Shown piece by piece: positions 1 to 45,529 of a stretch of DNA of 45,529 nt. The stretch comes from Opitutales bacterium (lineage in GTDB: Bacteria > Verrucomicrobiota > Verrucomicrobiia > Opitutales > Oceanipulchritudinaceae): assembly GCA_020831485.1 (NCBI GenBank), contig JAFIGG010000025.1, positions 1 through 45,529 on the forward strand, read 5' to 3'. The notes under the pieces were generated by a model. It did not search any database and had not been told where the DNA came from. It worked only from the letters and a program-made list of their open reading frames with translations. Position 1 is the first letter of the stretch. The number at the start of each line of letters is the position of its first letter. Both the position numbers and the translations under genes were made by a program.

Positions 1-827
1 TAACCAACTTCATAGCCCGCAAGGTCCAGGCGTAGACTTGCTGAAGGGCTTGGGTTGCCACCGGCGACTTCAAATTTGAGCAGCGATGCGGATCGACCGC
101 CAAAAGCCGGGCCCCATCCACCGGGTGAGAACTCTGCGCCGCTGATCACGTTCGGTGCGAAAATCGAGAAACGGCCGCCGCCACCGACATCTTCGTCTTC
201 ACCCAGTGTCGCATCAAAGTGCACCGCTTTATCAAAGGGAAAGCCATCAACGAATAACAGATTATCTCTCGGGCCGCGGCCGCGAACGCTAAAGCTCGCG
301 AATTCACCGGTGGATGCCAAGCCAGGCAACCCGTCAAGCGAAAGGAGGGGATCTGCGCCACCTCCAACTGCACTTCTCAACTCTTCTCTATTGCGATAGG
401 TGCTGGAAGCCGATGCAAAGACATCAGCCTGTCGTGCTCGAACTACCACATCTTCAAGAGTCACCGGCTCTTCAAGTAATTCGAATACAATCTGTATATT
501 TTTCCGCGTTATCACACGTACGCTTGGCTCATTCGATGAAACGAACCCGCTTTTGGCTACGTTCACTTCGTAGAGGCCGGGGTAGAGCTGTTCAATGACG
601 ATGCGACCTTGTGCGTCGGTTCTAACTGATCGCGTGGAATTGGTTTTCCGTTCCGTTATCGTTATCTGAGCATCGAAGATGGGCCGGTCGGTAAGATTGT
701 TTTTTACAAGAATGGTCATCCCACCGGGCGCCTCAGCTGCTTGGGAAAAAAGTGGGAAGCCCATTAGGAGCAACAATAGAGTAAACCATGATGCCTGTCT
801 CAAATTCTTGCTAAAATGAGCGCTCAC
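1..827 (-). CDS. TonB-dependent receptor, N-terminal part (partial)
   Basis: Outer-membrane active-transport receptor; only the first 275 codons lie in the window, and the frame stays open to base 1. I translated it by hand from a GTG at 825-827, which has an AAGGA ribosome site 8 bases upstream (836-840). Seen: a signal peptide with a leucine-rich core (residues about 11-31), a carboxypeptidase-regulatory-like beta-sandwich (about 38-110, with RTDAQGRI and LYPGLYEV), then a TonB-box-like segment LEDVVVRARQ leading into the plug domain with SVRGRGPRDNLLFVDGFPF. This domain order is typical of large receptors in Bacteroidota and Verrucomicrobiota. The substrate cannot be read from this part. 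It is divergent from a two-component system, which may control it. Confidence 0.88.
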   Translation of the reverse strand, partial: MSAHFSKNLRQASWFTLLLLLMGFPLFSQAAEAPGGMTILVKNNLTDRPIFDAQITITERKTNSTRSVRTDAQGRIVIEQLYPGLYEVNVAKSGFVSSNEPSVRVITRKNIQIVFELLEEPVTLEDVVVRARQADVFASASSTYRNREELRSAVGGGADPLLSLDGLPGLASTGEFASFSVRGRGPRDNLLFVDGFPFDKAVHFDATLGEDEDVGGGGRFSIFAPNVISGAEFSPGGWGPAFGGRSASLLKFEVAGGNPSPSASLRLDLAGYEVG

Positions 828-930
828 TGTGTTAATCCTTTGATGGTCGACCTTTTCCGCAGTCCGGTTGATGCCGGGGGTATCTTGTATTTCCTGTCGA
901 AGTCGTGCATGTCCATATTTCAAGATATTA

Positions 931-979
931 CGCAAGTGCGCGTTAACGGGACGTGAGGGGAACGTTAAAGAAACGCAAA
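931..979. promoter_or_regulatory. Helically phased direct repeats, candidate response-regulator operator
   Basis: Five hexamers of the form CG(T/C)NA(A/G) begin at 931, 941, 952, 963 and 974: CGCAAG, CGTTAA, CGTGAG, CGTTAA, CGCAAA. Steps are 10, 11, 11 and 11 bases, one DNA turn each. OmpR-family regulators commonly bind such tandem repeats as head-to-tail dimers. The array sits between the divergent TonB receptor (start 827) and the response regulator (start 1116), so it could serve both. The binding role is inference. Confidence 0.5.
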
Positions 980-1115
980 ATGACGCCTCCGTCAGCGCCT
1001 CGCTTCGCGTATCAATTTTGGCAAAACAAACGGATTGAAATGTCGGCGGGTTCCTGCCAGTGAGTTTATAAGTTGTGTGGACGACGGCGCTGTTTGTCCA
1101 TTTACGATTTTCAAG

Positions 1116-1826
1116 ATGATAGACGCTCCCGACACTCCTGTTCTCCTGGTGGAGGATAATTTTGATCTTGCTGGCAATATTCAGGACTACCTGGAGCAAC
1201 GGGGGTGGGGTGTCGACTATGTGCCCAACGGAGCCCTCGCCCTGCACCGCGTAAACGAGCAATCGCACGCGGCTGTGATTCTGGATCTTCGCCTCCCGGT
1301 TATTGATGGCCTGGAGGTGTGCCGTCGTTTGCGGAACCGCATCGCTCCCCAAATTCCCGTGCTGATGTTGACTGCCGCAGACTCGCTCGACGACCGGCTT
1401 GCGGGATTCGCGGCAGGTGCGGACGACTACTTGGTTAAGCCATTTGCGTTGCCTGAGTTGCTCTCGCGATTGCGTGCGCTTGTCCGTCGCAGCTCAGCGT
1501 TGTCTCCGTGTTCGGTGTTGCGTCTGCACGACCTCGAACTGAACCCCTTGACCCGGGAGGTGCGCCGGGGCGAGCGGCGGCTCGTCCTCACACGCATGGG
1601 CTACTCCATCCTCGAATATCTTTTGGCGCGATCCCCGGCTGTCGTCCTTCGCCAGGAATTGGAACGCCATCTCTGGGCGGATAACCCACCCGGGAGCGAC
1701 GCTCTGCGCACGCATATCGCGACCCTGCGTGCTGAAGTGGATCGAGCTGAGCACACCACACTGTTGCACACACACTGGGGCGTAGGTTATCAGATGGCCG
1801 TGATCGAACCCCCTGCGCCGATATGA
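1116..1826 (+). CDS. OmpR-family two-component response regulator
   Basis: DNA-binding response regulator of 236 residues. The receiver domain (about 8-120) has the acidic pair E13/D14, phospho-acceptor D57 in VILDLRLP, T86 and K108 in LVKPF. The C-terminal winged helix (about 135-230) has the LTRMGYSILEYLL and THWGVGYQM signatures of the OmpR/PhoB class. I chose the ATG at 1116 because the receiver fold begins there; a 27-residue upstream extension in the open frame matches nothing known. Its stop overlaps the start of the sensor kinase gene (ATGA), so the two are co-translated. Likely targets are its own operon and the divergent TonB receptor. Confidence 0.93.
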   Translation: MIDAPDTPVLLVEDNFDLAGNIQDYLEQRGWGVDYVPNGALALHRVNEQSHAAVILDLRLPVIDGLEVCRRLRNRIAPQIPVLMLTAADSLDDRLAGFAAGADDYLVKPFALPELLSRLRALVRRSSALSPCSVLRLHDLELNPLTREVRRGERRLVLTRMGYSILEYLLARSPAVVLRQELERHLWADNPPGSDALRTHIATLRAEVDRAEHTTLLHTHWGVGYQMAVIEPPAPI

Positions 1827-3181
1827 TTGAGTCGAGAAAACGGCCGCCTGGTCGCCTGACCTCGCGGATTCGCTGGCTGCTCGTGGGCTTGGCGATTTTG
1901 CAGGCAGCAGTGTTCGCATGGATTGGATGGCTGCTATTGCTCACCGCCGAAGAACTCGTCCAGAACCAGTATTATGCGCGATTCCTCGAACACGTGGCTC
2001 AGGCCGGGCCGCTGGCGCCGCTGCCGCCAGGTGTAATCCGCTATACTTCCAGCGAATCAATCAGCGAAGCGCTGGGGCTTGCGGCTCCGCCCACGAAACC
2101 CGGTCTGTATTCTGCATTCGGGGACAGCGCACAGCATCGGACCGAAGTCATGTACGGAATCCTCGATTACCTATACCGGGCTGAGTGGTCGGGCTGGGCC
2201 GATGAATATGCGATCTGGGTCGACTCGCCAGGGTCGGGGGAAGAGGTGACCTGGCTCGTTAGTCAGGTAGACGATTACACCGACGCAATTCTCGGCTCGG
2301 TTCAAGTCGCACTCCTGATTGTGGCGCTCGTCGTCATTGTGGTTGCGCTTTCTGTAGGTTCGCTGATCGCCAAGTGGACGTTGAAACCCATCGTTGCTCT
2401 CGCCGAGCGTGTTGAGCAGCAGAATCCAGACATAAAGGCCAATGCACTTTCCTCTGGTCGGGCGGCGCGCGTTAATGACGACGAAGTGAGTTTTCTTGAG
2501 GGTGCGTTGGAAGCCTACGAAGTGCGTCTGCGCGAGTCGCTTGTCCGGGAGCGCGACTTCCTGGCGGATTGCAGCCACGAGTTGCGCACACCTGTTGCCA
2601 CCTTGAAAGGCGCGGTCGCGTTGCTTCAGACCAGCGCTGATGACTCTGCGCGAGAACGATATTTCGGACGGATCGAACGTTCCGTGCATCGCATGGAAAG
2701 TTTGATCGAGATCTTTTTGATGGTCGCCCGTGAAGGTCGTCGCCGGATGCCGATGCAGGCAGTCGATGCTGCCGGAGTCGTCTCTGAGGTGGTTGACGAA
2801 ATTCGCGCTCTCTATCCCACACATCCGCTGCGAATTCAATTATTGGCCGATCGAACCGTGACAATCGTCTGCCACCGCGAAGTACTGAAGGTGTTGTGCC
2901 ACAACTTAATTGGCAATGCATTCACTCATCTCCAGGGTGGCGAGCTATGCGTGCGTGTGGATTCCATTGGTGGCGAGGGGCGCCTGCGGGTCGAGGACGA
3001 CGGTCCGGGACTACCCGAATTCAGGGATATCGCCGTGGCGTCGGCGCCGGGGCATGGGTATGGCTTGATGCTCGTTGAACGGCTCTGCCGTACCCATCGC
3101 TGGCGGTTGAACAAGGTGCCGCGAGACCAGGGAGGCACTTGCATCGAAGTGAACTTTCCCCTCGCTGGCAACTTTTCGTAG
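1823..3181 (+). CDS. Sensor histidine kinase, partner of the upstream response regulator
   Basis: Inner-membrane sensor kinase of 452 residues. Two membrane helices (about 18-42 and 159-183) enclose a periplasmic domain of about 115 residues with no family I recognise. A HAMP-like linker follows, then a HisKA domain with phospho-acceptor H252 in SHELRTPV. The ATPase domain has the N box NLIGNAF, G1 box DDGPGLP and G2 box GHGYGLMLVERL. All catalytic motifs are intact, so both autokinase and phosphotransfer should work. The start overlaps the regulator stop by four bases. The input signal is unknown; the divergent TonB receptor suggests a nutrient-related cue. Confidence 0.92.
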   Translation: MIESRKRPPGRLTSRIRWLLVGLAILQAAVFAWIGWLLLLTAEELVQNQYYARFLEHVAQAGPLAPLPPGVIRYTSSESISEALGLAAPPTKPGLYSAFGDSAQHRTEVMYGILDYLYRAEWSGWADEYAIWVDSPGSGEEVTWLVSQVDDYTDAILGSVQVALLIVALVVIVVALSVGSLIAKWTLKPIVALAERVEQQNPDIKANALSSGRAARVNDDEVSFLEGALEAYEVRLRESLVRERDFLADCSHELRTPVATLKGAVALLQTSADDSARERYFGRIERSVHRMESLIEIFLMVAREGRRRMPMQAVDAAGVVSEVVDEIRALYPTHPLRIQLLADRTVTIVCHREVLKVLCHNLIGNAFTHLQGGELCVRVDSIGGEGRLRVEDDGPGLPEFRDIAVASAPGHGYGLMLVERLCRTHRWRLNKVPRDQGGTCIEVNFPLAGNFS

Positions 3182-3507
3182 TCCAGGTAGCTGGGTTAAA
3201 GCGGCCTGGTCTCATGGCCTCCGTAACAAGCCTTGGGGTCTTTGCGTGAGTTCCAATGCCGGGTAACCAGGGCTCTCGAAAACCGGCAATCCAGTAGATA
3301 TTGTAAATCATGTTTAATAGTTTTCCGCGACTCGAGGCGGGTTGCTGCTTCGATTTCTGCTTCGCTGATTTCGATTTCGGGGATTCGTTACTGGTTGGAG
3401 GATTTCGGATGGGTTGTTAGTGCGGATGGCTACGAACCACTATCGTGTGTTCGCTACAGCCTCACCGCCCCACGGCTCACGGCCTCACAGTCAACCGTCC
3501 ACCGTCC
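3182..3507. other. Intergenic region without recognisable gene
   Basis: About 326 bases between the convergent ends of the sensor kinase gene and the amylosucrase gene. Both strands were read: no coding sequence with family resemblance, no RNA gene and no hairpin followed by a T-run. It holds short fragments related to tandem CACGGCTCACGGCC text near 3470-3490, but nothing I can name. Confidence 0.5.
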
Positions 3508-5469
3508 CTACGCGCGTTCGAGCCAGTAGATTTGATAGGAATCGAGGCGGAGGTCTTCGCCGCTGTTGATTGTTTCGCCGCTGATGTGGTCGTGGAAGTA
3601 GCGGCCGAGGCCGCTGGTGCGGAGGAGGTTGCCGGAGATGAACTGGGGTTCTTCGCAGAAGTTGGCTAGTACGGTGATGCGGCTGCCGTGCTGGGCGCGG
3701 AGGAAGCCGAGAAGGTGCTTGTTTTTGAGGTTGATGAGTTCCATTTCGTTGCCGCCGAGGGCAGGGAGCTTTGAGCGAATGGAGATCAGGCGCTGCATGG
3801 AGCGGAAGATGCGGGTGCGAATGGATTCGGCATCCTTCAGCTCGTTGAGGAACTGCCACTGCATTTTGGGACGGTGGATCCAGCGGCTGTCGCCGGCTTT
3901 GGCGGGGTCCTTGACGAAGTCGTAGTCGTTGAGCATGCCCCATTCCTCGCCGAGGTAGAGCAGTGGCATGCCGCCGATGCTGCAGATGATGCCGTGCAGG
4001 AGCAGCATTCGGCGAATGGCCATTTCCCGCCAGACCGGGTTGTTCGCTTCGATGGCTTTTTCCAGGCCAGCCAGTGAGGCCATGGTTCCTGAAATCCGCA
4101 TGTCGCCTGTTTCGGCGTTGTGCTGGAAGGGCACGCCGCGGGCAAAGGAGCCCTCGAATTGACCCGTATAAAAGGCATTGAGGAACTGGCGGTGATTGTA
4201 GGCATCAATGCCGACGATGGACGCATCTGCGTCGTCGAAGGTCCAGCCAATGTCATCGTGGCAGCGCAGGTAATTGGCCCAGGTACAGCCGGGTGGTAGG
4301 CGGTGGCGGTGGGTCAGGGTTTGGAACAGCAGCTTGGTTTCGCGGGTTGCCAGGGATTCCCAGAGCAGGGCCATTAGCGTCGGATTGTAGGAGAGTTGGC
4401 ACTCCTCCTCGTTGATGTAGCGTACGACTTCGTCCGGGTGGACGATGGCCTCGGACTTGAACAGCAGGCTGGGTGCGGCCACGCTGGCTGCGGTGTTGAA
4501 GGCCCGGATCAGGGTGTGGGCCTGGGGCAGGTTTTCGCAGGATGTGCCCATTTGTTTCCAGATGAAGGCGACTGCGTCCAGGCGGAGAATTTCGACGCCG
4601 GTGTTGGACAGGAAGAGCATCTCATCCAACATCGCGCGGAATACCGCCGGATTGCGGTAGTTCAGGTCCCACTGGAAGCTGTTGAAGGTGGTCCATACCC
4701 AGCGCTGCATGCCTTCGTGCCAGGTGAAATTGCCGCGGCGCACGGTCGGGAAGATTTCCCGCAGTGTACGCTCATACTGGTCAGGCAGGCTGCGGTCCTT
4801 GTACATCAGGTAGAAGTGCTGGTGTTCGCGGTCGCCGGACTGGGCTTTCTGTGCCCAGACGTGGTCGTCCGAGGTATGGTTGAAGACGAAATCCAAGGTC
4901 AGCGAAATGCCCACTTCGCGCAGCTCCTTGGCCAGGTCGCGGAGGTCGTCGATGGTTCCCAGTTGCGGGTTGACGGAGCGGTAATTGCTGATGGCGTAGC
5001 CCCCGTCGCTGTTTCCGGGGCGAACGGCGAACAGTGGCATCAGGTGCAGGTAGCTGAGCCCCAGGTCCTTCAGGTAGGGGATGTGCTCACGCAACTGATT
5101 CAGGTTTTCGCTGAACAGGTCCACATAGAGGGCGCCGCCGGCCATTTTCGAGGACTCGAACCAATGCGGGTCGTGCGCCCGCTTCTCATCCAGCTGTTTG
5201 AGAGCGTCCGGGCGGTCTATCCAGCCAAGGTAGAGCGTCCGGGCAATGCTTTCCAGATGGTAAAAGAAGTCGTAGCGGTCGCCGTAAAGCTCGTACAACA
5301 AGGCAAACAGGCGTTGCCAGTTGTCGCGGAGACGGGTTTCAAAGGCGCGCCGTTTGGATGGTTCGATTTCAACCTGAGCCTCGAAGATACGCGGGAGAAT
5401 GCGTTGGAGAGAAAGTTCGGACTCGTAGGCAAATTCGTCGGCAGACAAGTGCTTATTCGTTTCGATCAT
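3508..5469 (-). CDS. ams: Amylosucrase (GH13)
   Basis: Transfers the glucosyl part of sucrose onto alpha-1,4-glucan and releases fructose (EC 2.4.1.4). The 653 residues match the Neisseria amylosucrase layout: an N-terminal helical domain (1-95), the (beta/alpha)8 barrel with inserted B and B' domains, and a C-terminal beta domain. Visible signatures: DFVFNHTS, nucleophile D298 in LRLDAVAF, acid/base E340 in [11 protein letters not shown], transition-state stabiliser D405 in CHDDIGW, and the amylosucrase-typical [18 protein letters not shown]. No signal peptide, so cytoplasmic. It starts 17 bases inside the end of the sucrose-phosphate synthase gene and is the last gene of a fructokinase-SPS-amylosucrase operon. 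Related trehalose- or sucrose-hydrolysing GH13 enzymes are less likely given the close motif match. Confidence 0.95.
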
Positions 5470-7645
5470 TCGGAATTTTCAGTTGGCCAAAGAAGTCATA
5501 GTAATCGACACCCTCGAGGATGCCCTTGGCGTGACTGGATTCTGAGAAGTAGATCCGTGGCCGACCACGGAGTTTTTCAAGTTCCTTGCTGTAGTTGCTC
5601 ACGACGACGCCGAGACTGTTGCCGGAGAGCATTTCCTCGTCATTGCCGGAATCGCCGGCGACCAGCAGGCGTTCGGCGTTGAAGCCCCATTTGTAGAGCA
5701 GGTGGCGAATGGACAAGCCACTGCCGGCCCGCAGGGGGATGACGTCGAGATACATATTGTGCGACAGTACGGCCTTGGCGCGCAGACCCTGTTCGCGCAG
5801 GCGGCGGCGGATTTCGCTGAGCTTTGGTGCCACGTTCATGTCGATCTCGTAGCTGATCTTGAACGGCGACTGATGGGTCTTCTCCTGATAGTAGAAGCCC
5901 GGTAAGTCATCCAGTGCCGCACGCACTGCCTTTGGATCCCAGTGAAAGTCGATCTGCTTTTTCCAGCTGCGGTCGCGGACAAAGTTCTTGCCGTAGTAAA
6001 TTTCTGTGCCGACGGCGGCGATGAGGATGTCCGGAGTGGGGATGTTGTGTTCCTCCATCAGTTGTTTGACATCCTCCAGACTGCGCCCGGTGGCGATGCC
6101 GAAACCGACGTGATCGCGGACTTCGCTGAGGCGTTCGAGGAACTGCTGCAATCCTTCTGGATCCCCGACCAGGGTGTTGTCGATGTCGGTGACCAGGATG
6201 CGGTCAAATTGTGGAATCTTACGCTTCTTGCCGGTCAATTGTTCTTCCGGTGCATTGGCGCGTTTTTTGACGTCTTTGATATCGCGTACGTAGCGTTCCA
6301 CATGGCGTTCCCAGGTGTAGTGCTCGTGCACGCCTTCGCTGCCATCGCGGACCCATTGCTTCCACTGTTCGCGGTCGCCCAGCGCCTTGGCCAGGCCGTG
6401 TTCGATGTCCTTCTGGTCGAAGGGATCGATCAACAGACCGTGTTTGCAGTTGGCGATGATGTCGCGCGGGCCGCCGTCGTTGGTGGCAACAACCGGCAGG
6501 CCACTTGCGGCTGCCTCGAGCAGGGTCAGGCCGAAGGGCTCGGTCATGGCCGGATTGACAAAGATGCCGCCGGTGGCTGCCGCCAGGCGGTAGATTTCGG
6601 GGACATCTTTTGCGCCGTGGGCCTTCGGGTAGGACACCTTGCCGTAGAGGTCGTAGACGTCGATCAGGCGCAGGATGTTGGTGAGCACCTTGCGCTGGTT
6701 TGAGGGAAACTCGCGGAGATCGTCGCGACAGCCCATGATGAGGCAGAGGTTGGCTTTTTCCTGCAGTTCCTCGGACGAGCCGTAGGTCTGCACCAGCATT
6801 TCCAGATTTTTGCGTTCGTCCGGGCGTGCCATAGCCAGGATCATCGGCTTGTTGGGGTCACTTAGGAAGCGATCAATAGCCGCGCTGATCTCCGGTTTCT
6901 CTTCGCCCTTTTTGGGTGGACGAAAGCGCGACAGATCTACTCCCGGAGGGATGACCTCCATGCGCTCGGGCACGTATTGGTCATACATCTCGTACTGCTC
7001 TTCGACCTCCTGCTGGGTGCTGGTGACGATTAAAGATGCCGTTTCCAGCGAGACTTCCTCGGCCTCGATGCGTTGGTTGAAATGGAAGGTTGTCTCCAGC
7101 TTGGCCGTGTCCTGACCCTTTTCGGTGAAGCGCTTTTTTTTGATCCGGCCAAGAGAGTGGCCGGTGAAAACAAAAGGCACGTGCAGCAGGCGGGCCAGCT
7201 GGGAGCCTGCGTAGCCGGCATCCGCGTAGTGGCCATGGATGATATCCGGAATGCGTCCGCTGCGGCGGAAGTGTATCAGGGTCTGGTCGACAAAGCTGTC
7301 CAGGTAGGGCCAGAGGCTTTCCTTTTTGAGGTAGCGCTTGGGCCCGAAGGGAATGCGTACGATGCGGGCATTGTCGCTGATTTTCTCCTCGAGCTGAGCA
7401 TAGTCATCGGAGACTTTGTCGTCGATGACCTGGCGCGTGAGCAATTCGACATCGGCGACATCCGGATGTTCGGCTAGGGTTTTGGCCAGTTCGAGGACAT
7501 AGGTCACCTGGCCTCCGGTGTCGGAGTCCCGTCCCAGTTCCAGGTTCTGGGCCCTGATGAGACCGTGGAGGCTGATCAGCGTGATGCGTAGACCTTCCCC
7601 AGTGGATTTGGACGCGGGTTTCTTATTCGCTGCTGTTCCAGTCAT
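5453..7645 (-). CDS. sps: Sucrose-phosphate synthase with C-terminal sucrose-phosphatase domain
   Basis: Makes sucrose-6-phosphate from UDP-glucose and fructose-6-phosphate, and probably dephosphorylates it. The 730 residues start at the ATG at 7643-7645; a longer open frame upstream runs antisense-like through the fructokinase tail and is not believable. The GT4 part (about 18-470) has the SPS signatures [28 protein letters not shown] and the nucleotide-sugar motif [16 protein letters not shown]. The HAD part (about 485-720) keeps [14 protein letters not shown] and GDSGND, so its phosphatase active site looks intact, unlike the degenerate domain of many cyanobacterial and plant SPS proteins. 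Both ends overlap neighbours (23 bases with fructokinase, 17 with amylosucrase), showing tight co-translation. Confidence 0.94.
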
Positions 7646-8546
7646 TTTTATAGAAATCTTTTTCGAGCGTGGTTGCTCCCTGCATCTGGCAGACCTTTGC
7701 GGCAAAACCGACTGCACGCTGCAAGATCGTTTGCAGATCCCAGCCGTGCTGGATGCCGAAGATACAGACCGAAGCGAAGGCATCGCCGGCGCCAACGGAG
7801 TCAATAAAAGGTTCGGCGCGACCGGCTTCCGCGAAGGCGTGATCGCCGGAACGTTTCACAAAGTGGGCACCGCGGCTGCCATCAGTGACCAGAAGGTAGG
7901 GGATCTCATGGTGTTCCATCACTGCCATGGATTGGTCGTGCACCCAGGCTTCGGAATCCGGTTTGCTGCCGCTGAGGGCGGCGAGCTCGTCTAGATTCAG
8001 CTTGAGCCAGGTGACGCCATTTAGCAGGCGCGGTAGCCAGGCTTTCTTGAACCAGGGTCTGCGGATGTTGATATCGAGGAAGACTTTCAGACCGCTTTGC
8101 TCGCGTATACGCAAAATGGTGTCGCGCGTCTGCGGAGATCGATAGGCCAGACTGCCGTGGTAGAAAATCCCGTATTCCTCGCTGCGAATGGGAAATGCCG
8201 GCGGGTGAATGAAGTCGTAGGCCCGGTTTTCGAGTATATCGTAGCTGGGGTCAGTGCTCGGATTGGAAACTTTTACAGCCCCGGTGGGGTGCTGTGGGTG
8301 GCATTCAATGCCGCTGGTCGACATTCCCCAGGCGTGAATGCGGCCGAGGATTTCCTGGCCGCTGGCGTCGTTGCCAACGGCGCTCAGCATCAACGGGTTG
8401 AGGCCGAATCCCCTGAGGTTCCAGGCGACGTTGAAAGGTGCGCCTCCGAGGACCTTGGAGCCATCCGGGAAATGATCATAGAGGACCTCTCCCAGCACCA
8501 GCGGTCGGCGGTTAAGGGCGTTGGATGTGGTTGTCTGGTAACTCAT
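7623..8546 (-). CDS. Fructokinase (PfkB family)
   Basis: Phosphorylates fructose to fructose-6-phosphate. The 307-residue PfkB-fold protein has [12 protein letters not shown] and [11 protein letters not shown] near the N terminus, typical of bacterial fructokinases, and the anion-hole/catalytic motif SVGAGDAF near the C terminus with the catalytic Asp. It is the first gene of the minus-strand sucrose operon and overlaps the start of the SPS gene. In this setting its job is to recycle fructose freed by amylosucrase back to the SPS substrate. A general sugar kinase of the same family cannot be excluded, but the context favours fructose. Confidence 0.92.
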
Positions 8547-8593
8547 GTTGCTTGAACGGATTTACAAACCCGTACATATATATGGAGGATTTT
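8547..8593. promoter_or_regulatory. Divergent promoter region of the sucrose genes
   Basis: A 47-base A+T-rich gap separates the divergent fructokinase and phosphatase starts, so both promoters must lie here or inside the coding starts. For the plus-strand gene, TTGAAC at 8552 and CATATA at 8575 are 17 bases apart and fit a sigma-70 promoter moderately. A strong ribosome site GGAGG (8584-8588) lies 5 bases before the ATG at 8594. Confidence 0.4.
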
Positions 8594-9418
8594 ATGCCAG
8601 ACTGCAAACCGAAGAAGCCATTGAACCGGCCTTGCCTGTTGGCAAGCGACCTGGACGGAACCTTGATTCCGTTGAAGGGGAACGATTCAGCAAAAAAAGC
8701 CTTACAGCAACTGGACGCCTTGTTGGAAGCAGGTTCCATTCCGCTTGTGTATGTAACAGGGAGACATTTTGACTCAGTTTGTCAGGTGATGAAGGCGGAG
8801 TCCTTGCCGCGGCCGGAGTGGATCATCAGCGATGTGGGGAGCAGCGCGTATGAGTGGAGCGGGTCGGGGTATCGTTTGTCAGAAGCGTACCGGGACTGCC
8901 TGGGGGCCATGACGGGCAATGTGCCGGCGTCGAAACTGGTCCCATATTTTGAAAGCATTCCGGGCTTGCGCTTACAGGAAGATGCGAAGCAGGGGGCCTT
9001 TAAATTGAGCTACTACACGGATGCGGAGGAGTCCGAGACCCTGGGATCTGTCATTGCCAGTAGACTGCGAACGGAAGACTTGCCCTATCACTGTGTGGTC
9101 AGCGTGGATCCCTTTAATGGGGACGGCTTGATCGACCTGCTGCCTCTGGGCGTTTCCAAGGCCTTTGCCCTGGAGTGGCTGGCGCGAAAATTGGGGCTGA
9201 ACAAGGAGGCGGTCGTGTTTGCCGGTGATTCGGGCAATGATTATGCCGCGCTGGTGGCTGGGTTTCGGGCAGTTCTTGTGGGCAATGCCTCTGCGGATGT
9301 GCGTGAAAAAGTGTCTGCGGCGCACCGTGAGGCGGGTTTGGAAAACTGCCTGTATTGTGCAAACGGACAGTCAACCTCCGGCGTGCTTGAAGGCGCCCGG
9401 CATTATGGATTGTTGTGA
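8594..9418 (+). CDS. HAD-IIB phosphatase, probable sucrose-6-phosphate phosphatase
   Basis: Likely removes phosphate from sucrose-6-phosphate. The 274-residue HAD protein has motif I ASDLDGTLIP, motif II YVTGRH, and motif IV FAGDSGNDYAAL. The KAFALEWLARKLGL segment before motif IV is typical of the sucrose-phosphatase/mannosyl-3-phosphoglycerate phosphatase (Cof-type) group. I chose the ATG at 8594 because GGAGG lies 5 bases upstream; the open frame extends to 8525 but would then overlap the divergent fructokinase start. It stands divergent from the sucrose operon, whose SPS already carries a phosphatase domain, so this may be a second or the main sucrose phosphatase. A mannosyl-3-phosphoglycerate phosphatase role is possible. 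Confidence 0.82.
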   Translation: MPDCKPKKPLNRPCLLASDLDGTLIPLKGNDSAKKALQQLDALLEAGSIPLVYVTGRHFDSVCQVMKAESLPRPEWIISDVGSSAYEWSGSGYRLSEAYRDCLGAMTGNVPASKLVPYFESIPGLRLQEDAKQGAFKLSYYTDAEESETLGSVIASRLRTEDLPYHCVVSVDPFNGDGLIDLLPLGVSKAFALEWLARKLGLNKEAVVFAGDSGNDYAALVAGFRAVLVGNASADVREKVSAAHREAGLENCLYCANGQSTSGVLEGARHYGLL

Positions 9419-9469
9419 GGGGAGCGGCTAGTCTATGGCCGCTGCGTATTTCAACCCTACTCATTATTC

Positions 9470-10489
9470 ATGAATTGTTTTCGCTCACTCTTTTCTGCAG
9501 CGCTGTGCGTGCTGCTACCGCTTATGCTATCTGGTCAATCTTCCGAAACCCCACGGACGCCCGAGGTGACAACGGCGCCGCTCGACGATATTTTCATGCG
9601 CGACGCCTGTGTGTTGGTGGACCACGAGGCCGGGATGTATTACATGGTTGCCTCGTCCCGTGGGGCAGCCGTCAGGGCTTACACCAGCGAGGACCTGGTC
9701 AACTGGACGGGTCCCTACATTGTCTACCGAACCCCGGCGGAGATGTGGGGTGAGGACGTTCACATCCAGGGGATCTGGGCGCCTGAGATTCACAAATATC
9801 AGGACAAGTACTACCTGTTTGTGACCTTCAGCACCAATAAGCAGTTCGACGAGCAGTGGAGCCAGTGGTTCCAGTGGCGCGACCGGGTGATGCGGGGCTC
9901 GCAGGTTTTGGTGGCGGACAATCCGCTCGGGCCGTACGAAGCTTTTTCCAATGAGCCGCAGTTGCCGGCTGAGAAAATGACCCTTGATGGAACGCTGTGG
10001 GTGGAGGACGGGGTTCCCTACATGATCTACTGTCACGAGTGGGTGCAGGTCGTTGACGGAACCATGTCGAAAATCCAGCTTTCCGAGGACCTGTCGGAAA
10101 CCGTCGGCGAGCCGGTTGTTTTATTCCGCGGCAGCGACGCCCCCTGGGCCGAGCGGCAGGAGTATGGCAGCTGGGTGACCGATGGCCCCTGGTTGTACAC
10201 CAGCAAGTCCGGCAAGCTGTTCATGGTCTGGTCGAGCTTTAGCGAAGGTGGTTACACCGTTGGCCTGGCAATCTCTGAATCCGGCCGTTTGGAAGGCCCC
10301 TGGGAGCAACAAGCCGAGCCCCTTTACAGCGAGGATGGTGGCCACCCCATGCTTTTTGAAAGCCTGGAAGGTCAGCTGATGATGGCCCTGCACTCGCCGA
10401 ACACTGGCCCGAACCAGCGCATCCATCTATTCGAGATGGAAGACACTGGGGACACGCTGAAAGTGGTGAAGCGTTTGAATACGAAATAG
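9470..10489 (+). CDS. Secreted GH43-family glycoside hydrolase
   Basis: Probable exo-acting arabinosidase/xylosidase/galactosidase type enzyme with a five-bladed beta-propeller. The 339 residues begin with a signal peptide (about 1-22). Seen: candidate catalytic base D45 in MRDACVL, WAPEIH (103-108), pKa-modulating D173 in LDGTLWVEDG, and VTDGPWLY (237-244), where the canonical GH43 acid Glu appears as Asp (D238). That substitution may mark a subfamily or altered activity. It lies 51 bases after the phosphatase gene on the same strand, across a weak hairpin (9423-9443), so it is probably its own unit. A half palindromic repeat follows at 10492. The substrate cannot be fixed from sequence alone. 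Confidence 0.85.
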   Translation: MNCFRSLFSAALCVLLPLMLSGQSSETPRTPEVTTAPLDDIFMRDACVLVDHEAGMYYMVASSRGAAVRAYTSEDLVNWTGPYIVYRTPAEMWGEDVHIQGIWAPEIHKYQDKYYLFVTFSTNKQFDEQWSQWFQWRDRVMRGSQVLVADNPLGPYEAFSNEPQLPAEKMTLDGTLWVEDGVPYMIYCHEWVQVVDGTMSKIQLSEDLSETVGEPVVLFRGSDAPWAERQEYGSWVTDGPWLYTSKSGKLFMVWSSFSEGGYTVGLAISESGRLEGPWEQQAEPLYSEDGGHPMLFESLEGQLMMALHSPNTGPNQRIHLFEMEDTGDTLKVVKRLNTK

Positions 10490-10491
10490 TC

Positions 10492-10518
10492 GTAGCCCCG
10501 CGGCTTCAGCCCGGGGAC
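10492..10518 (+). repeat. GTAG-headed palindrome, family D half copy
   Basis: Begins GTAG and folds as CCCCG...GGC-TTCA-GCC...CGGGG. It matches the left half of the two 92-94-base elements around the RAYT gene (22705 and 23476), including the GGCTTCAGCC loop. The right half is absent. It lies in the gap between the convergent GH43 and MetE-like genes. Confidence 0.7.
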
Positions 10519-10546
10519 GCGCGGAATGGAAGCCGCAGATAATGCC

Positions 10547-11554
10547 TCAGCGACCCAGATACTTGTCGCGACCTTTCGCCAGGGCGGCAATCTTGCGGTC
10601 GGCGATGGAGCGTTTGAGCATCCAGAAACCACAGTCCGGGTGGATCCATTTGATGCGGCCTTCGCCGACGACCGAGACGGCCTTTTCGATGCGGCGGGCG
10701 ATTTCATCGGGGGATTCGACGTGGTTGACTTTGATGTCGATTACGCCGATGCCGAGGTCGATTTCCGGACGGATTTCCTTGAGTGCCTGGAGGTCGGAGT
10801 CGGGGCGGTGGGCCAATTCGAGGACCAGGTGATCGGTGTGCAATGCGTTGAGGAAATCGATGAGTGGCTGCCAGGCCCCTTTCTGGATCGTTTGGCCGCC
10901 GTAGTTACCGAAGCAGAAGTGGACTGCTTTCTGGCCCTTAGCCTGGTCGAGCACACGGTTGATGGCTTCCGCGGCGAGTGGCCCGTAGTCGGGGGCGCCG
11001 GGAATGTTGGCTTCGTCGACCTGGATGCAATCGATGTCGAGGTCGGCGACCTGCTCGGCGAGCACGTCGGCAATGGCGAGGGTCAGGTCTTCAAAGGATT
11101 TGTAATGGTAGTCCAGCAGTGTGCGGGACAGCATGAAGGGGCTGGTCAGGGTGAATTTCAGCGGCCCATTGGCGACGGATTGTGATTGTCGGCAGGCGGA
11201 TGGCAGGTCGAGAGTGCCCTCGTGCAGTGCTTCCATGACAACGCCGGCTGGCTTGCTGCGGAACTTCATACTGTCCATGGCCTGGAATGCTTTGGTGTCC
11301 GCGCGGCCCACTTCACCGCGGATGCCGCCGATCTTGCGGATAAAGTATTCAATCATGCCATTGGTATCCGGATGATTGACGTCGAAACGGTAGAGTTCAC
11401 CGTCCGTCGGCAGATCAATGCCGTTGCGTTTCTGGGTGTCGATCACGACCGCAGTCGCGTCTAGGATGGCCTGCTCGGAGGGCAGGGCGGCGAGCCAGTC
11501 AATTGGAGAGTAGGAACCAACAGTTGTGGTTTGAATTTCAGGAGTTTTGCTCAT
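10547..11554 (-). CDS. Core MetE-type methyltransferase (cobalamin-independent methionine synthase C-terminal domain only)
   Basis: Zinc-dependent methyltransferase related to the catalytic half of MetE, 335 residues from the ATG at 11552-11554 (an upstream TTG at 11587 is less likely). The zinc ligands of the family are visible: H212 and C214 in VHFCFGN, E246 in LVLELAHR and C308 in HPDCGF. Full-length MetE has about 750 residues with a polyglutamyl-folate-binding N-terminal domain; this protein lacks it, so it belongs to the short core-MetE group whose methyl donor is a corrinoid protein in some organisms and unknown in others. It probably makes methionine from homocysteine, but a different thiol acceptor is possible. 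It stands alone, with no corrinoid protein or folate enzyme beside it. Confidence 0.85.
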   Translation of the reverse strand: MSKTPEIQTTTVGSYSPIDWLAALPSEQAILDATAVVIDTQKRNGIDLPTDGELYRFDVNHPDTNGMIEYFIRKIGGIRGEVGRADTKAFQAMDSMKFRSKPAGVVMEALHEGTLDLPSACRQSQSVANGPLKFTLTSPFMLSRTLLDYHYKSFEDLTLAIADVLAEQVADLDIDCIQVDEANIPGAPDYGPLAAEAINRVLDQAKGQKAVHFCFGNYGGQTIQKGAWQPLIDFLNALHTDHLVLELAHRPDSDLQALKEIRPEIDLGIGVIDIKVNHVESPDEIARRIEKAVSVVGEGRIKWIHPDCGFWMLKRSIADRKIAALAKGRDKYLGR

Positions 11555-11646
11555 GTGGGATGGAGTATAGAGGGTTCGAAGGCACAAGTCCTTGCTGAAA
11601 AGGAAGTTTTATTGGCCAATTGGGCAGGTTGTCCAGCGGGACCGTG

Positions 11647-12411
11647 TTACTTGCGCTCGATTGCCTGCACTTTCAGGTTGCCGTAGTCGGCGATCAGGCC
11701 GGCCATTTGGCGAAGGCCGATTTTGCCGCCTTCGAGAATGGGGCCGATGTCCCCGGAATCTTCCCATTCGAGAATCTTCAGGCCGTTGATCGAGAAGCGA
11801 AAATAGGGACCGTATTTGATGATCTCCATTTGATACGGGCCCACTACATCGCGGACGGAGGGGATCGGGTCGCCTGCGTCGGCCACCAGGTGGAAGCCGT
11901 GGCTTTTGCGCAGATGAGAGGTCTGGAAGAACCGCTCTTCGAGCGGTTCGCCGTGTGCGTTGCGGCGGAAGTAGGCGACGTGCAGGGCATTTATGTCGCC
12001 ATCGAAATACTGTGGGTAGGCGCCTGTGCGCTCGGCCAGGCTGTCGTCAAACAAGTCTTCGCCATCGCGGCCCTTCGCCGCCAGCCAGAACATGGCGAGC
12101 CCGTCGTCGCGCCTCGGCTGGAACTCCCAGGTGATGCGGATGTTATCGGGGAAGTCGACCGGGCACCAGAGCAGGTAGTGGACCTCGGACTCCATGCGCA
12201 TTCGGCCGTTGGGGAAGGTGATGACCGGTTGGCCCTCGACGCTGGATTCAATGACCCAGCCTTCGATGTCCTCGAGACTCGAGAGTGCGTTTTTGTAGAG
12301 GGTTTTGCCGATTTCAAATTCCATTTTATCTGCAGATGCGGTCGCCAGTGCGAGGGCGCTGGAGGTTACTAGAAAAGTCAGTTTTTTGAATAGTGAGCTG
12401 TGCTTAATCAT
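11647..12411 (-). CDS. Secreted DUF1961-family protein
   Basis: Function not established. The 254-residue protein starts at the ATG at 12409-12411, directly followed by a lysine-containing n-region and hydrophobic core (signal peptide about 1-25, ending ATASA). The mature part is rich in aromatic and acidic residues (EGWVIESS, LLWCPVDFPD, ITWEFQPRRDDGLAMFW, FRFSINGLKILEW) and resembles the DUF1961 family, a concanavalin-like beta-sandwich often found next to polysaccharide-degrading genes. A role in binding or cleaving a polysaccharide is plausible but inferred. It lies 160 bases downstream of the CotH gene on the same strand, with two palindromic repeats between them. Confidence 0.75.
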   Translation of the reverse strand: MIKHSSLFKKLTFLVTSSALALATASADKMEFEIGKTLYKNALSSLEDIEGWVIESSVEGQPVITFPNGRMRMESEVHYLLWCPVDFPDNIRITWEFQPRRDDGLAMFWLAAKGRDGEDLFDDSLAERTGAYPQYFDGDINALHVAYFRRNAHGEPLEERFFQTSHLRKSHGFHLVADAGDPIPSVRDVVGPYQMEIIKYGPYFRFSINGLKILEWEDSGDIGPILEGGKIGLRQMAGLIADYGNLKVQAIERK

Positions 12412-12501
12412 AGACGTGAAACTGAGTCCAAGCGAATTTCGGTCGGATGGCCACAGTGAAATTGTTCTGACTGTCAGGGGTCGGATTTTGGTTAAGGGGG
12501 G

Positions 12502-12520
12502 CGGGCACGCCTCGTGCCCG
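12502..12520. repeat. Palindrome family B, CGGGCACG stem
   Basis: Perfect hairpin CGGGCACG-CCT-CGTGCCCG, 8-bp stem and 3-base loop. It lies directly before a family A hairpin in the CotH/DUF1961 gap. The same pair recurs at 32941-33027 and, degenerate, at 20360-20408. No T-run follows, so it is not a typical intrinsic terminator. Confidence 0.8.
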
Positions 12521-12538
12521 TTGCAGGTCCGTGGGATT

Positions 12539-12559
12539 GGACGGACGAGGCGTCCGTCC
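12539..12559. repeat. Palindrome family A, GGACG-AGG-CGTCC core
   Basis: Perfect hairpin GGACGGACG-AGG-CGTCCGTCC, 9-bp stem. The inner GGACG-AGG-CGTCC is constant in all copies in the window (20360, 32941, 33009, 34279); the outer stem bases change together on both arms. Confidence 0.8.
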
Positions 12560-12571
12560 CTCCCTTTGAAC

Positions 12572-15500
12572 TCAGGGAGCCTCAGCTGCAACCCATGTGT
12601 GCTCCGAGGCATCCCAGCGCAGCCAGGCTTCATCGTTGGCCCGGTAGGCCCAATTTGGCCCAATGCGGGAGGACAACCACAACCATGCTTCCAGGCTTTC
12701 GGACCAGATCCAGGCGCCGCGCAGGGAATTTTTGCTGCTGGCCGCGTAGATCCAGCCAAACTTGTGGTGGTAGACCCATTGGTTGTTGACGATGGCGAAA
12801 CGGCCGAAGGCGGCGCTTTGGTCCCAGGCACCGGCGGTGGAGGTCAGGTCACGCTGGAGGAAGTCGATGTAGGGCACGCCATCGAGCGTCATGTTGTCAA
12901 AACGGTTGTTGCCGGCGATGCCGCCTTGGCCTTGTTCGAACTCAATGCGGATGGCAAAGTCAGGGTTGTCATTGGCCGCTTCGATCTCATCGAAATCCCA
13001 GGTGTGGAGAATCGGATCGTCGGCGATGACCACGAGAGTTTGCAGCGGCTCATAATCGACTCCGTTCACCGTGTAGGACAGCTGCTGGATGCCTGCGCCC
13101 TGTCCGGACCGGCGGGTTTCGTAAGCAAAGCGCAGACTGTGAAAGCCATCCGAGGGCAGGGCGATGTCGACCTGGGCCCCAAGTGGATTGTTGATTCGCA
13201 GGTGACGGCCTGTGGGGACGTTCAAGCGGGCGTTTTCGCCGCTGAAGCCATTGCTGCCACCGTCTTGGACCTCTGTTTCGGTACCCAACAAAATACCGAT
13301 CGATGGATCGCCGCCGACCGTGAAGCTTGGTTCCAGCAAGGCAGAAAGGTTGTTCGTGTTGTTGAAGTGCCAGAAGTGCAGCAGTTGGTGGACTGGACCG
13401 GGTTCAAAGGTTGCGGTGAGGGTTGTGGTTTCACCGGGCAGGAATTCGATGCAGGGCGAATCGTGGTCCGGAAATTCAAGCCAGCCAGCAAAGGCATAGC
13501 CTGGATCCGGAACGGCGGTGACTTGGATCGGCAGGTCGGGGAAGTATTCTCCTGTCCACTCATAGGGGCGTCCATGCACCCAGTCGGCATATCCCTCTTC
13601 GAGGCGCAGGTGGTTGAGCTTCAGAACGCCTTTATCCGTATCCTGATTACGCAAGGTGATGGGTGTGGGTGTGCCTACTTCAAAATTGTCCTGCAGATGC
13701 TGCCAAACATAGGTATGGCGGATATCCGCGTAGTGCATGTGGTTGCCGAGGTAGCGTTCCCATCTTTCCAGGGAATAATCCCCGCGCCCCCAGCGTTGGT
13801 GATGAGGAATGATTTCATTGCGTATCGGGGCAGCCATTCCTGGCAGGATTTGCCAAGTGCGGTTTGGGCGGAGTGTTGTATTCATGTGGTCTGCATAGCG
13901 AACCAGAAAGGACTGGGTGAATTCTTCGCTCTGCCAAAGCAGGTTGATCAGTTCCACAGACCAATCCGGATTGGGCCAAGCTTCGTCCGTTGGGTTCTTT
14001 AGGTGGTCGAACATATCAAGACGGGGATAGTCCTCATAGACAATGAATGCGAAATCCAGATCGTAAAGGATCCAGCGCCAGCGACCGTCATGCCCTTTGG
14101 GTTTGTCGGGGTGATAATCGGTCTGTAACCGCCAGAAATCGATGTTGTTGCCCGGCCAGTCCCAGTTAGCTATGAAGGTTTGCGCAATAATGTAGTCCAT
14201 GTAGTTGTCGACATCCATCATCTCCTGAACCTTCGCGTAGTTTTCCGGATCATTGAGGTCGTTGGCACGCATGAAATCGAGCATGTCCAGGTAGTGCTCG
14301 TTCGAACCCTCATCGACTTCCGCATTGCCTGTGAGTATATCGATTTGATCTGTATCCACCCCGTATTGCTGGGCTATAAAGTATTTGTCAATGCGTTCCC
14401 GTATGTTGTGAATCCCCCAGTATTCACCATTGAGAAACAGCACTGAAGGCTCGTAAGCCTGGTATTCAAAATCCATGTTTCTCAGCAGCCGATGCAGAAA
14501 GGCATCGAGAAGCATGGTGTTCGAAAAGTGGAACCAGTCCTGTCCTGAATTGCGGAGAATCAGGCGACTGAAATCCTGGTAAGGCCGCTCTTGAAAAAAA
14601 GGATAACTCAATCCGTTCCCTCCATGCAGACTTCCGCGATCATACAGACGCAGTGATTTTTGAGGGTAAGCACGGGTGCTGCCACCATGGATGCGCATGA
14701 ACAGATGACCGTGTGTCAGGCTTTCCCAGGAGGATGAATCAAAGTATTCAAACGAGATAGGCCGCTCCCAATTAGCTCCCCGCTGGAAGTAGTTGGCGTA
14801 GGGGTCACCGTTCTCGCCAGTGAAATCGTTTTCTTCATGTATTTTTCCAGGCACATATATCCCTGTTTCATGGCCGAACAAATGCTCTGGATCGGTTACA
14901 ATGGATATAACGTTGATATCGAATCGGCCCATCCACTCGGGACCGACAAAGTAGGTTCCGCTCCTGGGTTCAAGTGTCAGGTAACCTTCTTTGTATGGAA
15001 TGGCAGTGAGAGTGTTGGCTTTCATCACCTCGCCGATAGGTTCTTCCCAGCGCATGTATCCAGGCACTTGGGGCGGGTTAGTGGGGATCATCGAAATTCC
15101 ATTTGGCTCGCCCGCCCGGGAGGCGAAAGTGATCGGTTCCGTATAGGGCTCGGCCTGAGTGTGGTCGCGGGTTCCATCCAGCGAGTAGTACAGTTCGACG
15201 CCTGATTCCGGGCCTTTGTAGCTGATAGCGACAGTGACCTCATCGCTGTAGAATCCGGGAACGACGCTAAAAGTCGGAGAGCTCAATATGCCGAGATAGC
15301 CGGTTGTGTCGTTGGTGGCTCCCGGTGTAGGGTTGCTAAAGTAGTAGAAATTGTAGATGTCTGGATAGCCGCGGCCATAGGAAATGTCGCGTGGAATCTG
15401 AACATTGGGCAGTTCGTCCACCCTGGTCCCGTTGGGCGCCGTTAGCAGCACCGGTTCGCCCGCGGAGCTGATGCCGAAATTCGTGTGCAACTCACTATTG

Positions 15501-15808
15501 GGATCGCGGCGATCCTTGCCCGAGGGCCAGACCAGCAAGTATTCATCCGGGCCGATCACAACGCCGTCCGGGAAGACCCAGCGCATTGGTCGCTCCAAGT
15601 CGTCGGAGAGGCCATATCCGCTGAGGTCGACGGCCGTGTCTCCGCTGTTCCACAGTTCAATCCAGTCCTCAAAATCGCCGTCTTCATCCGCAATGGTTAG
15701 GCCGTTGGAAGACATGACTTCGTTGATTACAACATCCGCCAGCAGGGTTGTTGACAACAGCTGAAAGCCCATAGAGGCGATTAAAAGTAAAAACCCAATT
15801 CTCACCAC
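12572..15808 (-). CDS. Large secreted CotH-kinase/lamin-tail protein
   Basis: Secreted or surface protein of 1078 residues. Domains in order: signal peptide (about 1-24), lamin-tail-like domain (about 26-150, with INEVMSSNG and DEDGDFEDWIELWN), a beta-sandwich possibly CBM/FN3-like (about 170-290), a CotH kinase-like domain (about 300-640, with HGGSTRAYPQKSLRLYD, NGEYWGIHNIRERID and WRWILYDLDFAF), an InlB B-repeat-like stretch (VTAVPDPGYAFAGW), a laminin-like module, and an aromatic C-terminal tail of about 65 residues rich in Trp. CotH proteins phosphorylate spore-coat proteins in Bacillus; the target here is unknown. The start is a GTG at 15806-15808; an ATG 12 codons in is an alternative. 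This fusion type is common in Verrucomicrobiota and Planctomycetota. Confidence 0.85.
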   Translation of the reverse strand: MVRIGFLLLIASMGFQLLSTTLLADVVINEVMSSNGLTIADEDGDFEDWIELWNSGDTAVDLSGYGLSDDLERPMRWVFPDGVVIGPDEYLLVWPSGKDRRDPNSELHTNFGISSAGEPVLLTAPNGTRVDELPNVQIPRDISYGRGYPDIYNFYYFSNPTPGATNDTTGYLGILSSPTFSVVPGFYSDEVTVAISYKGPESGVELYYSLDGTRDHTQAEPYTEPITFASRAGEPNGISMIPTNPPQVPGYMRWEEPIGEVMKANTLTAIPYKEGYLTLEPRSGTYFVGPEWMGRFDINVISIVTDPEHLFGHETGIYVPGKIHEENDFTGENGDPYANYFQRGANWERPISFEYFDSSSWESLTHGHLFMRIHGGSTRAYPQKSLRLYDRGSLHGGNGLSYPFFQERPYQDFSRLILRNSGQDWFHFSNTMLLDAFLHRLLRNMDFEYQAYEPSVLFLNGEYWGIHNIRERIDKYFIAQQYGVDTDQIDILTGNAEVDEGSNEHYLDMLDFMRANDLNDPENYAKVQEMMDVDNYMDYIIAQTFIANWDWPGNNIDFWRLQTDYHPDKPKGHDGRWRWILYDLDFAFIVYEDYPRLDMFDHLKNPTDEAWPNPDWSVELINLLWQSEEFTQSFLVRYADHMNTTLRPNRTWQILPGMAAPIRNEIIPHHQRWGRGDYSLERWERYLGNHMHYADIRHTYVWQHLQDNFEVGTPTPITLRNQDTDKGVLKLNHLRLEEGYADWVHGRPYEWTGEYFPDLPIQVTAVPDPGYAFAGWLEFPDHDSPCIEFLPGETTTLTATFEPGPVHQLLHFWHFNNTNNLSALLEPSFTVGGDPSIGILLGTETEVQDGGSNGFSGENARLNVPTGRHLRINNPLGAQVDIALPSDGFHSLRFAYETRRSGQGAGIQQLSYTVNGVDYEPLQTLVVIADDPILHTWDFDEIEAANDNPDFAIRIEFEQGQGGIAGNNRFDNMTLDGVPYIDFLQRDLTSTAGAWDQSAAFGRFAIVNNQWVYHHKFGWIYAASSKNSLRGAWIWSESLEAWLWLSSRIGPNWAYRANDEAWLRWDASEHTWVAAEAP

Positions 15809-15864
15809 TTCAACTAATGGATTTGCAGGTTTTAAGACAACCGAAAAGCTTGACTAGCGCGTGA

Positions 15865-15884
15865 GTGATAACATAAGTTATAAC
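15865..15884. promoter_or_regulatory. Inverted repeat directly before the antitoxin start
   Basis: GTGATAAC-ATAA-GTTATAAC, 8-bp arms with one mismatch and a 4-base centre, ends at the base before the ATG of the AbrB-type antitoxin. A TTGACT (15850) lies upstream. Toxin-antitoxin promoters are usually controlled by the antitoxin at such palindromes, so this is a candidate autoregulatory operator. Confidence 0.5.
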
Positions 15885-16115
15885 ATGGCTATCGAAACCA
15901 AAGTACGCAAGATCGGTAATTCCCTCGGCATCGTGCTTCCCAAGGAAGCCCTGCAGGTGCTTAAAGTTGAGGAAGGACAGTCCCTTTACCTGACGGAGTC
16001 CCCGGATAATTCCCTGCGAATCACCGGGGATCGGCCGGGATTTGAGGAGGTCATGAAAGTGGCTGAAGAGGGTATGAATCGCTACCGGAACGCATTGCGG
16101 GAACTGGCCAAATGA
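15885..16115 (+). CDS. AbrB/MazE-type antitoxin
   Basis: Small DNA-binding antitoxin of 76 residues. The N-terminal half is a SpoVT-AbrB swapped-hairpin domain (METKVRKIGNSLGIVLPKE type, here beginning MAIETKVRKIGN). The C-terminal helix (VMKVAEEGMNRYRNALREL) should wrap and inhibit the toxin. I chose the ATG at 15885 over a GTG at 15861 because the AbrB fold begins there and the upstream bases form an inverted repeat. The stop overlaps the start of the Doc-like toxin gene by ATGA. Doc toxins usually pair with Phd; pairing with an AbrB-type antitoxin is a known but less common arrangement. Confidence 0.88.
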   Translation: MAIETKVRKIGNSLGIVLPKEALQVLKVEEGQSLYLTESPDNSLRITGDRPGFEEVMKVAEEGMNRYRNALRELAK

Positions 16116-16492
16116 ATGAACCGTATTGGTTAAGTCGAGAAGTGATTTTGACCGTTCATGATTCGTTGCTCTCCCGTTTCGGAGGGAGAGGTGGTATCCG
16201 GGGCAGTGGTATGCTGGATTCCGCCTTGAATAAGCCGATTCAGCTGTTCACGTATGGCAAGCCCAGCCTCTTCGATTTGGCCGCAGCTTACGCTGCAGGT
16301 ATCATTGGAAATCACCCTTTCGGTGATGGCAACAAACGTTCGGGGTTCATGGCTGCTTATGTATTTCTTGGAATCAATGGCCATCGATTGAACGCCCCTG
16401 AAGAACAAGCGGTTTTACAAACACTCGCGCTGGCTGCCGGAGAGATCGGTGCAGACGAGTATGCCGTCTGGTTAAAGGCTTCTGTCCAATAA
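16112..16492 (+). CDS. doc: Doc-type Fic-domain toxin
   Basis: Toxin of the death-on-curing branch of the Fic family, 126 residues. P1 Doc phosphorylates elongation factor Tu and stops translation. The Fic motif is complete at 68-76 (HPFGDGNKR), and the N-terminal GIRGSGMLDSALNKP segment is typical of Doc. The gene overlaps the antitoxin gene by four bases, so antitoxin is made first. The pair sits as a two-gene insertion between the CotH gene and the mannonate dehydratase gene, flanked downstream by palindromic repeats, in keeping with TA modules as mobile accessory genes. Confidence 0.92.
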   Translation: MNEPYWLSREVILTVHDSLLSRFGGRGGIRGSGMLDSALNKPIQLFTYGKPSLFDLAAAYAAGIIGNHPFGDGNKRSGFMAAYVFLGINGHRLNAPEEQAVLQTLALAAGEIGADEYAVWLKASVQ

Positions 16493-16514
16493 TAACATTC
16501 ACAAGAATAGGTGG

Positions 16515-16535
16515 GGCGGTTTCGCCGAAACCGCC
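16515..16535. repeat. Palindrome family C, TCGCCGA core
   Basis: Perfect hairpin GGCGGTTTCG-C-CGAAACCGCC, preceded by AGGTGG. It is followed by a second, imperfect family C hairpin at 16569-16589 in the opposite orientation. Other copies are at 32846 and 35472. The TCGCCGA centre is constant and the arms covary. Confidence 0.75.
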
Positions 16536-16568
16536 GCGATTAGTCAGTGGTTCCTACCTTAGGCCAGC

Positions 16569-16589
16569 GGCCGTCTCGGCGAGACTGCC
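16569..16589. repeat. Palindrome family C, imperfect copy
   Basis: GGCCGTCTCG-G-CGAGACTGCC with one mismatch; read on the minus strand it has the TCGCCGA core. About 25 bases further, 16609-16623 reads GTAGGGCCGTC on the minus strand, suggesting a broken partner copy. Confidence 0.55.
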
Positions 16590-16619
16590 TCGGCACGGCG
16601 TAGTGCAACGAAGACGGCC

Positions 16620-17834
16620 CTACCTTTTGGTTTGCCATCGCAGTCCGTGCATCAGGCCGCGGATTTCGGCGAGGCCGCGGAGGCGGCCGATGGCGGGGTA
16701 GCCGGGGGTGATTCCGACGGGTTTGTCCAGGTCGTCCAGCATGACGTGGCCGTGGTCGGGGCGGAAGGGGATTTGCCAGTCGGCGCGTCCTTTGGCCTGC
16801 CGGCGGTCCTGCTCTCTGAGCAGGGCATGCACAATTGCGGGCATGTCGGCGGAGCCGTCGAGGTGTCCGCCTTCGTGGAAACTGCCGTCTTCGTTGCGCT
16901 GTGTGTTGCGCAGATGGGCGGCGTGTATGCGGGGACCAAACCGCTTGACCATGGTGGCGAGGTCATTGTCGGCCCTGGCACTGAAAGAGCCGCTGCAGAA
17001 GCAGAGGCCGTTGGCGGGGCTGTCGACCATGGAATAGATGGCATCGATGTCGTCTGCAGTGCTGACGATGCGCGGCAGGCCCAGCACGGAAAAGGGTGGG
17101 TCGTCTGGATGGATCGCCATTCGCATTCCAAGTGCTTCCGCGACAGGAATGACTGTATCCAAAAACCGCTTTAGATTGCTGCGCAGTTGATTGGCATCGA
17201 TTGCCTGATACCGATCGAGCATGCGGCGAATGTCGTCGACGGAAAGTCCCCACTTCACTCCGGGGAACACATCGATGATCGATTGGATAAAATGCTCGCG
17301 AGCATCCGTAGCCAAGGACTTCCACCAGTGGGCGGCGGATGCCTGTTGGTCTGCGGAATAATCCTGGTCGACTCCTGGACGCTGCAGGGCATACAGCTCA
17401 AAGGCTGCAAAGTGAATGGGATTGAAACGCAGGCAACGCGCTCCACCGGGAAGCTCCCAATTCATGTCGGTGCGTACCCAGTCGAGCACCGGCATGAAAT
17501 TGTAGACCACTGTTTCGATGCCGACCGCAGCCAGGTTGCGCAGGGTCTGGCAGTAGTTGTCGAGCAGTCGGGCGGTGTCGCCGGTAGCCGTTTTTAAATC
17601 CTCGTGCACCGGAACTGACTCGACCACCCGCCAGCTCAGGCCGGCGGCTTCTATGGCTGCTTTACGTTGCTCAATGGCTACGGGAGTCCAGCATTCGCCG
17701 TAAGGGACCTCGTGCAGGGCGTTGAAAATGGCCGTGGCGCCGGTCTGGCGGATGTGGCTGAGGGGCACCGGATCGCCCGGACCAAACCAGCGGAAGCCTT
17801 CCTCGAGCAGGGTTTGTCTGGACGGATTGGCCAT
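16620..17834 (-). CDS. uxuA: D-mannonate dehydratase
   Basis: Dehydrates D-mannonate to 2-keto-3-deoxy-gluconate (EC 4.2.1.8) in glucuronate catabolism. The 404-residue TIM-barrel protein shows the family signatures VYNFMPVLDWVRTD, AIHPDDPPFSVLGLPRIV, LCFCSGSF and AAHLRNTQ, which carry the metal-binding His and Cys residues, and ends with FRPDHGHVMLDDL. Length is normal for the family. It starts 3 bases after the stop of the SDR gene, so the two form an operon for the two consecutive steps fructuronate > mannonate > KDG. Cytoplasmic; no signal peptide. Confidence 0.95.
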   Translation of the reverse strand: MANPSRQTLLEEGFRWFGPGDPVPLSHIRQTGATAIFNALHEVPYGECWTPVAIEQRKAAIEAAGLSWRVVESVPVHEDLKTATGDTARLLDNYCQTLRNLAAVGIETVVYNFMPVLDWVRTDMNWELPGGARCLRFNPIHFAAFELYALQRPGVDQDYSADQQASAAHWWKSLATDAREHFIQSIIDVFPGVKWGLSVDDIRRMLDRYQAIDANQLRSNLKRFLDTVIPVAEALGMRMAIHPDDPPFSVLGLPRIVSTADDIDAIYSMVDSPANGLCFCSGSFSARADNDLATMVKRFGPRIHAAHLRNTQRNEDGSFHEGGHLDGSADMPAIVHALLREQDRRQAKGRADWQIPFRPDHGHVMLDDLDKPVGITPGYPAIGRLRGLAEIRGLMHGLRWQTKR

Positions 17835-17837
17835 GGC

Positions 17838-18710
17838 TCAGACTCCGGAGAAGGCGACAAAACCTCCGTCGACCGGCAGGATGGTTCCGGTGACAAATTT
17901 GGAAGCATCGGCCAGCAGGTAGTGCAGGGCACCGTGGAGTTCATCGGCCTGACCAAAGCGGCCAAAGGGGGTGTTGTTGACCACAAGTTGCCCGCGCTCG
18001 GTGAGGGACCCATCCGGGTTGGTCAGCAGGTGCCGGTTCTGTTCGCCGATGTAGAAACCCGGCAGGACGGCATTGACCCGCACTTTTCCTTCGGTTTTGC
18101 GGGCCATGTCCACCGCCAGCCAGCGGGTGAAATTTTCGACCGCCGATTTGGCCGCTGAGTAGCCGACCACACGCGTCACCGCGAGCGGCGCGGAAACCGA
18201 TGAAAAATTGACCACGGAGCCTCCGCCCTCGACCAGGGCATCGGCGAAAACCAGCGAGGGCAGAACCGTGCCGTGGAAATTGAGGTCCACCACCTGTTGC
18301 AGGGAGTCAAAATCCAGGTCCTTGAAACTCTTGTCCGGACTGATCGTAGCCCCCGCCATGTTGCCCCCGGCGCCGTTCAGCAGGCCGTCGATGCGCCCCC
18401 ATTTTTGCAGCACCGCGTCGCGCGCCTTCTCCAGTGCCGGGCGGTCGAGCACGTCCGCAACCACGCCCATGCACTGCGCATCGGGAAACTCGTCGCGGCA
18501 GTCAGCCAGTGCGGCCTCCAGCTTTTCCGGATTGCGCGCCAGATAAACCACCCGAGCTCCCTGGGCTGCAAAATACCGCGCAGCGGAGCCAGTCAGGGTG
18601 CCCGTGGCACCAGTGATAACGATGACCTTATCTGTCAGGTCGAAGAGCGAAGGGGGCGTGGTTGCTGAGTGCACGGCTGCGATAAGATTCCAATATTTGC
18701 CGTCCGTCAA
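17838..18710 (-). CDS. SDR-family oxidoreductase, probable D-mannonate oxidoreductase (fructuronate reductase)
   Basis: Probably reduces fructuronate to D-mannonate with NAD(P)H. Classical SDR of up to 290 residues: cofactor loop TGATGTLTG, NGAGGN, catalytic Ser in NFSSVSAPL and the YSAAK motif, and the C-terminal VTGTILPVDGGF. UxuB proper is a long-chain dehydrogenase of another family; SDR replacements located next to uxuA are known in Bacteroidota and Verrucomicrobiota. The start is uncertain: a TTG at 18710 or a GTG at 18674; neither has a clear ribosome site. It is the first gene of the operon with uxuA. The gap to the divergent CE12 gene holds an inverted repeat GGCAA-N8-TTGCC (18763-18780) that could be an operator. 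Confidence 0.85.
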   Translation of the reverse strand: MTDGKYWNLIAAVHSATTPPSLFDLTDKVIVITGATGTLTGSAARYFAAQGARVVYLARNPEKLEAALADCRDEFPDAQCMGVVADVLDRPALEKARDAVLQKWGRIDGLLNGAGGNMAGATISPDKSFKDLDFDSLQQVVDLNFHGTVLPSLVFADALVEGGGSVVNFSSVSAPLAVTRVVGYSAAKSAVENFTRWLAVDMARKTEGKVRVNAVLPGFYIGEQNRHLLTNPDGSLTERGQLVVNNTPFGRFGQADELHGALHYLLADASKFVTGTILPVDGGFVAFSGV

Positions 18711-18811
18711 CCGATCATCATCGAGCTGACGATTGGATGTCTGTGTTTGCGGTAAAGTTCATGGCAATTTTCGAGTTGCCCCCCGGCTTAAAATGAAGAG
18801 GTATACTCAAC

Positions 18812-19606
18812 ATGCTGAACATGAATGACATGCCCTGTGTTTTTCAATCGAGTTCTTCGAAGCGGTTGATCTTTCTGGCCCTGGGTATGCTTTTCGTGTG
18901 TGCCGTTACCTTTGCAACAGAGACCTCGCCGCGCATCGTTTTGGTGGGGGATTCTACAATGGCCTCCGGCAGTGGCTGGGGCGATGCATTTGGAGAGCTA
19001 CTGGTCGACGGTGTCGAATTCAAGAACCTTGCGATGGGAGGCCGCAGTTCAAAAAGTTTTCGGGACGAGGGGCGCTGGGATGAGGTATTGGAACTGAAAC
19101 CCGATTGGGTGCTGCTTCAGTTCGGACACAACGACGAACCGGGCAAGGGGCCAGCTCTGGAAACAGATGCGGAGACGACCTTCCGCGAGAACCTCAAACG
19201 CTACGTGGAGGAGATTCGGGCATTGGGCGGCGAGGTGGTTTTGCTGACCCCCATGGTCCGGCGCAACTTTGGACCTGATGGGCGCATTGACCCCAATCAG
19301 CTGCAACCCTACTGGAATGCTTCCCTTGGGAAACACATCCCGGACCACATGGCCGACTACGCAACAGCGACCCGCGCGGTTGCCAGCGAGCTGAATGTTT
19401 TGCTGATTGACCTGCACATCAAGAGCATCGAACTGGCCAACGAATGTGGCCCGGAGCGGGCAGTGGTCCTAGGTCCCGAAAACCGCAACCCCGAGCAACC
19501 CGACAACACCCATCTGAGCTCCCGGGGCGGTGTGGTCATTGCTGATTTGGTCGCCCAGGCGATCCGCCTGAAAGTCCCGGAGCTCGCGCCCTTGATTTCG
19601 TTCTAA
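18812..19606 (+). CDS. Secreted SGNH acetylesterase, rhamnogalacturonan acetylesterase type (CE12)
   Basis: Probably removes acetyl groups from pectin (rhamnogalacturonan). The 264-residue SGNH hydrolase has a signal peptide (hydrophobic core about 18-35) and all four SGNH blocks: S48 in GDSTM, G77 in GGRSS, N107 in GHND, and D231/H234 in DNTHLSSRGG. GAAGAGG (18795-18801) lies 10 bases before the ATG. It faces away from the mannonate operon, consistent with a shared pectin/uronate regulon. Xylan acetylesterases have a similar fold, so substrate identity is an inference from the RGAE-like block spacing and the neighbours. Confidence 0.88.
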   Translation: MLNMNDMPCVFQSSSSKRLIFLALGMLFVCAVTFATETSPRIVLVGDSTMASGSGWGDAFGELLVDGVEFKNLAMGGRSSKSFRDEGRWDEVLELKPDWVLLQFGHNDEPGKGPALETDAETTFRENLKRYVEEIRALGGEVVLLTPMVRRNFGPDGRIDPNQLQPYWNASLGKHIPDHMADYATATRAVASELNVLLIDLHIKSIELANECGPERAVVLGPENRNPEQPDNTHLSSRGGVVIADLVAQAIRLKVPELAPLISF

Positions 19607-20028
19607 ACCGGTTCGGCCACAGTTACTACTCCGGGTATCTGGCTTGGAGACTTTGCCTCGATGCGGGATTTTCGGAAATCCTTCAGATTTCGGGTGGCGA
19701 TGAGGTCGACTTCGGTTGCGATTGAAACGGCTTCGATGACTGCATCCTCAAAGTCGACAATGCTGCTGTTCAAGGCATCGCGGAATATTGCAGGGGTTAG
19801 GGTTGCTACTTCAAAAAGATCAAGCAGTTCACTGAGCAGTGCCCGTGCATTTTTTTCGCCCAGCACTTTCTTCCCGAGGTAATGCAGCGCCGTAACAGTT
19901 GTTGGGCATAGATAACCGGTCAGCTTTCCCTCCTCAATCTGTCCTACCAATTGGGCGGACTCTATCCAGTGAGGCTCTCTGGCCAACCAAACGTCCAAAA
20001 TCACGTTGGTGTCTACCATCACCTTCAC
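19603..20028 (-). CDS. VapC-like PIN-domain toxin
   Basis: Probable ribonuclease toxin of 141 residues. The PIN fold shows the acidic metal-binding residues in MVDTNVILDVW at the N terminus, Glu/Asp in DFEDAVIEAVS, and the ATRNLKDF segment (D preceding F) typical of the fourth acidic site. The start is a GTG at 20026-20028 overlapping the antitoxin stop by four bases (GTGA); an ATG three codons later is possible. It overlaps the end of the CE12 gene by four bases tail to tail. PIN toxins usually cut tRNA or rRNA; the target here is unknown. Confidence 0.88.
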   Translation of the reverse strand: MKVMVDTNVILDVWLAREPHWIESAQLVGQIEEGKLTGYLCPTTVTALHYLGKKVLGEKNARALLSELLDLFEVATLTPAIFRDALNSSIVDFEDAVIEAVSIATEVDLIATRNLKDFRKSRIEAKSPSQIPGVVTVAEPV

Positions 20029-20267
20029 AGGTATTTATCCTCCAGGTGTTTCTTGTAGGCGTCCTCATCGAGCGCAGTGTCCGCACGGCGAATAGCACCG
20101 ATCATTGAAGCCGTTTTCGGTGGAAAATCATTGGGGTCCATTTCTTCAGGTTGGCTGCTGATGAATTCTCCGAAAATCCGTGAAACTGAAGTTCCCCGCT
20201 GGCGGGCCAAACGTTTTGCTTTCCGAACAACTCCTTCGTCGACCCGCAAAGTTAGTTTTGTTTGCAT
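20025..20267 (-). CDS. DUF6364-type antitoxin of the PIN toxin
   Basis: Antitoxin of 80 residues starting at the ATG at 20265-20267. The N-terminal MQTKLTLRVDEGVVRKAK and RGTSVSRIFGEFI are typical of ribbon-helix-helix antitoxins of the DUF6364 group, which dimerise and bind their own promoter; the acidic C-terminal tail should fill the toxin active site. Another ATG five codons upstream (20282) is possible. It precedes the toxin gene with a four-base overlap, as expected for a type II module. Confidence 0.82.
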   Translation of the reverse strand: MQTKLTLRVDEGVVRKAKRLARQRGTSVSRIFGEFISSQPEEMDPNDFPPKTASMIGAIRRADTALDEDAYKKHLEDKYL

Positions 20268-20359
20268 GACGTATAGTTTCATAGAAATGCACGTCTCAGC
20301 AAGTTTCTTCAGAGTATGATAGTGGTTCAATGCCGTGTCCTGGTCCTGACCTATTGATC

Positions 20360-20408
20360 GGGCGGACGAGGCGTCCGCCCCCCCCGGGAGCAGGTGCGCC
20401 CTCGCGCC
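20360..20408. repeat. Composite palindromes: family A plus degenerate family B
   Basis: Perfect family A hairpin GGGCGGACG-AGG-CGTCCGCCC (20360-20380) followed by GGTGCG-CCCT-CGCGCC (20393-20408), a degenerate family B. It lies between the antitoxin promoter and the beta-helix gene. Confidence 0.7.
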
Positions 20409-20479
20409 CGCAGCGGGCTATTGGCCTTTACCGAAAAATTTAGCATAAAGCCCGGTCCCACTCGGCCTTTTACAGCGAA

Positions 20480-20493
20480 GGCGTTAACACGCC
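20480..20493 (+). promoter_or_regulatory. Small hairpin before the beta-helix gene
   Basis: GGCGT-TAAC-ACGCC ends four bases before the ATG at 20498, in the place where a ribosome site would be expected. It may be an operator or a translation-control hairpin; nothing more can be said. Confidence 0.3.
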
Positions 20494-20497
20494 GTGA

Positions 20498-22708
20498 ATG
20501 AGTACCCTGAAAGTTGCCTTGTTACTGCTGACTCTTGTCGCTGCTTCACCACTTTGGGCTGGCGAGGCCTTTTTTGTATCGCCAGAGGGTGATGACAACT
20601 GGAGTGGACGCTATGAAATAGCCTTGGAAGATGGCTCGGATGGCCCTTTTGCGAGCTTTGAGCGGGCACAGGAGGCAGTTCGAGGGGTGCTGGCTCAGGC
20701 AGGGACTCACCGTGAAGTCCGTGTCTGGGTGCGCGGCGGTGTTTATGAGCGGCGGCAGACGTTGCGTCTGGGCGGGGAAGACAGTGGCATTGGCCCCGCG
20801 CTCGTTCACTGGCAGGCCTATCCGGGAGAGCGGGTTGTTTGGTCCGGAGGGCAAACGGTTCGCGGTTTTCAGCGACTGAGCGATACGGATATTGAATCAA
20901 GGGTGCCTGGCACCAATCGCGAGCGGATTTATGTAGTCGACCTCAAGGCGGCCGGAGTGGAAGACTACGGTGAATTGCGGCGGCTCGGGTTTCATATCCC
21001 CTACACGCCATCTGCCTTGCAGCTTTACTACCGGGAGGAGCCGATGACGCTGGCCCGCTACCCGAACGAAGGCTGGGAGCTGATTGCCGCGGTCCCGCAG
21101 GATGGCGAGCGGCGAATCCACCCGGGAAACCCTGTGGACAAGCGGGACGGAAAGGTCCCGACCGGGCGCCATTACGGGGCAATTGAATACCATGGGGACC
21201 GGCCGGCTTCCTGGGCTTCGCATGAGGATATCTGGCTGCACGGTTACTGGACCTGGGACTGGGCGGATTCGACCCAGCAAGTTGCGTCCATCGATACCGA
21301 AACCCGGCGCATCGAGTTGGCCGAACCGCATCACAATTACGGTTATACCAGCGGCCAGCGCTTTTACTTCTACAATGTTCCGGAAGAGCTGGATGCAGCC
21401 GGCGAATGGTATCTGGACCGTGAGCGCGGACTGCTCTTCTTCTGGCCCCCGGACGGCGACGCTTTCAGCGCTGAAGTCAGCGTGTCCATTCTGGCGGATC
21501 CAATGATAGTGGTTGAGGATGCGGCGCACATTCGCCTGCAAGGCTTTGAATTCGCTTATGCCCGTGGGCCAGCCATAGTGATTCGCAATTCCGAGGCTAT
21601 TGAAGTCGTCGGCGGATCGTTCCACAACCTCGGCGGTCGACCGGTGACCATTGAGGGCGGCAGCCAGTGCCGTGTGGTCGACGGTGTTTTCACCAAGCTC
21701 GACACCGGTGCCATTGATGTCTCCGGTGGCGACCGTTCCAGCCTCGAACCCGCTGGTCACGCCATTGTGAATAACCACATTCATCGCTTTGGCCTGACCT
21801 TTCGAACCTACCACCCGGCGATTCGCATTAACGGGGTGGGGCAAAGAGTTGCTCACAACCTTATTCACAATGCCCCGCACATGGCGATTTCCTTCCAGGG
21901 CAATGACCACCGGATCGAATACAACGAGATTTTCGACATCGCCCGCGAGACCGGGGATGTCGGAGCCATTTACACCGGCCGCGACTACACCAGCCGGGGA
22001 ACCATCGTACGCTACAATTTTCTACACGACCTCCATGGCCCCGGTTTGCACGGAGTGCGCGCGGTCTATCTCGACGATTTTGCCAGTGGAATTCAGATAT
22101 ACGGCAATGTCTTCCACCGCGCCGGACGGGCTGCCTTTGTCGGCGGCGGCCGCGACAATGTGATAAGCAACAACGTTTTCATCGACTGCGAACCCTCCGT
22201 CCAGATCGATGGCCGCGGCCTCAGCTGGGCCAATCATCACCTCGATGAGGATCATCCCAATTACGTGCCGACCCTACGCAATTTCATGCGCGACGCGCGG
22301 GTAGACCAGCCCCCGTATGCCGAGCGCTATCCCGAACTGCAAAAGTTATTCACAGACGAACCCAAAGTTCCGAAAGGCAATATTGTGGCCAATAACATAT
22401 CCTACGACGGCATCTTTCTGGACCTGTTCGACGGCGTGGATTTCGACACCGTCGAAGTTCGCGACAATTATATCGGCGACCCCATTGCTCTCAGAATTAC
22501 CGAGGACACCGACCAGGACCCGGATTTCGAAATTCACCACAGCGCAAACCCTGATACCCGGATCCCCGCAAACACCGTCGCCGCAAAACCTTCTCGCCCC
22601 TACGCAATCATCGACGGAAAAATTCAAGCCAACCCGGAAGCATTCCCCAAAGGAATCGGTTTTGTCCCGATCCCCATCCATAAAATCGGATTGCAGCAAG
22701 AAAAGTAG
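20498..22708 (+). CDS. Secreted right-handed beta-helix enzyme, GH141-like
   Basis: Secreted carbohydrate-active protein of 736 residues. A signal peptide (about 1-22, ending PLWA) is followed by FFVSPEGDDNWSG, an opening common in polysaccharide-acting beta-helix proteins, and then many parallel beta-helix coils (about 340-640) rich in Asn and Gly (HAIVNNHIHRFG, HRIEYNEIFDIA, IQIYGNVFHRAG, DNVISNNVFIDC). The conserved acidic stretches DVGAIYTGRD and AVYLDDFASG could hold the catalytic Asp residues. The domain order resembles GH141 (fucosidase/xylanase family), but a polysaccharide lyase or epimerase is possible. Its TAG stop lies in the GTAG head of the RAYT-flanking repeat at 22705. Confidence 0.78.
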   Translation: MSTLKVALLLLTLVAASPLWAGEAFFVSPEGDDNWSGRYEIALEDGSDGPFASFERAQEAVRGVLAQAGTHREVRVWVRGGVYERRQTLRLGGEDSGIGPALVHWQAYPGERVVWSGGQTVRGFQRLSDTDIESRVPGTNRERIYVVDLKAAGVEDYGELRRLGFHIPYTPSALQLYYREEPMTLARYPNEGWELIAAVPQDGERRIHPGNPVDKRDGKVPTGRHYGAIEYHGDRPASWASHEDIWLHGYWTWDWADSTQQVASIDTETRRIELAEPHHNYGYTSGQRFYFYNVPEELDAAGEWYLDRERGLLFFWPPDGDAFSAEVSVSILADPMIVVEDAAHIRLQGFEFAYARGPAIVIRNSEAIEVVGGSFHNLGGRPVTIEGGSQCRVVDGVFTKLDTGAIDVSGGDRSSLEPAGHAIVNNHIHRFGLTFRTYHPAIRINGVGQRVAHNLIHNAPHMAISFQGNDHRIEYNEIFDIARETGDVGAIYTGRDYTSRGTIVRYNFLHDLHGPGLHGVRAVYLDDFASGIQIYGNVFHRAGRAAFVGGGRDNVISNNVFIDCEPSVQIDGRGLSWANHHLDEDHPNYVPTLRNFMRDARVDQPPYAERYPELQKLFTDEPKVPKGNIVANNISYDGIFLDLFDGVDFDTVEVRDNYIGDPIALRITEDTDQDPDFEIHHSANPDTRIPANTVAAKPSRPYAIIDGKIQANPEAFPKGIGFVPIPIHKIGLQQEK

Positions 22709-22796
22709 CCCCAGGCCTTCAGCCTCGGGACCGTGGACTCGGTGCGGGTTGGGGTGCTGGTTGAGTCGCGGTCCCTCCGCTAAAGCGAAGGGCTAC
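22705..22796. repeat. GTAG-headed inverted repeat pair (BIME-like), left copy of RAYT element
   Basis: A 92-base element: GTAGCC...GGGAC at the left and GTCCC...GGCTAC at the right, so each arm begins 5'-GTAG on its own strand. The left arm folds as CCCAGGC-CTTCA-GCCTCGGG. It is about 90 percent alike by eye to the copy at 23476-23569. Its first GTAG holds the TAG stop of the beta-helix gene, and the RAYT stop codon (22797-22799) follows its last base directly. Confidence 0.85.
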
Positions 22797-23417
22797 TCAC
22801 CGGATCACGGTATGTATGGAACCTTCGCTGTATCCTGGGTATTTCCGGTAGCATTGGCAAAGACCGGCTTTGATTGGGTTCTGCTGTATGTAATGGCGAA
22901 TCAGTTCCAGGGACGTATTTGAGCGTATCCAGTGATCGAACCAGTCTTCTTGCCAGAGCCTGCCGGTTCGATTCAAGAGCTGATTCAATTGGCGAGATGT
23001 TCTGCCTTTGAATTGTGTCATGAAGGCTTGGAGATCATGACTCTGGCAAGAATTCGACCGGGTGACGAAGTGGATATGATTTGGCATTAGGATCAGTGGC
23101 CCGCTTTGCCAATCTCGTGAAGCGATGGCATTGAGGAGGATTGGGACGGCCTCTTTGCATCTCTTGTCCGAGACGAATGGCGAGAGCCCCAGGCATCGAT
23201 CCAGATAAGTGTCCAAAATAAGAAAGTATTGCCGCTGTAAATGGATTAACTGGAGGGATTTGGCTTCCGCTTGAACCACCGCTTTTGCTGCTTTCCGCAG
23301 ACGATGCTTGACCGAATCAGGCAAGCTGCCAGCACAGCGCACCGTTATAAAATACGTTCCGTTTTCGACCTCCCAATGCGGGAGTTGCTTACGCCATATG
23401 CGAACGATTTTTTGCAT
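22797..23417 (-). CDS. REP-associated tyrosine transposase (RAYT, Y1/HUH)
   Basis: Single-strand DNA nuclease of the IS200/IS605-like Y1 family, 206 residues. Seen: the HUH motif in LMPNHIHF, the N-terminal YFITVRC strand, and the candidate catalytic Tyr in RHYIQQNPIKAG. RAYTs are chromosomal single-copy relatives of transposases that cut and spread REP palindromes; the E. coli enzyme recognises a 5'-GTAG beside the hairpin. Here the gene lies between two near-identical GTAG-headed inverted-repeat elements (22705-22796 and 23476-23569), which are therefore its probable substrates. Length and motifs look complete, so it may be active. Confidence 0.9.
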   Translation of the reverse strand: MQKIVRIWRKQLPHWEVENGTYFITVRCAGSLPDSVKHRLRKAAKAVVQAEAKSLQLIHLQRQYFLILDTYLDRCLGLSPFVSDKRCKEAVPILLNAIASRDWQSGPLILMPNHIHFVTRSNSCQSHDLQAFMTQFKGRTSRQLNQLLNRTGRLWQEDWFDHWIRSNTSLELIRHYIQQNPIKAGLCQCYRKYPGYSEGSIHTVIR

Positions 23418-23475
23418 AGGTAAATAGTTAGTAATTGAGGCGGCAATGCAAACGTATTTAAGAGTAGTTTATAGG

Positions 23476-23569
23476 GTAGCCCCAGGCCTTCAGCCTGGGG
23501 ACTGGGGCCTTGGTGCGGGTTTGGGGCGCTGGTTGAGTCGCGGTCCCTCCGCTGAAGCGGGAGGGCTAC
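23476..23569. repeat. GTAG-headed inverted repeat pair (BIME-like), right copy of RAYT element
   Basis: A 94-base element. Left arm: GTAG then the perfect hairpin CCCCAGGC-CTTCA-GCCTGGGG. Right arm, read on the minus strand: GTAG then CCCTCCCGC-TTCA-GCGGAGGG. The middle GGTTGAGTCGCGGTCCCTCC is identical in the left copy. The final CTAC supplies the TAG stop (minus strand) of the SBP-TRIC gene. Confidence 0.85.
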
Positions 23570-25671
23570 TGTATCCGATTATGATCCGTTACGTAGAGGT
23601 TTACGAATTCGGAAAGGAGGGCGAAGAGGCGTTGGAAACGGTAGCTGCGCTGGATGGCGGATTCGTCGGTGGTGTCGCTGGCCGTGTGCTCGCGGCGCAG
23701 GCGCTCGAAGCGCTGGGGGTCTGCGGTGGCGAGGGTGGAGAGCATTTCGATGTTGATGGGGTCGGGGTCGTCGAGGGTTTCGGTGATGGCTTCGATGACG
23801 GCGTGCAGGCTTTCCCAGCAGGCTTGGTCGAGGGTGTTCCAATTGGCAGGGGCGTCGTTGGCGAGGGCGTAGAGGTCTTCTTCCAGGCGGCGGATACGTT
23901 CGAGGCGATTTTGCAGTCGCAGCAGGCGGTCGGCATCGCTTTCACCCAGAGCTTCCCGGGTCATGTTGCGGAAGCGGGTGTGGCAGGTGTCGATGCGGGA
24001 GAAGATATCGTTGTGCAGGGATTCGAGTTCAGCGTGGGTTTGTGGACGTGATACGCCTTTAACTTCCGGGATGAATGCCTGCAGGGTGTGCCAGAGTTGC
24101 TGCTCGTTTTTTAGGTATTCGCTGAACCGCTTTTCGGGAGCGGTCGCACGGTTGCCCAATTGGAGGGGGTTGGACCAGTCCCTGAAAATGATCAACAGGC
24201 GAAGACTGAAACCTGCGCCGATAGCGATGAAGGTGGTCCAGACGATGGCATTGGGGTTGAGTGCGATGCCGGGCCGTAGCAGGAACAAGGCGTAAACGAT
24301 GCCGATGAGTATCGAGATCTCACCATAGCTATCCTTCTTCAGAATGCGGATGTCATGGTCGGCTCGAACCATGTCCCGCAGAATGACGCCGAACGAAGCG
24401 GTGATCACCCCAAGCACCGGGCCCCAGAGCCAGAGAGGGGCGATCTGGTTCTCGGCGGCTACGCCGACACCGATCACGGTAAACGCTGCCACCGCCCAGG
24501 CGTCGAAGACTTTAAACAGGCGCTCGTAGAGCCGCATGGCCCAACGCTCCGCTCCTGCCGATTGTTCGAAAAAGCGTGGGCGTAGTGTATCCCACAGGTT
24601 GAACAATGCGGTGCCAGCGACCACGAGGCCAAGGACCAGCAGTATATACACTGGGGTCTCGATGAAAAAGACTGGAGTCTGCCCGATCAGCAGGTCGCGG
24701 ACCAGACCACCGCCGACGGCGGGTGTCGCCGCGAGAATCAGGGCCCCAAAAAAATTGTAGCGGCCTTTGCGCGCGAGCAGAATGCCGGACATTGAAAAGG
24801 CTGCGATTCCCATCAGGTTGAGAATGAAAAACCAGCGCTCGGTGGTGGCTATTGAGAGGAAAGTGGGCAGCAGGAAATCCCTCTGCATGCGCAGCACTTC
24901 GCCGGAATCCAGTAGCTCCCGCAGCTGCTGGTCGAGTGCTTCGATTTCTTCGGTTGAGAGCGTGTCGCGGTTGAAAATGAAGTGGACCTCGGTCCAGCCC
25001 AGGTCCAGCGGGTGTTCATAGGCCCTGCGACGATCGCCCATTCGGCCGAGCAGTGCATTGATGACCAAAGGGTCGGCGATGATTGCGTCGACCTGCTCCT
25101 CCATCAAAGCATGCAGCATTTCGCGTTCGTCGCGAAAGCTTTGGACCTGCTCGCTGTTTGCCGGATCGTTCAGGAAGTTCTCGAGCTCAGCATTTGCATA
25201 GACGTAACCTTCGGCGACGCCCGCGCGGACCGAGTCCTGGCGCAGCCAATCCAGGAGATCGTCGAGCTGCTCAAACGCAGCCTCCGTGCGCATGGAGCGA
25301 TGAATGAAAAGGGTATTGCGCTCTTCCCTGTAGGAGGGCGAATAGTGCACCGGCCCCGGACGCTCCTCGCGGAGGTAGGCGCCGATAATGACGTCCTGCT
25401 CAGCATTGGCGAATCTGTCCATTTGCTCGGACCAGGAAGCTGCATCGAACTCAACGCGTAAGCCCGTATCGCGCGCGAGTCTCTGTAGTAGCTGCACCTC
25501 CAGACCCGTGAGCATACGCGTATCGCGGCGCTCCTCTTCCATTTGATAGGGTGCGCGCTCAAACCAGGCGCTGTGCAGGGTGCGGGGTGCGGTCTGGCCG
25601 CTCAGGGATTGGACGACTATGGTGAGGAGGACCAGCCAGCAGGCGCGTACGCTGTTAAGAAATAAGGACAA
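23566..25671 (-). CDS. Periplasmic amino-acid-binding-type domain fused to a TRIC (UPF0126) cation channel
   Basis: Unusual 701-residue membrane protein. Signal peptide (about 1-25); an SBP family 3 domain (about 28-268, with LTGLEVQLLQRLARDTGL and EEQVDAIIADPLVINALL); then a seven-helix TRIC/UPF0126 domain (about 278-497) with two repeats, the first with the GGGLVRDLLIG motif (320-330), the second with FGVILRD (427-433) in place of a full Gly triad; then a helical cytoplasmic domain (about 500-701). TRIC proteins are trimeric monovalent-cation channels. The fusion suggests a ligand-gated channel or a sensor. It is the last gene of a four-gene operon with STAS and RsbW-like proteins, 4 bases after the kinase gene. 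Its stop codon lies in the GTAG head of a family D repeat. Confidence 0.88.
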   Translation of the reverse strand: MSLFLNSVRACWLVLLTIVVQSLSGQTAPRTLHSAWFERAPYQMEEERRDTRMLTGLEVQLLQRLARDTGLRVEFDAASWSEQMDRFANAEQDVIIGAYLREERPGPVHYSPSYREERNTLFIHRSMRTEAAFEQLDDLLDWLRQDSVRAGVAEGYVYANAELENFLNDPANSEQVQSFRDEREMLHALMEEQVDAIIADPLVINALLGRMGDRRRAYEHPLDLGWTEVHFIFNRDTLSTEEIEALDQQLRELLDSGEVLRMQRDFLLPTFLSIATTERWFFILNLMGIAAFSMSGILLARKGRYNFFGALILAATPAVGGGLVRDLLIGQTPVFFIETPVYILLVLGLVVAGTALFNLWDTLRPRFFEQSAGAERWAMRLYERLFKVFDAWAVAAFTVIGVGVAAENQIAPLWLWGPVLGVITASFGVILRDMVRADHDIRILKKDSYGEISILIGIVYALFLLRPGIALNPNAIVWTTFIAIGAGFSLRLLIIFRDWSNPLQLGNRATAPEKRFSEYLKNEQQLWHTLQAFIPEVKGVSRPQTHAELESLHNDIFSRIDTCHTRFRNMTREALGESDADRLLRLQNRLERIRRLEEDLYALANDAPANWNTLDQACWESLHAVIEAITETLDDPDPINIEMLSTLATADPQRFERLRREHTASDTTDESAIQRSYRFQRLFALLSEFVNLYVTDHNRIQ

Positions 25672-25675
25672 GGCT

Positions 25676-26077
25676 CTAAAGCTTTTTGCTCAATTGCACG
25701 ACATTGCGGTCGCCTTTGCGCCGGTAGTCGCAGGTATCCATGAGTTTCCGGACTAGGAAGACGCCCAGGCCGCCGATTGGGCGATCGTCGATGTCAGCCT
25801 CAATATCCGGTTCCTTCGCCGAGAAAGGGTCGAATGCTTTGGCGTTGTCGCACAAACAGATTTCGACGACATCGCCCTTGCGTTCGATTTCTACTTCGAT
25901 GCTGTGTTGCCCAGGCTGCTCGTAGCCGTAGTTGATGGTGTTGGTGACCAGTTCGTCGAGGGCCAGATTGAGCTGCTGGACCGTCTGTGGGCTGAGCGAT
26001 TCTGCTTGGCCGAAGGCTTCCAGCTCAGTGGCCAGACGATTGAGTTCGCTGAGATCGTTTTTGAGGGTGAAGCGCAT
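25676..26077 (-). CDS. RsbW-like anti-sigma factor/serine kinase
   Basis: GHKL-type ATPase of 133 residues that in partner switching phosphorylates a STAS antagonist and sequesters a client, classically a sigma factor. The N box LALDELVTNTINYGY and the glycine-rich lid GGLGVFLVRKLMD are clear. The G1 box reads DNAKAFDP, where relatives usually have D-D/N-G-x-P/A-F-(D/N)-P; the Gly is replaced by Ala. It lies between the STAS gene (29 bases upstream) and the SBP-TRIC gene (4 bases downstream). No sigma factor gene is present in the window, so its client is unknown. Confidence 0.9.
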   Translation of the reverse strand: MRFTLKNDLSELNRLATELEAFGQAESLSPQTVQQLNLALDELVTNTINYGYEQPGQHSIEVEIERKGDVVEICLCDNAKAFDPFSAKEPDIEADIDDRPIGGLGVFLVRKLMDTCDYRRKGDRNVVQLSKKL

Positions 26078-26106
26078 GACCGCTGGGGGCGGTTGGCGTA
26101 TCCAAG

Positions 26107-26457
26107 TCAGCCTGCGAGGGCTTGCAAGGCTTCGGCGCGGGTGGGGTGGATGTCGAGGATGGAGGTGAAACCGGATATTTCCAGAACCTGGCGTACGCCT
26201 TCCTGAGGCTCTGCCAGAGCGATTTGGCCCTGTGACGATTTGGCCCGTTTGGCGGCCATCAGCAGGACCCGCAGTCCCGCGCTGCTCATGTATTCGAGTT
26301 CGGAGGCATCGATGAGGATCGATGCCTCGTCCGATGAAGCTGAATGGTCGACCAGATACTTATCGGCCTGGGCACTGGTGCTGCCGTCGAGCCGACCTTT
26401 CAGGTGAACGATGGTGATGCCTTGTTCCGTTGTGTCTTTGATCTCCAGCATAGGCAT
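26107..26457 (-). CDS. STAS-domain anti-sigma factor antagonist
   Basis: SpoIIAA/RsbV-like protein of 116 residues. The single STAS domain has the phospho-acceptor serines S58/S59 in EYMSSAGLRVLL and a conserved hydrophobic core. When unphosphorylated it should bind the RsbW-like kinase encoded next to it and release the kinase's client. It is the second gene of the operon, 37 bases after the STAS-fusion gene. An ATG two codons in (26451) is an alternative start. Confidence 0.92.
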   Translation of the reverse strand: MPMLEIKDTTEQGITIVHLKGRLDGSTSAQADKYLVDHSASSDEASILIDASELEYMSSAGLRVLLMAAKRAKSSQGQIALAEPQEGVRQVLEISGFTSILDIHPTRAEALQALAG

Positions 26458-26494
26458 AATGGATGACTCGGGTGGGGCTGCATTGCCAGCTTTT

Positions 26495-27814
26495 TCAGCC
26501 CTTTACCGGGCGTCCTTCGGGATCGGCGACGAATTGCTGGATGGCGCTGACACCGATCAAGGCGCGCTGGACTACACAGTCGTCCAGCAGGTGGCGCATG
26601 TCGACAAATTCCCCCTCATCGATCACCTGCTGGATTTCATCGTGCAAGTTGCCAGGCTCTTTTGGGAAGGGCTGGGATTTGAAGAAGACTCCGTGGTTGT
26701 GCAGCATTTGGTCGGTGGCACCCTTATTGCCGGGATTGATATAGAAGCAGGCACCGAGTCGCTCCGAGTCGTAGCGGGAAAGGTCGGAACTGAGATCAAT
26801 GCCGACGCCCGTGATCAATCCGGTGACGTGCTTGTAACGCGGCTTTTGGTCGATCTCGAACCATTTGGCAAAGTTGTCGGGGTGGGTGATCATTTCCCCA
26901 TTCTTTGGAGCGTTTTCGGCGATCGTGGAAAAGAGCACGCCGGAACCATAGACTGACTTCATTTCGGCACGTAAAGTGACTTCGAGTCCGCCCTTGAAAT
27001 CGGGTCGCTGTCGTTTGGCCCAGGCGAACAGGTCGCGGTAGATTTCGGCTAGGGTGGCGCCTTTGTCGTCGGACTCGAAAAGAAACAGGTCATTGAAATC
27101 TCCGTGCAGTGAAACATTGAAACCCGTTCGGATGCTTACTTCGCCGGTGTCGGTTTTAGGAATCAGGTAGTCCGGCGTATCGTGACCATCCGTGGGCAGC
27201 CAGACCATGGCGCCCCCTATGGTGATCATTTCCCCGAACAGCGGCATGTAGTCGCCCGGCTCCGCGCCCAATGCGCCGAGGCCGATGGAGTATTCCGTTT
27301 CGGAAAAGCGCTTGGAATGGACATTGTCCAGGGTTACCCGGGAATAGAGCACATCTTCAATGTGACCCAACACGCGAATCTCGCCCGGATCCTTGCTCCA
27401 GGGGCTGTGCCTGAGTGTGCCCCCGCTGGCCGCTGCCGCAAAAGGCTCACTCCACTCGCAGGCTCGGGGCGAGCGGATGCCTTCCGTTTGCAGGACGCTT
27501 GCGACATCTGTGGCCGTTGGCAGTTGACCGCTGAACCCAGTCATGTTCAGGACCTGTTCACAGTAGCCATGCAAGCCAGCCAGATACAACTTCTGCCCGA
27601 CCGTATTCTGGGCTTTGTAGGTGGCTAGCAAAACGCGGATACCCGCACTGCTCAGGTAGCTCAGGCCGGACATGTCGAAGATTATAAGGCGTTGGTGCGA
27701 TGCGTTCAGGAGCCCTTTTACGGCCTCCTCGAGGTTCTTGGATCCGTAGGCATCGAGGCGGCCATCCAGTTTGAGAACGGCGTGCGTTTCGTGTATCTGG
27801 GCAGTAACTTCCAT
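26495..27814 (-). CDS. STAS domain fused to a large domain of unknown function
   Basis: Protein of 439 residues from the ATG at 27812-27814; an upstream TTG at 27883 would add 23 residues with no STAS similarity. The N-terminal STAS domain (about 1-105) has S55/S56 in LSYLSSAGIRVLL and so could be phosphorylated like RsbV. The C-terminal part (about 125-439) is soluble, rich in Gly/Asp and aromatic residues (EYSIGLGALGAEPGDYMPL, GEMITIGGAMVWLPTDG, TGLITGVGIDL), and I do not recognise it; a degenerate PP2C-like fold is only a guess. It is the first gene of the four-gene signalling operon and divergent from the THI5-like protein gene. It may be an effector arm of the partner switch. Confidence 0.8.
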   Translation of the reverse strand: MEVTAQIHETHAVLKLDGRLDAYGSKNLEEAVKGLLNASHQRLIIFDMSGLSYLSSAGIRVLLATYKAQNTVGQKLYLAGLHGYCEQVLNMTGFSGQLPTATDVASVLQTEGIRSPRACEWSEPFAAAASGGTLRHSPWSKDPGEIRVLGHIEDVLYSRVTLDNVHSKRFSETEYSIGLGALGAEPGDYMPLFGEMITIGGAMVWLPTDGHDTPDYLIPKTDTGEVSIRTGFNVSLHGDFNDLFLFESDDKGATLAEIYRDLFAWAKRQRPDFKGGLEVTLRAEMKSVYGSGVLFSTIAENAPKNGEMITHPDNFAKWFEIDQKPRYKHVTGLITGVGIDLSSDLSRYDSERLGACFYINPGNKGATDQMLHNHGVFFKSQPFPKEPGNLHDEIQQVIDEGEFVDMRHLLDDCVVQRALIGVSAIQQFVADPEGRPVKG

Positions 27815-27925
27815 GTTGTTTGGTATGCGGATGATTGGAATTCGTTCAAGCTTTGGGTCGATTTCAAGAATCCTTGACAACAAACTGGATTGGCGGTCGT
27901 CTCCCAGTCTAATATGGGAGCGTTT
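27815..27925. promoter_or_regulatory. Divergent promoter region of the signalling cluster with ribosome-site hairpin
   Basis: The only gap between the divergent four-gene and two-gene units. A perfect TTGACA at 27874 faces the plus strand, but no convincing -10 follows at 16-18 bases. The inverted repeat CTCCCA-N8-TGGGAG (27901-27920) pairs the ribosome site GGGAG (27916-27920) of the next gene, so it could block translation, or serve as an operator. Confidence 0.45.
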
Positions 27926-28912
27926 ATGCAGTTTCGGCGCGGTCTCATCACCCTATGCGCTGTTTTTTGTGGCCACACTGTGGCGGCGTTGCCTGTGCAG
28001 GCGGACGAGTTGACTCCAGTTCGTTTTCTGCCCGCCTGGATACCCCAGGCTCAGTTTGCCGGCTTCTACGTGGCGGAGGATCGGGGCTTTTACGCGGAGG
28101 CGGGTCTGGCCGTTGAAATCCTACAAGGGGGTCCTGAGCGTCCGGCCAGCCAGTATCTGGGACGTGGGGAGGTGGATTTTGCCAGTTTGTTCTTGTCGCA
28201 GGCGATTGAATTGAAGGGAGCTGGAGTTCCGGTCGTCAACCTTGCACAATTGATCCATCGATCCTCCCATTTGCTTTTGGCGCACGCTGATTCCGGGATC
28301 GAAGGCCCGGCCGATCTGGATGGCCGCAAGATTGCGGTCTGGCCGGATTTCATCGCCCAGCCGCGGGCACTGTTTCGCCGCTACGAGGTTGAGCCGGTGC
28401 TGGTGGAGCAGGGGGCAAGCATGGGAGTTTTTATCCGCCGCGGCGTTGATGTCGCCAGTGCGATGCGTTACAACGAGTTTCAGGCCCTGTATTTATCCGG
28501 TTTCGAAGCGGATGAGTTTGTAGTGATTGAATTGGGTGCGCACAACGTGGGCTTTCCGGAAGACGGCATCTATGCCTTGGAGCACACTTTGGACTCGGAT
28601 CCGGAGCGGGCACGCGCCTTTGTCGAAGCCAGCCTGCGCGGATGGGAGTATGCCTTTGCTTACCCGGAGGAAGCCATCGATTCCGTGATGGCGCGGGTGC
28701 GGGCGGCGGGGGTCATTTCCAACCGGGCACACCAGATGCGGATGCTGGAAGTTCTGCGCAGTGTCTATTTTGATGAGGATGGTCAGCGTGAGCCGGTGGT
28801 TCTGAGCCGGGAGGATTTTGAATTTGTGAATGAAGCGATGATGCAATCGGGTGACCTGTCGGAGCCACTCGACTACGAGCGCTTCAACCGACCCGTCCTG
28901 AGCAATGACTAA
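27926..28912 (+). CDS. THI5/NMT1-like periplasmic substrate-binding protein
   Basis: Periplasmic ligand-binding protein of 328 residues of the SsuA/THI5 (NMT1) group. Start ATG at 27926, 5 bases after GGGAG; signal peptide about 1-26 (VQADE). Seen: FAGFYVAEDRGFYAEAGL, EILQGGPERPASQYLGRGEV and DLDGRKIAVWPDF, typical of the fold. No ABC permease or ATPase gene is nearby. Instead the gene overlaps the start of a Cache-HAMP-PP2C phosphatase gene by 8 bases, so the protein probably delivers a ligand signal to that sensor rather than taking part in transport. The ligand is unknown; family members bind pyrimidines, sulfonates or nitrate. Confidence 0.88.
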   Translation: MQFRRGLITLCAVFCGHTVAALPVQADELTPVRFLPAWIPQAQFAGFYVAEDRGFYAEAGLAVEILQGGPERPASQYLGRGEVDFASLFLSQAIELKGAGVPVVNLAQLIHRSSHLLLAHADSGIEGPADLDGRKIAVWPDFIAQPRALFRRYEVEPVLVEQGASMGVFIRRGVDVASAMRYNEFQALYLSGFEADEFVVIELGAHNVGFPEDGIYALEHTLDSDPERARAFVEASLRGWEYAFAYPEEAIDSVMARVRAAGVISNRAHQMRMLEVLRSVYFDEDGQREPVVLSREDFEFVNEAMMQSGDLSEPLDYERFNRPVLSND

Positions 28913-30878
28913 AAAACGCAGTTTAGCCGTTAAGCTATCCCTGATTGTGCTTGCCAGCACATCGGCCATATTCTTTGCCGCATTTGGAGCCACCTACTTC
29001 ACGGTGCGCAGCATGATGTTGGACAATGCGGAGGCGATGGCGACCAAGCTCACGGATGGCACCGCCAACCACATTCACGCGACACTGAACTCGGTTATGG
29101 CGGCGGCGCAGCCTTTGGCAGCTGTAGTCGAGTCGGGCTGGTTGGAGGGGGAGCAGCTCCACCGCATGTTGGATGAGATGGTTCTACGGTCGAATCGAAT
29201 CTCCGGGGCCGCAGTCGCTTTTGAGCCGTTCTCCGTCGATCCGGACCGGCGTTACTACGCGCCTTTTTCCTACAAGCAGGACGGTGAAATTCATCGGACT
29301 TTCCTTGGTGGCGAGGATCTGCATTATTTTGTCAGGGATTGGTACCAGATCCCCAAAGAGACGGGCCGACCAATTTGGACCGATCCCTATCATGCAGAGG
29401 GTGGCGCCGATGAGTTTATCGCGACCTTCGCACTGCCTCTCTACCGCGAGCCCTCTGATCCAGACAGCTTTATCGGGGTTATAGCCCTCGATGTGTCCCT
29501 GGACAGCATGCTGGAGATGATCGAGGACGTATCCATTTACGATAGTGGATTTGCCTTCATGGTCAGTTCCAGTGGGGCCTTCGTGACCTATCCGGAGCCG
29601 GAACTGGTGCGCCACGAGAGTTTCTTCAGTCTAGCGGAAACCTGGGAGATTCCCGAACTCCGCGAGATTGGCCGGGCGATGGTGCAGGATAGCCGTGGAT
29701 TTGTGCGCCTGCCGGATGGCTTGATTGGCGAGTCGGCCTGGTTGTATTACGCGCCACTAGACGAGGCGGACTGGAACCTGGGCGTCGTGATTCCAGAGGC
29801 TGAATTGTATGGCGATGTGCTACAGTTGATCCAGAGGATCCTGATCATTGCCGGGGCTGGCTTTGTGATTCTGCTGGTGGTGATCGTTGGCGTTTCCCGC
29901 AGCATCACCCAGCCGTTGAAACGGCTGGTCAAAACCGCAGCCCAGATTGCCAAGGGCAATCTGGACGAGAAGATGCCTCCCGCTGAATCGACCGACGAAG
30001 TGGGCGAGCTGGCGAGGTCCTTTGATGAGATGCGGGTGGCGCTGAAGGACTACATCAACAATTTGACCGAGACTACCAAGGCCAAGGAGCGCATCGAAAG
30101 TGAGCTGCTAATTGCGCAGAAGATCCAGATGAGCTTTCTGCCCAAAAAATACAGCCTGCCGGCGAGTGTCAAAGGCATCGACCTGAACGCACAGTTGGTT
30201 TCAGCCAAACACGTTGGCGGAGACTTGTATGATTTTTTCCTGTTGAAGGATCGCTACCTCTATTTCGCCGTGGGTGATGTTTCGGATAAGGGAGTTCCGG
30301 CCGCTTTGTTGATGGCGGTGACCAAAACGCTGGTGAAGGGCATTGCCGAGCAGTACAACGATCCGGGAGAAATCCTCGAGCGGGTGAACAATGAGCTCTG
30401 CTTTAACAATGAAAACAGCATGTTTGTGACCTACATTTGCGGCATGCTCGACTTGGAGAACGGCGAGCTGAGCCTGGGCAACGCGGGTCACAATCTTCCC
30501 TTGCTGCGGCGCGCCGGCCGGCGCCCGGAGTGGCTTGAGCTGACGCCGGGACTCGTGCTCGGCGCCATGGAGGATATGAAATACGGGGTACATAAGATCC
30601 AGTTGAACCCCGGTGACAGCATTCTTTTCTATACGGATGGCGTGGTCGAGGCTGAGGATAAGGATCAGGCGCTCTACGGCGATGAGCGACTGCTGAACCT
30701 TTATGCCGAGTTGGTGGGGCAGACTCCGAAGCAGACGGTGACCCGGATTATTGAGAGCGTCGGTAGCTTTGTCGATGGCGCGCCGCAGTCAGACGATATT
30801 ACGGTTCTGGCGCTCGATTATCGTCCGGAATCACCCACACCTCAGCTCCGGGCACGCTCCGCTCGAGGGTCTGCTTGA
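28905..30878 (+). CDS. Cache-HAMP-PP2C serine phosphatase (RsbU/SpoIIE type)
   Basis: Membrane sensor phosphatase of 657 residues. A membrane helix (about 10-32), a periplasmic double-Cache domain (about 35-300, with RDWYQIPKETGRPIWTDPYH), a second helix (312-331), HAMP (about 332-385), a linker with LIAQKIQMSFLPK (about 398-411), and a PP2C/SpoIIE domain (about 430-645) with metal ligands in GGDLYDFF, GDVSDKG and SDDITVLAL. It should dephosphorylate the STAS proteins encoded across the divergent promoter, activating the partner switch. Co-translated with the THI5-like protein, which may bind the Cache domain. Its 3' end overlaps the convergent CDF-like gene by 80 bases. Confidence 0.93.
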   Translation: MTKKRSLAVKLSLIVLASTSAIFFAAFGATYFTVRSMMLDNAEAMATKLTDGTANHIHATLNSVMAAAQPLAAVVESGWLEGEQLHRMLDEMVLRSNRISGAAVAFEPFSVDPDRRYYAPFSYKQDGEIHRTFLGGEDLHYFVRDWYQIPKETGRPIWTDPYHAEGGADEFIATFALPLYREPSDPDSFIGVIALDVSLDSMLEMIEDVSIYDSGFAFMVSSSGAFVTYPEPELVRHESFFSLAETWEIPELREIGRAMVQDSRGFVRLPDGLIGESAWLYYAPLDEADWNLGVVIPEAELYGDVLQLIQRILIIAGAGFVILLVVIVGVSRSITQPLKRLVKTAAQIAKGNLDEKMPPAESTDEVGELARSFDEMRVALKDYINNLTETTKAKERIESELLIAQKIQMSFLPKKYSLPASVKGIDLNAQLVSAKHVGGDLYDFFLLKDRYLYFAVGDVSDKGVPAALLMAVTKTLVKGIAEQYNDPGEILERVNNELCFNNENSMFVTYICGMLDLENGELSLGNAGHNLPLLRRAGRRPEWLELTPGLVLGAMEDMKYGVHKIQLNPGDSILFYTDGVVEAEDKDQALYGDERLLNLYAELVGQTPKQTVTRIIESVGSFVDGAPQSDDITVLALDYRPESPTPQLRARSARGSA

Positions 30879-31716
30879 TGGCCTGCATGCGTTGCAGAAC
30901 AGTCGCGTGCTCGAGTGTCGGATCGAATTGAAGAAATACTTCGACGAAAACCTGGGAACCGGAGCGGCGGCTGCGAATGCGGCCGAGCTGTTCATAGTCG
31001 TCAAAGTGTTCAACCAGGCCCCGCAGGATCAGCATCTGGCTGGATTCTTCAATGGCTCCGTCGAGCAGGGGCGAGAGCGATCGCTTCATGAGCGACAGGC
31101 CGTTTCGGAGCAGGAAATAGCACAGGGCTACCGCTCCAATGGGATCGATAAAGCGAGCCCAGGTGTATTCGCGAAACAACAACGCCAACAGCACAGCAAG
31201 CAGTGAGATGGCCGATGCGATGATGGCATTGAGGTAGACAACCGACTGAGCGTCCACCACCGGAGAGCTGTCATGGCGTTTCAGGTTTCTCAACTGGATG
31301 AAGATCCAGATGTTGTAAGCTCCCGCAATGCCCAGTGCGACCAAGCCAAATCCGACGCCTTCGATGGCCACCGGGTTCAATAGTCGGTTGATGGTGTTCC
31401 AGCCGACGATGAGAAAGGTGCAGAGGATGACTGCTGCCGCGCAGAGCGAAACCAGGTTTTCCAGTTTGCCAAGGCCGTAATTGTAGACCTCGGCGGAAAC
31501 CCGTTTGCTCTTCCAGACGGTGTAGTAGGCGAGGAAGCAGGCACCGGCTTCGAGCAGCACCCGGGCGGCATTGGTCCAGAGTGTTACCGAGTTGGCGAGG
31601 ATCGCACCGGTCACGGCGAGCAGTACAAACAGGATTTCAGCTCCGGCGGACGTCAGCAAAATCTGCGCCTTGGAGAACCTTGGAGATACTTGGGCGGCCG
31701 ACTGAGCGGATTCCAT
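30799..31716 (-). CDS. Cation-diffusion-facilitator-like membrane protein with altered metal site
   Basis: Protein of 305 residues with six predicted helices (about 18-215) and a cytoplasmic ferredoxin-like C-terminal domain, the CDF layout. The usual TM2 metal motif (D-x-x-H-x-x-x-D type) reads N49...R52...E56 in LWTNAARVLLEAG, and the TM5 H-x-x-x-D is absent in VVYLNAIIASAIS. Metal transport by the usual route is therefore doubtful; it may carry something else or be a regulator. It is convergent with and overlaps the phosphatase gene, and lies 14 bases after the obg gene on the same strand, probably co-transcribed with it. Confidence 0.8.
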   Translation of the reverse strand: MESAQSAAQVSPRFSKAQILLTSAGAEILFVLLAVTGAILANSVTLWTNAARVLLEAGACFLAYYTVWKSKRVSAEVYNYGLGKLENLVSLCAAAVILCTFLIVGWNTINRLLNPVAIEGVGFGLVALGIAGAYNIWIFIQLRNLKRHDSSPVVDAQSVVYLNAIIASAISLLAVLLALLFREYTWARFIDPIGAVALCYFLLRNGLSLMKRSLSPLLDGAIEESSQMLILRGLVEHFDDYEQLGRIRSRRSGSQVFVEVFLQFDPTLEHATVLQRMQAIKQTLERSVPGAEVWVIPDDNRAPEP

Positions 31717-31730
31717 GGCGGATGCAATAC

Positions 31731-32774
<1,044 letters not shown>

Positions 32775-32845
32775 TTATAGGGTCATTGGCAAAGCAAAAG
32801 AGGCGGGGGGTGGATTGGTATACTTTGGAATCGGTTGGGTGGTAG

Positions 32846-32866
32846 GGCGGCCTCGCCGAGGCCGCC
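32846..32866. repeat. Palindrome family C, GTAG-headed
   Basis: Perfect hairpin GGCGGCCTCG-C-CGAGGCCGCC with GTAG at 32842-32845 directly before it. Same TCGCCGA core as the copies at 16515 and 35472, with different stem bases that still pair. Confidence 0.8.
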
Positions 32867-32940
32867 GCTGTGCGCAGGTGTGATCGTAGCAGCTGAGGTT
32901 TGACCTTTGATTCCAGAGAAACGTGACGAACACAGTCTTG

Positions 32941-33027
32941 AGTGGACGAGGCGTCCACTCCCCTGGGGACGGGCACGCCCTCGTGCCCGTAGGTAGGGCA
33001 ATTGTTAAGGCGGACGAGGCGTCCACC
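32941..33027. repeat. Composite A-B-A palindromes
   Basis: Three hairpins in a row: AGTGGACG-AGG-CGTCCACT (32941-32959), ACGGGCACG-CCCT-CGTGCCCGT (32969-32990), and GGCGGACG-AGG-CGTCCACC with one mismatch (33009-33027). The most complete cluster of families A and B in the window. Confidence 0.8.
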
Positions 33028-33100
33028 TCCCGGGTTCACCGCCCCGTCGAGATCAGCGGCGTAGGGGCCCTTGTCGAGCCACGTGCCTCAGCAGATCCAG

Positions 33101-33130
33101 TTGACATTCCTCATAAACCGTGTAAGTAAT
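33101..33130 (+). promoter_or_regulatory. Candidate sigma-70 promoter of the PEP-CTERM gene
   Basis: TTGACA (33101-33106), 18 bases, AGTAAT (33125-33130). A perfect -35 with a 4-of-6 -10 element. It suggests that translation starts downstream of about 33137. Confidence 0.4.
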
Positions 33131-33202
33131 ATAGCCTACATAATAAGGAACTGTCTGAATACGTTACATCTTTGCTTTTCGGTTCGTAAATGGAAAACGC
33201 TT

Positions 33203-34270
33203 TTGCGTGGTGTGGCCTTGCTTTTGCCGTTGTGCCTGGGGCCGGAGCTGGCAGCGCAGACTTGGACAGGGCAGGGTACTGGACAGAACGTAAACCGTTG
33301 GAGCGGTGGTAACGCCCGTACCAACTGGAGTCCGCAAACGGTCCCGAATGCCATCGGCGCAGCGGTGCAATTTACTAATGCCGATGCTGGCCTAAGTGGC
33401 CGCACCATCGACCTCAATAATGCCATCACTATTGGCTCGTTGAACATCAGCAACACCACCGGTGCCAGCTTCACGATCCTTGGTGGCGGAGGCAACACCC
33501 TGACTTTCAACAACTCCGGCAGTGCCAGCCTTACCCTCACAGGCAACAGCAATCCGGACCTCTCCGGCGCTTCCATCATTGTCGCTGCCGGCAACACCTT
33601 CAACGTCAACCACTCCGGTACCGGAACCCTGAGAATGGGTGCCATCAACGCCGGTGCCAATACTGTCACCTTTAATAACAGCAGCACCGGCACGACGCAG
33701 CTGAACGGAGCCATCACCGGCACGGGCACCGTCGTCAAGAGCGGCAGTGGCTCAGCAACTCTCTCTGGCACCATTGCCACGGGCGGGCTAGACATTCAAG
33801 GTGGAACCCTCCTGCTCGCTGCAAGCAACCGCATCAGCGACAGCACCAATCTGACTCTCTCGGGAGGCACCCTTGCGCTCGGCGGGCACTCCGACAATCT
33901 CGGTACCCTGACCCTGAACGCCAATTCTGTTATCGACTTTGGCGGTGGTGACTCGGTGCTGCGCTTTGCCGACAGCTCTGCCGTCGCCTGGAACCCCAAC
34001 GCTACCCTGACCATCTTGAACTGGAACGGCAAAGACGCTGGCGCCGGCGGTGGTGGTGCTGATCAGATTCTCTTTGGCAGTAATATCAGTGGACTCACCG
34101 CTGCCCAACGCTCCCAGATTGTTTTCGTTAACTACGCCAGCAGCAATATACACCTTCCCTCTGGCGAAGTTGTCCCCATTCCTGAGTCCGCAACCGTTTA
34201 CGCTGGCCTTGGCTTGCTCGCCTTCGCTCTTTTTCACGGCTTTCGCCGGCTGCGCCGCACGAAAAGCTGA
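33203..34270 (+). CDS. PEP-CTERM-type surface protein with beta-strand repeats
   Basis: Secreted protein rich in Asn, Thr, Ser and Gly, like the autotransporter-associated beta-strand proteins of Verrucomicrobiota. N-terminal signal peptide (VALLLPLCLG...LAAQ), then TWTGQGTGQNVNRWSGG and repeated strand units such as LNISNTTGASFTILGGGGNT. The C terminus has the sorting signal: a Pro-Glu-Ser in place of Pro-Glu-Pro (PIPESATVYAG), a hydrophobic helix, and a basic tail (RRLRRTKS). Exosortase systems cut such signals. No ATG exists in frame before residue 150 or so; I placed the start at a TTG (33203), but CTG 33155 or TTG 33101/33071 are possible. Flanked by family A palindromes. Confidence 0.75.
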   Translation: MRGVALLLPLCLGPELAAQTWTGQGTGQNVNRWSGGNARTNWSPQTVPNAIGAAVQFTNADAGLSGRTIDLNNAITIGSLNISNTTGASFTILGGGGNTLTFNNSGSASLTLTGNSNPDLSGASIIVAAGNTFNVNHSGTGTLRMGAINAGANTVTFNNSSTGTTQLNGAITGTGTVVKSGSGSATLSGTIATGGLDIQGGTLLLAASNRISDSTNLTLSGGTLALGGHSDNLGTLTLNANSVIDFGGGDSVLRFADSSAVAWNPNATLTILNWNGKDAGAGGGGADQILFGSNISGLTAAQRSQIVFVNYASSNIHLPSGEVVPIPESATVYAGLGLLAFALFHGFRRLRRTKS

Positions 34271-34278
34271 AGGCGCTG

Positions 34279-34297
34279 GGTGGACGAGGCGTCCACC
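34279..34297. repeat. Palindrome family A
   Basis: Perfect hairpin GGTGGACG-AGG-CGTCCACC, eight bases after the PEP-CTERM stop codon. No T-run follows. Confidence 0.75.
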
Positions 34298-34356
34298 TCC
34301 CCGGTGGCAAACACCAGACTTGCACCTCCGTGCTTAGAGCGCTTCAGTGCATTTCA

Positions 34357-35469
34357 ATGGAGCCCTTCAAGAACGAGTTTTCTTTCCAGCGCGCGCAGTC
34401 GTTTATTGCGGAGATTCAGCGGGTCTATCCTGATCTCGATGAGAAAGCCTTTCTCGACGGCCTGAAATCGGAGCTGGAACCGCTGGAGCTAAAGCAGTGT
34501 ATGCAATTGTGGGCGGATCGGCTCGAAGCTTTGCTGCCGGGAGATCCGGTGGTGATGTTTCGCATCCTGGTTGCGGCCTTGAGGCCCGACGAGGATGCGG
34601 AGGAAGGTTTGGCCAGTTTTCAGGTTTGGCCGTTGACGGAACTGGTTGCGCGGCACGGATTGCGGTGTTTCGACCCGGCGATGGAGGCACTGCGGGAGAT
34701 GACCCAACGCTTCACCGCCGAATTTGCGGTACGGCCTTTTCTGCGCGAAGAAACGGAACGCAGTCTGGCCCAGTTTGAGCGTTGGACGTCCGACCCTAAC
34801 CATCATGTGCGGCGTCTGGTTTCGGAAGGGTCGCGCCCTTTTTTGCCCTGGGGAGAGCGTTTGCCGCGCTTCATTGAAGAACCTCAGCTGACTCTGTCGC
34901 TGCTGGAACGGCTGAAGGCGGATGCCAGCGACTATGTGCGTTTGTCGGTGGCGAACCACCTCAACGATTTTTCCAAGGTACACCCGGATCTGGTGGTGAA
35001 AACGCTGAAAGCCTGGCGACGGGCTTATCCGGACAAACTCCGCTATGAGCGCTTGGCACGGCATGCCTGCCGAACCTTGGTCAAGCAAGGGCATTCCGGT
35101 GCCTTGGAATTGCTCGGCTATGCAGGTCCCGAAGCCTGGGAATTGCTCAGCCTTGAGCTTGGCCAAAAACAGCTGCGAATGGGCGAAGCCTTGAGCTACA
35201 GCCTTCGCCTACGCAATCGGACGCGGCGAACGCAGAAGTTGTTGTTCGATTTTGCTATTGGCCTGCGCAAGGCCAACGGGCGTCTATCGCCAAAAGTTTT
35301 CAAGGGTCGTGTGCGTGAAGTTGCAGCTGGTGAGACCATTGAAATAAGCGGTAAGCACATCTTCAAACCGGTGACTACCAGGGTTTATTATCCCGGCACC
35401 CATACCTTTGAGCTGCGTTTGAATGGCAAGGCTTTCGAGCCCATTGAGTTTGAGCTGCTGGAAAGCTGA
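34357..35469 (+). CDS. alkC: AlkC-type DNA glycosylase (DNA alkylation repair)
   Basis: Probably removes cationic N3-alkylated bases such as 3-methyladenine from DNA. The 370 residues are all-helical HEAT-like repeats (about 1-255), with HHVRRLVSEGSRPFLPWGERL-type text (first 20 residues of it seen at about 150) typical of AlkC, followed by a C-terminal Ig-like beta domain (about 265-370). The Ig-like domain separates AlkC from AlkD. I chose the ATG at 34357 over the GTG at 34330. It stands alone between palindromic repeats; no ada or alkA neighbour. Confidence 0.82.
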   Translation: MEPFKNEFSFQRAQSFIAEIQRVYPDLDEKAFLDGLKSELEPLELKQCMQLWADRLEALLPGDPVVMFRILVAALRPDEDAEEGLASFQVWPLTELVARHGLRCFDPAMEALREMTQRFTAEFAVRPFLREETERSLAQFERWTSDPNHHVRRLVSEGSRPFLPWGERLPRFIEEPQLTLSLLERLKADASDYVRLSVANHLNDFSKVHPDLVVKTLKAWRRAYPDKLRYERLARHACRTLVKQGHSGALELLGYAGPEAWELLSLELGQKQLRMGEALSYSLRLRNRTRRTQKLLFDFAIGLRKANGRLSPKVFKGRVREVAAGETIEISGKHIFKPVTTRVYYPGTHTFELRLNGKAFEPIEFELLES

Positions 35470-35471
35470 TC

Positions 35472-35494
35472 CGGCCCTTTCGGCGAAAGGGCCG
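35472..35494. repeat. Palindrome family C, GTAG-headed on the minus strand
   Basis: Perfect 11-bp-stem hairpin CGGCCCTTTCG-G-CGAAAGGGCCG, followed by CTAC (35495-35498), so GTAG heads it on the minus strand. It lies two bases after the AlkC stop codon. Confidence 0.8.
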
Positions 35495-35554
35495 CTACCT
35501 ATTAATTGGCGTTCGCTTGTTCTTCGGCGGAAGTCGGTTTATATTTCCGGCCCC

Positions 35555-36643
35555 ATGCGGATCCTCTTACAGTCTCCGGTCCTCTTTGTTTGTACTGCGC
35601 TCAGCTGGGTGCTGGCGGGCTGTGTTGCTCCGTCGGTTTCAGTGGACCGGACTGAGAATATGCCCGATTACGCGCAGAATATCTTTTTGTTCCAACCCGA
35701 AGCAGGGGAGGATCCACGCAATGTCTTCCCCCGGGTGTACGAAGGCTTGCGCAATATTGGGTTTGAGGTTACGCCGATTGAAACCGAATCGCCGCTGTTT
35801 GGCCGTCAGGGCACCGCATTTGTCTTGTCGGAGGATGGCTATTTTCTGAGCACCGCTCACACTTTCAGACGTTATCAGGAGGCGACCATCTGGTTGGAGG
35901 ATCGCCGTTATGAAGCGGACATCGTGAAAAGGGATCGTCGCGCCGACCTGGTGTTGTTGAAACTGCGCGAGCCTCCTGAAGAAGCCTTGAAGCCCTTGCC
36001 TATTGCACCGCGCGAGCGGCCTTACCGGATGGGTGAAGAGGTCTTTGCGATTGGCTATCCCTTGTCGGATATCCTTGGCCGCCAACCCCGTCTCAACAGT
36101 GGCCGCATCAGCGCCACGGTCGGCCTGCGCGACGACCCGGACTTTATTCAGGTCTCCATCGAAACCCAGCCCGGCAACAGTGGCAGCCCGGTTTTCAATG
36201 ACCGACGCGAAGTCATCGGCATGATGAAAGGAACCTTGCACCCCTCGATCATGCGAGCCACCGGCGGGTCCATGCCGCAAAACGTTAATTTTGCACTCAA
36301 AAATTCGATCATTGAGGAGTTTTTGGAGGATACCGATATTGAGCTGAACCGGGTGGCGGAGCCGGACATTGATTTCGAGAGCCTCAGCAAATCCGTTGCC
36401 CAGATCCGTTCCGGCATCATCGAAGACGGCCTCATCGAGGCCAACAAACTCGCCTGCAAAATCGTCTACCATTCCGTCTGGGAACTCTGGTACCGATTCA
36501 GCTATTTCCAGCTCATCTTTTTCGACATGGATACCGGACAGGTTGTGCTGGTTGCCGGCGAAACCCGTGACCAGCTGGGCAATACTGAAAACACTATTAT
36601 CGAGCGGTCGCTGGCGGAAGTCCGCCGGAAATTGCTGGAGTAG
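35555..36643 (+). CDS. Trypsin-like serine protease lipoprotein
   Basis: Cell-envelope protease of 362 residues. A lipoprotein signal ends in LAGC with C23 as the lipid site. The S1 fold has the triad H102 in STAHTF, D131 in RRADLVLL and S209 in QPGNSGSPVF, and IGYPL before the C-terminal barrel, as in DegP/HtrA relatives. No PDZ domain is visible; the last 120 residues are helical and unknown. I chose the ATG at 35555 because it gives the lipoprotein signal; the frame extends upstream without meaning. Probably a quality-control or processing protease facing the periplasm. Confidence 0.88.
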   Translation: MRILLQSPVLFVCTALSWVLAGCVAPSVSVDRTENMPDYAQNIFLFQPEAGEDPRNVFPRVYEGLRNIGFEVTPIETESPLFGRQGTAFVLSEDGYFLSTAHTFRRYQEATIWLEDRRYEADIVKRDRRADLVLLKLREPPEEALKPLPIAPRERPYRMGEEVFAIGYPLSDILGRQPRLNSGRISATVGLRDDPDFIQVSIETQPGNSGSPVFNDRREVIGMMKGTLHPSIMRATGGSMPQNVNFALKNSIIEEFLEDTDIELNRVAEPDIDFESLSKSVAQIRSGIIEDGLIEANKLACKIVYHSVWELWYRFSYFQLIFFDMDTGQVVLVAGETRDQLGNTENTIIERSLAEVRRKLLE

Positions 36644-36656
36644 TGGTGCCAAAGGC

Positions 36657-37373
36657 TTAGGCCTTTAACAGGTAGTCGCGGAGTCCGTTGAGGTTCAATA
36701 CCTGGATGGATTTCCCTTCGACTTCGATGAGGGCTTCGGTCTTCAGGCGTGCGAACACGCGGGAGAGGGTTTCACTGGTGATGCCGAGTTGGCTGGCGAG
36801 CAAGTGTTTTGCCAGCGGAAGCTGGATGGCGGGGGTGGGCTGTTCACTCAGGCCCTGTTCATCCACTTGTTTCAGCAGCCACTGGGCGATGCGGGATTCG
36901 GCCTGGCGGAGTTTGAGTGCCTCGACGGTTTCCACCAGATACTTGAGGTGGAGGCTCATGGAGGCCAGGATGCTCAGGGCAATATCCGGGTCACGGTGAA
37001 TCTGCTGACGAAAGTAGTCGGTGCGGACCAGGATGACTTGGCTGTTTTCAGTAGTCTTGGCCGAAGCCGGATAACTCTGATCGCCGACCAGAACCACTTC
37101 ACCAAAACACTCTCCCGGGTAAAAGACCCGGATTACCTGCTCTTTGCCGTCTTCGGTAACCCGGTGGACGTTGATCGCTCCTGCATGCACAATGTAGAAT
37201 CCATGCGCCGGTTCGCCTTCGTGGAAAAGGTAGTTGCCTTTGGTGACGGATTGCAGCTCACAGCCTTCGACAAAACGGTCGAGAGAATCTGGAGCAATGT
37301 CGGCGAACATGGGGGTCTTGCGCAGGGTTTGCTTGACCATAACGTCGCTGAGGCGGTGCGAGGAAGAACTCAT
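36657..37373 (-). CDS. Crp/Fnr-family transcription regulator, probable nitrogen-oxide regulator
   Basis: Regulator of 238 residues: cyclic-nucleotide-type beta-barrel (about 18-135, with KGNYLFHEGEPAHGFYIVHAG and YPGECFGEVVL), dimer helix, and a helix-turn-helix (LASQLGITSETLSRVFARL) in which Glu, Ser and Arg match the recognition residues of the FNR/DNR group. No N-terminal Cys cluster, so it is not an oxygen-sensing Fe-S FNR; a haem- or NO-sensing DNR/NnrR-like role fits. It is divergent from the DUF2249 gene, and an FNR-type box lies between them at 37422. Its likely targets also include the nirK-like gene, which has the same box. Confidence 0.9.
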   Translation of the reverse strand: MSSSSHRLSDVMVKQTLRKTPMFADIAPDSLDRFVEGCELQSVTKGNYLFHEGEPAHGFYIVHAGAINVHRVTEDGKEQVIRVFYPGECFGEVVLVGDQSYPASAKTTENSQVILVRTDYFRQQIHRDPDIALSILASMSLHLKYLVETVEALKLRQAESRIAQWLLKQVDEQGLSEQPTPAIQLPLAKHLLASQLGITSETLSRVFARLKTEALIEVEGKSIQVLNLNGLRDYLLKA

Positions 37374-37421
37374 AGGGATTTTGGGGAGACGTTTGACGCC
37401 TTTCCAGTTTCAACCCAGATA

Positions 37422-37435
37422 TTGATTCGGGTCAA
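37422..37435. promoter_or_regulatory. FNR/DNR-type box before the DUF2249 gene
   Basis: TTGAT-TCGG-GTCAA, one base from the consensus TTGAT-N4-ATCAA. The candidate -10 TAGACT (37458-37463) has its centre 32 bases from the box centre, the spacing of a class II activated promoter (site at -41.5). The predicted first transcript base is the A of the ATG at 37470, so the message would be leaderless. It may also control the divergent regulator gene. Confidence 0.65.
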
Positions 37436-37469
37436 GGATTTGCGGGGCAAGCTGGTGTAGACTGTGGGC

Positions 37470-37937
37470 ATGAAATCGATAGAACCGCTCCAACTGGACG
37501 TCTGCCCCTTACTGGCCAGCGGCCAGGATCCGTTTGCAGAAATTATGGCCGCAAGAGCACGTTTGCAGCCCGGTCAAAGCTTTGTGCTGACTGTACCCTT
37601 TGAACCTCTACCGCTTTACGAGGTGTTTCGCAATCAGGGGTTTACAGTGGATCCCCGGCAGCTTGATGGAGTCTGGAAGATAACCTTCAGCCCCGGAGAG
37701 GCGGCGCCAGCCGCCAGCGGCCAAGTGCTGGATTTGCGCGATGTCGACCCCCCGGGACCTTTGCAGAAAGCTTTGGAAGCGGCCTCTATGCTTGGTCGAG
37801 AAGACAGCTTGGTGATTCACACGCGGTTCCGTCCGGTGTTTCTCCTCGAACAACTTGAAGAGCGGGGCTTTGAAGCCGAAAGCATCGAACAAGGCCCTGA
37901 GAACTGGGAAACCCATATATGGCGAATAACCGCCTGA
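37470..37937 (+). CDS. Tandem DUF2249-domain protein
   Basis: Small soluble protein of 155 residues made of two DUF2249-like halves (about 4-70 and 85-152), each ending with a strand-helix unit (PFEPLPLYEVFRNQGF; RFRPVFLLEQLEERGF). DUF2249 proteins have a TusA-like fold and often lie near nitrite and nitric oxide genes, but their reaction is not known. The usual start called here would be GTG 37464; I prefer ATG 37470, which coincides with the predicted transcription start from the FNR-type promoter. It is 22 bases upstream of the NnrS/CcoN-like gene, in one operon. Confidence 0.82.
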   Translation: MKSIEPLQLDVCPLLASGQDPFAEIMAARARLQPGQSFVLTVPFEPLPLYEVFRNQGFTVDPRQLDGVWKITFSPGEAAPAASGQVLDLRDVDPPGPLQKALEAASMLGREDSLVIHTRFRPVFLLEQLEERGFEAESIEQGPENWETHIWRITA

Positions 37938-37959
37938 AACCAATTGAGAGGAATAACAG

Positions 37960-39240
37960 ATGAAAACCGTCAAAGTCCCTAAAGCCCGTGTGGCCGCCCT
38001 TGCTTTTGCATTTATATGCGTTGGTGCACTGCTGTTTTCCGCGATCCTGGCAGCCCTTTGGGTTCAACCGGAGTTGTTGCTCGGGGACCCCTACCGACCC
38101 GTTGCCCTGTTGCTTGGGCATGGATTGGCCATTGGATTTGTTGCGTCGGTTCTATTCGGTGCCAGTTATTTGATCCTCCCGGTGATGGCGGCTGCTCCGC
38201 TCTGGAGTGTGCGTCTGGGCTGGTTGCACGCTGGGGTGCATGTATCGGGCCTTTTGCTTCTTGCGGCCGGACTGCTTTTTCCTGCCAGTATTCATCCTTT
38301 TATTGGATTGGGCCTGCTTTCAGTTGGATTTCTCGCTTACAGCACTAATCTAATGATGACGGCCTCCCGCTACAACCGCTGGGATCCGGCGCTGGTCAGT
38401 GTCTTTTTTGCGCTCTGTTGGCTGGGCTTGGTTGGAGGCTTTTCCTTGTGGTTGTTTGCGGATCTGAGCTTTGGCGATCCGCGCCATTATTCGGCCGCCC
38501 TGCTTGAGGGCCAGGCCCTGGTTGCACTGCTTGGATTTTTCTGGCTCTTTCTGTTGGGAGCGGCCCTAAAGGTTCTGAGTATGTTTCTGGTCAGCCGCAA
38601 TCGGCCCGGGGCCTGGTCCTGGCTGGGATTGGTTCTGCTCAACCTTGCTTTGTTCATTATGCCCATCGGAATGCTGTTGGGGCTGGATTGGACACTGACG
38701 GTCGGACTGCTTGTTCTTGTCGGCAGTCTGTGTTACGGCATCGATTATCTGCGCCTGGCGATGGGCTCGGACCGTCTTTGGAGCGGGGATTTACTAAGCG
38801 CCTCCGCAGGGCTTCTGCTCGGACTGCCGCTTATTGTCTGGGTTGTCGCGGGCATGCCCATGGTTGTCGAAGTTGAAGGCATCACTTTGCAGGAGCAGGC
38901 ACGGGCGTATTTTGCTACGGCCCTGCTTGGTTGTTTTGTCCTTGTGGCCTTTGGCCTGGGTATGCGCGTGTTGCCCTTTCTGGCCTGGCAGCTGCGCTTT
39001 CTTCCCAAGGTCGGACGTGAGCCCGTCCCGGATGTGGAAACTCTGGTTCACGCACCTGCGCGCGGAGCTGTTTTAATCTGTCTCTTGCTGGCCTGGGCTT
39101 ACCTTGCCGCAGGCCAACTCTGGCAGAGCCCGGTAGGCGTGCAGTTTGCCGTAATCTGTTTTATCGTCGCCAGTCTCTGGGCCGTCTATGCCGTATCACC
39201 GGCACTGAAGTGCATCCTGCAAAAGCCGGCAAAACCTTGA
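37960..39240 (+). CDS. Polytopic NnrS/CcoN-like membrane protein
   Basis: Inner-membrane protein of 426 residues with about 12 helices. HGLAIGFV in the second helix and WLHAGVH in the next resemble haem-binding helices of the haem-copper oxidase/NnrS group, but the binuclear-centre motif with paired His is not visible, so it is probably not a working oxidase or NO reductase. NnrS proteins protect against NO stress in denitrifiers. Good ribosome site AGAGGA (37947-37952), 7 bases from the ATG. It lies between the DUF2249 and NirK-like genes, and its stop codon lies inside the FNR box of the latter. Confidence 0.75.
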   Translation: MKTVKVPKARVAALAFAFICVGALLFSAILAALWVQPELLLGDPYRPVALLLGHGLAIGFVASVLFGASYLILPVMAAAPLWSVRLGWLHAGVHVSGLLLLAAGLLFPASIHPFIGLGLLSVGFLAYSTNLMMTASRYNRWDPALVSVFFALCWLGLVGGFSLWLFADLSFGDPRHYSAALLEGQALVALLGFFWLFLLGAALKVLSMFLVSRNRPGAWSWLGLVLLNLALFIMPIGMLLGLDWTLTVGLLVLVGSLCYGIDYLRLAMGSDRLWSGDLLSASAGLLLGLPLIVWVVAGMPMVVEVEGITLQEQARAYFATALLGCFVLVAFGLGMRVLPFLAWQLRFLPKVGREPVPDVETLVHAPARGAVLICLLLAWAYLAAGQLWQSPVGVQFAVICFIVASLWAVYAVSPALKCILQKPAKP

Positions 39241-39250
39241 TGCGGGTCAA
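39237..39250. promoter_or_regulatory. FNR/DNR-type box before the NirK-like gene
   Basis: TTGAT-GCGG-GTCAA, identical to the box at 37422 except for the first spacer base; both are followed by GG. The candidate -10 TAAACT (39273-39278) again has its centre 32 bases away, predicting a transcript start at 39285, three bases before the ATG at 39288. The stop codon of the upstream gene overlaps the box. Confidence 0.65.
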
Positions 39251-39287
39251 GGTACTTCCCCCGAACTTCCCTTAAACTGTTACCATC

Positions 39288-41168
39288 ATGAAAACAATAC
39301 CGTATCCATCACACTTCAATCCTGCTTCGGGCTTTTGGGGAAAGTATCTGAAAGCCTTACCCCTGGCTGCTATTGCATTGTGGATACAACCAACGGAACT
39401 AAAAGCCTGCGATTCCTGTAATCTGGCTTTTACGGATGAGGTTATGTCCGAGCGTGCGAATACTGCTGTGGGACGCGATCTGCTACGGGCCATGGAGAAT
39501 CAACGCAACCTCCCGTTGGACGGCTTTAGCAGTGAGTTTCTGAAAGAGGCGCAGTCCGAGCGTCTGGAAGCCAACCGCGCAGCCCGGGGCTTGACTGAAG
39601 CACCGATCTCGGAAGGCATTCCGGTCGCCACTGACGGCGACGTCGAGGCCGCCGTCGCCCAGGCTGCACAACTTCAGGCAGGCAACCGCGAAGTGCCGGA
39701 CTACATGCGGTCGAGTGAATTTATTGAGATTATCGAGCGGGATTATGCCCTGCCGACGACCCCCACTTCAATGGTTCCCCAGGATGCACCCGTTGACAAG
39801 AGTTTCACCATTCGCCTACACGAGGGGCAAACATACATTGGCAACGGCGTGGTTTATGACGGCTTCCTCACTGACGGTAAAATTCCCGGTCCCACGATCA
39901 TCGTGCAGGAAGGGGATGTTGTTGAGTTCAACATCGTCAATGACGGCTCTGTGCCTCACGGCGCATCAATTCACGCCGCCTACACCCAGACTTCAAAATA
40001 CATCGGCAGCATTGGTCCCGGAACCACCAAGTCCGTGCGTTTTCGCGCCATGCACCCGGGGGTTTACATGTATCACTGTGCCCCTGGTGGACACGCCATT
40101 CCAATGCACGTATTATTTGGTCAATACGGCATGATGGTCGTCGAACCGAAGACCGAGAAGTTTCAACTCGAAAAGGAACTGGGGCATGCGCCGAATCTTG
40201 AGCTCTACCTGACCCAGCATGAAATCTACGCCTCAGGTAAAAACGCCATTGAAGGCGATGCTGCCTACACGATGTTCAACGGCCGTTTGTTTCGCTACGT
40301 TGAAGAGCCTATTATGGTCAATCCAGGTGATTACGTACGTGTCCATTTTTTGAATGTTGGTCCGAATCTCCTGTCGACCTTCCACCTGGTTGGTATCATC
40401 TGGGACTATGTCTACTGGCAGGGTCACCCGAAAAACATCATGACCGGTGGGCAGACCGTGACGGCTGGCCCTTCGGATTCATTCACGATCGAATTTCGCA
40501 TCCCGCCCGATGAAGGTGCTTACACGATGCTGACGCATGCCGTTGGGTCTGCCAGTCGCGGAGCGATCGGTTTACTGGTAGCTGATGCCAGTGCTGAGCT
40601 GGAGCCCCATCGCCGGGTGCTGCAAGACGGCCCGGAGTTCACCGAGGCCGAAATGGCTGAATACAGTGCCGACGCAGTGCGGGTGGTTTCGCCCTTCAAA
40701 GTGGGGACGCACCCCGTCGATCAGCCTGTAGTCTATGGTCCGGAAACCGAAGAAGTGCATATTTCGATTATTGGTAATTCCTACTGGCCCAAGGTCGTTC
40801 AAATCGCGCCCGGAACCAAGGTTACCTGGACCAACGAGGACGTCTTTACCTACCTCGCCGGTGAGTATTCGGGAATCCACAACGCTGTTGCCCTGAGCGC
40901 GCCGCCAGAGTCCGAGGACGGAGGTTTCGTGTCGCCCTTGCTCGCTCATGGCGAAAGCTACAGCTATGTTTTTGAAGAGGAGTGGGAGTATGAATACATC
41001 TGCACTCCGCACCCTTACATGAAGGCTAAGATCATCGTTAAGCAACCCGCCTACGACCTGAGCAAAAGCGCTGGTGGACCGACCGCCCTGTCCGGCTGGG
41101 CCCTGCCCCTGCTTGGTATCTGCCTGCTGATTTCCACCGGCGCCTGGATCCGCAGCCGTAGATCCTGA
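39288..41168 (+). CDS. nirK: NirK-like copper protein with C-terminal cupredoxin domain and membrane anchor
   Basis: Probable copper nitrite reductase relative, 626 residues. Signal region (about 20-40) followed by a CDSC motif (41-44); two cupredoxin domains of the NirK type (about 170-430); an added plastocyanin-like domain (about 485-586) with H531, C572, H575 and M578; and a C-terminal helix (601-620). Type 2 copper ligands H229, H263 and H417 and the catalytic-type His H366 are present. However, the catalytic Asp of PH-x-x-D-x-H is S227, and the type 1 axial Met is Q279; C264 and H274 remain. Activity is therefore uncertain: nitrite reduction by an altered mechanism, or another copper oxidase. 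FNR-type promoter upstream and strong terminator downstream. Confidence 0.85.
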   Translation: MKTIPYPSHFNPASGFWGKYLKALPLAAIALWIQPTELKACDSCNLAFTDEVMSERANTAVGRDLLRAMENQRNLPLDGFSSEFLKEAQSERLEANRAARGLTEAPISEGIPVATDGDVEAAVAQAAQLQAGNREVPDYMRSSEFIEIIERDYALPTTPTSMVPQDAPVDKSFTIRLHEGQTYIGNGVVYDGFLTDGKIPGPTIIVQEGDVVEFNIVNDGSVPHGASIHAAYTQTSKYIGSIGPGTTKSVRFRAMHPGVYMYHCAPGGHAIPMHVLFGQYGMMVVEPKTEKFQLEKELGHAPNLELYLTQHEIYASGKNAIEGDAAYTMFNGRLFRYVEEPIMVNPGDYVRVHFLNVGPNLLSTFHLVGIIWDYVYWQGHPKNIMTGGQTVTAGPSDSFTIEFRIPPDEGAYTMLTHAVGSASRGAIGLLVADASAELEPHRRVLQDGPEFTEAEMAEYSADAVRVVSPFKVGTHPVDQPVVYGPETEEVHISIIGNSYWPKVVQIAPGTKVTWTNEDVFTYLAGEYSGIHNAVALSAPPESEDGGFVSPLLAHGESYSYVFEEEWEYEYICTPHPYMKAKIIVKQPAYDLSKSAGGPTALSGWALPLLGICLLISTGAWIRSRRS

Positions 41169-41247
41169 AATTGACTTTCCGAACCCCATAATTGTTCGGG
41201 ATTGAGACGCGCATTTAGGCATGCGCAATTGAGAGACACAGAGACGA

Positions 41248-41281
41248 CCCTCCCCGGCTTGAGACCCGGGGAGGGTTTTTT
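41248..41281 (+). terminator. Intrinsic terminator of the NirK-like gene
   Basis: Perfect 10-bp stem CCCTCCCCGG / CCGGGGAGGG with an 8-base loop, followed by six T (41276-41281). It lies 79 bases after the nirK-like stop codon. On the minus strand it reaches the 3' end of the four-helix-bundle gene. Confidence 0.9.
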
Positions 41282-42107
41282 ATACGCGTCTTTGTCTTCG
41301 GCGCTGTTCCTGGCGTTTGCGGTAGATTCTTTCCGTGAAGCCACCTTCGTTCAGGAAGGACTGTTCGAGGGTTTCCAACTGTCGTTTCAAAAGGTAGATC
41401 GCCTGATTGATCAGACAGATCAGCGTGTTGGCTGCTACTTCGGCGTTGGCTTTTGCGGTGTCGTAGGGGTCGAGAGGCTCGGATTCGTCGGACGGGTCGG
41501 ACTTGTCTGACTTGTCCGACGGGTCCGACAAGTCGGACTCGAACCAGGCTTGTGGGTAGCTGCGAAAGCGCTGGCGCACGGCGAGGGCTTCGGCAGAGTC
41601 TTTTTGCCACAGGCTGAGTTTGTTCTGGCGAAGGTAGTCTTCGTAATCGAGCAGCAGTTCTTCCAGGCTGGCTTTGGCGACATTGGTGAGTTTCAGCTCG
41701 GTCTTTTTCGAGGTGGCGGCGGCCATGCTGCCTTCGGCAATGTTCTGGCGACCGCTGCGCGCCGCCTGCACCATTTGGTCGTGCGTGCGGGATCGTCGTG
41801 TGATAAAGCGGTCACAGAAAATCCGCGTCGCGTCGTAGACCAGCGAGGCCACCTGGAAACCACGGAGTTTCCGGTAGCCACCATGTTTGTGGAGGAGGCC
41901 TGGTTTTTTGTTGGACGGGTCGGACCTGTCGGACTTGTCGGAGGCGTCGGACAGGTCAGACAAAACCTTTCGCACATCCCGCACCATTCGATTTACCAGA
42001 TCTCGCCAGGCCCGGTCGGTGGTTGGCAGGCCGCCGGGGCAATTGGCCGGGGTCAGACGGGCAATCCATTCGAGGCGTTTGAGCTGCTGTCTTTGAACGC
42101 TTTTCAT
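41280..42107 (-). CDS. Four-helix-bundle (S23/IVP-type) protein with internal Ser-Asp-X repeats
   Basis: Protein of 275 residues from the ATG at 42105-42107. The four-helix-bundle core resembles the 23S-rRNA intervening-sequence protein family (FQVASLVYDATRIFCDRF, RSGRQNIAEGSMAAATSKK, ASLEELLLDYEDYLRQ, ANTLICLINQAIYLLKRQLE). Its function is unknown. Two Ser-Asp-X stretches (about 49-66 and 190-207) interrupt it, coded by two 54-base arrays of 9-base repeats. The frame is kept, so the protein is probably still made. The basic C terminus (RKRQEQRRRQRRV) may bind nucleic acid. Confidence 0.78.
   Translation of the reverse strand: MKSVQRQQLKRLEWIARLTPANCPGGLPTTDRAWRDLVNRMVRDVRKVLSDLSDASDKSDRSDPSNKKPGLLHKHGGYRKLRGFQVASLVYDATRIFCDRFITRRSRTHDQMVQAARSGRQNIAEGSMAAATSKKTELKLTNVAKASLEELLLDYEDYLRQNKLSLWQKDSAEALAVRQRFRSYPQAWFESDLSDPSDKSDKSDPSDESEPLDPYDTAKANAEVAANTLICLINQAIYLLKRQLETLEQSFLNEGGFTERIYRKRQEQRRRQRRV
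41487..41540. repeat. Array of six 9-bp GTCGGACNN units inside the four-helix-bundle gene
   Basis: Six units of the type GTC(G/C/T)GAC plus two variable bases, 54 bases in all, coding for Ser-Asp-X triplets on the minus strand. Units with GTCCGAC and GTCGGAC are reverse complements, so the array can fold on itself. Confidence 0.8.
41910..41963. repeat. Second array of six 9-bp GTCGGACNN units
   Basis: Six units, 54 bases, same reading frame and same period as the array at 41487. Units read GTTGGACGG, GTCGGACCT, GTCGGACTT, GTCGGAGGC, GTCGGACAG, GTCAGACAA. Confidence 0.8.
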
Positions 42108-42189
42108 TGTAGCGTTAGTTTTGCGGGTTTTGCTCTCTCTGGCAATGCACAAAGTGGAGCCTGGGGAAACGCAGCGGCTGCTCAGTAAC

Positions 42190-43977
42190 TCATCGGAGTC
42201 CTCTCACCAGAGCAGCAAGAGCTGCCAGTCCAATGCCAAGGCAGAGTATCGAGTATCCGGCATTGCCCATAATGAAGTGCCCAAATCCAAATAGTGCCAT
42301 GTAAACGACGACGACACCAGCTGCCCAGTTGCCGAGCAGGGGCCAGAGCGAGCCGTCGGTGAGAACGTCTTTGTTTTCTGCAGCGAGGGGCTTCCATCCA
42401 GGTCCACCTGGCCGGACCTGTCTGTAAAAGGTGGTCAGCTGGACTTGTTGGGTGGGAGCCGTCAGGTAGGTGGCGGTCAGCCAGGCTACGGTGGTGATTG
42501 CGACAACGTAAAAGAGGTTCATGGGGAACGGGTCGGTCAATCCGGGGACGGGGACGCCGATGACTACGAGCAGTACCAATAGGATCGGAGTGATGGATGC
42601 GACCAGTTCGCTCCAGGCGTTGATCCGCCACCAGTACCACCTCAGGATCAGCACAAGGCCCAGTCCACCGGAAGCCGTGAGGACGAGGCTCCAGGCCTGT
42701 TTGATGGAATCCAGCTGGGTGGTGACGAAAAAGGCGGTCACTGCCAGCAGCGCAGTGGTGATGCGTGAGACTTTGACGTAGTGAGCTTCGCTGGCATCGG
42801 AGCGGATGAATCGTCGCCAGAAATCGTTGACCAGGTAGGAGGTGCCCCAGTTGAGGTGAGCCGCGAAGGTGCTGGTAAAGGCTGCGAGGAAGGCGGCGAA
42901 GAGCAATCCGAGCAGTCCCGGCGGCAAGACATCGCGCATTACGAGTACAAAGCCGTCGCGGGAATTTTCGAGATCCGGATAAAGAACCAGTGCGACCAGC
43001 GCTACAATGATCCACGGCCAGGGTCGCAGGCAGTAGTGGGCGATGTTGAACCAGAGTGCTGCAAAAAGGGCGTTCTTTTCGTCTTTTGCGCTCATGATGC
43101 GTTGCGCAACGTAGCCGCCGCCACCCGGTTCTGAACCAGGATACCAGCTGGACCACCATTGCACGCCGAAGTAGGCGGCAAAGGCTCCTACGCTGAGGGT
43201 CAATACCGCGAGGCCCTCAGCCGTCTGGCCGAGTGAGGGAAAGAAATAAAATGTCTCTGCCGGCAATTGCTCTTTTAATCCGGAGATGCCTCCGATCTCG
43301 GGAATGTTTACGGCAAAGATGGCCAGCGTTATGGTCCCTCCCAGTGCCACCGCAAACTGGAAAACATCGGTTACCGCCACCCCCCAAAGGCCCGACATGA
43401 GTGAATAGAAGGTTACGAATACCATCAGCAATCCAACCATTGCAAGAGGTGCGCTGATTTCGATCCCGAGGATCTGGAATGATTCCTGTCCGAAAAGGGT
43501 CATGCCGGGAAACAGGCCGTTGAATATGGACTCCATCGCCAGACTGACCCAGGCGAGGATAATGCAATTCATGATCAGGCCAAAGAAGATGGCCTTGATC
43601 CCCCGCAGCCAGGCTGCGGGTCTGCCGCTGTAGCGCAGTTCTATAAACTCCACATCCGTGAGCACGCCACTGCGTCGCCAGAGTCGGGCGAAGAAGAACA
43701 CGGTCAGCATGCCGCCCATCACGAAATTCCACCACAGCCAGTTGCCAGCTATACCGTTTTCGGCGACCAACTCGGTTACAGCCAGCGGTGTGTCCGCAGC
43801 AAAGGTTGTGGCCACCATACTGGTGCCAATAATCCACCAGGGCATTTTGCGTCCCGAGAGAAAAAACTCGAGGATGTTACGACTGGCGCGCCGGTAGAAG
43901 TAAAGGGCAATACCCAGAGAGAAAACAAAATAGGCAGCGACCAGGGACCAGTCCAGCGGAGTTAGTGTCGAGTTCAC
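42190..43977 (-). CDS. Sodium:solute symporter family transporter
   Basis: Inner-membrane secondary transporter of the SSS (SGLT-like) family, 595 residues with about 14 helices. Seen: FFLSGRKMPWWIIGTSMVAT and ADTPLAVTELVAENG in the first helices, the family's AAFTSTFAAHLNWGTSYLVND segment (first 20 residues) that contains the sodium-site serines and threonines, and a long C-terminal loop between the last two helices. Substrate unknown: sugars, uronates, amino acids and vitamins are all used by the family. It stands alone; the carbohydrate genes of the window are far away. Confidence 0.92.
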   Translation of the reverse strand: MNSTLTPLDWSLVAAYFVFSLGIALYFYRRASRNILEFFLSGRKMPWWIIGTSMVATTFAADTPLAVTELVAENGIAGNWLWWNFVMGGMLTVFFFARLWRRSGVLTDVEFIELRYSGRPAAWLRGIKAIFFGLIMNCIILAWVSLAMESIFNGLFPGMTLFGQESFQILGIEISAPLAMVGLLMVFVTFYSLMSGLWGVAVTDVFQFAVALGGTITLAIFAVNIPEIGGISGLKEQLPAETFYFFPSLGQTAEGLAVLTLSVGAFAAYFGVQWWSSWYPGSEPGGGGYVAQRIMSAKDEKNALFAALWFNIAHYCLRPWPWIIVALVALVLYPDLENSRDGFVLVMRDVLPPGLLGLLFAAFLAAFTSTFAAHLNWGTSYLVNDFWRRFIRSDASEAHYVKVSRITTALLAVTAFFVTTQLDSIKQAWSLVLTASGGLGLVLILRWYWWRINAWSELVASITPILLVLLVVIGVPVPGLTDPFPMNLFYVVAITTVAWLTATYLTAPTQQVQLTTFYRQVRPGGPGWKPLAAENKDVLTDGSLWPLLGNWAAGVVVVYMALFGFGHFIMGNAGYSILCLGIGLAALAALVRGLR

Positions 43978-44130
43978 TTGATTGCTTCGTTGGGGCGTTT
44001 TTTAGAGCCCGGATTTGAGTGCGTGGCAGACCCGGATGCTGTCGGAGCCGGGTTTGGTGGCCAGATGGTCGTTGTTTTACCGTTAGACAGGTAGCAATGA
44101 ACCCCATTCTTTCAATTAGAGGCCTTGCCT

Positions 44131-45309
44131 ATGATGGCAGGGTTCGCATCGGGGCCAGCGCTGGGATGGAACGTGTATTATTATGAAACCATTCGAATGA
44201 AAGCGGTCGACGATCCGATGCCGTTCAATTTGCCCGTCTACCAGCGGGCCTTCTATATCCTTGCGCTGGGAAGTTTGATTTGTCTGATCCTCATGCTGGG
44301 TTCGAGCCTGCTGATCCCGCTAACTCTGGCTGCGCTTCTTTCCATGCTGCTTGCGCCGGTGACCGGCTGGCTGGAGCGGAAACACTTGGGCCGACTGTTG
44401 GGTGCCGCATTGCCGGTTTTGTTTATGATCGCTTTGGTTTTTGTCCTGTCGGGCGTCGCGGTCAGGCAAATAACCAACATTGGGGCAAGTTTGACGGATG
44501 CTGCCGAACGACTGAACGATCATATTGGTCGGCTGGATGCCTTTCTCCGCTGGCATCTTGCGCTCGACGAGTCGCCCATGCCTGACTTGACCGGGGAGCG
44601 GGTTGTAGGGTTACTGCAGGAATACGGCGGTTTACTTATTGGTTTCATGGGAGGTGTCGCGGCGCCGGTTTTTGGTTTGTTTTTGGTTCCGATTCTGACC
44701 TTTTTTCTGTTGTTCTATCGGTATCATTTACAGGAATTTTCAGTTCGCTTGCTAAGGCGTTCGCCGACGCATGTGGTCAAGCGTCATACTGAGCAGTTGC
44801 GGGAAGTTGCCCAGAAATACCTGGTTGGTATGATGATGGTGGCGGCTGTTCTGGCTGTTCTGAATTCAACTGCGCTTTTTGTGATTGGAGTCGAGCACGC
44901 CATTTTTTTTGGCACCTTTGCTGCGATGCTGAACATCGTGCCATTCTTTGGCCCCTTCTTTGGGGCGATCCTGCCGGTTCTGTATGTTTTTCTCATGCGC
45001 GACGGCCTCTTCTACCCGTTGGCAGTGATCGCATCTTTTGTTGTTATTCAATTCATCGAGAGTTACTTCCTGACGCCAAAAATCGTTGGCCGAAACGTCC
45101 ACCTCAACCCCCTCGTGATTTTTGTCGGTCTGCTGGCAGGGGCATTGGTCTGGGGCGTTATGGGAATGATCATTGTCATTCCCGTGCTTTCCATCGCGAT
45201 GCTGCTCTTCAATTTGAGTCCCCAGACCGAACCCTTTGCCTTTCTCCTTGGCCCGTCAGGGAAATACCCAAATTCAGAAAAGGAGCCTGAGCCCAGTGAT
45301 GTTCCCTAG
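44131..45309 (+). CDS. AI-2E family transporter
   Basis: Membrane protein of 392 residues with about 8 helices, of the AI-2E/PerM family, whose members export the quorum signal AI-2 or act as sodium-proton exchangers. Seen: LIPLTLAALLSMLLAPVTGWL near the start (20 of these residues), NIVPFFGPFFGAILPV and ESYFLTPKIVGRNVHLNPL, the most conserved parts of the family. I chose the ATG at 44131 because TAGAGG (44117-44122) lies 8 bases upstream; the ATG at 44197 is an alternative, closer to the first helix. Convergent with moeA, 19 bases apart. Confidence 0.88.
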   Translation: MMAGFASGPALGWNVYYYETIRMKAVDDPMPFNLPVYQRAFYILALGSLICLILMLGSSLLIPLTLAALLSMLLAPVTGWLERKHLGRLLGAALPVLFMIALVFVLSGVAVRQITNIGASLTDAAERLNDHIGRLDAFLRWHLALDESPMPDLTGERVVGLLQEYGGLLIGFMGGVAAPVFGLFLVPILTFFLLFYRYHLQEFSVRLLRRSPTHVVKRHTEQLREVAQKYLVGMMMVAAVLAVLNSTALFVIGVEHAIFFGTFAAMLNIVPFFGPFFGAILPVLYVFLMRDGLFYPLAVIASFVVIQFIESYFLTPKIVGRNVHLNPLVIFVGLLAGALVWGVMGMIIVIPVLSIAMLLFNLSPQTEPFAFLLGPSGKYPNSEKEPEPSDVP

Positions 45310-45328
45310 CAGCCCGAACCCCAGGTAT

Positions 45329-45529
45329 TCAAAGGGACGTGAAATTTTCGCCAACTTGCAGCACTGACAGGGAGTCTCCGGCAATGGGGCTGGCTTGCCC
45401 TGCGGGCAGGTGAATAAGGGCGTGGATGCCGGCGAGGGCGGAGAGGTCGCCGGAGTCGAGCCAGGGCAGGGGTTTTGCGTGGAGGATGCCTTCGCGGATT
45501 TCGATGGTGGCGGGCCAGAAGGTTTCGCG
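45329..45529 (-). CDS. moeA: Molybdopterin molybdenumtransferase MoeA, C-terminal end (partial)
   Basis: The last 66 codons of a gene that enters from beyond the right edge; translated by hand to the stop at 45329-45331. The peptide has SGDLSALAGIHALIHLP and AGDSLSVLQVG, matching domain IV of MoeA (gSG-l-sLa-an-lI-lP ... G-xV-V). MoeA inserts molybdenum into molybdopterin. Too short for full certainty. A molybdenum-cofactor gene close to nitrogen-oxide genes would fit nitrate respiration, but no molybdoenzyme gene is in the window. Confidence 0.75.
   Translation of the reverse strand, partial: RETFWPATIEIREGILHAKPLPWLDSGDLSALAGIHALIHLPAGQASPIAGDSLSVLQVGENFTSL

Follow-up and report, generated by a model that had tools for sequence, protein, structure and literature searches.

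Organization of the locus

The analysed window, a stretch of 45,529 nucleotides from a genome of the order Opitutales (Verrucomicrobiota), carries on its minus strand a fusion gene (23566..25671) that encodes a protein of 701 aa, in which a solute-binding protein (SBP) domain of family 3, a TRIC channel domain and a PhoU-like cytoplasmic tail follow one another in a single reading frame of 701 open codons without internal stop. Its TTG start lies 4 bases past the stop codon of the gene upstream, which codes for an RsbW/SpoIIAB-like kinase of the anti-sigma type with an HATPase_c_2 domain (25676..26077, minus strand). The kinase gene is preceded by a STAS phospho-acceptor of the anti-anti-sigma type (26107..26457, minus strand) and by a second, longer STAS protein (26495..27883, minus strand; probably starting at the ATG near 27814), giving the operon order STAS-STAS-RsbW-like kinase-fusion. 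A divergent operon on the plus strand opens with an NMT1/THI5-like solute-binding protein (27890..28912) and continues with a phosphatase of dCache-HAMP-SpoIIE (PP2C) architecture (28905..30878). Directly downstream of the fusion gene lies a REP-associated tyrosine transposase (22797-23417), and the window also encodes a secreted right-handed beta-helix protein (20498-22708) that weakly matches the GH141 insertion domain.

A Pfam search of the host genome finds no TRIC gene other than the fusion. The union of an SBP family 3 domain, a TRIC domain and a helical cytoplasmic tail in one open reading frame, proposed in a preliminary description of the locus, is confirmed by Pfam and by the predicted structure (AlphaFold2, eleven input sequences; pLDDT 81 and pTM 0.61 for the full-length model). 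The joining of two genes by sequence error, considered in the same description, is ruled out because the SBP-TRIC junction recurs in about 40 other species. A frame error or chimaera was further rejected as fusions are also present in isolates such as Zwartia hollandica, Thalassospira lohafexi and Roseovarius litoreus, and the complete fusion, including the tail, has counterparts of 52% identity in two further genomes. The protein begins with a signal peptide or hydrophobic N-terminus (residues about 1-26; 25594..25671, minus strand), which contains a hydrophobic stretch at residues 2-20 (mean hydropathy 1.91) and corresponds to the first helix of the predicted structure.

Solute-binding and TRIC domains

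The SBP family 3 (amino-acid type) domain covers residues 28-272 (24856..25590, minus strand) and is recognized by both Pfam and fold. SBP_bac_3 (PF00497) matches residues 41-264 with 36.2 bits against a cut-off of 26.4, and residues 28-272 of the model adopt the bilobed SBP fold, superposing on amino-acid SBPs with Z 21-23 and on the ligand-binding core of a GluR0 with a fold Z of 21.2. The ligand residues R104 and D200, which we take, by the motif of GlnBP/LAO-type proteins, to be the canonical alpha-carboxylate Arg and alpha-amino Asp pair, are both present and, together with the fold, support the periplasmic amino-acid-type domain of the preliminary description. The column of D200 varies among the tail-bearing fusions (Ala in the genomes G084 and G070, Asn in G069), and therefore the choice of ligand may differ between them.

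The TRIC domain (residues 278-502; 24166..24840, minus strand) is assigned by Pfam, by sequence match to PDB entries and by fold, and comprises seven TM helices. Gly_transporter/TRIC (PF03458) is matched with 92.4 bits against a cut-off of 23.5, in two repeats of 68.9 and 40.0 bits. Residues 280-502 of the model, where a TRIC fold had been expected at 278-497, superpose on CpTRIC (5wuf) with Z 24.7 and an rmsd of 2.0 Å over 193 of 195 residues, and the solved prokaryotic TRICs among the matches listed give Z 23-25 and rmsd 1.9-3.4 over 193-203 residues. The topology of the fusion, with the N-terminus outside and the C-terminus inside, is consistent with a seven-TM TRIC.

The pore landmarks are kept in TM2, which retains the GGG triad (residues 320-322), and in the lock residues D390-R432-D433-Y449, all of which are present; the corresponding Asp(TM4)-Arg-Asp(TM5)-Tyr network is described for the SaTRIC structure and is conserved in prokaryotic members (PMC5477506). 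Among 41 compared fusions, the lock network is conserved in 40 and the TM2 GGG in 34. In TM5 of the window protein, the triad is degenerate, with F427-G428-V429 (24385..24393, minus strand) in place of the prokaryotic GGG signature, so that the second pore repeat had rightly been called short of glycines. The GGG signature is typical of prokaryotic TRICs; eukaryotic members contain less glycine, and those of animals nonetheless conduct (PMC5477506).

These residues bear on whether the protein could be an SBP-fused amino-acid transporter, in which the SBP would hand its amino acid to a TRIC-fold carrier and the tail and the neighbouring switch would regulate uptake. PF03458 is indeed named 'Glycine transporter' in Pfam, and PMC5401562 mentions that metabolite export had been proposed earlier for prokaryotic TRICs, which also counts in its favour. 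However, the TM2 kink and the lock network, landmarks of K+-conducting TRICs, are kept in the window protein, and SaTRIC, a solved prokaryotic TRIC, conducts K+ in bilayers (PMC5477506). Such a transporter matches the sequence nearly as well as the ligand-gated channel proposed in the preliminary description does and is the nearest rival to it, and we consider it unlikely.

Cytoplasmic tail and the altered TM5

The six-helix tail (residues 505-701; 23569..24159, minus strand) is defined by model, fold and homology, and the helical cytoplasmic part that had been anticipated behind the TRIC domain is borne out by the predicted structure. Modelled alone (pLDDT 84, pTM 0.81), it takes up a PhoU fold, with two bundles of three helices each. 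Rows 1-14 of the Foldseek output are all PhoU or PhoU-like, with E-values from 0.011, and the match is therefore evidence of fold and not of sequence. VIA-align places the tail on the PhoU-like protein 3l39 with Z 16.9 over 182 residues, on Aquifex PhoU with Z 15.4 and on the cytosolic part of the plant channel ALMT1 with Z 14.9, on a scale where helical bundles can reach Z about 13 from their arrangement alone. The PhoU sequence model PF01895 matches none of six tails, even at E 5, and the tail is therefore named PhoU-like rather than a PhoU member. DUF3135, YgaB and FUSC were discarded as Pfam names for it, their matches being weak and below cut-off, and the fold was needed for its identification.

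The tail profile also matches two Na/Pi cotransporters and one ABC ATPase, in each case in the C-terminal domain, and the alignment with the cotransporter tails is nearly full length (hhalign 97.1%, E 5.8e-11). The domain is therefore transporter-associated, which supports the channel reading favoured below, while its presence on Na/Pi cotransporters also counts in favour of the amino-acid transporter discussed above; it is best named a PhoU-like transporter tail. The two cotransporters and the ATPase (L101 454-2055, L102 496-2106 and L103 634-2004) end in PhoU-like tails that have no Pfam PhoU match, and the tail is a candidate new transporter-tail family.

Seven of the SBP-TRIC proteins found carry the tail: those of the window, G084, G070, G069 (two tandem genes), L018 from Desulfuromonadales and G818 from another lineage of Verrucomicrobiota. 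Six of them were placed in a tree built from the SBP-TRIC core without the tail, where they form one clade (100/100), and the simplest account is that the tail was acquired once. The TM5 triad follows the same division. It is GGG in 34 of 35 tail-less fusions, FGV in the tail proteins of the window, G084 and G070, and GGV in those of G069 (both copies) and L018, as well as in that of G818, which is outside the 41-fusion count; the third glycine is absent from all seven tail-bearing fusions. As the tail proteins are one clade, the change in TM5 represents one or two events and not seven independent ones. That every tail-bearing protein has an altered TM5 suggests a joint evolution of tail and pore.

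With two TM5 glycines gone, conduction could be altered or lost, and the protein might then be a receptor instead of a channel, its TRIC domain serving as a membrane anchor with reduced conduction through which an outside ligand is relayed to the partner switch. The two glycines are missing exactly in the switch-linked Opitutales proteins, the three with FGV, and the neighbouring Cache-SpoIIE and NMT1 proteins are sensory, as this would have it. Nevertheless, the window protein retains its lock network and the GGG of TM2 unchanged, the conducting animal TRICs are themselves poorer in glycine, and sensing is already provided in the module by a Cache domain of its own, so that a receptor is, in our judgement, quite improbable.

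Distribution of SBP-TRIC fusions

The preliminary description regarded the fusion as unusual, which holds for the rare tail, found on the seven proteins above, and does not hold for the SBP-TRIC part, which is widespread in about 40 species. An alignment scan of species genomes recovers SBP-TRIC fusions from Pseudomonadota (Alcaligenaceae, Roseomonadaceae, Roseobacteraceae, Thalassospira, Caedibacter and others), Verrucomicrobiota, Planctomycetota, Thermodesulfobacteriota (represented by a Desulfuromonadales MAG) and a Cyanobium MAG; a scan of the whole species collection with the single protein gave no match. Order-wide and class-wide searches add nine fusions to that of the window, plus a tandem copy beside one of them, and within the order the distribution is patchy (5 of 372 genomes). 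No plasmid record covers 80% of the fusion protein, the plasmid matches listed being TRIC-only, and a search of viral contigs returned no fusion match. At locus L011 (8956-13444), two tandem SBP-TRIC-tail genes adjoin recA, mnmE and mnmG, and the same genome holds a further tandem pair of tail-less fusions (L013).

No paper on SBP-TRIC fusions was found in the literature searched. The abstract of the 2011 TRIC family survey by Silverio and Saier reportedly mentions prokaryotic homologues with domains fused to the N- or C-terminus, and the novelty of the bare SBP-TRIC fusion is uncertain. All the parts are known; what is new, according to the literature searched, in which we found no description of an SBP-TRIC-PhoU-like protein or of its link to partner switching, is the SBP-TRIC-PhoU-like arrangement inside a partner-switching operon.

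Partner-switching genes and conservation of the linkage

The phosphatase, which is the input of the partner switch, the kinase and the shorter STAS protein are identified by Pfam, NCBIfam and alignment, and their catalytic motifs are intact, including the N-box of the kinase and the YMSSAG motif of the STAS protein. The NMT1/THI5-like assignment rests on Pfam, and homologues of this protein adjoin the same phosphatase in G084, G007, G008 and G012. The longer STAS protein continues after its STAS domain for ~330 residues without any Pfam match, a possible output domain; its homologues in G007, G008 and G012 likewise lie next to this module. A search of the host genome, which is 96.8% complete, for a sigma factor of the SigB/F/G type gives five matches, none of them above the TIGR02980 cut-off, a result that leaves room for a sigma of another class as the partner of the switch. 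The internal signalling end attributed to the fusion gains support from the PhoU-like fold and from the presence of partner-switching genes in the same operon; neither of these, nor the tie between glycine loss and tail, had been noted in the preliminary description.

The order STAS-kinase-fusion is conserved across two Opitutales families. The locus in G084 has the same arrangement as the window except for the second STAS gene, and among 344 genomes of the order G084 is also the only one with the 65% orthologue of the phosphatase. In G070, STAS, kinase and fusion are kept and only a remnant of NMT1-SpoIIE is left; at this locus (L010, 7500-8160) what remains is a short piece of NMT1 joined to the C-terminal ~60 residues of SpoIIE, the other three genes being whole, and the remnant is either a deletion or an assembly fault. 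Outside Opitutales, in a Lysobacterales MAG (L025), a gap of ~15 bases separates a STAS gene from the SBP-TRIC gene that follows it, which lacks the tail; the pair is divergent from a SpoIIE-HATPase fusion. A common clade of the L025 protein with the switch-linked proteins of Opitutales is rejected by a tree test (p 0.0002), and the association with the switch therefore arose, or was assembled, twice; the linkage is known from these two lineages only, which is a small sample. The other fusion loci examined, with flanks of up to 8 kb where available, have no switch genes, and none were found near the tail-bearing genes of L011, L018 and G818. The idea that tail and switch always occur together was dropped on these grounds, L025 having a switch without tail and L011, L018 and G818 a tail without a switch nearby.

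Three genomes of the family of the window (G007, G008 and G012) have the NMT1-SpoIIE-HATPase-STAS module without an SBP-TRIC match. There, ABC_sub_bind solute-binding proteins come after the module, joined in G007 by a BPD_transp_2 permease, so that the slot of the fusion is filled by other binding-protein-dependent transport genes and is therefore a transport slot, a further point for the amino-acid transporter. In genomes of this family (L111 9230-13302, L112 8134-11868 and L113 1750-5511), NMT1-SpoIIE-HATPase(-STAS) precedes proteins of up to 1253 aa in which the ABC_sub_bind domain is repeated two to four times in tandem, and the placing of binding proteins above or below a partner switch may be a recurring feature of Opitutales.

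The existence of the module without the fusion, and of tail-bearing fusions without the module, would also be expected if the SBP-TRIC protein were a mere neighbour, an independent channel beside a switch that acts elsewhere. Against this stand the distance of only four bases between the kinase gene and the start of the fusion, the order shared by two families, the retention of STAS-kinase-fusion in G070 after the loss of NMT1-SpoIIE and the separate STAS-fusion operon of L025 with its gap of about 15 bases, and mere neighbourhood is accordingly held to be a poor prospect, on a par with the receptor.

Proposed function: a ligand-gated channel under a partner switch

The reading that we favour, to which we give somewhat less than an even chance, is that of a TRIC cation channel that is gated outside by an amino-acid-like ligand and is coupled through its tail to a partner-switching phospho-relay inside; for this reading, we infer the ion conduction, the class of the ligand, the direction of signalling and the contact between the tail and a switch protein. 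The SBP domain would close on its ligand and pull or relax TM1 through the short helical linker (residues 258-276), and the movement of linker and TM1 would change the opening of the pore. The PhoU-like bundle, hanging from TM7 under the pore, would be the regulatory contact. The NMT1-type SBP and the Cache-HAMP-SpoIIE phosphatase would set the phosphorylation of STAS against the RsbW-like kinase, and one of the switch partners, instead of binding a sigma factor, would bind the PhoU-like tail or otherwise read the channel, so that the partner switch would tell whether the channel is to be open or shut, or would be told by it. This reading draws on the TRIC fold with its lock network and TM2 GGG, the SBP fold with its Arg and Asp, the resemblance of the tail to PhoU and to ALMT1, the TM5 change that accompanies the tail, the intact motifs of the switch proteins, the short distance to the kinase gene, the linkage seen in G084, G070 and L025, the lack of a SigB/F/G sigma above cut-off and the status of the fusion as sole TRIC of its genome. 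The modules without an SBP-TRIC in G007, G008 and G012, the possible effect of the TM5 change on conduction and the small number of linked lineages speak against it. The more specific proposal, in which the channel is opened by ligand, the tail is bound by the kinase or by STAS in its dephosphorylated form and the anti-sigma/anti-anti-sigma pair governs ion flux and not transcription, is decidedly less probable and rates below the transporter. Given the switch without a tail in L025 and the tails without a switch in L011, L018 and G818, contact may be made elsewhere than at the tail.

If the SBP domain gates the pore, cation channels controlled by an SBP would have been built in a second way, separately from the GluR0/iGluR line. 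The gating of prokaryotic TRICs is not understood, and the ligand and the tail would offer two natural handles on it. If the favoured reading is true, partner switching would reach from sigma factors to a membrane channel.

Comparison with known systems

With the prokaryotic TRICs (SaTRIC 5wtr, SsTRIC 5h35 and CpTRIC 5wuf; PF03458), the window protein has in common the seven-TM fold, the TM2 GGG and the D-R-D-Y lock. Those proteins consist of the TM domain alone (about 200 residues), whereas the window protein adds the SBP domain, the PhoU-like tail and the FGV of TM5. GluR0 likewise joins an amino-acid-binding domain of SBP fold and a cation pore in one chain, the pore of the window fusion being predicted. 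Its P-loop tetrameric pore is inserted within the SBP domain, between the two lobes; in the window fusion, by contrast, the SBP domain is contiguous (28-272) and stands in front of an unrelated TRIC pore, which is expected to be a trimer. The Na/Pi cotransporters (PF02690, in G082 and G377) have a homologous cytoplasmic helical tail but an unrelated membrane domain and no SBP.

The RsbU-RsbV-RsbW and SpoIIE-SpoIIAA-SpoIIAB systems share with the window a PP2C phosphatase, a STAS protein and an HATPase kinase with their catalytic residues, and HsbR-HsbA and SiaABC are partner-switching systems of the same type in pseudomonads. Compared with the Rsb and SpoII switches, the one in the window occurs without a sigma of the SigB/F/G type above cut-off and with a channel-like membrane protein in its operon.

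Follow-up and report, generated by a model that had tools for sequence, protein, structure and literature searches.

What kind of enzyme is a NirK-like protein in which both the catalytic Asp and the axial Met of conventional copper nitrite reductases are missing? The question is raised by a gene at positions 39288..41168 (+ strand) of a 45,529-nucleotide stretch of DNA from an Opitutales bacterium, called the window here. A sequence-only reading had proposed that Ser (S227) and Gln (Q279) occupy these two places, that the protein belongs to a separate clade with altered mechanism or substrate, and that the gene lies under an FNR-type promoter among denitrification-type genes. That interpretation as a whole is partly supported. 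The gene, found in a single copy when the contigs of the genome were searched, encodes a 626-aa copper nitrite reductase with three domains, assigned to the TsNirK (Ser/Gln) type by sequence, fold, alignment and tree. With high confidence we infer that it is a periplasmic enzyme reducing nitrite to NO, the inference extending to its activity, electron path and regulation.

A residue-by-residue check located H224-G-A-S227-I-H229, H263-C264, H274, Q279 (five residues past H274), H366 and H417, and thereby verified each of the type 2 copper ligands (H229, H263, H417) and the catalytic-type His (H366) that had been listed as kept. The codon of S227, in the place of the catalytic Asp, lies at 39966..39968 (+) and that of Q279, assigned from sequence as axial ligand of the core type 1 copper, at 40122..40124 (+). 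The Asp and the Met of conventional NirK fall exactly opposite S227 and Q279, so an alignment slip is ruled out. Chance or sequencing error is likewise ruled out, because S227 and Q279 are invariant in 27/27 aligned rows (the window protein and 26 relatives of 51-62% identity, leaving out the cut or frameshifted L028-L031), together with all type 2 ligands, H531, C572, H575 and M578. The nirK frames of L030 (4741-7862) and L031 (5959-7520) look interrupted, by frameshift or assembly error.

The two-domain NirK core with the type 1 and type 2 copper sites spans aa 166-440 (39783..40607, +), as indicated by NCBIfam, a PDB sequence match and fold. It is followed by a plastocyanin-like domain (aa 485-586; 40740..41045, +) in which Pfam and the alignments place a second type 1 copper with the ligands H531, C572, H575 and M578; Pfam describes the core as of multicopper-oxidase type. 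A hydrophobic helix at aa 605-625 (41100..41162, +), seen in the model, is a likely membrane anchor, and a hydrophobic C-terminal tail is common to many, not all, relatives in the 27-row alignment. The AlphaFold2 model, built with 27 sequences, has a mean pLDDT of 74.8, mostly above 85 in the core and low in the N-terminal part. Elsewhere in the window, an ORF at 41280-42152 (-) matches weakly the 23S rRNA intervening-sequence-protein family and carries Ser-Asp repeats derived from a 9-base unit, and an IS200-like (Y1) transposase gene lies at 22797-23417 (-).

The closest known structure was the same by every route. Chain 6hbe_A was the top PDB sequence match (E 8.1e-121 over residues 169-588; next E 5.8e-42), and 6hbe came first when the model was compared with Foldseek (E 8.2e-51, TM 0.89 on target) and with VIA-align 2 (Z 43.2, rmsd 2.4, 405 residues, 47% identity; next best Z 28.7). 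This entry is TsNirK of the hot-spring bacterium Thermus scotoductus SA-01, in which a SerCAT replaces AspCAT, the type 1 copper is coordinated by Gln and the C-terminal domain holds a further type 1 copper; TsNirK is active on nitrite, with a kcat of 65/s and a Km of 27 uM, and its authors placed it in a new subgroup with proteins of Thermus, Fraserbacteria and Crenothrix (PMC6400189; here and below, statements taken from cited articles refer to the available portions of their texts). Every copper ligand or active-site residue named for TsNirK in that portion has a counterpart in the window protein, according to sequence alignments: Ser78/S227, His80/H229, His114/H263, Cys115/C264, His125/H274, Gln130/Q279, His216/H366, Val218/V368, Gln239/Q389, Thr240/T390, His267/H417, Glu385/E526, His390/H531, Cys428/C572, His431/H575 and Met434/M578. 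The odd Ser/Gln pair has thus been explained since 2019, and the window protein is a further member of the crystallised TsNirK subgroup.

The proposal of a separate clade was borne out and its extent could be traced. Scanning contigs with the window protein yielded 30 relatives, labelled Kiritimatiellae, Opitutales, Chthoniobacterales, Phycisphaeraceae, Myxococcales, Wenzhouxiangella and other Gammaproteobacteria, Balneolaceae, Bacteroidetes and Ignavibacteria; since it relied on peptide patterns taken from the window protein, some of them from within the core, this first scan favours close relatives. When 387 genomes of the phylum (Verrucomicrobiota) were searched without such patterns, 31 had matches: five belong to the long type, a sixth (G174) is truncated by the end of its contig, and the rest score like conventional NirK. 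Ser and Gln occur together in 36/36 readable branch sequences (the window protein, L002-L030, L032, L034, L035 and three from Thermus) and Asp and Met in 29/29 conventional ones (24 from the phylum search and 5 others, leaving out of the residue counts four phylum-search matches without a locus); no mixed type was found among these readable sequences. The set used for the tree comprises 61 of them, 35 with Ser/Gln (32 of the long type, 3 from Thermus) and 26 with Asp/Met, and leaves out L030, L031, L033 (on one contig with L003), L048 (truncated by a contig end), L039, L046 and L059. Later separate readings added L030 as Ser/Gln and L039, L046 and L059 as Asp/Met, the interrupted L031 being left out of the counts. 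In one genome two NirK genes lie about 3 kb apart, one of them of the Ser/Gln type (L035 and G155:C33:33955-37249).

A maximum-likelihood tree built on the core domain has the Ser/Gln rows on one side of a branch with 100/100 support and a length of 1.56 (35 vs 26 rows), and Thermus adjoins the long type with 98/93; some branches among the conventional rows are long, and the midpoint root serves for drawing only. The Ser/Gln branch is one clade across several phyla, which extends the subgroup to Verrucomicrobiota, Planctomycetota, Myxococcota, Bacteroidota-related groups, Ignavibacteriota and Gammaproteobacteria. The available portions of PMC4770552 and PMC12569097 do not describe the Ser/Gln motif. 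The replacement of two textbook residues could also be taken as the mark of an inactive or decaying NirK, an idea with next to no probability given that both replacements and all other ligands are invariant through the clade, that the open frame is intact and that the crystallised relative is active (PMC6400189).

The NCBIfam NirK equivalog TIGR02376 accepts none of the proteins of this clade that were scanned. Its cut-off is 296.3 bits, and the score is 138.5 bits for the window protein, 154 bits for the Thermus-type protein and 122-155 bits over all the Ser/Gln proteins scanned (window, five relatives, one Thermus; 7/7 below), whereas four of four conventional proteins reach 337-423 bits. 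An identity as conventional NirK was dismissed on S227/Q279 together with the 138.5 vs 296.3 bits. The gene also occurs in ten Thermus plasmid records, under the name multicopper oxidase (plus plastocyanin/azurin protein in one) or hypothetical protein. Surveys with such models or with Asp/Met motifs would undercount NO producers, because TIGR02376 misses 7/7 of the Ser/Gln proteins scanned and the Thermus plasmid copies go under those other names.

The score under the equivalog cut-off and the loss of the catalytic Asp would also suit a NirK-fold multicopper oxidase with a main substrate other than nitrite (O2, NO, hydroxylamine or metal ions), the Ser/Gln pair marking the change, and NirK-fold multicopper oxidases with a C-terminal cupredoxin domain do exist (PDB 9cck). 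Such a role is nevertheless very improbable: TsNirK reduces nitrite with the same residues (PMC6400189), the window protein retains the type 2 ligands, HisCAT and the Cys-His bridge, and the genes beside the relatives belong to NO and nitrite metabolism. RIC Fe-S repair proteins form a cluster near 7/30 loci (domain scanned on one member), Rrf2 regulators are near 5/30 and cytochromes c, in two clusters, near 4/30 each, cupredoxins or NnrS are near some others (families scanned on representative members), and the Thermus gene adjoins a DUF542 protein, an Rrf2 regulator, a heme-copper subunit and a cytochrome c. A different substrate, as suggested in the sequence-only reading, is not supported by any positive evidence; as to an altered mechanism, a changed proton route around the Ser has been proposed in PMC6400189 and is unproven. 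Judged by TsNirK, the close homologues are ordinary nitrite reductases in the reaction that they catalyze, but not in their copper sites.

With nitrite as substrate, catalysis in the window protein would follow the path shown structurally for TsNirK, from the C-terminal copper through a Glu, the core copper and the Cys-His bridge to the type 2 copper (PMC6400189). A periplasmic cytochrome c or small cupredoxin would deliver an electron to the C-terminal type 1 copper (H531, C572, H575, M578). The electron would then pass via the conserved E526 and a water molecule to the type 1 copper of the core (H224, C264, H274, Q279) and cross the C264-H263 bridge to reach the type 2 copper (H229, H263, and H417 of a neighbouring subunit). 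There nitrite would be reduced, with protons presumably relayed around S227, H366, Q389 and T390 in a network where Ser would take the place of Asp. A donor domain lying intramolecularly over the core type 1 site would fit a low-potential, stellacyanin-like axial Gln. No gene for a donor cytochrome or cupredoxin is adjacent to nirK in the window.

The gene does adjoin genes of the denitrification and NO-response kind, as had been claimed. It is the last of a cluster that begins with a divergent Crp/FNR-family regulator (36657..37373, -; Pfam, NCBIfam), followed by a DUF2249 protein (37464..37937, +; Pfam) and a 426-aa membrane protein (37960..39240, +); L030 and G158 have all four genes in the same order and G366 the last three. 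In Haloferax mediterranei denitrifying conditions induce DUF2249 proteins, and in Thermus such proteins have been linked to the sensing of nitrate (PMC11218638). Neither Pfam nor NCBIfam gave a family match for the membrane protein, and its profile gave no useful alignment to NnrS; its model (pLDDT 84.4) and structure comparison reveal a complete heme-copper oxidase subunit I fold with 12 helices (Z 34.5 over 388 residues to CcoN, 32.5 to NorB). The full heme and CuB histidine set is absent: only H90 and H94 are kept as His (14/14 rows), which sets the protein apart from normal oxidases and NO reductases. Binding of NO or heme by it is a guess. Relatives occur in 11/387 genomes of the phylum, in several beside a Crp-like gene.

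The FNR-type promoter finds support as well. One FNR/NNR-like box, TTGATTCGGGTCAA, was located by pattern search between the regulator and the DUF2249 gene (37422..37435, +) and another, TTGATGCGGGTCAA, just upstream of nirK (39237..39250, +); both match the FNR/NNR consensus. These are the two TTGATnCGGGTCAA sites of the cluster, a pattern that was picked after seeing them and that is found in 0/100 shuffles, while the general pattern TTGAYNNNNRTCAA occurs twice vs 0.13 expected, with 1/100 shuffles as high. The strict form, chosen after the sites were seen, has three copies in the genome; the third (C67), located within a reverse ORF, was set aside as a chance match. Genome-wide the general pattern is not clearly enriched (23 sites vs 18 for the reversed control, one of the 23 being 54 bp before the eNOR-type cluster described below), and the case for regulation therefore rests on position and on G158, where a box is conserved in the same two places, including that upstream of nirK. 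From this the neighbouring Crp/FNR regulator probably switches on nirK through the two boxes.

The genome is 96.8% complete, so that gene absences are soft. Among five heme-copper matches, which include one aa3, one fused cbb3 and one CcoN-like, one is of eNOR type. Its cluster (G000:C21:7115-12160; L064, L065, L101) holds an FNR-like box, a COX1-like 483-aa protein, a CuA-type subunit, subunit I and SCO1, and a heme O synthase gene is divergent to it. Subunit I has Gln at the active-site Tyr position (HQSQ-Q opposite HPEV-Y), a CoxB-like cupredoxin (CuA-type) subunit II lies just upstream and SCO1 downstream; Gln at that position and a cupredoxin subunit II just upstream are the signature of eNOR (PMC8756737), which makes this protein an eNOR-type candidate on sequence grounds. 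NO from the nitrite reductase would then probably be converted to N2O. Another contig (G000:C77, L063) encodes a divergent CcoN-like oxidase, the second of its kind, next to a CcoO-like partner, with scores far under the cut-offs of the families.

NrfA is present in the genome, along with assimilatory nitrate and nitrite reductase genes. In the contigs of this 96.8% complete genome no NosZ over its cut-off was found, and there was no NarG or NapA over cut-offs among five molybdopterin matches, two of them scanned with NCBIfam and the other three judged by ORFs and neighbours as NuoG-like or alternative complex III-like. The lack of NosZ and of a clear NarG or NapA, the removal of nitrite already provided by NrfA and the sensor- or response-like neighbours (DUF2249, Crp/FNR, the HCO-fold protein with few metal ligands) would agree with nitrite being reduced for NO signalling or nitrite detoxification rather than respiration. 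This purpose is possible and deserves some weight, yet it is the less probable one, as the eNOR-type cluster with a box of its own would take NO onward and denitrifiers with an incomplete pathway are common (PMC12569097); a gene for denitrification occurs in 42% of nrfA-only assemblies (PMC10716430). A route from nitrite to NO and N2O beside that from nitrite to ammonium is likely.

The part of the protein ahead of the core is less easily placed. About 125 extra residues precede the core in the window protein and most relatives; the segment at aa 40-165 (39405..39782, +), delimited by alignment and model, consists of a CxxCN motif after the predicted signal region, helices and a linker, modelled with low confidence. 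CxxCN directly follows the predicted signal region in 24/27 aligned rows (absent in L025, L026 and L027) and is absent from two Thermus plasmid proteins; the alignment with 6hbe starts only at residue 20 of the latter. The segment has no PDB sequence match at E 1 and no separate domain match in whole-protein Pfam or NCBIfam scans. In the 387 genomes it gave five clear matches, all tied to Ser/Gln NirK (that of G174 runs to the contig end), and two further weak ones (E 6e-4 and 1e-3). The available portion of PMC6400189 describes neither the CxxCN segment nor the C-terminal membrane helix, and no paper on the segment was found in the openly licensed literature. A TlpA/ResA-like thioredoxin with CxPC is encoded upstream in five loci, a hint of thiol chemistry and no more. 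It is conceivable, if rather unlikely, that the long type is a membrane-tethered version of the Thermus enzyme with a CxxCN dithiol site for copper loading or donor docking, and that in Opitutales-like bacteria it may work with the HCO-fold protein, most of whose metal ligands are lost, as a dedicated NO- or heme-binding partner. If a membrane-tethered long type with a working CxxCN segment exists, the clade would be an overlooked source of NO in many phyla.

Compared with known systems, the window protein stands nearest to TsNirK, with which it has in common the overall fold (Foldseek and VIA-align 2 on the predicted model), the Ser of H-x-x-S-x-H, the axial Gln, the type 2 histidines, the C-terminal type 1 copper domain (His2-Cys-Met), the electron-path Glu and the Val at the Ile site. 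Identity between the two is only ~47%, and unlike TsNirK the window protein carries the ~125-residue N-terminal CxxCN extension and the C-terminal membrane helix; its host and gene neighbours are also different. With conventional two-domain NirK it shares the core fold, the type 2 site, the Cys-His bridge and HisCAT, but differs in having Ser/Gln instead of Asp/Met, a score below the family cut-off and a separate clade. The multicopper oxidase of Nitrosopumilus maritimus (PDB 9cck) likewise has a NirK-like core followed by a C-terminal cupredoxin domain, a likeness of domain layout and fold at ~23% identity (Foldseek rank 3, TM 0.59 on target).
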